In this document: piece by piece, positions 1 to 38,599 of the stretch | Position numbering within the stretch: position 1 is the stretch's first letter | Layout of the letters: the number at the start of each line of letters is the position of its first letter | Source: Gemmataceae bacterium | GTDB taxonomy: Bacteria > Planctomycetota > Planctomycetia > Gemmatales > Gemmataceae | Assembly (NCBI GenBank): GCA_009692005.1 | Contig: SHZZ01000037.1 | Location: 1 to 38,599 of the forward strand | Direction of reading: 5' to 3' | Length of the DNA stretch: 38,599 nt | Notes under the pieces: model-generated | The model's input: the letters and a program-made list of their open reading frames with translations, nothing else | Told to the model about the DNA's origin: nothing | The model's database searches: none | Position numbers and translations under genes: made by a program

Positions 1-1236
1 AAGGTCGAGAAGCCCTCCCGCGTCAATACCGACATCCCTATTTGGTTCGACACCCTGATCCTTCACTTGATGGAAAAGAAACCGGAACACCGGCCGGCAT
101 CGGCAGCGGTAGTGCGCACCGTACTCGAGGAAATTCGCGAGAAGATGACTAAACAGGTTGGCGCAGGCGAAGCGCTGGTCAATACTTTGCCCGATGAAAC
201 CAGCCAGACCAGCGATCGAAAGAAGGCGCGAAAGCTACTGGCGCGGTTGGGAAAGAAAAAGCTGACCGTGCGCTTTTTCAAGACCGGGTGGTTTGTCTCC
301 CTGGCCCTGGCCGCCGTCTTTGGGGCCTTTTGCCTTTTCCTCTACTTCACTTTCATCAAGGCCCCTTCTGCTGGCTCGCTGTTTACCCAGGCGCAAAGTC
401 TCATGGCTGCTGGCACACGGGGTTCCAAAGATTCAGCTCGCGAAGGCCCGCTTGCCGACTTCCTTAAGTACTACCCAAAACTCGATTCCGAACAAGCCAA
501 GCAAATCAAGCTCTGGGTTGAGCAGGTGGATATTGATCAGTGCGAGGATCTGCTGCGGAAATACCTGAGGCAAACGGCCAAGGGGTATAAGTTCGGGGCT
601 CAGGAAGAAGTCGAGGGGAAGGCTTTCGAGGCCATTAATTTGGAAACCGATGGCCTGATGGAAGATGCGAAAAAAGCCTGGGGCGAGATTGCCAAGTCGC
701 AAGGAAAGGGGAAATGGGGCTACATGGCCAACAATCGGTTGCAATTGTTTGCCAACCAACCGCTGTTCGAGAAATCCTGGGATGCGCTGGGCGGCGATAT
801 CCGTCTGTCGGGGAATGAGCCCAAGTTGCTGGAAAAGATTCAACCCGCTTTCCTGGCCTATTGGACCGAGAGGTTTGGCGACAAGGCACTGGCCATTGCC
901 CGCTACAAAGCCTTCAGGGAAAAACTGGATAAAGATACCGACCGCAGCGCCATATTTGATCCAGAATTGCGACAAGCTCATTTGCTGGCGGTGAGGAAAG
1001 TGCGGGAGTTGCCGGCCTCGGCCAAGGGAGATCCCGAAGTGGAAAGAACCAACCTGATAAACCGGGAATTGGAAAAGGCCCGCGCTGGGCTTGCCGGGAA
1101 TCAGTTGCTCGAAACTCGCTACACTTGCTTGAGTTTAATCGCGCTGTTTAAAGATCAGGCCGGGTACAAAAAACAAATTGACGAAGCCCGCACGATTCTC
1201 AACCGCGTGGCTGCCCAGATAAAAGGCGGGACTTGA
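1..1236 (+). CDS. Ser/Thr protein kinase, C-terminal part (5' end outside window)
   Basis: The frame is open from base 1, so the gene is cut by the window edge; 411 residues are visible. The first ~45 residues look like the end of a Hanks-type kinase domain (subdomain XI): a hydrophobic helix leading into the sequence KKPEHRP, the usual 'P..RPSA' signature, then helix ASAAVVRTVLEEI. A basic juxtamembrane stretch follows (RKKARKLLARLGKKK), then one transmembrane helix at about residues 96-119 and a ~290-residue outer part rich in charged helices and without a domain I recognise. This cytosolic kinase–TM–extracytoplasmic layout is common for planctomycete and actinobacterial kinases; the outer part would be the sensor. 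ATP-binding and catalytic loops lie outside the window, so activity cannot be judged. The next gene, hemL, starts 62 bases later. Confidence 0.8.
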   Translation, partial: KVEKPSRVNTDIPIWFDTLILHLMEKKPEHRPASAAVVRTVLEEIREKMTKQVGAGEALVNTLPDETSQTSDRKKARKLLARLGKKKLTVRFFKTGWFVSLALAAVFGAFCLFLYFTFIKAPSAGSLFTQAQSLMAAGTRGSKDSAREGPLADFLKYYPKLDSEQAKQIKLWVEQVDIDQCEDLLRKYLRQTAKGYKFGAQEEVEGKAFEAINLETDGLMEDAKKAWGEIAKSQGKGKWGYMANNRLQLFANQPLFEKSWDALGGDIRLSGNEPKLLEKIQPAFLAYWTERFGDKALAIARYKAFREKLDKDTDRSAIFDPELRQAHLLAVRKVRELPASAKGDPEVERTNLINRELEKARAGLAGNQLLETRYTCLSLIALFKDQAGYKKQIDEARTILNRVAAQIKGGT

Positions 1237-1298
1237 TTTCCCAGCCCGCCGACACACTTTCATTTATCTTGAAAATCACAAGCGACGGAGAGACTTGC

Positions 1299-2588
1299 AT
1301 GAACCGTGAAGGAAGTTTGAAGGCTTTTGCACGGGCCAAACAATTGATTCCCGGCGGAGTGAACAGTCCCGCCCGGGCCTTTGGCGCAGTCGGGGGCCAG
1401 CCCATTTTCTTCGAATCTGCCCTGGGCCCATGGCTCACGGATATCGATGGCAACCGGTACATCGACTACATCGGGTCGTGGGGGCCGATGATTCTCGGCC
1501 ACTCCCATCCGCGGGTGGTGAAGGCGATTCAGGAAACCGCGGCCAAGGGAACGAGTTTTGGCGCCCCCACCGAGTTGGAATCCCAGATGGCGGAATTGAT
1601 CATGGCCATGGTTCCTTCCATGGAGCGGGTCCGCATGGTGAATTCCGGTACGGAAGCCACCATGAGCGCCTTGCGGCTGGCCCGTGGACACACCGGCAGG
1701 GACAAGATCATCAAATTCGCCGGCTGTTACCATGGCCATGTGGATTCGCTGCTGGTGCAAGCCGGTTCCTCCGCCACCACCCTGGGGGTTCCCAACAGCC
1801 CGGGAGTTCCCAGGGGAAGCACCCAGGACACCGTGTTGCTGGAATTCAATGATTGCCAGGGCCTGCAGGATGCTTTCATGAATTTCCCACAGAAAATTGC
1901 AGCCGTCATCCTGGAACCGATTGCAGGGAACATGGGGTTGGTTTTGCCCGGCAAGGAATTTCTGCGTTTGGCGCGGGAACTTACCAGCCAACATGGCTCG
2001 GTGTTGATTTTTGATGAAGTGATGACGGGATTCCGACTGGCCCAGGGAGGGGCTCAGGAAATCTTGGGTGTGACACCGGATTTAACCGCGTTGGGGAAAA
2101 TCGTGGGCGGCGGGTTGCCCGTTGGCGCCTATGGCGGGCGCAAGGAGATCATGGAAAAGGTGATGCCAGCTGGCCCGGTTTTCCAGGCCGGCACTCTGTC
2201 GGGAAACCCCCTGGCCATGGCGGCGGGGATCGCCACCCTGTCGGAGTTAAGGGAAAATCCTCCCTACGCAAAACTGGAACAGCTTGCCCAAACTCTCACC
2301 CAGGGATTAAAAGAGTTGGCAACAGCCGCCGGTATTCCCCATTCCCTCAACCGCGTTGGCAGCATGTGGACCCTCTTTTTCACTCCGCAGCCAGTCACCG
2401 ACTACCGCACCGCGAAAACCTGCGACACCAGGCAATTTTCCCAATTCTTTTGGGCCATGATGGACCGTGGGGTTTACCTTCCATGCAGCCAGTTTGAGGC
2501 TGCTTTCAACTCAATTGCCCATGACGAAGGAATCGTTCAAAAAACCTTGGCTGCGGCGGAAGGCGCCTTCGCTCAAATGGGAAAATAA
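1299..2588 (+). CDS. hemL: Glutamate-1-semialdehyde 2,1-aminomutase
   Basis: This 429-residue, class-III aminotransferase-fold PLP enzyme interconverts glutamate-1-semialdehyde and 5-aminolevulinate, the last step of the C5 route to tetrapyrroles. Length matches the family (about 425-430). Visible hallmarks are the N-terminal IPGGVNSPARAF, GAPTELE, the substrate-loop MVNSGTEATMSALRLAR, YHGHVDSLLVQAGS, the cofactor Asp in LIFDEVMTGFR, and the Schiff-base lysine in LGKIVGGGLPVGAYGG (about K267). The frame is open further upstream, but ATG 1299 is chosen because GGAGAG lies 5-10 bases before it and the protein then starts like other HemL. Neither its kinase neighbour nor the exported proteins downstream suggest a pathway cluster. 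Family assignment is firm. Confidence 0.96.
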   Translation: MNREGSLKAFARAKQLIPGGVNSPARAFGAVGGQPIFFESALGPWLTDIDGNRYIDYIGSWGPMILGHSHPRVVKAIQETAAKGTSFGAPTELESQMAELIMAMVPSMERVRMVNSGTEATMSALRLARGHTGRDKIIKFAGCYHGHVDSLLVQAGSSATTLGVPNSPGVPRGSTQDTVLLEFNDCQGLQDAFMNFPQKIAAVILEPIAGNMGLVLPGKEFLRLARELTSQHGSVLIFDEVMTGFRLAQGGAQEILGVTPDLTALGKIVGGGLPVGAYGGRKEIMEKVMPAGPVFQAGTLSGNPLAMAAGIATLSELRENPPYAKLEQLAQTLTQGLKELATAAGIPHSLNRVGSMWTLFFTPQPVTDYRTAKTCDTRQFSQFFWAMMDRGVYLPCSQFEAAFNSIAHDEGIVQKTLAAAEGAFAQMGK

Positions 2589-2754
2589 AAGGGCGCTGGT
2601 TTGTGAATCTCTCCGGGTTATCCCTGGAAAAGCATAGGAATTGGGAAAAAATACCGCCAGTTTGGATATTTCGTCTAGAGAAATACCCGGCTTCCGGTTA
2701 GGTTAAAAAAGATACTTTTCGTTTCCCCTGTCCCATGCCATGGAGATGACTTGC

Positions 2755-3555
2755 ATGTGGAGCGCAACACTCGGCCTTGCTTGTTTGATGTCGCTGGCCC
2801 CGAACCAAGGGGAAAAACTTTCCTTTGAGAAAATTCGCCAGCTTTATGGCGTGCCGGGCCTGCCCCGGGAATCGACGGTGTTTGTCCCGGGGGATATTTT
2901 TTCCCTGGCCTATGACATTCGCGGGGTCAACGCTGACGATGAAGGAAAGGTCAATTATTCCATCACCACGGAAGTGATGTTCGACGGCAAACTCGAGTTC
3001 AAACAGGAATCGAAAAGTTTGGAAAGCTTCGACTCGCTGGGTGGCGGGGTGCTGCCCGGGTTTACTCAGTTGAATGTGGGTCTGGAACAGCCTGCCGGGA
3101 AATACACCGTCAAGGTCACGGCCCGCGACAAGAAGTCCAATGCCAGCGCCTCCTTCACCCGGGATTTTTCCGTGGTCAAAAGGGGATTCAACATTGTTCA
3201 GGTGCACACCACCGCTGATAGGGAAGGGCGGGTGCCCACGGCTATTTTCGCCACCGGCGAATCCCTTTGGATGAACCTGGCCTTGGTTGATTTCGAAAGA
3301 AACTCCTCCACGAAACAGCCCAACATCCGAATCAGCCTGGAAATATTGGATTCCAATGGCAAACCGACAGTGAAGAAGGGCCCCGTGGCGCTTATCAACA
3401 AAGATGTCCCGGCGGAGGTTTCCTTCCTGCCTTTCCAATTCCATGTGGCTTTAAACACCCCGGGTAAATTCACCTTGCAAGTTAAGGCCGTTGAGCAAGG
3501 CAATGGAAAAACCGCCTCGTTGTCACTGCCGTTTGAGGTCTTTCACGCCAAATAA
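2755..3555 (+). CDS. Exported protein of unknown function
   Basis: About 266 residues. ATG 2755 is preferred to the ATGs at 2740 and 2746 because GGAG sits nine bases upstream. The N-terminus (MWSATLGLACLMSLAP) is a short signal peptide. The rest is beta-rich, with two Ig-like stretches (about 45-140 and 145-262) in which alternating hydrophobic strands carry phrases such as GKYTVKVTARDKKS and GKFTLQVKAVEQGNGK, typical of extracellular beta-sandwich domains. There are no catalytic motifs, cysteine clusters or transmembrane helices after the signal. It starts about 166 bases after hemL and is followed 56 bases later by another anchored protein on the same strand, so it may form a small transcription unit with the next two genes. 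Function not recognised. Confidence 0.7.
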   Translation: MWSATLGLACLMSLAPNQGEKLSFEKIRQLYGVPGLPRESTVFVPGDIFSLAYDIRGVNADDEGKVNYSITTEVMFDGKLEFKQESKSLESFDSLGGGVLPGFTQLNVGLEQPAGKYTVKVTARDKKSNASASFTRDFSVVKRGFNIVQVHTTADREGRVPTAIFATGESLWMNLALVDFERNSSTKQPNIRISLEILDSNGKPTVKKGPVALINKDVPAEVSFLPFQFHVALNTPGKFTLQVKAVEQGNGKTASLSLPFEVFHAK

Positions 3556-3611
3556 AGGCCGGCTGTGAACTTTTGGCCAAATACCTGCGTAAGGAACTGG
3601 TGGGCATAACC

Positions 3612-4991
3612 ATGAAGCTTAAGAGAATTTTTGGAATGCCGCGGATCAATCCCATGAAGGGTTTTCTTTCCCTGGCCTTGTTGGCCCTGGCGGTCGCCTT
3701 CCTGGTGGAATCGCTGGCCTTGTCGGAAGACTTTGGCCCGTTTCGCAAGCGGCGGGCGGCGCCGGCCAGCCAACCCTTGGCCCGTTGCGTGACAGAAACC
3801 GGCTCGATGTTGGTGAAAAAGGCTGGCGATTACCAATGGCGGGTGGTTTCCAAGGGCGATGAATTTTGCCCAGGCGACACGATTTTGTCTGGCGCGGGCT
3901 CCCAAATTGAGAATCGTGCCGGAACTGTACGGGTCACTTTCCGCGGGGACTTGGCCGGGAATTCTCCCTTACCTATCCGCGAAACCGTGGCCACCATCTT
4001 TCCCATCAATGATTCCGGGATTGATTTTGCCCTGGGGTTTGAACGGGGCCGGGTGGAGTTCACCAACCTGAAAGAAAAAGGCGCCGCCACTGTTACCGTT
4101 AATTTGCTGGATGAAGAAGATTCCAGCACGGTTAAGCTTTTGGAACCAGATTCTTCCTGTGCTTTGGAAATTCTCGGCACCTGGCCCGGGGGGGTTCATT
4201 TTGATCCCAAGGCAGCCAAACCCGCAGAACCCTCCTATGAACTTATTTATGTGGTGTTGAAGGGGAAAACGGAGATTAACGATGAGGGAGTAACGCACAT
4301 ACTGAGTGCGCCGCCCGGACCGGCCATGTTGCGTTGGAACAGCCATTCCGACAACTTGCCTGTCAAATTGAAGTTGGAAAAGCTGCCGGCGTGGGCCTCC
4401 CCACCCGATAGGACTGATCCCGTCGTGCAACAGCGGCTTCCCATAATCATGGATTTACGAGCTCAATTCGCTTCCGGAAAAGGAATTGATGATGTTCTGG
4501 ATGAAATGGTTCAATCTGGCGATGAGGCCAAGCGATACCTGGCCATGAATTTGTTTGGCGCCATGGACCGAATGGATAAGATCGCCCAGCATGTGAACCA
4601 GACCAAATACCACGATGTCATTGATAATTCCGTGATTGTACTCCGCCATTGGATTGGCAGAAAAGCTGGGCAGGCTGACCTGATTTTTAAGTTTCTGACC
4701 TCCTCTCGGCAATACACTCCCGCTCAGGCTGAAGTCTTTGTCAACCTGCTTCATTCCTTCAGTACCGCGGAATTGCGTCAGCCGGAGACCTATGAAATTC
4801 TCATGGATTACATGGGGAGCCAAAAGACTGGAATTCGCGGATTGGCCCACTGGCATTTGGAACGGTTGGTTCCCAAGGGGAAGGAAATAAGTTTTAATCC
4901 GGCGGCTCCTGTGGAAATCAGGAAGCAGGCATTGGAAAAATGGAGGAAGCTGGTTCCCAAGGGGAAGGTTCCTCCGAGAACCCTGGATTAA
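3612..4991 (+). CDS. Membrane-anchored protein with FecR-like and helical domains
   Basis: About 459 residues from ATG 3612 (an in-frame TTG at 3573 is possible but less likely). A hydrophobic segment at about residues 17-38 acts as signal anchor. Residues ~60-230 resemble a FecR-type beta domain: GSMLVKKAGDYQWRVV, GDEFCPGDTILSG, RVEFTNL, and a later VLKGKTEI, as in periplasmic proteins that start with 'a parameter set on threshold'. The last ~200 residues are helical and end in HEAT-like pairs (AKRYLAMNLFGAMD, IRGLAHWHLERLVPKGKE). The phrase LVPKGK occurs twice, near residues 403 and 448. It lies between two exported proteins on the same strand. Role unknown; a scaffold or surface-sensing role is only a guess. 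Confidence 0.7.
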   Translation: MKLKRIFGMPRINPMKGFLSLALLALAVAFLVESLALSEDFGPFRKRRAAPASQPLARCVTETGSMLVKKAGDYQWRVVSKGDEFCPGDTILSGAGSQIENRAGTVRVTFRGDLAGNSPLPIRETVATIFPINDSGIDFALGFERGRVEFTNLKEKGAATVTVNLLDEEDSSTVKLLEPDSSCALEILGTWPGGVHFDPKAAKPAEPSYELIYVVLKGKTEINDEGVTHILSAPPGPAMLRWNSHSDNLPVKLKLEKLPAWASPPDRTDPVVQQRLPIIMDLRAQFASGKGIDDVLDEMVQSGDEAKRYLAMNLFGAMDRMDKIAQHVNQTKYHDVIDNSVIVLRHWIGRKAGQADLIFKFLTSSRQYTPAQAEVFVNLLHSFSTAELRQPETYEILMDYMGSQKTGIRGLAHWHLERLVPKGKEISFNPAAPVEIRKQALEKWRKLVPKGKVPPRTLD

Positions 4992-5033
4992 TCCGCCATA
5001 TTTGCTGCTTGAAAAGGTAAGGAGAGGTGAATC

Positions 5034-6209
5034 ATGAAAGACCGCATTTTTAATTCGCGCTGCAGGATTTTGGCAGGCCTGGTGATTTGTTCAGGCATGA
5101 TGGTGGGAACGGTTCAAGCCCAAATTCAGGGCGGGGCGGGGCAAGCCAATGCCACAGCAGCGCCCCGGGTGGCTCAACCTGTTGTTAATACCTACCAGCA
5201 ATTTACTGGCGGGGGTGGCGGCGGCGGGGGATATGGTGGTGGCGGTTTTGGTTTCGGCGGGGGATTTGGCGGCGGGGGCGGGGGTGGTGGTGGCGGCAGT
5301 TACCTTCAAGGCTTATCCTCCCTGACTAACTCCAATTCTCAATATTATTACACCATGGAACAGGCCAAGCTGGGACAGGAACAAGTCCGCAGCGCGAAAA
5401 TTGCCAATCAGCACTCTCGCTTTGACGAGGACCTGTATGAAAAATCCAAGGCATCCCAAAAATTATACGACAAAGAAAAAGCCCGTGCCGCCGGTATGGA
5501 ACAGCAGCGGATTGATGAATTAATGTTGGCCCGCAACAACCCAGCCAATGGCGATATTTGGTCTGGCCATGCCTTGAATGTGCTTCTAAAAACCCTTCAG
5601 CAGATCCAAGGCGACCAGGGAATGAAAGGGCCTTCCATTCCCATTCCCGAGGAAATCCTCAGGCATATCAATTTGACCACGGGAACCGCTGCCGGCAGCG
5701 TCGGCGCCTTCCGCAACCCTGATCACCTCTCTTGGCCTCTGGTCTTGCGCGGCAATGAGTTCAAAGAACCGAAGGACCAGATCGACAAATTGGCGCCCGT
5801 TGCCACCCGCCAGGCGGCTTCCGGCAGCATCGAACCGGATACCTTCAAGAAACTTTCCAATGCCATCAATTCACTCACCGATCTCATTACCTCGATGGCT
5901 GGGGATTTGTCTCCCACCGATTACATCCAATCCAAAAGATTTGCCAATAACCTTTCCGAAGGGGTGAAAAATTTAACCGAACCCAACGCCGTTAATTACC
6001 TGAACGGCCATTGGGCGGCCAAGGGCGGGTCGATTAGCGGCTTGATCGACCACATGAGCGCCAACGGTTTGCGCTTTGCCTCGGCCGTGGAAGGGGACCA
6101 GCCTTTTTACTCCTCGATGTACAACTTGTTGCGGGAATATGATTTTAAATTGGATAGCCTGACTGGCCATAAATCAGGGGATATTGCCAATATCCTCAAT
6201 CCGAATTGA
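5034..6209 (+). CDS. Secreted protein with glycine-rich stretch, unknown function
   Basis: A 391-residue protein with a very good ribosome site (AAGGAGAGGTG just before ATG 5034). Residues 1-30 form a signal peptide ending near VQAQ. Residues ~58-90 are almost pure glycine with scattered Y and F, a flexible or adhesive linker type found in surface proteins. A charged, probably coiled-coil part follows (about 105-165, many K, E, Q), and a helical C-terminal domain of ~200 residues with no known motif. It is 42 bases behind the FecR-like gene, so it is probably co-transcribed. There is no further membrane anchor, so the product is likely released or bound to the cell surface. Function not recognised. 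Confidence 0.75.
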   Translation: MKDRIFNSRCRILAGLVICSGMMVGTVQAQIQGGAGQANATAAPRVAQPVVNTYQQFTGGGGGGGGYGGGGFGFGGGFGGGGGGGGGGSYLQGLSSLTNSNSQYYYTMEQAKLGQEQVRSAKIANQHSRFDEDLYEKSKASQKLYDKEKARAAGMEQQRIDELMLARNNPANGDIWSGHALNVLLKTLQQIQGDQGMKGPSIPIPEEILRHINLTTGTAAGSVGAFRNPDHLSWPLVLRGNEFKEPKDQIDKLAPVATRQAASGSIEPDTFKKLSNAINSLTDLITSMAGDLSPTDYIQSKRFANNLSEGVKNLTEPNAVNYLNGHWAAKGGSISGLIDHMSANGLRFASAVEGDQPFYSSMYNLLREYDFKLDSLTGHKSGDIANILNPN

Positions 6210-6236
6210 TTGCCAAGACCTTTCCGCGGCCCGGCC

Positions 6237-6611
6237 TTATTTTTTCTGATCGTGGCCGCTCATTTGCGATAGCGCCAGAATCGTTCCCATAGGGCCGGGA
6301 AAACTCTGCGTCTTGCAGGAAATGGGTTCATCCAGGGAAATAAAATCCACCTCATGCCCCACTGCGGGGACCCCCGCCACAGTGTCCATGGTCCGGGAGG
6401 CATCCAACCCTGGATAGTCGCTTCGCAAGGCTTCTAATGTGGTCTCTGCCATCTCCTCAGGGTCGGGCATTTCCTTGTCGCACAAGATCATCACGAAAGC
6501 CGTGCCCGGGCTTTGCACCGTTACGACCCAGCCTTGGGGAGTATCTTTTTTTTCCAGGTTCCACATGGCGGGGTAGGAGAAGGACAAGCCATCCTCGGAA
6601 AACTGTTTCAT
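6237..6611 (-). CDS. Small protein of unknown function, possibly PsbP/DcrB-like
   Basis: A 124-residue protein, no signal peptide. It opens with FSEDGLSFSYPAMWNLEKK, continues with WVVTVQSPGTAFVMILCDKEMPDPEEM and a helix AETTLEALRSDYPG, and ends with a strand-rich part. 'Phe-Ser-Tyr-Pro..W' followed by a beta-alpha-beta pattern is the layout of the PsbP/DcrB/DUF1795 superfamily of small alpha/beta proteins, but the similarity is only at pattern level. ATG 6611 starts 24 bases downstream of the tRNA-Leu gene on the same strand, with a weak ribosome site, so it may be read from the tRNA promoter. It runs convergently towards the glycine-rich protein gene. Confidence 0.6.
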   Translation of the reverse strand: MKQFSEDGLSFSYPAMWNLEKKDTPQGWVVTVQSPGTAFVMILCDKEMPDPEEMAETTLEALRSDYPGLDASRTMDTVAGVPAVGHEVDFISLDEPISCKTQSFPGPMGTILALSQMSGHDQKK

Positions 6612-6634
6612 TCGGGTTTTTTCTTGAATGAAGA

Positions 6635-6939
6635 TGCTGGAGGAGGGACTCGAACCCTCACGGAGTTTTCACCCCTTCGGATTTTCATACCACGATGGTT
6701 TTCACCACCCGTCAAGGACGGTTCGTGGCCTGGACTTTCCCTTGACCTTGGCGCAAGCGCTTTAGGTCCCAGCCACCAAGTCTCTACACCTTCATGGGAA
6801 ACCCATGTTTGGCTCGGGATTGCCGCCGCCCGTGGCGCTGCGGTTCCCCCGACTTCGACTGGATTCACGCGGGCGGTTTCCCCTCCCGGTGCTCAAAACC
6901 TTTTAAGTCCGATGCGTCTGCCGATTCCGCCACTCCAGC
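6635..6939 (-). tRNA. tRNA-Leu(UAA), interrupted by a group I intron
   Basis: Exon 1 is 6905-6939 and exon 2 is 6635-6685 (transcribed right to left); joined they give an 86-nt leucine tRNA. The acceptor stem is GCTGGAG with CTCCAGC and discriminator A. The D arm reads TGGCGGAATCGGCAGACGC, typical of tRNA-Leu. The anticodon stem is TCGGA/TCCGA around the loop CTTAAAA, giving anticodon UAA. The long variable arm is GGGGT-GAAA-ACTCC and the T arm is GAGGG-TTCGAGT-CCCTC. CCA is not encoded. The anticodon loop is only complete after removing 219 nt between U34 and A35. UAA is read by few other tRNAs, so loss of splicing would probably be harmful. Confidence 0.96.
6686..6904 (-). ncRNA. Group I self-splicing intron in tRNA-Leu(UAA)
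   Basis: 219 nt, no ORF. By hand I can pair every core helix (intron numbering, nt 1 = base 6904). P1: exon CUU with GAG at 11-13, giving the U·G wobble at the 5' splice site. P10: GGUUUU (5-10) with the start of exon 2. P3: CCAGUC (43-48) with GGCUGG (131-136). P4: CGGG with CCCG. P6a: CAUGGG/CCCAUG (98-103/107-112). P7: GACUU (123-127) with AAGUC (168-172). P8: GACCU/AGGUC (137-141/157-161). P9: CCACGA/UCGUGG (177-182/210-215). The last base is G (omega-G). CAATCCCGAGCCAA and GAAGGTGTAGAGACT match, almost base for base, segments I remember from the cyanobacterial tRNA-Leu intron, so this is subgroup IC3-like. Confidence 0.93.
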
Positions 6940-6948
6940 ATCAGGGCC

Positions 6949-6977
6949 AATTTAGAGTTCAGCAAGGAAAGAAGCAA
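6949..6977 (-). promoter_or_regulatory. Possible promoter of the tRNA-Leu gene
   Basis: Reading the minus strand, TTGCTT (6972-6977) and TAAATT (6949-6954) are separated by 17 bases, and the -10-like box ends nine bases before the first tRNA base. Position is right for a tRNA promoter; the boxes match the sigma-70 consensus only in part (3/6 and 4/6). Confidence 0.35.
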
Positions 6978-7000
6978 GTGCCGCCTTGGTAATCCTTGGG

Positions 7001-7870
7001 TCAGGGGCCGGCTTTTCCGGATTGCATGAGGACTTCCCGCTTCCTGATTTGGCGTTCCACCATTTCCTCCTCGAACAATTCCCGGACCCTTTTCTTGGAA
7101 ACGCGGTCAGCCAACCCGGGGAGAAAACGCGCCACGAAGGCCAGCAGCTTCCCCTGGAAGGTCAGGGAGATTTCATCCCGTCCGGTTTCAATCGTTCGCA
7201 ATGTGTGCCGGGCAACTTCTTCAGCGGTCATGCCGCGAAGATGGTCCATTTGCAGCTTTGCTTTCTGCTCAATCATGTTTTTCGAGAAGTTGGTTTGAGT
7301 CAGACCGGGGCAAACCACCAGCACATCGATTCCATCTTTGGCCAACTCGGCGCGGATGGCGTCGCTGAACCCTTGCACCGCGAACTTGCTGGCAGAGTAA
7401 TCTCCCCGTGCAGGAATTCCCCGTTTTCCCGCGATGGAGGAAATGTTGACAATGGCCGACCCTGGGCGCTTTTTAAACTCTGGAATGAACACCCGGGTGG
7501 TTTCAATCAGCCCGAAATAATTGACTTCCATGATTTTGCGCAGACGGTCCTGGTTTCCCTCGGCGAAATGCCCCGTGGCCCCGACGCCGGCGTTATTCAC
7601 CAAAACATCCGCCCCGCCATAGAGCCGGATCGATTCATCCAGCATGGCCTTCCTTCCTTCGGATTCCGTGACATCCGCCACCACGGTCTCCATGGCCCCG
7701 GCCGGATTCGCGCCCGCCTCCTTTTTTAATTCCTCGAGAAGCGAAGCCGACCTGGCCGCTGCCAGGACTTTTCCCCCCTGTTGATACGCTTTCAAGGCAA
7801 TGGCTCGCCCGATGCCCTGCGAGGCCCCTGTGATGACGATCCTTAATCCGGCGATTTTTCTTTTGGCCAT
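7001..7870 (-). CDS. Short-chain dehydrogenase/reductase
   Basis: A 289-residue classical SDR, a cytosolic NAD(P)-dependent oxidoreductase of unknown substrate. Rossmann motif TGASQGIG (14-21), NNAG (92-95), the catalytic Ser in NISS (144-145), and YSASK with Tyr158 and Lys162 are all intact. Arginine-containing 'AAARS' after beta-2 hints at NADP preference. The C-terminal ~45 residues (LLAFVARFLPGLADRVSKK, then a charged tail) extend beyond a minimal SDR and may hold a membrane-associated helix, as in short-chain enzymes acting on lipids. ATG 7870 is chosen because the first strand (AGLRIVITGAS) then starts normally; the frame is open further and the ribosome site is weak. It ends 61 bases upstream of the tRNA gene on the same strand. 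Confidence 0.9.
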   Translation of the reverse strand: MAKRKIAGLRIVITGASQGIGRAIALKAYQQGGKVLAAARSASLLEELKKEAGANPAGAMETVVADVTESEGRKAMLDESIRLYGGADVLVNNAGVGATGHFAEGNQDRLRKIMEVNYFGLIETTRVFIPEFKKRPGSAIVNISSIAGKRGIPARGDYSASKFAVQGFSDAIRAELAKDGIDVLVVCPGLTQTNFSKNMIEQKAKLQMDHLRGMTAEEVARHTLRTIETGRDEISLTFQGKLLAFVARFLPGLADRVSKKRVRELFEEEMVERQIRKREVLMQSGKAGP

Positions 7871-8193
7871 GATGCGCTCATGTGAATCTTGGCGGGGAAG
7901 GAGTCCATCTCGTTGAAGGAGGGAAAAACCCAACCCAGGCTTCCAGCAATGGGAATAAAGCGATTTTCACCACCTTGGCCTGGTCAAACAAGAGGAAGCA
8001 GGGGCGGGAAAAGGAAATGAGTAGGGAAACCTTGACGGTTTTTCCATCAGTAACAGATATGCGATTTCATGAACGGGTTAAAGGCAACTCTTATTTGAAG
8101 GAAGGGAATTACTTCGCGTCGCCAGATGTATGGAAGCCTTTCATGCGGGGCGCGAGGATTGCTCTGTTCAATTTGCAGGAAGATGGAAAACCA
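7871..8193. other. 323-base gap with no gene seen
   Basis: This lies between the SDR gene and the upstream helical-repeat gene, both on the minus strand. An open frame on the plus strand crosses it, but it runs through the opposite strand of the next gene and I take it as a shadow. I see no convincing hairpin or repeat; the SDR promoter probably lies here. Confidence 0.4.
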
Positions 8194-9342
8194 TTACCGC
8201 TTTTGTTTTCCCTGCTCAATCAGGGCCGCAAGGAAGTGCACCGGGTCTTCCTGCCTGCGGGCCGCATCGGCCAGGGGCTGAAAGTTCTTGGCCTTGGCAC
8301 ACATGGGAAAGAGGCCGGAAGCGGTCAGGGTTTTCCCCGCCAGCGACAACGCCTCTTCTTCCTTGCCAATTCGTTCGAGGATTTGCAAAAGAACCTCGGC
8401 CGGATAGGTGCTGCCCTCGGCTTCGTTCTCGCGGACTATTTGCCGGTAGTAGTCCAATCCGGCCTCGACCTCGCGGCCTGCGAGAATGTCCAGGTATTTG
8501 CCATAGGACAGGTAAAACTTATCAAAGGGCGGTTCATTTCTACCGAGGAACTTTTCCGAAAGCCGCGCCCCGTAATCGCACAACTCTCTGGCCAGGTCAA
8601 GTTCCTCACCCGGAGGCAGGTGAATGCTCATCTGAACGGTGGAACTCAAATGGGAGAGATCAATATGGTAGGCATCTTCTTCAAACAGCCAATCGCGTCC
8701 GGCCATGAGGTTTCTCAAGCAGCCGGTTTTTACCTCGATCTGTGGGAGTTTTCCCTCACGCCTTTCAATCTCGGCGGCGATTCGCCCGGCCAGTTCCTCA
8801 TAAAGCGCGCGCAACAGTTTTTGCAAACAGTATTCCCTGACCGCGGGAATGGCGGCAAAATCCTGGCTCGACAGGGTGGTGATGGCGTTGCACATGCCAT
8901 ACCTTTGCAAAATCCAATCGAACCCGCGGGGCATGTTCAGCCCTTCGTAAAACGCCAGGCGGACCGGCGCCTCGATATCGTCCTCCGGCCCCGGGTTCAA
9001 GGCATCGATGGCCGCCCGGATCGGTTCCGTCTCGCCTATCATTTTGAAATATTGCCAGGCTTGCTCCAAGTCTCCCTTGGCGAGAAACAAAGTGGCCGCT
9101 TTCCTGGCAGAGTTGCGAATGTCTTCCTCAAATTGCTGATGCAGAGAGGGAGGAACATCGCTGGAGGGTGAGGTGGGAATGGCACAAAGGCCCTTTTCTG
9201 CCCGGGCTCGAGACAGCAGGGCGTAAAAAAGTTTGTGGTAATCGCCGCTGGCTTCCAGGTGCGAGCAAAGAAGTTTCAAAGCTTCCTGGGCGCCTGACTT
9301 TTTTAACTCCAAAGTAAGCTGATCATAAATGGTGTCTGGCAT
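8194..9342 (-). CDS. Cytosolic helical-repeat protein, unknown function
   Basis: 382 residues from ATG 9342, with CGGAG seven bases upstream; no signal peptide or membrane segment. The N-terminal and C-terminal thirds are helix pairs that look TPR-like (LKLLCSHLEASGDYHKLFYALLSRAR; AATLFLAKGDLEQAWQYFKMIG; GLDYYRQIV; LLQILERIGKEEEALSLAGK). The middle (about residues 130-230) is less regular. The layout resembles planctomycete proteins of 'TPR, unknown' type; there is no catalytic motif I can name. It is followed by the SDR gene after 323 bases and preceded by the protease-inhibitor gene after 35 bases, which suggests the last pair shares a transcript. Protein-protein interaction is the only role the sequence supports. 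Confidence 0.75.
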   Translation of the reverse strand: MPDTIYDQLTLELKKSGAQEALKLLCSHLEASGDYHKLFYALLSRARAEKGLCAIPTSPSSDVPPSLHQQFEEDIRNSARKAATLFLAKGDLEQAWQYFKMIGETEPIRAAIDALNPGPEDDIEAPVRLAFYEGLNMPRGFDWILQRYGMCNAITTLSSQDFAAIPAVREYCLQKLLRALYEELAGRIAAEIERREGKLPQIEVKTGCLRNLMAGRDWLFEEDAYHIDLSHLSSTVQMSIHLPPGEELDLARELCDYGARLSEKFLGRNEPPFDKFYLSYGKYLDILAGREVEAGLDYYRQIVRENEAEGSTYPAEVLLQILERIGKEEEALSLAGKTLTASGLFPMCAKAKNFQPLADAARRQEDPVHFLAALIEQGKQKR

Positions 9343-9377
9343 GCGCAAACTCCGTGGCAGGTTGAGGTCCGTTTATT

Positions 9378-9797
9378 CTACGAATCCCCGGCCACCACGC
9401 GCACCTGAACAAACTTTGTGCCAACTCCCTCGAACGGACGCCGCAGATTGAATACAAGCGTAACCTGCTGCGACGACCCCGGGGCAATGGCCTTGGACTG
9501 AAAGACGAAGAGCTGCTCGACCGGTGCGCCGGGCATGGGCCGCATCGGCCTGCCAATCAAAGTTTGCTTCAACACCAGCGGGCCATAGTCCGGCCCTAGC
9601 GCCTGCCATTGATAGCCGGTCCCACCGGCCAGGGGCAATTGAATCCGCAGAGTATCGCCCCCCTTTATCCGCACTTCCTTGGCTTCCACTAATTCCATCT
9701 TGTCGGTGTTCACCTGATGCGTGAAATCCCCCGCTTTTAACAGCACATCCGCGTGAAGGGCGCCCATGGCCATCCCGGTCAGCAGTAATCCAAGCAT
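9378..9797 (-). CDS. Secreted chagasin-family cysteine protease inhibitor
   Basis: 139 residues from ATG 9797, with AAAGGAG six bases upstream; an ATG 30 bases earlier lacks such a site. Signal peptide at 1-16 ending at LHA. The mature part shows the inhibitor I42 (chagasin) pattern: GDTLRIQLPLAGGTGYQW (the GxTGYxW loop at 58-64), then a central loop with GRPMRPMPGAP, and the late loop RRPFEG (119-124, usually RPW). Chagasin-like proteins bind papain-type proteases by these three loops, so this probably protects the cell envelope or blocks external proteases. The late loop has Phe where many family members have Trp. It is divergent from the next gene on the plus strand (105 bases). Confidence 0.82.
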   Translation of the reverse strand: MLGLLLTGMAMGALHADVLLKAGDFTHQVNTDKMELVEAKEVRIKGGDTLRIQLPLAGGTGYQWQALGPDYGPLVLKQTLIGRPMRPMPGAPVEQLFVFQSKAIAPGSSQQVTLVFNLRRPFEGVGTKFVQVRVVAGDS

Positions 9798-9901
9798 GAT
9801 TTTCTCCTTTGGCGATTTCTCATTCATTTGCCTTAATCCTTACGCGTAGAATAGGGGAAGAGTTCAAAGTGCGGCAGGAAAATATCAAGACGGCGGGGAT
9901 C

Positions 9902-11197
9902 ATGAAACTGGCTGTATTGTTCCTGGGCATCTGCTGGTGGGCTTTCGCCAATGTGGCCGAGGCGGGGGTCCACTATTCCGGTGAATCCCTGGCCAGTTTG
10001 CCGACTCAATGGCGGGGATTCCTTCTCGATCAAAGGCAACTAAGGCAAATCGCTATTCCGGGAAAAGCCGGCCAGTCTCCTTCTCCCTTCAGGAAGAAAT
10101 ATGCTGAGGAGCGCCATCGCCTGGAAAAGGCGAAGAAAGTTGGCGACTTGACTCCCGTGGAATTGGCTGACCTTGGTGCGTTGAACATTCGGCTGGGAAA
10201 TACCAACGCTGCCCTGGCCATTCTTCAATCGGCCAATCGGCAGTTTCCTTCCCAATATTTGATCCTTTCCAACCTGGCATCGGCGTGGCACTTGTCTGGC
10301 GACCTGGTTCAAGCGGAAATCCATACGGTTGCCGCCAGGGAACTGGCCCCCGGGAAATGGCTCGATGCCGAATCACTCTATCTGACTTGGCTGCGGGAAT
10401 TGAAAAAGAGCGGCCCAGGTCAGACTAGCAAGTTATTTCCTGCGCGCCTGTTCAATGATCAAGCCAAGTTGGAGCCTGGCAAAGCTGGCGCTCTGGCGCT
10501 GGAAAAGCTTCCGAAAAACGCGGTCGCGTCTGCTCAATTGCTCGGCTTATGGTTTCCCGCGGAGGGTAAATTGCTTTGGCAACTGGCGGAATTGGCCAAC
10601 GCTTCAGGGGATGCCGCGGTCGCCGCCTCAATGCTCGACGGTTGCGTGACGGAATTCGGCCTCCGCGACGCTGAATTACTGGCCCAACGAAGGCTGTTGC
10701 GCGACTTTCTAGAGGGTCAGGGAAAAATTAACCAGGCCAAGCATAAGAAACATCTGGCAGGCTGGTTTGTTCCTTTATCCATGCGGCCGTTGAAGTCCGC
10801 CTTGATGGGTGAGCTTCCTCCCGTGGACCCCAAGGGCGTGAACACGCTGCCGTGGGAAGTCCTGGCGCAAACCCAGATCGGCCGCCAGGGCCTTCCCGAT
10901 TACCCCGATTACTTGAAACAGCTTGCCGGAAAACAAGTCACTTTGACCGGCTTTATTCAGCCGGTGGGGGAGGATTTTGAAACCTCGGCCTTTCTCTTGC
11001 TCGAGCACCCAGTTGGTTGCTGGTATTGCGAAATGCCCATGCTGACGGGAATGGTTTACATTGAGTTGGAAAACGGGAATACCCTTCGCATGACCCGCGT
11101 GGGCATTCGCATCACGGGGAAACTGCAACTGCGTGGCGACGATCCGGAAAAATTCCTTTTTAGCATCCTCGGCTCAGACGCGGAAACTTTGCCCTAA
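9902..11197 (+). CDS. Exported TPR protein with DUF3299-like C-terminus
   Basis: 431 residues. ATG 9902 follows GGCGGGG and begins a signal peptide (MKLAVLFLGICWWAFANVAEA). After a linker, residues ~90-170 form TPR-like pairs (LADLGALNIRLGNTNAALAIL; LILSNLASAWHLSGDLVQAE). The last ~95 residues are different: DYLKQLAGKQVTLTGFIQPV, then FLLLEHPVGCWYCEMPML and VGIRITGKLQL. This 'GfxxP ... C..C' pattern is that of DUF3299, a small periplasmic domain; the two cysteines (CWYC) could bind metal. It sits alone between a divergent inhibitor gene and the glc cluster, with a 97-base gap to glcD. Substrate or partner unknown. Confidence 0.75.
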   Translation: MKLAVLFLGICWWAFANVAEAGVHYSGESLASLPTQWRGFLLDQRQLRQIAIPGKAGQSPSPFRKKYAEERHRLEKAKKVGDLTPVELADLGALNIRLGNTNAALAILQSANRQFPSQYLILSNLASAWHLSGDLVQAEIHTVAARELAPGKWLDAESLYLTWLRELKKSGPGQTSKLFPARLFNDQAKLEPGKAGALALEKLPKNAVASAQLLGLWFPAEGKLLWQLAELANASGDAAVAASMLDGCVTEFGLRDAELLAQRRLLRDFLEGQGKINQAKHKKHLAGWFVPLSMRPLKSALMGELPPVDPKGVNTLPWEVLAQTQIGRQGLPDYPDYLKQLAGKQVTLTGFIQPVGEDFETSAFLLLEHPVGCWYCEMPMLTGMVYIELENGNTLRMTRVGIRITGKLQLRGDDPEKFLFSILGSDAETLP

Positions 11198-11220
11198 AGA
11201 AAATGCCTCTCTCCCTGTCC

Positions 11221-11248
11221 TTACCATTCCCTTGTAATCCTTTAAAAT
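11221..11248 (+). promoter_or_regulatory. Possible promoter of the glcDEF cluster
   Basis: TTACCA (11221-11226) and TAAAAT (11243-11248) are 16 bases apart and 46 bases before the glcD start. The second box matches the sigma-70 -10 consensus at 5 of 6 positions, the first at 4 of 6. No operator was recognised. Confidence 0.4.
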
Positions 11249-11294
11249 AGTGTTACCTTGCCACCTTCCGCGATTTGTACTGGGTGCTCCTGGC

Positions 11295-12716
11295 ATGAAA
11301 CCGTTGTTTGACAAGTTGGAATCGATCGTAGGCCCCGGCGCTCTGATCACCGCTTCCAGTGAATTGCTGGTTTACGAATGCGATGGATTCACCATCGAAA
11401 AAAACAAACCCGATGTGGTGGTGTTTCCCAAAACCACTCAGGAAGTTGCGGAAATCGTCCGGGCCTGCAACGCCTTTGGCGTGCCTTTCATCCCTCGTGG
11501 AGCTGGCACCAGTCTGGCGGGTGGCTGCCTTCCCGTGGGCGGCGGCGTGGTCATCTCACTTGCTCGCATGAAAAAAATTCTCGAAGTCGATTACCGCAAC
11601 CGCTGCGCGCTGGTTGAACCGGGCGTGATCAACTTGTGGCTGACAAACCACATGAAGCCGCACGGCTACCATTTTGCCCCGGACCCCTCCAGCCAGGGAG
11701 CTTGCACCATCGGTGGCAATGTCGCCACCAATTCCGGCGGACCCCACACCCTCAAGTACGGGGTAACCGTAAACCACATCCTCGGCGTGGAATTGGTCCT
11801 GCCGGATGGATCGATCGTCCGCACAGGCGGGCCGATTGAGGACAACCCCGGCTACGACCTGACCGGCGTCATCGTCGGGTCCGAAGGGACTTTTGGCGTT
11901 GCTGTCAAAACCTGGGTGCGCATCACGCGAAACCCGGTGGCCTATCGCACCCTACTGGGCGTTTTTGAAACCGTGGACGACGCTACGAACACCATCAGCG
12001 AGATTATCGGCGCCGGCATCATTCCAGGCGCCTTGGAAATGCTCGATCAAATGATCCTTGGGGCGCTGGAAGAAGCCTTTCATTTTGGCTTCCCTCTCGA
12101 TGCCGGCGCCATCCTCATCATGGAAGTCGATGGATTGAAAGCCGGCCTGGATGAAGAGGCCGAGCGCATCACCGCCATCGCCAAGAAAAACGGGGCTCGC
12201 GAAGTGCGCCAGGCGGACAGCGATGCCCAGCGCACGCTGCTGTGGAAGGCGAGAAAACAGGCCTTTGGCGCGGTCGGCCGCCTGGCGCCAAGTTTCTGCA
12301 CGCAAGACGGCGTGGTGCCGCGCAGCATGCTCCCCCACATCCTGAGGGAAATCCAGCGGATTGGCAAAAAATACGACACACGCATTTGCAATGTCTTCCA
12401 CGCAGGCGATGGCAACATTCACCCGATTCTCCTTTTTGATGAACGCGACCCGGAACAGGTGAAGCGAGTCCTCGCCGCCAGCCACGAGATTCTCGACGAG
12501 TGCATCCGCGTGGGTGGGAGCGTGACGGGAGAACACGGCATCGGTGTGGAAAAGATCGACTTCATGCCGAAACTTTTTTCACCGGAAGACCTCGGCATGA
12601 TGATCCGCTTGCGCAACGCCTTCAATCCAAGGAACAATTGCAGCCCGCACAAAATGCTGCCGACCTCCGGCGCTTGCGTCGAAACCACCCGTGCGGGAAG
12701 GATGGCGGCGTTATGA
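11295..12716 (+). CDS. glcD: Glycolate oxidase FAD-binding subunit GlcD
   Basis: 473 residues. This FAD flavoprotein oxidises glycolate to glyoxylate and passes electrons, through GlcE and GlcF, to the respiratory chain. N-terminal FAD_binding_4 domain: PKTTQEVAEIVRACNAFGVPFIPRGAGTSLAGG, then DPSSQGACTIGGNVATNSGGPHTLKYG and GYDLTGVIVGSEGTFGV. The C-terminal FAD-oxidase_C part shows VFHAGDGNIHP and GEHGIGVEK, both near the flavin/substrate site. ATG 11295 fits the usual GlcD N-terminus. Related D-lactate or 2-hydroxyglutarate dehydrogenases share these motifs, so the substrate rests on the glcE and glcF neighbours. Its stop overlaps the next start (ATGA). Confidence 0.92.
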   Translation: MKPLFDKLESIVGPGALITASSELLVYECDGFTIEKNKPDVVVFPKTTQEVAEIVRACNAFGVPFIPRGAGTSLAGGCLPVGGGVVISLARMKKILEVDYRNRCALVEPGVINLWLTNHMKPHGYHFAPDPSSQGACTIGGNVATNSGGPHTLKYGVTVNHILGVELVLPDGSIVRTGGPIEDNPGYDLTGVIVGSEGTFGVAVKTWVRITRNPVAYRTLLGVFETVDDATNTISEIIGAGIIPGALEMLDQMILGALEEAFHFGFPLDAGAILIMEVDGLKAGLDEEAERITAIAKKNGAREVRQADSDAQRTLLWKARKQAFGAVGRLAPSFCTQDGVVPRSMLPHILREIQRIGKKYDTRICNVFHAGDGNIHPILLFDERDPEQVKRVLAASHEILDECIRVGGSVTGEHGIGVEKIDFMPKLFSPEDLGMMIRLRNAFNPRNNCSPHKMLPTSGACVETTRAGRMAAL

Positions 12717-13963
12717 TTCAACCCAAAAACACTGGCGAACTCGGTATGGAAGTGCGAAAACCCGCCTCCGTGGAAGAAGCGGGGGAGATCATCCGCAGGG
12801 CGGCCCAGGCCCGAGCCGCGATTTTTCCCTTTGGCAACGACAGCAAGCGCCACATCGGTTTTACACCCAGCAAAATGGGGCTGCGTCTCAATACCTTGAA
12901 TTTGAATCGTCTTGTCGATTACCCCGCCCGGGACATGACTGTCACGGTTCAGGCCGGCATTTCCATGAAACTGCTACGGGGAATCCTGGCAAAGGAAGGA
13001 CAGTGCCTGCCGGTCGATGACCCCTGCCCAGACCAGTCCACGCTGGGTGGGATGCTGGCGGTTAACTGCAACGGCCCGCGCCGTTTCGGCTGGGGCACCC
13101 TGCGCGATTATGTTATTGGCATCAGCGTGATCAATGACGAGGGGAAAGAAACCAAGGCAGGCGGCCGCGTGGTGAAGAATGTTGCTGGGTACGACTTTTG
13201 CAAATTGCACACCGGAGCGCTGGGAACCCTGGGCCTGATTTCTCAAGTGACCTTGAAGGTGCGGCCCAAACCTGAATCCTCGGCCATGGCCGTCATTGGT
13301 TTGAATCAGAAGGATCTGGAACCCGCCCTAGACCTGGTCCATGGCACGGCGACGCGACCGGTCAGCATCGACATTTTGAACCAGGCCGCTGTGCGCCACT
13401 TGAAACCCGATTCTTCCAACGCCAGCAAAGATTGGACTTTGCTGATTGGGTTTGAACACAATGAAAAGGCCGTGGCCTGGCAGTGTGAAACTCTCATGGA
13501 AGAGGTTCGCCAGGGACTGGGTCGGGAAACGCAGGTGATCCCCAAAGGCAAAGACCAGGCCATCTGGGAATCGCTGGCGCGGTTCCAGGCCGCTCCGCCG
13601 GCGGATTCCCAGGCGACTTTCAAAATCAATGTGGCCCCGGCCAAGGTCGCGGCTTTCGCCACCTTGATTGACGAGACTTTCCCTCTTTGCCCAGTTCAAG
13701 CGCATGCCGGTTCGGGAATACTCTTTGGCCATGTCCCGGGCGCCCTGCCTTTTGCTGAAGTTCATCGCGGAATTCAGTCCTTGCTGGAAAAAGCCAAGCG
13801 CTCTTTGGGCAACTTGACGATTCTCCACTGTCATGAAGATTGGAAAAATGACCTCCCCGTCTGGGGCGCTCCCCGCGATGACCTTTTTCTCATGCGAAAG
13901 GTCAAGGAGTCGCTGGACCCAATGGGGCTGTTTAATCCAGGTAGATTCGTCGATAGAATTTAA
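12713..13963 (+). CDS. glcE: Glycolate oxidase FAD-binding subunit GlcE
   Basis: 416 residues. This second FAD_binding_4 subunit lacks a full catalytic C-terminal domain and works with GlcD. Visible are VRKPASVEEAGEIIRRAAQARAAIFPFGN, the cofactor loop QSTLGGMLAVNCNGPRRFGWGTLRDYVIG (written in parts: GGMLAVNCNGPRR and LRDYVIGISV) and KNVAGYDFCKLHTGALGTLGLI. Start ATG 12713 overlaps the glcD stop by four bases (ATGA), and its stop overlaps the glcF start (TAATG), so translation of the three is probably coupled. A little longer than the E. coli protein (350), mainly in the C-terminal region. Activity alone not expected. Confidence 0.9.
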   Translation: MIQPKNTGELGMEVRKPASVEEAGEIIRRAAQARAAIFPFGNDSKRHIGFTPSKMGLRLNTLNLNRLVDYPARDMTVTVQAGISMKLLRGILAKEGQCLPVDDPCPDQSTLGGMLAVNCNGPRRFGWGTLRDYVIGISVINDEGKETKAGGRVVKNVAGYDFCKLHTGALGTLGLISQVTLKVRPKPESSAMAVIGLNQKDLEPALDLVHGTATRPVSIDILNQAAVRHLKPDSSNASKDWTLLIGFEHNEKAVAWQCETLMEEVRQGLGRETQVIPKGKDQAIWESLARFQAAPPADSQATFKINVAPAKVAAFATLIDETFPLCPVQAHAGSGILFGHVPGALPFAEVHRGIQSLLEKAKRSLGNLTILHCHEDWKNDLPVWGAPRDDLFLMRKVKESLDPMGLFNPGRFVDRI

Positions 13964-15366
13964 TGAAGCAAACCATGCAACAACAATCCAATCATCCCGG
14001 CGAATGCTCCAATGGCCTGGCGCCTCCCAAGGGGGAACCGGGGTTTGGCAAGAACCTTGATTACGACACTTTCATGGATTGCGTCCATTGCGGCTTATGC
14101 CTCGGCTCCTGCCCTACTTATGTGGAGACCGGCGACGAGAATGACGGTCCACGCGGGCGCATTTACCTCTGGCGGGCCGTCACCGACGGCCGCCTCCCCC
14201 TGACCCCTGAAGTTCGCGGCCACCTAGATTCGTGCCTCGAGTGCCGGGCTTGTGAAACCGCCTGCCCTTCGGGCGTGAAGTACGGCGAGATTATTTCTTC
14301 CTACAAGCACGACATGACCCGAGTTCTCCCGCCCGCGCCCACCGTCAATCCCTTGCAGCGCTGGATGCTGTTCAACCTGACGCCTTTCGCGGGGAGAATG
14401 CGCCTGGCGCTCTGGCCCGTGCGCCTCATGCAGAAGCTGGGGCTCGGTTGGCTGGTCCGCCTGGCGGGGGTATTTCTGCCCAAGTCCTTGCGGCTGATGA
14501 ATGAAATCGTTCCCGATCTCGAGCCGCACTATGGCCATTTGCCGGAAGTACTGCCAGCCAAGGGAACCCGAAGAGCGCGGGTCGGTTTACTGCTCGGCTG
14601 TGCCCAGGACGCTTTCATGCCGCAGGCGAATTACGCCACCGTCAAGGTCTTGCAAGAGAACGGCTGCGAAGTCTGGATACCAAAAGGCCAAGGCTGTTGC
14701 GCGGCGCTGCACCACCATGCGGGGCTCGATAACGAAGCGAAGAAATTCGCAGCGGCCAACTGCCAGGCCTTTTCTTCCGGTCTGGGCGATGGCCCAACAA
14801 AACTCGACGCCATCATCAACAACGCCGGCGGTTGCGGCCCGGTATTGAAGGAATATGGCCACTTGCTCGAAGGCACCCCGTTTGCCCTGCAAGGAAAAAC
14901 CTTTGGCTCGCTAGTGCGTGATGTTCATGAGTTCTTGTCTGACCTGGGTCCGGTGGAGCCGAAATACCCGGTACCCTTGAAAGCCACCTACCATGATGCC
15001 TGCGGCTTGAGCCACGCGCAAAAAATCCGCACGCAACCCAGGCAACTGCTGGGTCTGGTCCCGGGCTTGCAACTGGTTCCCCTGGGGGAAAATGAACACT
15101 GTTGCGGGGCGGCAGGCAGTTACAACCTGACCCAGCCCGAAATGTCCCAAGCCCTGGGCGAAAGAAAAGCACGCAACATTCTGGCCACCAAGGCGCGCGC
15201 CATTTTTACCGCTAACATTGGCTGCTTGCTTCAAGTGGACCGGTATTTAAGGGAGCAAACTCCGAGAATCTGGGTGGCTCACCCCATGGAAGTTTTGTGG
15301 GCTTCCTACAGTGGCGAATTTTCCCCCAAACTCAAGGCCGCATTGCAACCTGTTGAGAAAGGCTGA
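13963..15366 (+). CDS. glcF: Glycolate oxidase iron-sulfur subunit GlcF
   Basis: 467 residues. It carries two [4Fe-4S] motifs, CVHCGLCLGSCP (Cys40, 43, 46, 50) and CLECRACETACP (Cys91, 94, 97, 101), and two cysteine-rich CCG segments (GQGCCAALHHHAG and HCCGAAGSYNL) of the type found in heterodisulfide-reductase-like subunits. It moves electrons from the flavin subunits to quinones at the membrane. About 30 extra N-terminal residues (MKQTMQQQSNHPGEC...) precede the usual start. ATG 13963 overlaps the glcE stop (TAATG). Completes the glcDEF set; glcG and a regulator are absent here. Confidence 0.93.
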   Translation: MKQTMQQQSNHPGECSNGLAPPKGEPGFGKNLDYDTFMDCVHCGLCLGSCPTYVETGDENDGPRGRIYLWRAVTDGRLPLTPEVRGHLDSCLECRACETACPSGVKYGEIISSYKHDMTRVLPPAPTVNPLQRWMLFNLTPFAGRMRLALWPVRLMQKLGLGWLVRLAGVFLPKSLRLMNEIVPDLEPHYGHLPEVLPAKGTRRARVGLLLGCAQDAFMPQANYATVKVLQENGCEVWIPKGQGCCAALHHHAGLDNEAKKFAAANCQAFSSGLGDGPTKLDAIINNAGGCGPVLKEYGHLLEGTPFALQGKTFGSLVRDVHEFLSDLGPVEPKYPVPLKATYHDACGLSHAQKIRTQPRQLLGLVPGLQLVPLGENEHCCGAAGSYNLTQPEMSQALGERKARNILATKARAIFTANIGCLLQVDRYLREQTPRIWVAHPMEVLWASYSGEFSPKLKAALQPVEKG

Positions 15367-15368
15367 TC

Positions 15369-16259
15369 ATGGATATTCATGGCATTATCCCTCCCCTGGC
15401 CACCCCCTTCAAGGACAACGAGGATCTCGACCTAGAGAAACTCAAGTGGTTTATCGACCATCAGATCGCGGCCGGGGTCCATGGCATTTTCATCCTGGGG
15501 ACGAACAGCGAATTTTACGCCCTGGACGAGGACGAAAAACAGCGGGTGATTGCCACCACGATGGAGAAAGTCAACAAGCGAGTTCCCGTCTTCGCGGGCA
15601 CCGGGGCGGAAACCACCAGGGAAGCGGTGCGTCTGACGCGCATGGCGGAAAAAGAAGGCGTGGACGGCGTGTCGGTGATCACCCCTTATTTCATCTCCCC
15701 CAACCAAAACGAAATCCACGATCATTACAAGAAAATTGCCGAGGCCACTAGCCTCAGGGTCCTGCTTTACAACAATCCCGTGACTTGCGGTGGTTTGAAA
15801 ATCGATCCCGCCACCGTGGGGAAATTAGCCCAAATCCCGAACATTGTTGGCATCAAGGATTCCAGTGGCGATTTGCAAAACACGATCGAGTACCTGCGCT
15901 CGGTGCCCTCCTCGTTTGCTGTCATGCAGGGACGCGACACCTTGATTTTTTCGGCCTTGCAGTTGGGAGCCAGAGGCGCGGTTCCCGCCACGGGAAACAT
16001 AGCCCCGGCCCTGTTGGTGGAAATTTACGAGAAGTTTAAAAAGGGCGATGTGCAAGGCGCCAGGGAAGCGCAGGCCCGGGTGCACCCCCTGCGCATGGCC
16101 CTGACCCTTGGCACCGCGCCAGGGGGCGTCAAGTCCGCGCTGGCGATGTTGGGCACCCCCATTGGCCCATGCCGGTCGCCTGTTTCTGGCGTTCCCAAGG
16201 AAAAAATCGGCCAGATGCGTGAATCCCTCCTCGCCGCTGGGTTGAAACCTCAGGGCTAA
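15369..16259 (+). CDS. DHDPS/NAL-family aldolase
   Basis: 296 residues, TIM-barrel class I aldolase family (DapA, N-acetylneuraminate lyase, KDG and 4-hydroxy-2-oxoglutarate aldolases). Schiff-base lysine K163 in VGIKDSSGD, catalytic Tyr134 in LLYNNPVT, and GTNSEF (44-49) in place of the family's GTTGE loop are visible. All of these enzymes use pyruvate as donor or product. The gene starts 2 bases after glcF, so it is almost certainly co-transcribed with the glycolate oxidase set; a 4-hydroxy-2-oxoglutarate aldolase (product glyoxylate + pyruvate) would fit that setting best, but I cannot exclude DapA. The stop overlaps the convergent GGCT stop by a shared CTAA. Confidence 0.88.
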   Translation: MDIHGIIPPLATPFKDNEDLDLEKLKWFIDHQIAAGVHGIFILGTNSEFYALDEDEKQRVIATTMEKVNKRVPVFAGTGAETTREAVRLTRMAEKEGVDGVSVITPYFISPNQNEIHDHYKKIAEATSLRVLLYNNPVTCGGLKIDPATVGKLAQIPNIVGIKDSSGDLQNTIEYLRSVPSSFAVMQGRDTLIFSALQLGARGAVPATGNIAPALLVEIYEKFKKGDVQGAREAQARVHPLRMALTLGTAPGGVKSALAMLGTPIGPCRSPVSGVPKEKIGQMRESLLAAGLKPQG

Positions 16260-16591
16260 CAGAGCCGTTTTCCTTGATAGAGGTAGGCCAGGCAGGATTT
16301 GCCCGTGGCCAGCGTGATTTCCTTCAGGGCAAACAAATTCGGCGCTTCTTCGATCTCATCCAAAACGGGGAGCAAGCCAAGGTCCACCTGGTACAGTTCA
16401 CCCGCAATTGCCTGCCCCAGACCATTGGCCGGTGCCATTCCCGGGAATTCGCCCAAGTCCAAGAGTTGGTAATTCGGGCTGGTCATGGCTGTTCCCAGAA
16501 ACTGCTGGTTGGCCAGAGCGGAGTGATTTGTCCCGCCCGTTTTCAAGGTGCCATAAACAAACAACTGGATGGATGAAGAAGTGGAGGTCAC
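16256..16591 (-). CDS. Gamma-glutamylcyclotransferase-family protein
   Basis: 111 residues. It has the GGCT/AIG2-fold signature FVYGTLKTGGTNHSAL (the YGxL substrate loop), PGMAP in place of the usual 'FPGMV', and the acidic catalytic stretch VLDEIEEAPNLF. These enzymes split gamma-glutamyl amines or peptides to 5-oxo-L-proline and the free amine. GTG 16591 is chosen because it overlaps the upstream gene's TGA (GTGA), which is common in translational coupling; the frame is open further up, but in the coding part of the neighbouring gene. The partner upstream encodes a 5-oxoprolinase subunit, which consumes the product. Confidence 0.85.
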   Translation of the reverse strand: MTSTSSSIQLFVYGTLKTGGTNHSALANQQFLGTAMTSPNYQLLDLGEFPGMAPANGLGQAIAGELYQVDLGLLPVLDEIEEAPNLFALKEITLATGKSCLAYLYQGKRLC

Positions 16592-17268
16592 GGGGTTTTC
16601 TTTTCCAGGGTCCGGAATTCCCTGAGAGTAATGGGCTCGAACTTCACCCGGTCCCCGGTTTGAAATGCGAAAAACCCTTTTTCCAAATCGACCAGCCGCA
16701 TGGGAGTACAACCCACGAGATTCCACCCACCTGGCTTTTCTTCAGGGTAGATGCCGGTTTGCACCCCAGTCATGCCAACGCTGCCGGCCTCTACTTTCAC
16801 TCGTGGAGTGGCCAGCCGAGGAACCCCTTGCAATTTTTCCGGCAAGTAGCCCAGGTAAGGAAATCCAGGAGTAAAGCCGATTGCGTACACCAAGTAAATT
16901 GTTTCGGAATGTAGTTGGATCACTTCTTTGGTGGTGAGGAGGGTTTTTTCTGCCACCAGGTCGAGGTCAGGGCCAAGCTGGTAACAACAGGGCACGATGA
17001 TTTCCTTTCCCTGGAATGGATTAGGTTTTTTGGTTTTCCCGTGTTTCAAGGTTTGCAAGGTTTCCAGGGCCTTGCCCATGGCGATGAGGGCGGGGTTGTG
17101 AAAAACCGCCACGGTCTTGTAGGCGGGCACCAAGTCGCGGACCCAGGGGAAAGCAGCCTTTTGCACGGAAAAATGAAAATCTTGGGCCAGGGACTCGTTG
17201 GCAAAGCGAAAGAGCCAGCCGAGGTCGGCCAGAGGATGGGATGCAATTCGGTCTTGCCCATTGTCCAT
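16588..17268 (-). CDS. pxpB: 5-oxoprolinase subunit PxpB (KipI-like)
   Basis: 226 residues from ATG 17268 (a GTG at 17301 is a possible alternative). The central segment is unmistakable for the KipI/PxpB family: IYLVYAIGFTPGFPYLGYLP, then RLATPRVKVEAGSVGMTG and TGIYPEEKPGGWNLVG. PxpB joins PxpA and PxpC in the ATP-dependent opening of 5-oxoproline to glutamate; in Bacillus the relative KipI inhibits a sporulation kinase, which is not expected here. PxpA and PxpC are not in this window. The gene is overlapped (GTGA) by the GGCT-family gene downstream, so a producer and a consumer of 5-oxoproline are paired. Divergent from the DUF1559-type gene. Confidence 0.9.
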   Translation of the reverse strand: MDNGQDRIASHPLADLGWLFRFANESLAQDFHFSVQKAAFPWVRDLVPAYKTVAVFHNPALIAMGKALETLQTLKHGKTKKPNPFQGKEIIVPCCYQLGPDLDLVAEKTLLTTKEVIQLHSETIYLVYAIGFTPGFPYLGYLPEKLQGVPRLATPRVKVEAGSVGMTGVQTGIYPEEKPGGWNLVGCTPMRLVDLEKGFFAFQTGDRVKFEPITLREFRTLEKKTP

Positions 17269-17362
17269 ATTGCGGGGTTTTTTCCTGAAATCACTTTTCA
17301 CTTCCGCAAATTCCTTTTACCATAATAAGCAATTGCCTTGGAGCTAAATCAAGGAGTGAACA

Positions 17363-18166
17363 ATGAGAGTCATCGCGATAATTCTGGTTATGGCGCTATT
17401 CGCCTCGCTGGAAGGATGCCGTAGCAAGCAAAAACCTGCTGCGCCGGAGCCCCCTCCGAAGGAAACCAAGGAGAAAAAAGAAACGCCGGTGGAACCTCCG
17501 CCGATGGTGGTAGAAACCAAAAAAGAAGAACCAGCCAAGAATGTGAAGCGGAATATTCTGCAACGGACGGGAACGGGGAAAAAGCTGCAAGATATCCACC
17601 GCGCCTTGCAAATGTACGCCAATGATAACGGGGGGAAACTTCCTCCCCCCTACACCAAGGATGCCAGCGGCAAGCCGCTTCTGAGTTGGCGCGTGCGGCT
17701 CCTCCCCTATTTCGAACAGGATAATTTGTATCGCATGTTTAATCAAAACGAGCCCTGGGACAGCCCAACCAACAAGGCCTTGCTGAAATACTTTCCCAAG
17801 ATCTACCAGTCATCGGATGACTACGAAGTGAAGTCCGTATTCAAGACCACCTTCCTGGCGCCGGTTGCCAATGAAACTGTTTTTCCTCCTGAGGGCGGTG
17901 TCAGCCTGGCCGGTGTTGGCGATGGAGCTTCCAATACCATTTTCATGGTCGATGCCGACAATGAGGTGGCCACGGAATGGACCCGTCCGGTGGATTTAAT
18001 TGTCACCAAGAGTTTTCCCCACCGGGGATTGGGGCTGAGTTATGCCGGGGGTTTCATGGCCCTGTTTGGCGACGGGTCCGCGCAAGTCATCCCAGCGGGG
18101 CAAAACAGCCCTGCCAACCTTTGGGGCTTATTTACCCGCGCCGGCGGGGAAGCTGTTCGCCGTTGA
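17363..18166 (+). CDS. DUF1559-type lipoprotein
   Basis: 267 residues. ATG 17363 follows AAGGAGTG. The N-terminus ends in a lipobox (SLEGC), not the prepilin cleavage site usual for DUF1559 proteins, so this is a lipoprotein. A Pro/Glu/Lys-rich linker (20-55) follows, then the domain: LQDIHRALQMYANDNGGKLPP, LLSWRVRLLPYFEQDNLYRMFN, EPWDSPTN, GVGDGASNTIFMVDADNEVATEWTRP (read in parts), and GGFMALFGDGSAQVI, all classical DUF1559. The 'H-X9-DG' end is stretched here (HRGL ... FGDGS). Many copies occur in planctomycete genomes; role unknown. It is 31 bases upstream of the SGNH gene. Confidence 0.87.
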   Translation: MRVIAIILVMALFASLEGCRSKQKPAAPEPPPKETKEKKETPVEPPPMVVETKKEEPAKNVKRNILQRTGTGKKLQDIHRALQMYANDNGGKLPPPYTKDASGKPLLSWRVRLLPYFEQDNLYRMFNQNEPWDSPTNKALLKYFPKIYQSSDDYEVKSVFKTTFLAPVANETVFPPEGGVSLAGVGDGASNTIFMVDADNEVATEWTRPVDLIVTKSFPHRGLGLSYAGGFMALFGDGSAQVIPAGQNSPANLWGLFTRAGGEAVRR

Positions 18167-18197
18167 TTTTCTCTACTTCACACGAAAGGACCGTTTC

Positions 18198-18953
18198 ATG
18201 CGTTTCCGATTTTTCTCTGCCATTGTAGCGTCACTGGCCATGGTTCTCTCCTCTTCCTCCTTCGGGCAGGAAACGAAGAAAGAACATTCCGCCATCAAGG
18301 CCGCGCCCCGTGACAAGAACTGGGAAAAGCGCCATGACAAGTTCGTGGAAATCGCCAAGCGTGGCGGGGTGGACTTGCTCTTCCTGGGCGATTCCATCAC
18401 CGATGCCTGGGGTGGAGAAGGGCATGGCGGGGGCTCCGGGAAAAAGATTTTTGAATCCCGCTTCGTGCCAATGAAGGCGGCCAATTTCGGCATCGGCGGC
18501 GACCGCACCCAGCATGTCCTCTGGCGGTTGCAAAAGGGCGAACTCGACGGCATCCAGCCCAAGGTGGTGCAGCTCATGATCGGCACCAATAATGCCAACG
18601 GCATGGATAATTCCGCCGAGGAGATCGCTGACGGCATCAAGGCCATCATCGCTGAGTTCAACAAACGATCGCCAAAGACCAAGGTATTGCTCTTGGCGGT
18701 TTTCCCGAGGAACACTGCGAAAGATCCTGCCGCCAACTCCGCTCAGAAGGCCAAGATCGACAAGATCAACTCCATCATTGCCAAGCTGGATGACGGAAAA
18801 ATGGTCAAGTACCTGGATCTTGGGCCCAAGTTCATGGAGGGGACAACTATCCCCAAGGAAATCATGCCCGATCAGCTTCACTTGAGTGAAAAGGGTTATG
18901 CGATCTGGGCCGATGCCGTGGAACCGATCATCAAGGAAATGCTGGCCAACTAA
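18198..18953 (+). CDS. Secreted SGNH/GDSL hydrolase (PAF-acetylhydrolase-like)
   Basis: 251 residues from ATG 18198 with GAAAGGA seven bases upstream. Signal peptide 1-23 (ends at SSSFGQ). Catalytic blocks are present: LLFLGDSITDAW (nucleophile Ser66), FGIGGDRTQHVLWRL (Gly of block II), MIGTNNANG (Asn of block III) and DQLHLSEKGYAIWADAV (Asp and His of block V). Such enzymes hydrolyse ester or acetyl groups on lipids and polysaccharides, so it probably acts on an outer polymer; the substrate is unknown. Downstream of the lipoprotein gene and closed by a strong terminator. Confidence 0.9.
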   Translation: MRFRFFSAIVASLAMVLSSSSFGQETKKEHSAIKAAPRDKNWEKRHDKFVEIAKRGGVDLLFLGDSITDAWGGEGHGGGSGKKIFESRFVPMKAANFGIGGDRTQHVLWRLQKGELDGIQPKVVQLMIGTNNANGMDNSAEEIADGIKAIIAEFNKRSPKTKVLLLAVFPRNTAKDPAANSAQKAKIDKINSIIAKLDDGKMVKYLDLGPKFMEGTTIPKEIMPDQLHLSEKGYAIWADAVEPIIKEMLAN

Positions 18954-18980
18954 GGGCCAGTAAATTCTGGGGATAAAATG

Positions 18981-19008
18981 AAGCGGGGGCGTTTTAACGC
19001 CCCCGCTT
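18981..19008. terminator. Rho-independent terminator between convergent genes
   Basis: Stem AAGCGGGGGCGTT (18981-18993) pairs perfectly with AACGCCCCCGCTT (18996-19008), a 13-bp GC-rich stem with a two-base loop, and is followed by TTTTGTTT on the plus strand and preceded by an A-rich stretch for the other strand. It lies between the SGNH hydrolase and dapL, so it may serve both. Confidence 0.92.
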
Positions 19009-19037
19009 TTGTTTACCTGGGCTAGTTTTATTTGTTC

Positions 19038-20279
19038 TTAAAAAACGAGTTGTAATTTTCCCAGGCGGGAGGCGGTTTCCTTCATCAGGGCATCTTCCTC
19101 GGCTTCCGAATTGGCTGTGTAAGTGACGGAAAACCGCAGGTAGGCGCCGGCGTCGTCCCACGGCACGCAGCAAACCGATTGCTCAGTAATGAGAAACTGC
19201 GAGGCCTCCTCGGCGTTGGCAAAGACCTGGCCCGTGCAGGATTTCGGCGTCTTGGCGTAAAGGAAATAGGTCCCATTGGGCATGGCCGCCTGGAAGCCAA
19301 CCTGTTTCAGGGCGGCCACCAGCTTTTGCAGCCGTCTTTGATATTTCCTCTTCACCTCCTGGGGAATTTCCGGGTGACGCAAGGCCTCGGCCGCTGCCTG
19401 TTGAATGGCCATGAATTGTCCTGAATCGGAATTGTCTTTCACATCAGCAAAGGCCTGGACGATTTTTGGATGCCCAGCGACAAACCCAAGTCGCCAGCCG
19501 ATCATGTTGAACCCCTTCGACATGGAATGCACTTCCACGCCGACTTCCCTGGCGCCTTCCACCTGAAGGAAGCTGAGAGGCGGTCCATCGTAAGACAGCA
19601 TGATGTGCGCGGCATCCTGCACCACCACGATTTGATTCTTTTTGGCGAAGTCGATTACTTTTTTGTAGAAGTCGCGAGTGGCGGTCTGCCCGGTCGGGCT
19701 GTTGGGATAATTGATGACCAGCAATTTTGCCTTCTCGCGGATTTCCTGTGGTATGCCGTCGAGGTCGGGGTAGAAGTTGTTTTCAGGGAGAAGTGGGAGC
19801 CGATGGACCTTGCCACCGTAATACTCGGTGTGGGTGCCGGCGACAGGGTAGCCTGGGACGGTCATCAGAGTGATGTCGCCTGGGTTGATGAAGACGGCGG
19901 GAAACATGGCATAGGCCGGCTTGGAGCCGATACAGTGGTTAATTTCCGTGGCGGGGTCGAGCTGGACATCAAAGGTATGAGCCATGAAATGCGCGGCGGC
20001 CTCTTTGTAGTCCAGAATGCCGTTGTCGGCGTAGCCGCGGTTTTCCACCTTGTCGACTTCCCTTTTCAAAGCTTCCCGCACCAGGGGCGCGGCCAGGTCG
20101 TCATTTTCGCCGATGCCGAAATCCAGAAGTTGGCGTTCAGGATGGGCGGCCAGGGCGGCGCGTTTGGCCCGTTTGATTTTCTCGAACTTATAAATCTTGG
20201 TTGATTTGCCATAGTTTACCCCGCCAATGCGCTCGGCAAACAATGATTGAAACCAGGGGTCGTTGGAATTCGCGCTCAT
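19038..20279 (-). CDS. dapL: LL-diaminopimelate aminotransferase-like enzyme
   Basis: 413 residues, class I PLP aminotransferase of the DapL type. These make LL-diaminopimelate from tetrahydrodipicolinate in one step, bypassing the acyl branch of lysine and peptidoglycan synthesis. Evidence: FAERIGGVNYGKSTKIYKF at the N-terminus, DFGIGENDDLAAP, the cofactor segment INYPNSPTGQTATRDFY, and SMSKGFNMIGWRLGFVAG with Schiff-base Lys255. The GGCGGG ribosome site precedes ATG 20279. Planctomycetes typically use this pathway. Some relatives are generic aspartate aminotransferases, so the substrate is not fully proven. Divergent from the sigma-like gene (129 bases). Confidence 0.85.
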   Translation of the reverse strand: MSANSNDPWFQSLFAERIGGVNYGKSTKIYKFEKIKRAKRAALAAHPERQLLDFGIGENDDLAAPLVREALKREVDKVENRGYADNGILDYKEAAAHFMAHTFDVQLDPATEINHCIGSKPAYAMFPAVFINPGDITLMTVPGYPVAGTHTEYYGGKVHRLPLLPENNFYPDLDGIPQEIREKAKLLVINYPNSPTGQTATRDFYKKVIDFAKKNQIVVVQDAAHIMLSYDGPPLSFLQVEGAREVGVEVHSMSKGFNMIGWRLGFVAGHPKIVQAFADVKDNSDSGQFMAIQQAAAEALRHPEIPQEVKRKYQRRLQKLVAALKQVGFQAAMPNGTYFLYAKTPKSCTGQVFANAEEASQFLITEQSVCCVPWDDAGAYLRFSVTYTANSEAEEDALMKETASRLGKLQLVF

Positions 20280-20408
20280 TTTTTTCCCGCCTTGGGGTTG
20301 GCCCAGGGCGCTTTCCTATTGGGAGTGACACCCTTTTCAAGATTGACATAGAATAGCGAAGCGCCAGGTGTTTGCCCAGTCAACGGCAAGGAAAAGCCAG
20401 GATGAGAC

Positions 20409-20783
20409 ATGAACCCAAACGCTAGTGATCAGTTGTTGGTGGAAAGTTGCCTGGAAGGCAGCCAAGGGGCGTGGAACCGGCTGGTGGACCAGGTAATCGG
20501 GGTTGTGCATTTCGCAGTAATGGAAACCGGTTGGTCGCTGGGTTTGAAACCGCAACCGGAAGAGGTGGAAAAAATCCTGTCGGAAATATTTACGGAGTTG
20601 CTGCGGTTGGACGGGGCGGCGCTGCGCGAGTACCAAGGCCAAAGCAAGTTGTCCACTTACCTGGCGATGTTGGCGAGAAAAATTGCCTGGAGTGAATGGA
20701 AAAAGAAGGGCGCGGTTCTGCACGGGGGAGAGATGGGAGCGGCCTTGGCGGGCGAGGTTGATATCCGCGAAACCGGGGCGTAA
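20409..20783 (+). CDS. Sigma-factor-like protein with region 2 only
   Basis: 124 residues. The start DQLLVESCLEGSQGAWNRLVD and the later block LREYQGQSKLSTYLAMLARKIAWSEWKKK are those of ECF/sigma-70 region 2 (the last piece is where sigma contacts the -10 element: 'FrG.sslrtWLyriarN'). The expected region 4 helix-turn-helix is absent: the frame stops after a short tail (GEMGAALAGEVDIRETGA), and the next gene runs the other way. So it may be a degenerate or single-domain sigma, an anti-sigma-like binding protein, or a regulator. ATG 20409 follows AGGATGAG. A TTGACA 61 bases before ATG is a candidate promoter -35 box, but a matching -10 box is not seen. Confidence 0.72.
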   Translation: MNPNASDQLLVESCLEGSQGAWNRLVDQVIGVVHFAVMETGWSLGLKPQPEEVEKILSEIFTELLRLDGAALREYQGQSKLSTYLAMLARKIAWSEWKKKGAVLHGGEMGAALAGEVDIRETGA

Positions 20784-20800
20784 TGCCAGGCGGTTTCAGC

Positions 20801-21730
20801 TCAGGGGGATTGCCCGCGGGTGCGCTGAATGGGTTCCTGGTCGGGGGCCCAGCGGGCCAGGTCAAAGGCTGGCAAGGTGGCCAAGTCGGATCGGGTGAAG
20901 AGCTTCTGGGCCCGTTCGGGGGTGACGGTGGTCACTTGCAGGTCATTGAGGCGCATGACCATTTCCATTTTTTCCTCAGGCCAAATGAGTTTCAACCTGA
21001 AGGGCAGGACTGCGCCGGTTTCCCGGCTTTGCTGCGTTTCAAAAATCGTGGCGGTGCAAATCTCTTTTCCCTGGAGATCGCGCAGGATGTGGCCAGTCAC
21101 CAGCGGTCGGCCCTGGACTCCCATCTTGCGGCTGAAGACGGTCACTTTACGGACCGGTTTGCCCTGAAAAAAGGCGGTGGGCTCCACCAGTTCAAAGGAT
21201 TGGGTGGTTGCCTTGACCTCATACGGCTTGGCCGGGTCGTATTCCCCCATGCCGAGTGCGCACAGGATCATGTCGGGATTGAAGGGAAAAGGCAGGCGGA
21301 CATTTCCCTTTTCCAGATCCTGGTAATCGCAATGGAAGACATAGGGCACCGGTTCGACTTTGCTGATCCAGTACCAGAACTCCTTGGAGTTGGAACCAAT
21401 ATCGACGGCCGGCTGGCCGAGGACTTTGCCCTTCATGCGGAAGTTGCGCGGTTTCTGGCAGACCAAGATGCCGTCGAGACCCGGAGTGTTTTGGCTCCCC
21501 TGGCGGGCATCGATGGCGACTTGATTGCATTGAATGGCTTGCACGCGTGCGGAATTCTCGTTGAGGAAGGCGACTAATTGCTGTGCCGAGGGAGTTTCCG
21601 CCGGCAAGCGGGCCTGATCGCGGTCGAACATTTTCTGCCAGCCATTGCAGCCACTGGCGATTACAGGGGCGGCCAGCGCCGCAGTGGCCAGCCAAGTACG
21701 CCTCGTAGGTTTTCTGTTTTTCGGTTTCAC
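20801..21730 (-). CDS. Lipoprotein of unknown function, LolA-like pattern
   Basis: 309 residues from GTG 21730, which overlaps the stop of the upstream gene (GTGA). The N-terminus has a twin-arginine-like stretch and a lipobox (APVIASGC), so it is an outer- or inner-membrane lipoprotein. The rest is beta-strand rich: VQAIQCNQVAIDARQG, RNFRMKGKVLGQPAVDIGSN, FWYWISKVEPVPYVFHCDYQ, and the end IWPEEKMEMVMRLNDLQV. This is the half-barrel pattern seen in LolA/LolB-like lipoprotein carriers, but the match is by strand order only. It pairs with the gene upstream, and both may be co-transcribed. The C-terminus is convergent with the sigma-like gene. Confidence 0.65.
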   Translation of the reverse strand: MKPKNRKPTRRTWLATAALAAPVIASGCNGWQKMFDRDQARLPAETPSAQQLVAFLNENSARVQAIQCNQVAIDARQGSQNTPGLDGILVCQKPRNFRMKGKVLGQPAVDIGSNSKEFWYWISKVEPVPYVFHCDYQDLEKGNVRLPFPFNPDMILCALGMGEYDPAKPYEVKATTQSFELVEPTAFFQGKPVRKVTVFSRKMGVQGRPLVTGHILRDLQGKEICTATIFETQQSRETGAVLPFRLKLIWPEEKMEMVMRLNDLQVTTVTPERAQKLFTRSDLATLPAFDLARWAPDQEPIQRTRGQSP

Positions 21731-22212
21731 GCGCAGCCCGCCAATTTGGAGACTTCTTCTTGTAAGGATTCCATCTCCGCATCGGAGAGAACCCCATGGA
21801 GTATTTCGTAATCCGCGCCCGTCTTTGGGGAACGGAACACAATCCGCTCCATCCCGCTGACTTCCTGTGAACTGATGAGCCGAAGTTTCTTTTTCCTGGC
21901 CAGCATCAGGCCGAGAATGTAGCGGAAATTTTGCTGTTTTACATCCGCTTCTCCCTCCAGCCGTTCGAAACAATCCATCAGCATATTCTCATCGAGGACA
22001 GTTTCCTGCTTTCGCTTCGGATCGGCAAGGAGCGCATTCCAGTGGGAAAAGGCATTTTCCGGTGGTCCTTGCCAGCACTCGGCGGAATAATCCCTGCGCC
22101 TAAATTTCCCCTCTTCTTCCACAAGGACGGAATAAACCATTTCCCCGGTCAGGAGTTCCCGGCCGCTAATTATGCACTTCCTGCTGTTCGGCCCGATTTC
22201 GTATTCCACCAT
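21727..22212 (-). CDS. Small cytosolic protein with Cys-rich N-terminus, unknown
   Basis: 161 residues from ATG 22212 (a GTG nine bases earlier is possible). It begins VEYEIGPNSRKCIISGRELLTGE, a pattern typical of a short planctomycete family whose members carry a zinc-ribbon-like start, and then has YSAECW with another Cys. The second half is helical with a basic patch (ARKKKLRLIS), then FRSPKTGADYEI and a coiled end (LSDAEMESLQEEVSKLAG). No catalytic motif. Its stop overlaps the lipoprotein start (GTGA), so the two are translated together. Function not recognised. Confidence 0.65.
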   Translation of the reverse strand: MVEYEIGPNSRKCIISGRELLTGEMVYSVLVEEEGKFRRRDYSAECWQGPPENAFSHWNALLADPKRKQETVLDENMLMDCFERLEGEADVKQQNFRYILGLMLARKKKLRLISSQEVSGMERIVFRSPKTGADYEILHGVLSDAEMESLQEEVSKLAGCA

Positions 22213-22324
22213 GGGACCCACACCTGGTTGGGATAATGAATTTTAGCCGCCGATGGGTGAGGTTCACAAGACCCGGGAAAGCCAATGCGCTGGTTTTATT
22301 ACTCACCGCGCCCGGTTTTTCCGC

Positions 22325-23776
22325 CTAGGGGAGCTTTTCACGCTTGCTTCCCTGCAAACTAACAACTCCCTCCTCGATTTCCTGCCGGCTTTCTAGACCC
22401 CATCCCAGGGCGTTCAAACGCACCACGCCCTTGGCGTCCATAAGGACCGCGACAGGCGTCGATTGCAGGTTGTAACTGGTTCGCAAGCCGCTGCCATCCA
22501 GCACGGTAAAGGTGATTTTCAGTTCATCCAGTTGCTTGCGCACCAGTGCGGCGTCATCCACCACGGACATGCCGACAACTGCAAGGGAATCTTTTGATGC
22601 GGTTTGCAACTTCTGCCCAAAGGAGAGGACCTCTTGGGACAAAGGCGACTTGGGATTGTAGAAGAGAAGTAGCAAGGGTTTGCCCTGCAGGCGTTCCAGC
22701 CGCACAGATTCGGCTTTGCGCAGGTTGTGGGCGATGAAATCAGGCGCCTTCTGCCCTAATTGAACGGTGTTTAATCCTTTTAGAGAGACCGGGACGATGA
22801 CCTGGGGGTTGAATTCGCCGGCCAGCGCTGCTTCTATCTGGGCTTGGGTCTGCTGAATGGCGCCACGGTAAGGTGTGGGCGCGTTCAACTCCAATTGGGA
22901 TTCCACGCGCTTTCTCAAGGCCCGAAGCTGCGCCGAGTAACGCGACGGGTTTTCCAGAAATGGGGTGGATCCCTCTTTGTAGGTCCGCGAAAGCTGGATG
23001 TCCTTCTTCCGGTCTTCAAATAACCTTCCAGGGTATACCAGGTTGGTTTCGATGTCGCAGCGGAGGGTGCTCTTTTGCGTGGGGACATTATGCGCCGGTT
23101 CCTTGATTTCGATGACTCGCTCATAGCGCTGGGCCGCGCCCAGTTGAGGATTCAACCAGAAGGTGTCGGTGCGGCGCCAGGCCCTGCGGTCAGCGCGGGG
23201 CTTTTCCCAATCCTCGGTTTGCTGCAGGCCCGTAAGTTTCAGGCATTTCACTGATTGAATAATTTCTGTTCCGGCCACGGTCCATTGGCGCACCGGTCGG
23301 CCGTCTTCCGAGACTTCCCAGGAATCGTTTTCACCCAGGCGAGTCTTCATGATTTCCAAAAGGAAGCCGGTTTCCAAGGTGGTGGGGCCGTCTAATGGGG
23401 GCAGAGAAACTCCCGGGGAGGCGATGATTTTTCCCCGTTGATCCACCTGCACGATTTCCATCTTCATCGATGAGGGCAAATTGTCGGAACCGACCGTGGG
23501 AAGCAGGCCTGGATTGCCACGCTGTTTTAAGGTTGTCAGGCAAGCGATTTCCCAACGGTTGTTTGCTTGTTCGAGAACGAGCACGCGGTTTTCCACGCGG
23601 TAGGAGCGTTGGAATTGCACCCGGCTGGAATTCGATTCTTCGGTGAAAAGCCCCCGGTAGAGAATTTCTTGGGCGGGCTGCAAGCGGAAACCGAGGTTGG
23701 TCACCAAGGCCGGCGCGGCCGGCAGGCCATCAAGTTGGCTGATAGTAAACAAGGGAAGGAAAAGCAGAATGTTCAC
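22325..23776 (-). CDS. Exported thioredoxin-fold protein without CXXC
   Basis: 483 residues from GTG 23776, chosen because GAGGA is seven bases upstream and a signal sequence (VNILLFLPLFTISQLDGLPAAPA) begins there. The main part (about 30-330) is beta-rich and of unknown type, with a central helical stretch (LRALRKRVESQLELN). The last ~140 residues are thioredoxin-like: LGQKAPDFIAHNL, KPLLLLFYNPKSPLSQEVLSFG, DSLAVVGMSVVDDA, LDGSGLRTSYNLQSTPVAVLMDAKGVV, like AhpC/TSA or TlpA domains. The expected redox cysteines are absent: the active-site position reads NPKSPLS. So it is likely a binding rather than a redox domain. The cis-Pro (TPVAVL) is kept. Confidence 0.8.
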   Translation of the reverse strand: MNILLFLPLFTISQLDGLPAAPALVTNLGFRLQPAQEILYRGLFTEESNSSRVQFQRSYRVENRVLVLEQANNRWEIACLTTLKQRGNPGLLPTVGSDNLPSSMKMEIVQVDQRGKIIASPGVSLPPLDGPTTLETGFLLEIMKTRLGENDSWEVSEDGRPVRQWTVAGTEIIQSVKCLKLTGLQQTEDWEKPRADRRAWRRTDTFWLNPQLGAAQRYERVIEIKEPAHNVPTQKSTLRCDIETNLVYPGRLFEDRKKDIQLSRTYKEGSTPFLENPSRYSAQLRALRKRVESQLELNAPTPYRGAIQQTQAQIEAALAGEFNPQVIVPVSLKGLNTVQLGQKAPDFIAHNLRKAESVRLERLQGKPLLLLFYNPKSPLSQEVLSFGQKLQTASKDSLAVVGMSVVDDAALVRKQLDELKITFTVLDGSGLRTSYNLQSTPVAVLMDAKGVVRLNALGWGLESRQEIEEGVVSLQGSKREKLP

Positions 23777-24037
23777 AGCGGCATCCTCGGCCCATGGGGA
23801 CCATTTTGAAGTCGGGGTGCAAGGCAGCGGCCGCGGATTATAACAAGGTTGCTCATTCCAACAAGGCGGAATGAATACCTGCCAGACCCGGGGCATTTTG
23901 CCAAGTTGCTTCTTTCCCCAACTCAGCAGTCCTTTTCCCATTTTCCGTTGGCAAACTCATTTACCCCTTTTCTCCACGCCCCCATCAAGTATCCTGTCTT
24001 TCATTCATGCCGTTGCCAAACAGGGAAGGAGAAACCC
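23777..24037. other. 261-base divergent intergenic region
   Basis: This lies between the divergent thioredoxin-fold gene (minus) and the four-helix membrane protein gene (plus). No repeat, hairpin or convincing promoter box was recognised; open frames extending into it from both neighbours lack good ribosome sites and are not taken as coding. Confidence 0.4.
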
Positions 24038-24847
24038 TTGTTATCCCTGATTTTTGTCTTTCTCGTGGTTTGGTTTATCATCACTGCGGTATCGGGCCTG
24101 TTCTCCCATTTTTTTCAGGGCGCCATTTACAGTGAGCCTGCCGCTGGTTTTGTTTGGCGGGCTCCCGCGGCTGGAACTGCTTTGACTCTCCTCCTGGCCT
24201 GCTGGGCTTTCCTGGATTACTTCTCCCCGGGCCTGTACCGCCCTTTGCATGAAATGCAAACTTTATCCTCTTCCACGCCAACGAAACCCGAGGAAGGCGC
24301 GCCTTTCCCAACCCTGACCGTTACCCTCCCGGATGGCCGCAAGGAAGTTTTTTTTCATCAAGGCGGGAGCAAGCTGGAATACCGTTCCAAGGGGAACATG
24401 CCGTTGTCTTCCACCCCATTGCTGGTGGAAGTGGAGGAAGAAACGGCCGGGGGAAAGACCAAGTCGGTCTTCAAGCCGGAGAAAGATGCGAAGGGAAAAT
24501 TCGTGCGCCAACCTGGCTTGCCCCTGGTTTACCGCGATGAGAAGTCGCGTGAAATGGTGGAAGGCGGGTTGGGTGCGCTGGTGATCAGCCGGCCTGGGAA
24601 AGCGTTTTTGAGCCTGCTCCTTCACCTGGCGCAGTTTGTCGGGTGGTTCCTTTGTTTTTGGCTGTTGTACGATTTTCAGTGGCCGCACGCGTTGGGACTG
24701 GGGGCGGCATTTGCCCTGGCGGTTATCGTTTTTCTGATTCCCATGGTGTTGAATTACACGGAAACGGTGGCGAAAGCCCGGTCGGCGGCGGTGCAACCGG
24801 TGGCGCCAAGGTCACCTGTGGAAAAAGCACCTGCCAAGGCGGGTTGA
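24038..24847 (+). CDS. Integral membrane protein, four helices, unknown function
   Basis: About 269 residues from TTG 24038, chosen because AAGGAG lies six bases upstream and a transmembrane helix begins at once ([20 protein letters not shown]). A second helix follows ([17 protein letters not shown]), then a soluble part of ~130 residues with beta pairs ([18 protein letters not shown]) and a charged stretch, and two more helices near the end ([23 protein letters not shown] and [21 protein letters not shown]). Sequence family not recognised. The gene ends 13 bases before a PEP-hydrolase-family gene, which suggests co-transcription, though not a shared role. Confidence 0.72.
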
Positions 24848-24860
24848 AAGGACCTGGTCG

Positions 24861-25697
24861 ATGCGATTCAAGCGGGAAGACTTGCTGGCAAAATTCCGAA
24901 AACAGGTTCAGGCGGGCCAACCGATCGTAGGCGCCGGCGCCGGCGCCGGGATCAGCGCCAAAAGCGAGGAAGATGGCGGCATCGATCTTATCGTCATCTA
25001 CAACTCCGGTCGCTTCCGCATGGCTGGCAGGGGTTCCCTCGCGGGCATGCTTCCTTTTGGCAACGCCAACCAGATCGTGAAGGAGATGGCGCCCGAGATC
25101 CTCACCGCGGTGAAACATACTCCCGTGCTGGCAGGCGTCTGTGCCACCGACCCTTTTCTTCTCCGCGATTTATTCCTCAAGGAATTGAAGGAGATGGGGT
25201 TTGCTGGCATTCAGAATTTTCCCACCGTCGGATTAATTGATGGGTTGATGCGTGAAAATCTGGAAGAAACCGGGATGGGCTATCAGTGCGAGGTGGAATG
25301 CGTGGCGGCAGCGAGGCAAATGGACTTGCTGACCACCCCCTATGCCTTTAACCCCGGAGAGGGGGTGCGCATGACCCGTGCCGGCGCCGATATCGTTGTG
25401 GCGCACATGGGGCTGACCACCCGTGGCAGCATCGGGGCACGGACGGCGAAAACGCTGGAGGATAGCGTGCTGGCTGTGCGGGAAATCGCCCAGGCCTGCA
25501 AAGCGGAGCGAGGAGATGTTTTCGTACTATGCCATGGCGGGCCGATTGCCATGCCCGAGGACGCCCGCTTTGTGTTGGAGCAGGTGAAAGAAATCGACGG
25601 GTTTTATGGCGCCAGTTCCATGGAACGCTTGCCCGTGGAAGAGGCCATTACCCGACAGACCCGCGATTTTAAAAATTTAAAATTGAGTTCTCGCTGA
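24861..25697 (+). CDS. Phosphoenolpyruvate hydrolase family TIM-barrel protein
   Basis: 278 residues of the family often annotated 'phosphoenolpyruvate hydrolase' or TIM-barrel signal-transduction protein. Clear landmarks: [42 protein letters not shown] (read in parts: [27 protein letters not shown]), [40 protein letters not shown] and [14 protein letters not shown]. It resembles a homologue fused to sigma-54-type regulators and Tm-1-like proteins, but stands alone here. Catalytic role is not well settled for the family; cytosolic. It follows the membrane protein by 13 bases. Confidence 0.9.
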
Positions 25698-25700
25698 GTT

Positions 25701-26699
25701 TCAGGCCCGTAAGAAGTGCGAGGATTCCTGAACCAGCAAGCGCGCGGCAATACCCGCCCCCAATATCCCCGCCTCGTTCCCCAATGTGGCATAGCAGATT
25801 GCCTCGCCTTGCGAACATTCGGGGAAACTTTGATCCTTGACGAACCAGCGCACGCGGTTGAGGAAGTCGATCCCCGCCGCGATCATGCCCCCGCCCAGCA
25901 CCACTTTTTCCGGGTCGAACAGGTGTAAAAGGTTGACAATTCCCACGGCCAGCGCCAGGGCGGTTTCCTCCACCAGGCGGTCGGCAAGGGGATCGCCGCG
26001 CATGGCTGCTTCAAAAACATCCTTGCAGGAAAGAGTTTTCGCATCGGCTGGGCCGTGCAGATCCGAAATCTTATTAAAATCCTCGGCCAGCGCTTCGTAG
26101 GCCCGCTTGATGACAGAAGCACCGCCGGCATAGGCTTCTAAACAGCCGAACTGCCCACAGGAGCACGGCCGTGGCCGGATCATTTCCACCTTCATATGAC
26201 CAACTTCACCCGCCAGGCCATGCTTGCCTTCAATCAACCGTCCTTTATGGACCAACCCACCGCCGATCCCCGTTCCCAGGGTAAGGAAGGCCATGCTATC
26301 CGCGCCTTGGCCAGCGCCCAGCCATGCCTCCCCTAGTGCCGCCGCGTTGGCATCATTGAGAAACGCCGTTGGTTTGCCAAAGACTTTTTGCAAATGCTCG
26401 CGGACCGGCACGCGTTGCCAGCCCTTCAAATTCACCGCGTTCAAAACCATGCCCGCTTGCAAGTCGAGGATGCCTGGAACTGCCGCCCCTATGCCTGCCA
26501 CTTTCCCCAACGAGACTTCGCTTTCTTCCAGGCAATTGCGCATGGTCTCGGTAATTAGCTTGAGTCCAGCCTCGGGCCCGGCTTCAGGCAGCGCGGCGTC
26601 AATTCGGGAATGCAACAACTTGCCCCGGGCATCGAGAATACCAGCCTTGATGCCGGTGCCGCCCACATCCAATCCGATATAAAAGGGTTCCTCTTTCAT
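25701..26699 (-). CDS. ROK-family sugar kinase (glucokinase-like)
   Basis: 332 residues. ATG 26699 follows AGGATG. It has the N-terminal phosphate-binding motif DVGGTGIKAG (11-20), LNDANAAALGE with catalytic Asp116, LTLGTGIGGG (140-148), and the zinc motif CSCGQFGCLE with His168, Cys179, Cys181 and Cys186. No helix-turn-helix domain precedes it, so it is an enzyme rather than a NagC/XylR-type repressor. It probably phosphorylates glucose or an N-acetyl-hexosamine with ATP. It converges on the PEP-hydrolase-family gene with a 3-base gap. Sugar specificity cannot be read. Confidence 0.9.
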   Translation of the reverse strand: MKEEPFYIGLDVGGTGIKAGILDARGKLLHSRIDAALPEAGPEAGLKLITETMRNCLEESEVSLGKVAGIGAAVPGILDLQAGMVLNAVNLKGWQRVPVREHLQKVFGKPTAFLNDANAAALGEAWLGAGQGADSMAFLTLGTGIGGGLVHKGRLIEGKHGLAGEVGHMKVEMIRPRPCSCGQFGCLEAYAGGASVIKRAYEALAEDFNKISDLHGPADAKTLSCKDVFEAAMRGDPLADRLVEETALALAVGIVNLLHLFDPEKVVLGGGMIAAGIDFLNRVRWFVKDQSFPECSQGEAICYATLGNEAGILGAGIAARLLVQESSHFLRA

Positions 26700-26880
26700 G
26701 GCCAGCATCCTAGCCGATGCCCGGCCCGCGGGGCAGGGCAAAATAATAAAAGGGGGTCCATGGCTCAGGTTGAAACAGGTGAATAATTTGAAAAGGAATG
26801 ATTGGCAGAAAAATAAGAGGCAGTTCTTGAAAAGAACTTCAATGGTTGCTGAATACCCTTGTGGTTACGGGACTGCCTGG

Positions 26881-26928
26881 GGAAAAAGAAAAGGGCTGCA
26901 AATAAGCCTGCGACAGCTTTTGCAGCCC
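26881..26928 (-). terminator. Terminator of the DUF1549/DUF1553 gene
   Basis: On the minus strand GGGCTGCAAA (26919-26928) pairs with TTTGCAGCCC (26893-26902), ten base pairs perfect, with a partly paired 16-base loop, followed by TTTTCTTTTTCC (26881-26892). It lies 37 bases after the stop of the minus-strand gene upstream and probably ends that transcript. Confidence 0.85.
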
Positions 26929-26964
26929 CTGATGCCCTTAAACTAGCCCGCCGTCCTTCTCGGG

Positions 26965-28785
26965 TTAATGGTTCAAAATAAACTCATTGCTGTTGAGCAA
27001 AGCCCAGAAGAGGTCTTCATAGGGCGCGGCCGCGTCCTTGTCAGGTGTGCGCATGGTCATTTGCTGCCGTATCCGAGCTAACTCCGAAGCTTTAGGTAGA
27101 CGGTTCAATGTGGCCAGGAAGAGATCGTTAAATATGCCGGCTGGGATTTTGCGATTCTTGGCAATAACCATGGCCACGGTTCCTTTATCCTTGCGTGCAA
27201 TGGAAGCGTTAATGTCGCTGCCATTCATCATCAACAAGGCCTGCACAACGGTGCCATTAAAAGTGACCTCGTTGCCTTCGTCGTCGCCGAAATTGGAAAC
27301 CAGTTTATCGAGCCAGGCGGCGCGAGCCGTCTTGCGGGCTTCCTTGCTATCCCCCGCCTCGGCGCGAGTGGCCACCATCAGCGATTCAAACAATTGTTCC
27401 GGCCCCATCGATTTCAACAGCATGCGGGAAAACAGCCCTTCCGTCTCGGGTTTGTCGTTCGACCTGTTGGCGACAAAACTCAGGTTGTAGGCATTGCTAT
27501 TGCAAATCCAGCGGATGAGCTTTTTCAAATCGTAGTTGTAGTTCTTGAAGGAAGCGCCCAGCTCGGTTAGAAGCTCGGGGTTGGTGGGAACATTCTGGTC
27601 GTTGAAATCATCGACGGGATTGGTAAAACCTCGACCAAAGAAGACCCCCCACATGCGGTTGGCCAGCGACTTGGGGAAGTTTTCGTTTTCAAGGATGAAG
27701 GAGGCGAGCTGGTCGCGGCGAGGCGAGGATGGGTTCAGCTTCTTGTCTTCCATAAAGACGGCCTTGGTGGGCAGGATGACGCCATTGCGTTTTTCGAAGT
27801 AAATAATGCCGTCGGTATTTACGCTGGTGTTTTCTTTCAGAGTGAGTTTGGGCAAGGTCATTTGCCTGCGCATGTTTTCCAGGTTGGGCGGGGTTCCCAC
27901 CCGTTCCACCTGACGGAGAAAAGCGTTGATGCCCCAGAAATGTTTTTGGCCAATGGAGTTGTTGAACGGATGATCGTGGCATTGGGCGCACTGCATTTGA
28001 ATGCCAAGAAACAAGCGTGTGATTCGCGAGGTGATGGGGACCATTTCGAACTGGCCTTCCTCGGCTTTCTTGGCCGGAGGCACGGCCTCGCCGACATGCG
28101 CCAGGATGAAATTCACCGCCGAGTTTTTATCGTTATCTCCAGAAGCGGTGATCAAATCTTTCACCATCTCGTTGTAAGGCCGGTTCTGAGCAAACTGGTC
28201 TTCCAGCCAAACGGTAGTCTCTTCGTGGTATTTGCCTTTGCCAAACACCCCTGCCCGGCTCAAAAGCCAGTTGGCCCAGTGATTGCCCCAATGCCTTGGG
28301 TAATCATCGCTGGCCAAGAGTTCCTCGATGACTTGAGACCGCCTTGTGGCTGCGGGGTAGCGCATGAATTTGTGCATTTCCTCGAGCGAGGCAATCCGCC
28401 CAATGATGTCGAGGGAAACTCGACGGATGAATTCGTAATCGTCAATGAAGCCCGAAGGCACCACCTTGTTTTCTTTCCACCCGGCTTCCAGCTTGGTGTT
28501 GATGGAGTTCACCATTTGCTCGGTGATGTTTTTTTCTTCGGGAGATTTGGCAACGATTGTAAGCTTGGGAAACTTCGGCCAAGGGGGCAGCGCAACTGTC
28601 TTCTCTTTGACTTCCTTTTCTTCTTTGCCCTTGACCGCCTTGGTTTCTTTTTTGGGCTCTTCTTTTGTTACCTCGTCCTTTTTGACTTCCTGAGCCACGC
28701 TGGAAGACGCAACCACTCCAGCCAAGGAGAACACGGCCAGGGATGCCAGGAATTTCCAAAAAAGTTGTTTCGCAAGCGCAGTCAT
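26965..28785 (-). CDS. DUF1549/DUF1553 exported protein
   Basis: 606 residues from ATG 28785 (AAGGAG six bases upstream). Signal peptide (about 1-32), then a very charged Lys/Glu linker (35-62) with EEPKKETK repeats. The DUF1549 part shows DDYEFIRRVSLDIIGRIAS and WLLSRAG; the heme-type motif QCAQCHDHPF (Cys266, Cys269, His270) marks its end. DUF1553 follows: FGRGFTNPVDDFNDQNVPTNPELL, YNYDLKKLIRWICNSNAYNLS, and the end LNRLPKASELARIRQQM ... LLNSNEFILNH. The CxxCH could bind heme c. These are planctomycete-typical proteins of unsolved role. It has its own promoter at 28835-28864 and a terminator at 26881-26928. Confidence 0.9.
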   Translation of the reverse strand: MTALAKQLFWKFLASLAVFSLAGVVASSSVAQEVKKDEVTKEEPKKETKAVKGKEEKEVKEKTVALPPWPKFPKLTIVAKSPEEKNITEQMVNSINTKLEAGWKENKVVPSGFIDDYEFIRRVSLDIIGRIASLEEMHKFMRYPAATRRSQVIEELLASDDYPRHWGNHWANWLLSRAGVFGKGKYHEETTVWLEDQFAQNRPYNEMVKDLITASGDNDKNSAVNFILAHVGEAVPPAKKAEEGQFEMVPITSRITRLFLGIQMQCAQCHDHPFNNSIGQKHFWGINAFLRQVERVGTPPNLENMRRQMTLPKLTLKENTSVNTDGIIYFEKRNGVILPTKAVFMEDKKLNPSSPRRDQLASFILENENFPKSLANRMWGVFFGRGFTNPVDDFNDQNVPTNPELLTELGASFKNYNYDLKKLIRWICNSNAYNLSFVANRSNDKPETEGLFSRMLLKSMGPEQLFESLMVATRAEAGDSKEARKTARAAWLDKLVSNFGDDEGNEVTFNGTVVQALLMMNGSDINASIARKDKGTVAMVIAKNRKIPAGIFNDLFLATLNRLPKASELARIRQQMTMRTPDKDAAAPYEDLFWALLNSNEFILNH

Positions 28786-28834
28786 TTTTCGCTCCTTAAA
28801 CATGGACCTGGCATACCGCCAACCAACCCTTGGA

Positions 28835-28864
28835 ATTCTAATGCCTATACCAGGGGTTTGTCAA
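28835..28864 (-). promoter_or_regulatory. Sigma-70-like promoter of DUF1549/DUF1553 gene
   Basis: On the minus strand TTGACA (28859-28864) and TAGAAT (28835-28840) are 18 bases apart: a perfect -35 and a 5/6 -10 box, 50 bases before the ATG at 28785. A 12-base palindrome AGCCTTAAGGCT (28866-28877) lies just upstream of the -35 box and could be an operator. Confidence 0.65.
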
Positions 28865-28984
28865 AAGCCTTAAGGCTGGTTTTTCTCGAAAACGCTCTAT
28901 TCTATCTTTCAGGGATTCACTCAGTATTGGACGGTCTGGAAGAAAGGAAAGTTCCTCTATTTCCGCCCTTGGATGGAAATTACC

Positions 28985-29323
28985 ATGCGAATTGACCTGA
29001 ATAAAGTGGCTGGCTATGCCCAAAATGCCTGCACCGAGGAACTTCTTGACCGGGTGACCCTTTGGCGGCAAGGCATGGAAGCGGATGCCCTGCAAATCCT
29101 AGAAATGGAATTAGCCAAACGGGGGATTACTTTTCAAGAGGTTCAAAACCACGCTGAGCAGTGGTCGGGGCGAGTGGCGCGGGATGCCTCAGGCTTGCCC
29201 TTGGTATGCAAACAATGCCCCCGGCCAGCCACGGTTATTGGCTGGTCCTGGGTGAGAATACTCGGTTTATTGCCGTTGTTTCCCCGGCGCTGCGGGTATT
29301 GCGACACCCACAAGCCAGGATGA
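28985..29323 (+). CDS. Small protein with two CxxC pairs, possible zinc finger
   Basis: 112 residues from ATG 28985 (an ATG at 28973 is also possible; the ribosome site GGATGG is in front of the inner one). The N-terminal half is helical (LDRVTLWRQGMEADALQILEMELAKRGIT); the C-terminal half holds CKQC and CGYC with a hydrophobic patch between (ATVIGWSWVRILGLLPLF), which suggests one four-cysteine zinc site and perhaps membrane contact. It starts in the gap left of the minus-strand DUF1549 gene, whose promoter overlaps its upstream region, and ends two bases before the small basic gene that runs towards it. Unknown function. Confidence 0.55.
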   Translation: MRIDLNKVAGYAQNACTEELLDRVTLWRQGMEADALQILEMELAKRGITFQEVQNHAEQWSGRVARDASGLPLVCKQCPRPATVIGWSWVRILGLLPLFPRRCGYCDTHKPG

Positions 29324-29325
29324 GT

Positions 29326-29568
29326 TTACTTTTCGGACAATACCAGACTGACATCTGCCTGGGTAATCTGTTTGGAAGGCTTATTCAACTTGTGGCTGAG
29401 CCAACTCATTACGATGGGTGTGTAGGGAAGTTGCCCTTTTTTCAGCGCCACCACAAGCCGGTTATCCCGCCGAGCTCGCTCTTTGATTTTTTTCTTTCCA
29501 TTCACCTGGCGGGAAAGGCGCTGATCAAGCTTTTGCAAGGTTTTCCGCTGTTTTCGTGAAATGTCCAT
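29326..29568 (-). CDS. Small basic protein, unknown function
   Basis: 80 residues, strongly basic (many K and R in MDISRKQRKTLQKLDQRL and KKKIKERARRDNR), followed by IVMSWLSHKLNKPSKQITQADVSLVLSEK. GGGGAG stands eight bases before the ATG, so it looks like a real gene. It may bind nucleic acid or ribosomes. It lies downstream of the cytochrome–WD40 gene (69 bases) and converges on the zinc-finger-like gene (2 bases). Confidence 0.6.
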   Translation of the reverse strand: MDISRKQRKTLQKLDQRLSRQVNGKKKIKERARRDNRLVVALKKGQLPYTPIVMSWLSHKLNKPSKQITQADVSLVLSEK

Positions 29569-29637
29569 GGTTCATGCTCCCCTAAGGAACTGCAAAAGGC
29601 TCAAGGGCCCCGTTAATTCGCCAAAAGGTACAAAATA

Positions 29638-31695
29638 TCAGGATTTGGGGCCAACGGCCAGTGTCAGGGCCGCCTTTAAGCGGTTCCAGTAGGCATGTTT
29701 GGCTGCCAAGGCGCTGTCGATAGTGGCTGCTTTTGCCGCCACCAGGGCGGTTTGAGCCTGCCCACCCTGCAAGGCTTTTAGTTGCGTTTCCACCTGCTTT
29801 GGCAATGCTGCCACTTGCGATTGAGAGGTTTGCAGTTTGGCGGCGGCCTCCTTGACGAGAACCTCGGCGTCGGCAACTGCTTTTGCAGCCTCTAGCCCCG
29901 TTTGCTTCAGCTTGGGCAATTCCAGATTGGCCCTGGCGAGATTCTCTTGGGCCAGTTGAATAGCCTTGGGGAAGGCAGTTTCCTGCTTATTCTTCAGAGC
30001 CCCGTCGTTCAGCCGGGCCAGGGATTCCTGAATCGATTGGGCCAGGATTTCCCTCGACCTCACTTCCAAATTGGCCTGGGTTTGCAAGTTTTTTGCCTGA
30101 ACAGCGGCTTGCTGCAACTGCGGGATTTTTACTTGAAATTCCTTGACTGTCTGCTGGCTCTCGGCCAGGGCCTTTTGCGTGCCATCCAGGGCTGCTTTCA
30201 AAGTATTTTCTTGGGTCTTAACGGCAGCCAGGTCGCCCGCTGCCTTTTGCGATTGGTCAAGCAACAAGGCCAGTTCCTTGGTCGAGGCTTCCAATTGTTC
30301 TTTCAAACTGGGCGGGTTGCTGGCCAAGACGGCCAGTTTTTTCCCATCGGCGACATTGAAGCAAGTAATATTCCCTGTCCAGTCGCCGACGAAAACCTTG
30401 GTGGCGTCGTGGGAAGGAGCGACGGAGAGAGCCAAGTCGGGCAGGGCCTCGAAAGTTCTGATCGCTGCGCCGTTGGCATCCCAGATTTTCGCCACGCGGT
30501 CTCGGCCGGAGGTCAAGATTTGCCCTTCACGGTGGTAACTGACTGCCGAGGCGCCGCCTCCATGAGCCCCCACGGAGCGGACCTGCGAACCATTCTCCAA
30601 TTCCCAAAAGCGCAGGGTGGAATCTTCGCTGGTAGACACCAGGATGTTGCCGTCTGCCCGCCAGGAAAGTCCGGTGATAAAGGCTGAATGTCCGCGCAAA
30701 GAGAAGTACTCCTTGCCTGTGTGCGCTTCCCAAACAAAGAGCCCGCCGTTGCGGTCGCCAGAGGCCAGCAGAACCCCATCTGGGCTGTATTCAACCGAGG
30801 TAACCCAGTCGGTGTGCTTGCGTATTTCATGCAGAAGCTTGCCATCGGCAGTGGAATAAACGCGGACGACCTTGCTGGGGCTTCCCAGGGCGATTTGCGT
30901 TTGATCGGGGCTGAAATCAGCGGCAAGAACAGCGTCGGATTCTTCGCCCACGGTCAGGACCTGCTGCCCGGTTTTTAGGTTGAACAAAATGGCTTTTCCG
31001 GATTTACCTCCGCGACCACCGCCCGCCAGCAAGAAAGCGCCATTGCGGCTGAACTTGATCACCGTGGGAAAGCCATCGGGAAAAGGAATGACCCCAATGA
31101 AATCCAGGGTGTCGGTGTTGTACAGGACAATTTGTTTCTGCCCGCCGATTGCCAGGACAGGAGCCCAAGGACTGGCGGCCATGGCCGTTACCGCGGTGCC
31201 CCGTTTGGAAAGCACTTCGGGATCGAGGCGGGGATTTTCCGGCATGGGCGGCGGGCCTTCCGGGCGGCCTCGTCGAACGGTACCCAAAGCGATTTCAGTT
31301 TTGGGTTTGTTCAATGCCAGGGCTTTTCCCCCGGGAGTTTCCAGCATGCCTTCCTTGATCCACTGATGCAGCAGAGTGATCGAGGCCTCGGAAACCTTGG
31401 GACCTTTGGGCGGCATGAAAGGCTCCACCTTGTGAGCCACCACCTGGTAAAGGGAGCTGCCTTCGGGATTGCCCGGCTTGGCAATGATGCCGGAACTTCC
31501 TCCCTCCATAATTTTTGCGTAACTGTTGAGAATAACTCCTGAACTTTTCTTGTCAGGATTGTGGCAAGCGACGCACTTGTCCTGGAAGAAGGGGAGAATG
31601 TGTTCTTGGTAATTGATCTTCTTGGCCGGGGCCTGAGCTGTGGCCGAGGCTCCGGTGACAAGGATCAAAAGAATGAGTGAAAATCCACGAAACAT
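29638..31695 (-). CDS. Cytochrome c–WD40–coiled-coil exported protein
   Basis: 685 residues. Signal peptide 1-21, then a planctomycete-type cytochrome c domain with CVACH (41-45) and a possible distal Met in VEPFMPPKGP (about 91-96). A WD40 part (about 170-460) follows; blades read FSPDQTQIALGS, LLHEIRKHTDWVTSVEYSPDGVLLASGDRNGGLFVWEAHTG in parts, SWRADGNILVSTSEDSTLRFWELENG and VSYHREGQILTSGRDRVAKIWD. The last 210 residues are a long alanine/glutamine-rich coiled coil. Periplasmic or surface position is expected. It follows the Big2/DUF1549 gene by 24 bases, so they probably share an operon. The heme may be linked to electron transfer, but no partner is known. Confidence 0.9.
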   Translation of the reverse strand: MFRGFSLILLILVTGASATAQAPAKKINYQEHILPFFQDKCVACHNPDKKSSGVILNSYAKIMEGGSSGIIAKPGNPEGSSLYQVVAHKVEPFMPPKGPKVSEASITLLHQWIKEGMLETPGGKALALNKPKTEIALGTVRRGRPEGPPPMPENPRLDPEVLSKRGTAVTAMAASPWAPVLAIGGQKQIVLYNTDTLDFIGVIPFPDGFPTVIKFSRNGAFLLAGGGRGGKSGKAILFNLKTGQQVLTVGEESDAVLAADFSPDQTQIALGSPSKVVRVYSTADGKLLHEIRKHTDWVTSVEYSPDGVLLASGDRNGGLFVWEAHTGKEYFSLRGHSAFITGLSWRADGNILVSTSEDSTLRFWELENGSQVRSVGAHGGGASAVSYHREGQILTSGRDRVAKIWDANGAAIRTFEALPDLALSVAPSHDATKVFVGDWTGNITCFNVADGKKLAVLASNPPSLKEQLEASTKELALLLDQSQKAAGDLAAVKTQENTLKAALDGTQKALAESQQTVKEFQVKIPQLQQAAVQAKNLQTQANLEVRSREILAQSIQESLARLNDGALKNKQETAFPKAIQLAQENLARANLELPKLKQTGLEAAKAVADAEVLVKEAAAKLQTSQSQVAALPKQVETQLKALQGGQAQTALVAAKAATIDSALAAKHAYWNRLKAALTLAVGPKS

Positions 31696-31719
31696 AATGC
31701 CATCCCAGGTGCGGAGTCC

Positions 31720-34149
31720 TTAGTGGTTAAACATGTACTCTCGGGTGTTCAAAACAGCCCAGAAAGCGTCTTCCAGGGTTCGTTTCTTGTCCGTCTCGGC
31801 GTTGACCAAGGCGACCATCTTCGATTTCTCATCGGCCGAGGGCAGACGGGTCAGGCAGCGGATGAAAATTTCCTCGATGATTTGCTCGGGGGTTTTCTTT
31901 TCGTCCAGCCGTTTACCCACAAGGTTGCCCTGCAGGATGCGCTGCGTGGTGGCATCGCCATTTAGCAGGTGAAGCGACTGGCTTAAAGTCGGCTCCAGTT
32001 TGACCTCGCAAGAACAGACAGATTCCCTGGTGGCCCGGCCGAAGGTGGTCAGGAAGTAAGTGGAAACCCTGCCATCCACGATTTGCACTGCGCGAGATCC
32101 CAAAGGAAGGCCGGGGAACTTGTTCTTGGTTTCTGTTACCTGGCTGATGCAATCGAGAAAAGTCTCGGCCTTGATCCTGCGAATGAAGCTGTGGCTGTAG
32201 TTGCGCGAATCGCTCTCATTGCCCGGGACGGCCTGGGTGGACAACTGGTAAGTGTTGGAAGTGCAAATGTCCCGGACCAGTTTCTTGAAATCGTAGTTGT
32301 AACTGGTGAACCGTTTCCCCAGTTCTTGAAGCAGTTCTTGATTGGAAGCAGGGTTGCTGACGCGGACATCGTCGGCTTCGTTGATGATCCCAACGCCGAA
32401 GAAATGCGCCCAAACGATGTTGCCCAAGTTGGTGGCAAAGTAGGGGTTTTCCGGCGAGGCCAGCCAAGTCGACATGATTTGCCTGCGGTCCTTGCCGACA
32501 GTGTCGGGAGCATTGCCACCAAGAAACTTGGGCGGCAAAGGCCGGCCTTTTACCGGATGATTCAATTCCCCGCCGCCGCTGTTATAGACCACCACTTCCC
32601 TGGGATCGTCGGTCCCCTTTCTGCCAATCTGGGTGAAGAAAGAGGCGAACCCGTAGTAATCGTCCATGGTCCAACGGTCGAAGGGATGGTTATGGCACTG
32701 GGCGCATTGGATGCGCATGCCCATGAAAACCTGGGCTACATTTTCCGTCACCTTGAGGATGTCGGTCTCGTTCTGATAGTAGTTGGTGGCCGGACTTTTG
32801 AAAGTTCCCCCATTGGCGCCCAGCAATTCCTGCACCCACTGATTGAGCGGGACATTGCGGGCAATACGGTCCTGCAACCAGTTGTAATAGGCCAGGGTGG
32901 CCTTGTAACTAACCTGATTGGAACTGCGGATTTGCAGAAGTTCGGCCCATTTCAATACCCACAGTTCGGCGAATTCCTTGCGATCCAGCAAGTCGTCCAC
33001 CAGTTGATCCCGCTTGTTGGCCGCCTTGTTGGCCATGAATTTGGTGAATTCTTCCGGAGTGGGCAGAGTGCCGGTGATGTCGAGGAAGGCCCGGCGAAGG
33101 AAGACCTCGTCGGAGCACAAGGTGGAAAGGGGAATGCGCAACTTCTTCAGCTTGGCGTTTACAAAAGTGTCGATGTAATTCTTTTCCACCACCGGGGGAA
33201 AAGTGAACTTCAAATCTTTGGGAAGCACGATAAAGGGAGAACCTACGGTGAAAGTGTGGAAGCGGGCCATGATAAAGGCTTCGCCGCGGTCGCCCGCGGT
33301 GACCAGTCCCTCGGGGGAAATCTTGGCCGAGGTTTCATTATTGCTCAGGAACAAAGTCAGGTTGGTGACATCGCGCTGTGTGCCATCGGAATACCGGGCC
33401 AGCACGACCAGGGTTTGAGTGCTGCCTTTGCCATCCATGACCGCGTTTTTTGGGAAAAGATCGACACCAATGGGCAAGGCGACAGTGGGGGAGTCGGCCG
33501 GAGCCCCCGCTTCCAGCCAGCGAAGCATGGAAGTGATGTACTGGTCGCCCATAGTATAGCGTTGACCGCCGGTATGAGGCACTTTGCCGGTGGCTTTTTC
33601 GATCATGAGGCTTTCCGCGGGCAGAGCCAGGTTGATGCGGCGGCCATTCAACTCACGGGTCAGGCGGTAATGATCGCCATCGGGGTCGAAGCCGAAGAGG
33701 GAAAGGCGGAAGCCGTCTTTACCCCGTGCGGCGCCATGGCAGCCACCCTGGTTGCAACCGGCGCGCATGAAGGTCGGCATGACATCTTGCTTGAAGCTAA
33801 TGGGGCGGTCTGCCAGAGCCTGGGTGACCACCAAGGGAGCTGCACAAGTCAAGCCGTTGAATTCCGCCGTCAGCGTGCCTTTGCCATCGGCCTGCGGCGT
33901 GAGTATGGAGTTCTCCAGGCGCGCCATCTTGGGATCGGAAAAAGTGAACTTGGCCTGCGCCGTCACATCCCGGGTGACCCCGTCGGGGTAGGTGGCTTGC
34001 ACGATCACGCGCTGCAATCCGCGCGAGGTTTGCAATTGAATGTCCGGTGGGAAAAGGGCCAAGCTGGCCGGTTTACCCGGCGATTGCCCCAATGCCTGCA
34101 AGGGAAGCGCCAACGCCAGCGCGGCTACAAAAAGCGTGATCGGTTTCAT
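31720..34149 (-). CDS. Big2/DUF1549/DUF1553 exported protein
   Basis: 809 residues. Signal peptide 1-21. Residues ~30-110 form a Big2-like immunoglobulin domain (LQRVIVQATYPDGVTRDVTAQAKFTFSD). A cytochrome-like part follows with GCNQGGCHGAARGKDGFRLSLFGFDPDGDHY read in parts: Cys132, Cys137, His138, a CX4CH motif. A second Big2-like domain lies at about 225-315 (VVLARYSDGTQRDVTNLTLFLSNN). DUF1549 begins at KKLRIPLSTLCSDEVFLRRAFLDITG, with QCAQCHNHPFDRW, and DUF1553 closes the protein (FFGVGIINEADDVRVSNPASNQELL, LLNGDATTQRIL, LNTREYMFNH). Its ribosome site AGGAAAGGA precedes ATG 34149. Adjacent genes are tightly spaced on the same strand. Confidence 0.92.
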   Translation of the reverse strand: MKPITLFVAALALALPLQALGQSPGKPASLALFPPDIQLQTSRGLQRVIVQATYPDGVTRDVTAQAKFTFSDPKMARLENSILTPQADGKGTLTAEFNGLTCAAPLVVTQALADRPISFKQDVMPTFMRAGCNQGGCHGAARGKDGFRLSLFGFDPDGDHYRLTRELNGRRINLALPAESLMIEKATGKVPHTGGQRYTMGDQYITSMLRWLEAGAPADSPTVALPIGVDLFPKNAVMDGKGSTQTLVVLARYSDGTQRDVTNLTLFLSNNETSAKISPEGLVTAGDRGEAFIMARFHTFTVGSPFIVLPKDLKFTFPPVVEKNYIDTFVNAKLKKLRIPLSTLCSDEVFLRRAFLDITGTLPTPEEFTKFMANKAANKRDQLVDDLLDRKEFAELWVLKWAELLQIRSSNQVSYKATLAYYNWLQDRIARNVPLNQWVQELLGANGGTFKSPATNYYQNETDILKVTENVAQVFMGMRIQCAQCHNHPFDRWTMDDYYGFASFFTQIGRKGTDDPREVVVYNSGGGELNHPVKGRPLPPKFLGGNAPDTVGKDRRQIMSTWLASPENPYFATNLGNIVWAHFFGVGIINEADDVRVSNPASNQELLQELGKRFTSYNYDFKKLVRDICTSNTYQLSTQAVPGNESDSRNYSHSFIRRIKAETFLDCISQVTETKNKFPGLPLGSRAVQIVDGRVSTYFLTTFGRATRESVCSCEVKLEPTLSQSLHLLNGDATTQRILQGNLVGKRLDEKKTPEQIIEEIFIRCLTRLPSADEKSKMVALVNAETDKKRTLEDAFWAVLNTREYMFNH

Positions 34150-34162
34150 GTCTAGTCCTTTC

Positions 34163-36634
34163 CTACTTTTTCTCGCCGCCTACCTTGGCAGCTTTTTCTC
34201 GTTCTTCTTGCTCCAACCGCAGTTTTTCCAAACGGCTGAGGCGCTTTTCCATGGGCTTGGCTGGCTCCACTTTGGGCATTGGCCCTGGCTTGGCCATCGG
34301 CGTAGGAGCATTCGCCACCACCTTGGGGGGCGGCGGCACATCCACACGCAGTTCTGTCGAGCCGACCTGGTGCACCACTTCTTCGCCGTTTTTCATGACC
34401 ACGGCGGTGCAGAAGAGGTTGCGGTGCTGTCCTGGTTGAGCGGTTTTTTCGGTGTCGATCTTGAAAAGAATTTCCTTCGTCTGCGCCGTGATCTCCAGGA
34501 TGGGTGTCACCACTCTGGGAGGAAGGCCAACCAATTGCACCTTGGCCGACCCTTCAAATGGAGTGGTCTGCGTCACCTTGCATAGGATTTCCGTGGTTTT
34601 TCCTTGTTCAACGGAACCTCGCTCCAAAGCGAATTGGAAAAAGGGCGGCGCCACTTCCAGGGTAAACAATTGCGAGGATACCCACATCGGCCCGCTGGGA
34701 CCGTTGCCGAGCGCGTTGAACGCTGTCTTCCATTTCCTGACCGGAGCGCCCCCCGAAGCGTTGATGGGGAATAGTCCTTCGGTTTGGTTTTCCGCGATGG
34801 TAATGGCTGAGGCGCTGCCGATCCCTGGCGGATTGTAAACCGGGTAGACGGTAATGGCGCCCTTGAAGCCATCGCGGCGTTCGACCGCGATCTTCAAATT
34901 CATCCGGCCGTTTTGCACCAATGGCACCTTGGGTTCGACCACGCGGATGGAAAACGGCGCTGGCTCCGCCAGGGCAATTCCCAGCCTGTCGATTTCATAG
35001 CGCCAGTAAACCGACTGCCCGGGCGCGCCATAGATCAGGTCGGCGGTTTGCGAAAACAGGGGCTTGGCGATCACTTTGGGGTCTGTGGGGACCGCCTTGA
35101 TGGCGGCGTAGGAACCGGCGGGCTGAGCGTCTGCCTTGGCTTCAAACACCACGGCGAAAGTGTCGAGCCCGTTGGAGATCGTGTCCACATCCATGGTGAT
35201 GCCGGGGGGAAGGTTCTCCGCGATCAGTTTCAGATCGCCCCCAAATTCGCGCCGCGATGCGGTCATCAAAGCCGCGTAGCGGTTCCCCTTGTGGATGGCA
35301 ATCGCCTGGCGCTCTTGGGAGAATTGCTCCACCCTGGGCAGGGAAGTCACCGTGTAGGGGGTCACCGGGTTGAACTCCACCCGGTAGACATAATCCGGGC
35401 CGCCTTTTTTCAAGTGATCGGTGATGGTCAGGATGTAATCTTTGTCATCGAGGGTGACGCGGAAATTGCTGTCCGGTCCGCCGCTGTCATCGTTGGAGGC
35501 AACGGCGCCGCCGCCCGCGATTGAAAGAGTCATGACGGGGTCCAACTGCGAGCCAATTCTGCGGGCAAAGCACTCCACATCGAACGCTTTCCCCTTAATT
35601 CCCTTGAATTTGAAGGTATCCACATCGGCATTGGCTTGGATGATGCCATTGAAAACCGTGGGGAAGGCTCCCGGGGTGGCTTTATCGGGGGTATCGTTCG
35701 GTTCGACTTCGAGGGTGTTGCCCTCTTGGGAGACGCGAAAGGGCATTCCGGAAGGAGTAACCCCGCCCGCGTCGTGGGGGAAGACTTTGAAGCCATTGCT
35801 TGCTGCCAGGGGAAGCTTGACTTTTTGCTTGAAGGAGCCGATGGGATCGCCGAGGCAGGTGAATTCGACCTCTTCACCAGCCTTGCCTCCCACGGGATAA
35901 ATGGCGGTGGGGCGAGGGAAACTTCCCACATGAAGCCGGTAGCTACAGGCGCCATTTCCGGCGTAGGCGCTTTCACGCACTTGAACAATGTAGTTGCCAT
36001 CGGCTGGGGCCACGATGGAGGCGAAGCAATCCTGCCCGGCCAGAGGCGTGTCATCCCGCGACGACATTTCAAAACGCTTGGAATCCAGAATCGCCACATA
36101 AGGGTCAAACAGGGTGGTTCCCAGGCGCATGCCTTCCACCTCGGCGCTAAGACGCTGGCCTTTTTTCATCTCCACCACGAAGTAATCGACATCTTCGTTG
36201 TTGGCCACGCCAACCACCGTGGTTTGCAGAGGAATTTTTTGCGGCGTAAGGAATTCGCTGTTCGGTTCCTTTTCCTCAATCGCCGGATAGGGGCCGACAT
36301 AGAAGGTCCGCATTTCGCTGATTCCCGAGGCGGTGCGCAGGCGCACGGCGTACTCGCCCATCTCGGCGTCGGGGGCAATCTTGACCGTGGCCTTGACCTG
36401 GCCATCGTTCACCGCCACCACTTTCGTTACTTGAATACCGGGTTTGTAAAAGAGGAGTTCCTTGCCATCAGCCAGGCGCCCGCCCGATAGAATAATTTCC
36501 ATTTCCGTTCCGCGCTGCCCGCCCCGGGGAGAGATGCTTCCCAGGCTGGGCGAGGCGCTCCAGGCTTGCGACACAAGCCATAAAAGGGAGAATGAGGAAA
36601 GGAAAAAGGCGCTGATGCGTTTAAGGGAAACCAT
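34163..36634 (-). CDS. PPC-domain (pre-peptidase C-terminal) surface protein
   Basis: 823 residues. Signal peptide 1-27, then an IPT/TIG-type start (LGSISPRGGQRGTEMEIILSGGRLADGKELLFY) and two or more PPC-type beta domains with the typical opening EKEPNSEFLTPQKIPLQTTVVG / NNEDVDYFVVEMKKGQRL and EVEPNDTPDKATPGAFPTVFNGII / ANADVDTFKFKGIKG. A long beta-rich part follows, then a Pro/Lys-rich tail (PPPPKVVANAPTPMAKPGPMPKVEPAKP in parts) and a basic coiled C-terminus. PPC domains sit on secreted planctomycete proteins next to DUF1549 and DUF1501. It lies 13 bases before the Big2/DUF1549 gene, so an operon is likely. The role may be surface attachment. Confidence 0.9.
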   Translation of the reverse strand: MVSLKRISAFFLSSFSLLWLVSQAWSASPSLGSISPRGGQRGTEMEIILSGGRLADGKELLFYKPGIQVTKVVAVNDGQVKATVKIAPDAEMGEYAVRLRTASGISEMRTFYVGPYPAIEEKEPNSEFLTPQKIPLQTTVVGVANNEDVDYFVVEMKKGQRLSAEVEGMRLGTTLFDPYVAILDSKRFEMSSRDDTPLAGQDCFASIVAPADGNYIVQVRESAYAGNGACSYRLHVGSFPRPTAIYPVGGKAGEEVEFTCLGDPIGSFKQKVKLPLAASNGFKVFPHDAGGVTPSGMPFRVSQEGNTLEVEPNDTPDKATPGAFPTVFNGIIQANADVDTFKFKGIKGKAFDVECFARRIGSQLDPVMTLSIAGGGAVASNDDSGGPDSNFRVTLDDKDYILTITDHLKKGGPDYVYRVEFNPVTPYTVTSLPRVEQFSQERQAIAIHKGNRYAALMTASRREFGGDLKLIAENLPPGITMDVDTISNGLDTFAVVFEAKADAQPAGSYAAIKAVPTDPKVIAKPLFSQTADLIYGAPGQSVYWRYEIDRLGIALAEPAPFSIRVVEPKVPLVQNGRMNLKIAVERRDGFKGAITVYPVYNPPGIGSASAITIAENQTEGLFPINASGGAPVRKWKTAFNALGNGPSGPMWVSSQLFTLEVAPPFFQFALERGSVEQGKTTEILCKVTQTTPFEGSAKVQLVGLPPRVVTPILEITAQTKEILFKIDTEKTAQPGQHRNLFCTAVVMKNGEEVVHQVGSTELRVDVPPPPKVVANAPTPMAKPGPMPKVEPAKPMEKRLSRLEKLRLEQEEREKAAKVGGEKK

Positions 36635-36734
36635 GACCGGTCCTCAAAAAAACCAGGTTCGCCAAACTGGGCCACAACCAGGGTAACCAGGTGTTAAATG
36701 GCCCAGCGATTATAACTTCCTGACGGAGGCAATA

Positions 36735-36791
36735 CCCGGTTGAAATTACAGAGACCCGGCTTCCTGCCGGACTCTTGCCCCTACAACCGGG
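36735..36791. repeat. Nested inverted repeat between DUF1501 and PPC genes
   Basis: CCCGGTTG (36735-36742) is matched by CAACCGGG (36784-36791), and inside lies a second hairpin CCGGC-TTCCT-GCCGG (36756-36770). No T-run follows either arm on the transcribed strand, so it is not a clear terminator. It may be a regulatory RNA element or a short interspersed repeat. Confidence 0.5.
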
Positions 36792-36806
36792 GGTGCTGGC
36801 GGGTGC

Positions 36807-38150
36807 TTAGGCAAGCAATTCGGCACGGACTTTGCCATCACGGACAATATCAATTGGTCGGTTGCCCGGAGCCACCAACCGCCTGACACCATCAATGCCC
36901 AATTGGTTGTATACCGTCATCGACAAATCTTCGACGGTCAGCGCGTCTTCTTCGGGTTCGGATGCCGTGGCATCGGAGGAACCGTAAACAGAACCCTTCT
37001 TGATGCCGCCGCCGGCCAGAAGAACGCTGAAAACCTTGGGCCAATGGTCGCGACCGGCTGTGCCGTTGATCTTGGGCGTGCGACCAAATTCCGATGACAC
37101 CATGATCAGGGTGGAATCGAGCAAGCCATTGCGGTCGAGGTCGGTGACCAAGGTGGCCAAAGCCTGGTCGAGGGCCGGCACTTGGCCAGCCATGGAAGCC
37201 TTGATGCTACCATGCATGTCCCAGCCGCCGTAGGTCAAGGAGACAAAGCGCACGCCTGCGGCAACCAATCGACGCGCCAGCAGCATTCTCTGACCTGCGG
37301 AATTGCGGCCGTATTCATCACGAATGGCTGGTTTCTCGGCATTAATGTTGAAGGCCTCACGCGCCTGGTCAGAACTGATCAAGCTGTAAGCCCGTTTGTA
37401 GAAGGTGTCCATGGCGTCGAGATTGTCGGACTTTTCCTTGGTGCGGAAATGGTCGTTGACGGCGTCGAGCATGGAACGGCGGGAAGTGAAGCGCTTGACA
37501 TCGACGCCATTTGGCAGCTGTAAATCCTGCACGGAAAAGTTGCCATTGGCCGGGTCCGAGCCCAAACCGAACGGGCCGAATGCCGAACTCAAGTAGCCGC
37601 TGCCTGCGTATTCAGTCGGCTGGCTGGGGATGCAAATGTACGGGGGCAGATTATTCTTCGGACCAAATTCGTGCGAGACGATGCTGCCAAAGCTGGGGTA
37701 GCTAATGGCCGGGCTTGGCCGGTACCCGGTGAACATGTTGTGCGTGCCGCGTTCATGCGCCGCTTCACCGTGAGTCATCGACCTGCAAACGGTGATCTTG
37801 TCGGCGACGGTGGCCATCTTTTTGAAGAATTCGCCAAAGTGCACCCCTTCCAATTTGGTTTGCACAGTGCCGACTTCGCCCCGATATTCAATGGGGGCCA
37901 GTGGTTTCGGATCGAAAGTGTCCTGGTGAGCCATGCCGCCGGGAAGGAAAATGTGAATGACCGATTTGGCTTTGCCTTCCTTGGAGGGCTTGCCGCCGAC
38001 CGAGTCCACGGCGCGGGCTTGCATTTTGAAAAAATCAGGGAGTGTTAACCCCAACCCGCCAATCATACCAACTTGCAAGAAGGACCTGCGGGTGGCAGGG
38101 CGAAAATGCGCGGGGTCAGCAAACCAGGTTCCGGGTTGATGATGGGACAT
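36807..38150 (-). CDS. DUF1501 Tat-exported protein
   Basis: 447 residues from ATG 38150 (AGGAG upstream with a slightly long spacer). A twin-arginine signal, TRRSFLQVGMIGGLGLTLP (Arg21, Arg22), follows 20 residues of N-terminus. The DUF1501 body, a member of the alkaline phosphatase/sulfatase superfamily, shows HIFLPGGMAHQDTFDPKP, MTHGEAAHERGTHNMFTGY, SLTYGGWDMHGSIKASM, LVTDLDRNGLLDSTLIMVSSEFGRTPKING, AGRDHWPKVFSVLLAGGGIKKGSVYGSSD and TVEDLSMTVYNQLGID. His/Asp residues suited to metal binding are visible, but the family's substrate is unknown. It is the first gene of the block going minus and lies 172 bases upstream of the PPC gene. Typical of planctomycete DUF1549-DUF1501 pairs. Confidence 0.92.
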   Translation of the reverse strand: MSHHQPGTWFADPAHFRPATRRSFLQVGMIGGLGLTLPDFFKMQARAVDSVGGKPSKEGKAKSVIHIFLPGGMAHQDTFDPKPLAPIEYRGEVGTVQTKLEGVHFGEFFKKMATVADKITVCRSMTHGEAAHERGTHNMFTGYRPSPAISYPSFGSIVSHEFGPKNNLPPYICIPSQPTEYAGSGYLSSAFGPFGLGSDPANGNFSVQDLQLPNGVDVKRFTSRRSMLDAVNDHFRTKEKSDNLDAMDTFYKRAYSLISSDQAREAFNINAEKPAIRDEYGRNSAGQRMLLARRLVAAGVRFVSLTYGGWDMHGSIKASMAGQVPALDQALATLVTDLDRNGLLDSTLIMVSSEFGRTPKINGTAGRDHWPKVFSVLLAGGGIKKGSVYGSSDATASEPEEDALTVEDLSMTVYNQLGIDGVRRLVAPGNRPIDIVRDGKVRAELLA

Positions 38151-38324
38151 AGGAAACAGCACTCCTAAAAAGCAGGTGGGACAGCAAAACCAATCGAGGG
38201 CAGGCCCCGGCATTTCAAGGCTACCCGGCCCTTGTACATCATCGCACAAGAGTTTGGCAAGGCTTGAAAGAATTAAAGGTAATTAGAAGGAGGGAGGGAG
38301 TGCAAGTCAACTAAAAAAGGAATG

Positions 38325-38374
38325 CCTTCCACATTTAGAAATGTCCCCATCCTTCCACAGATAGAAATGTCCCC
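38325..38374 (-). repeat. Two near-identical 24-base direct repeats
   Basis: 38325-38348 and 38351-38374 are the same 24 bases except for three adjacent positions (CATTTAG against CAGATAG inside CCTTCCACA...GAAATGTCCCC), with two bases between. Read on the minus strand each begins GGGGACATTTCT. They lie just beyond the 3' end of the transposase gene, so they probably belong to one end of the mobile element. Confidence 0.75.
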
Positions 38375-38382
38375 TTTTCCGG

Positions 38383-38445
38383 GGTGGTGTAGGGGTGAAG
38401 CGGAGGCCGAGCGTAGCGAGGCCGCAGCGCAGCCACTACACCACC
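38383..38445. repeat. Inverted repeat downstream of transposase gene
   Basis: GGTGGTGTAG (38383-38392) is the reverse complement of CTACACCACC (38436-38445). The 43 bases between are GC-rich and partly self-complementary (GAGGCCGAGCGTAGCGAGGCC). It sits between the transposase stop and the 24-base repeats and may be its terminator or part of the element's end. Confidence 0.6.
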
Positions 38446-38453
38446 GGGCGCCG

Positions 38454-38599
38454 CTAACGCCAGGGGTGGTCTGCCCTCGGCTTCCACGCTGGCTTCGACT
38501 TCCCCACCTGCTGCGGTTCCACCGCCCTCATTCGCACCGGACGCTCCGGCAACTCCTTCCACTTTAGCTCATGGCCCTGATACTGCAATTGCATCGTGC
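38454..38599 (-). CDS. Transposase/integrase, C-terminal end (cut by window)
   Basis: The minus strand is open from the window's right edge to TAG at 38456-38454, giving 48 residues. The end reads MQLQYQGHELKWKELPERPVRM...KSKPAWKPRADHPWR. A basic, proline-rich tail that ends in 'P..HPWR' is what I remember for the C-terminus of DDE integrase-type transposases of mobile elements spread in many bacteria; the catalytic DDE part would lie outside the window. Two 24-base repeats and an inverted repeat lie just beyond its stop, which supports a mobile element end. Family name (for example IS481-like) cannot be given with certainty. Confidence 0.6.
   Translation of the reverse strand, partial: TMQLQYQGHELKWKELPERPVRMRAVEPQQVGKSKPAWKPRADHPWR

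Follow-up and report, generated by a model that had tools for sequence, protein, structure and literature searches.

The window, a stretch of 38,599 nucleotides from a Gemmataceae contig analysed at its full length, carries on its minus strand, at 6635-6939, a tRNA-Leu(UAA) gene that is interrupted by a group I intron of 219 nt between U34 and A35. Judging from sequence comparisons, it is highly probable that this is a self-splicing intron derived from a homing lineage, for which phages are the likely carriers. The coordinates, the intron length and the insertion site had been given exactly by the initial annotation, and both the spliced tRNA and the empty alleles of relatives agree with them. 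The parts of the locus are the following:

6905..6939, minus strand: 5′ exon of tRNA-Leu(UAA), 35 nt, with the last bases ...GGACUU; the spliced form is Leu(taa) according to ARAGORN.
6686..6904, minus strand: group I intron, 219 nt, terminal G at 6686; supported by RF00028, the covariance model R1 and the empty sites.
6635..6685, minus strand: 3′ exon of tRNA-Leu(UAA), 51 nt, from AAAAUCC... to the discriminator A; CCA is unencoded.
6237..6611, minus strand: small conserved gene directly downstream of the tRNA, a marker of the orthologous locus.

With default settings, ARAGORN made no tRNA call across the window, and with introns permitted it reported c[6633,6940], with the junction shifted by a few bases and the gene miscalled as Ser(aga). 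When the exons were spliced in silico, the same program recognised tRNA-Leu(taa) with all arms present and a long variable arm, which bears out the earlier claim that the tRNA folds only once the 219 nt are removed. An intron of this kind can thus cause a default tRNA search to list such a genome as being without tRNA-Leu(UAA). The empty alleles in related species break and restart at the predicted splice sites to the base, and the 5′ exon has the same sequence as the intron-less alleles L295, L297 and L299. A gene like the one at 6237..6611 lies 3′ of the intron-less tRNA (L295-L297) and also 3′ of an interrupted one (L077). A consensus scan for sigma-70 promoters and terminators near the tRNA-Leu(UAA) gene found none.

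The search with the Rfam group I model RF00028, a check put forward by the initial annotation, gave a match to the entire model at 6724-6915 on the minus strand (33.4 bits, E 8e-7), though under the gathering score of 50, and because of this shortfall the intron was missed in a default Rfam scan of the window. The gathering score serves as a cut-off for curation and does not define the class biologically, and most Gemmataceae tRNA introns likewise score below it. With R1, a covariance model built from tRNA-Leu introns, the window intron scored 229 bits, its own sequence being included in the training set. The structure derived from the window sequence was further evaluated against 22 aligned tRNA-Leu introns. 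In the window, each pair proposed for P1, P2, P3, P4, P5, P6/P6a, P7, P8 and P9 is a standard one, and 91.8% of the cells pair across the 22 introns, compared to 32-48% in controls with the partner displaced by 1-3 columns. Double changes occur in 43 of the 67 pairs, and the covariation score was 0.387 versus 0.136 after shuffling, with 0 of 500 shuffles as high. The minimum free energy of the intron is -91.3 kcal/mol (z -2.42). The structural elements, all on the minus strand, are listed from the 5′ splice site onwards:

6892..6907, minus strand: P1 and its extension, with the splice-site U.G wobble 6905/6894.
6866..6891, minus strand: P2 with a GAAA tetraloop, GAAA being kept in 22/22 introns.
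6857..6862, minus strand: 5′ strand of P3, partner 6769-6774; 100% paired, double changes in 4/6 pairs.
6814..6852, minus strand: P4-P5 domain, with P4 formed by 6848-6852 and 6814-6818 and P5 at 6823-6843; P4 100% paired.
6788..6813, minus strand: P6/P6a hairpin, short in the window; 98-100% of cells paired.
6778..6782, minus strand: 5′ strand of P7, the guanosine-binding helix (pseudoknot); 100% of cells paired.
6769..6774, minus strand: 3′ strand of P3, from the covariation alignment.
6744..6768, minus strand: P8, with a tetraloop-receptor-like CCUAA... motif; main helix 100% paired.
6733..6737, minus strand: 3′ strand of P7, from the covariation alignment.
6690..6728, minus strand: P9 region with a GNRA-capped hairpin (GAAA in the window); terminal hairpin 100% paired.

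Complete pairing (100% of cells in 22/22 introns) thus extends over P3, P4, P6, the P7 pseudoknot and the main P8 helix. The C-G, U-A and U.G pairs of P1 are likewise invariant in 22/22 introns, a U-A pair of P7 is replaced by A-U, G-C or C-G across relatives, and the GNRA loop of P9 is present in those tRNA-Leu introns that were inspected. The intron ends in a terminal G, and a P10 is possible, as the U run of the intron used in P1 can also pair with the AAA of the 3′ exon. The helices proposed from the sequence alone (P1 with its U·G pair, P3, P4, P6-P9 and P10) and the terminal G are therefore supported, and P2 and P5 are present too. The window intron differs from its relatives at five sites that are conserved in ≥90% of them; one of these, an A to G change in J4/5, might lower activity without breaking any helix.

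At the level of sequence and predicted fold, these data confirmed the element as a group I intron of IC3 type, belonging to the tRNA-Leu(UAA) kind found at the cyanobacterial and plastid site. It shows the anticodon-loop insertion, the GAAA-capped P2, the GNRA-capped P9 and the IC3-like core sequence of P7 and J7-3, the subgroup name following that of the Azoarcus and Anabaena introns. The IC3-like core pattern recovered tRNA introns from many phyla, so that such introns occur far more widely than in the cyanobacteria and proteobacteria on which the initial annotation had focused. Its further point, that 219 nt is among the smaller sizes for group I introns, needs revision, and compactness was rejected as a special feature: lengths of 212-222 nt are common among bacterial tRNA-Leu introns.

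The tRNA inventory, obtained by searching the entire 4.19-Mb genome with Rfam (99 contigs, estimated completeness 100%), comprised 44 other tRNAs, with the Leu anticodons CAA, CAG, UAG and GAG. The initial annotation had named a second, intact tRNA-Leu(UAA) elsewhere as evidence that would speak against it; searched for genome-wide, none was detected among the 44 other tRNAs, a missed gene being conceivable in a 99-contig assembly. UUA codons are in use, accounting for 23 of the 3390 codons in nine ORFs of the window. Since the interrupted gene is the only tRNA-Leu(UAA) detected and UUA codons are used, it is probably needed by the cell, and this in turn argues for effective splicing. It is extremely improbable that 6635-6939 is a dead pseudogene and that the tRNA is made from another gene: every helix is intact, the exons agree with the intron-less alleles, no other UAA tRNA was found at an estimated completeness of 100%, and the intron-bearing relatives are likewise without a detected intact copy, which together outweigh the division of the genome into 99 contigs and the Rfam score under threshold.

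A survey of other Gemmataceae for an intron at the same site, proposed along with the initial annotation, was carried out with R1 and RF00028 over 95 genomes, and 18 of them carry an intron in tRNA-Leu(UAA). The carriers are the window genome (g1), g34, 7/7 genomes of g36, 2/4 of g16 and seven in g7, a genus that is presumably Gemmata. The uninterrupted anticodon stem-loop GGACTTAAAATCC was found in 50 of the 95 genomes, with no overlap with the 18 carriers; genomes outside these two sets were assigned to neither class. Across 392 genomes sampled from the Planctomycetota, a tRNA-Leu(UAA) intron was found in the window genome only, under strict filters that weak members may escape, and the remaining matches were flanked by exons of other tRNAs or were unassigned.

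Empty and full versions of the same locus were found in close relatives. In g16, the genomes G037 (empty) and G038 (full, ORF-less) have flanking genes in common, with the aspartyl-tRNA synthetase gene downstream, and their mature tRNA-Leu(UAA) sequences are identical; flanking genes are also shared by G040 (empty) and G039 (full). As these genomes form two sister pairs in the HemL tree, G037/G038 and G039/G040, intron presence has switched at least two times within this genus. An empty site was also seen in the g30 genomes, at a locus matching that of the window: the 5′ exon is identical and the gene downstream is similar. Optional presence at an orthologous locus, a hallmark of homing introns, was therefore found for both g16 pairs and for g30 versus the window.

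Other group I introns were noted in the course of the survey. In planctomycetes, tRNA introns were seen in CAU-anticodon, Asn- and Thr-like genes (L034, L059, L217-L226, L230 and L231), several of them with long inserts; two of the CAU introns, L217 and L219 from Gemmataceae, showed no recognisable endonuclease-like ORF, the adjoining ORFs being ribosomal protein genes. Gemmataceae also contain group I introns of a different type (L032, L033, L036 and L060), apparently outside tRNA genes, and that of L060 adjoins 23S rRNA-like sequence (ACTATGACGGTCCTAAGGTAG). In Actinomycetota (Microbacterium, Nesterenkonia, Tsukamurella, Frankiaceae), group I introns are located in tRNA-Asn(GUU) (L088, L089, L108, L120, L122, L141, L155 and others), and a default tRNA search may overlook the tRNA-Asn of genomes carrying them.

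The intron of G039 is 705 nt long, and its extra length corresponds to a 152-aa HNH ORF (Pfam HNH_3, 4.2e-6) in the P6 loop, that is, at the position of the P6/P6a loop in the window intron. The ORF is preceded by an AGGAG sequence, the P6a around it forms a perfect 10-bp helix, and its stop codon is a TAG within the intron core (GTGTAGAGAC). In G020, of the g7 clade, the P6 loop contains an HNH relic consisting of the last 18 codons (CPNCHVLTDNYRGKNKKV) with the upstream frame interrupted; the relic scores 87 and the best shuffle 45, with 0 of 300 shuffles reaching the score of the relic. The window intron has no ORF for a homing endonuclease, and its minimal P6 hairpin is without a relic. 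A relic in the P6 loop of the window intron or of most Gemmata introns was rejected, no score exceeding those of shuffles except in G020. Other HNH relatives in Gemmataceae were discarded as intron ORFs, having no adjoining intron core. In three Gemmataceae (L302, L303 and L304), an HNH gene with 37-43% identity to the G039 ORF adjoins an intact tRNA-Leu(CAA) or tRNA-Leu(UAG), an arrangement that would fit an enzyme family acting on tRNA-Leu genes. In a further one (L305), an HNH gene lies between tRNA-Ile and tRNA-Ala, in the usual spacer of the rRNA operon.

Relatives of the G039 HNH protein were found in viral contigs and phage genomes. The best match, 60% identical, is encoded by LR756511.1, an uncultured phage of 595 kb, where the gene sits inside the P6 loop of a tRNA-Leu(UAA) intron and overlaps the core with its C-terminal end as in G039. 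Scanning IMG/VR with the core pattern gave at least 120 loci, at least 79 of which resemble tRNA-Leu(UAA) introns; in silico splicing was possible for 44 of the matches listed, and 44/44 fold as Leu(taa). HNH relatives inside or just beside the tRNA were present, among these listed matches, at 40/79 Leu loci versus 0/41 other loci, and after removal of near-duplicates at 14/30 versus 0/22 (p 9e-5). IMG/VR contigs are predicted viruses, some of which may be host DNA, while LR756511.1 and the Gordonia phage Daredevil are records independent of this collection. Among the IMG/VR loci L344-L463, L345, L347, L361, L398, L404 and about 75 further ones among the matches listed have IC3-type introns in tRNA-Leu(UAA) genes, and half of these have an HNH gene in the intron or just 3′ of the tRNA. 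The cultured Daredevil (MH590603.1) carries at 555-804 on the minus strand (L545) a group I intron that is absent from the annotation and interrupts a tRNA-Asn-like gene; it clusters with bacterial tRNA-Asn introns (bootstrap 100 with L103). In the uncultured crAss-like phage cr116_1 (MT774389.1; L546), an IC3-like intron core is found at ~35147-35202, just 3′ of the annotated DNA polymerase gene.

A maximum-likelihood tree without phages was computed from 91 introns and 213 sites. The clade of the window intron, GemA (genera g1, g34, g36 and g16), grouped with a tRNA-Leu intron from Anaerolineales (bootstrap 99) and with an intron from a gammaproteobacterium, the g7 introns were placed apart from GemA, and the cyanobacterial introns formed a separate clade of their own (bootstrap 100). 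When phages were included, the g7 introns joined LR756511.1 (bootstrap 99) and then two further phage introns (92), with GemA as the sister of the g7 and phage group at a bootstrap of 47. The union of the g7 introns with LR756511.1 at 99 lends good support to transfer between phages and the g7 genus, and phage transfer appears plausible for GemA. AU tests with full constrained searches rejected none of the alternative groupings (p 0.08-0.62). The comparison with cyanobacterial introns suggested in the initial annotation was thus made, and a grouping of GemA with them was absent from the ML trees yet unrejected (p 0.25). The proposal of two independent origins for the two Gemmataceae intron clades was dropped, as full constrained searches no longer reject their common ancestry; the rejection had appeared only with quick constrained trees.

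Descent from an intron predating the split of cyanobacteria and planctomycetes, with loss from most planctomycetes, appears improbable. The window genome is the sole carrier among the 392 Planctomycetota genomes under the strict filters, presence differs inside single genera, and the Gemmata introns cluster with a phage intron rather than with cyanobacteria, although the insertion site is the cyanobacterial one and neither GemA with cyanobacteria nor the monophyly of all tRNA-Leu introns (p 0.08) was rejected. A single acquisition followed by vertical inheritance in g1, g34, g36 and g16, with all differences due to losses and phages uninvolved in this clade, is possible but rather unlikely: the intron order in GemA (g34; g16; g1+g36) agrees with the HemL tree and the mature tRNAs of the empty G037 and the full G038 are identical, but at least three whole-intron losses at the exact splice sites would be required, and the intact HNH ORF of one member implies recent or ongoing homing.

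We therefore lean, by a modest degree, towards the window intron being an ORF-less member of a group of mobile, phage-disseminated tRNA-Leu(UAA) group I introns, in which an HNH endonuclease related to phage enzymes would insert the intron into intron-less tRNA-Leu(UAA) genes of both bacteria and phages, the ORF then decaying and the intron being kept or lost. Weighing against the overall reading of a self-splicing intron from a homing lineage are the RF00028 score under the curated threshold, the five departures from conserved sites including that in J4/5, the bootstrap of just 47 for GemA with the phages, the consistency of the GemA branch with the HemL tree, to which vertical descent plus loss is also suited, and the 99-contig assembly, in which a second gene could be missed. 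The lineage around the window intron looks mobile, given the presence/absence pairs, the HNH ORF and the phage copies. In the mechanism we propose, the precursor RNA would fold into the catalytic core, external GTP held in P7 would attack the 5′ splice site marked by the U.G pair in P1, and the freed 5′ exon would attack after the terminal G, joining the exons into the tRNA required for reading UUA codons and restoring the anticodon loop. The lineage would spread, or have spread, by homing, a reading suggested by same-site relatives with an HNH gene or its relics in the P6 loop: the HNH enzyme would cut an intron-less tRNA-Leu(UAA) and repair would copy the intron in. Phages would be the likely carriers, since phage tRNA-Leu genes contain elements of this type. 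The window copy would have lost the mobile stage and, being ORF-less now, is probably kept since its tRNA is needed.

The tRNA-Leu(UAA) intron is a standard example of an ancient intron common to cyanobacteria and plastids. The window intron resembles this Anabaena type in host gene, U34/A35 site, P1-P9 layout, GAAA-capped P2, GNRA-capped P9 and lack of an ORF; it differs from the cyanobacterial introns in sequence, being ~53% identical to that of Laspinema over the aligned length. The Azoarcus BH72 tRNA-Ile and Synechocystis tRNA-fMet introns, both IC3, share the ribozyme class and the anticodon-loop position but sit in other tRNAs, and the Synechocystis intron, which encodes I-Ssp6803I, is a precedent for a homing endonuclease encoded in a tRNA intron. 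The phage intron of LR756511.1 has the same site and fold, and its HNH ORF in P6 ends in the conserved GTGTAG as does that of G039; unlike the window intron it is phage-borne, and it is nearest to the Gemmata introns in the tree, not to the window clade. A 2007 compilation recorded no ORF in 242 plastid trnL entries, in contrast to the HNH-bearing members of the planctomycete lineage, and a single endonuclease in bacterial tRNA introns, in tRNA-fMet (PMC1995217). I-Ssp6803I is of the PD-(D/E)XK family (PMC1995217), whereas the planctomycete and phage tRNA-Leu lineage has HNH proteins. Reviews describe bacterial tRNA group I introns from cyanobacteria and from alpha- and beta-proteobacteria (PMC4033280), with cases in fMet and Ile2 tRNAs (PMC8450103). 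Putative group I introns in tRNA-Leu(UAA) of the gammaproteobacteria Beggiatoa and Thiomargarita are comparable in gene and putative type, the excerpted text of that source reporting neither an endonuclease nor empty and full sites (PMC4853749). According to a 2014 review, the phage introns then known were all in protein-coding genes (PMC3984707). In the open-licence literature we found no published report of a planctomycete tRNA-Leu intron, in keeping with the initial annotation, and this literature likewise yielded no report of tRNA-Leu introns that contain an HNH gene or that occur in phages.

The ribozyme class, the host gene and the insertion site are thus already known, and the HNH-bearing lineage around the window intron is the more novel part. 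In a distant phylum, and at the textbook site, it presents several stages: an empty site, an intron with an endonuclease, one whose endonuclease is decaying, and one without an ORF, so that ancient inheritance or transfer becomes a question that can be tested by comparing sister species and assaying a single enzyme. In Gemmataceae, what is generally regarded as an ancient type of intron looks mobile and, if dissemination by phages is true, the 'ancient' site of the textbooks would hold some tRNA-Leu(UAA) introns that arrived recently.
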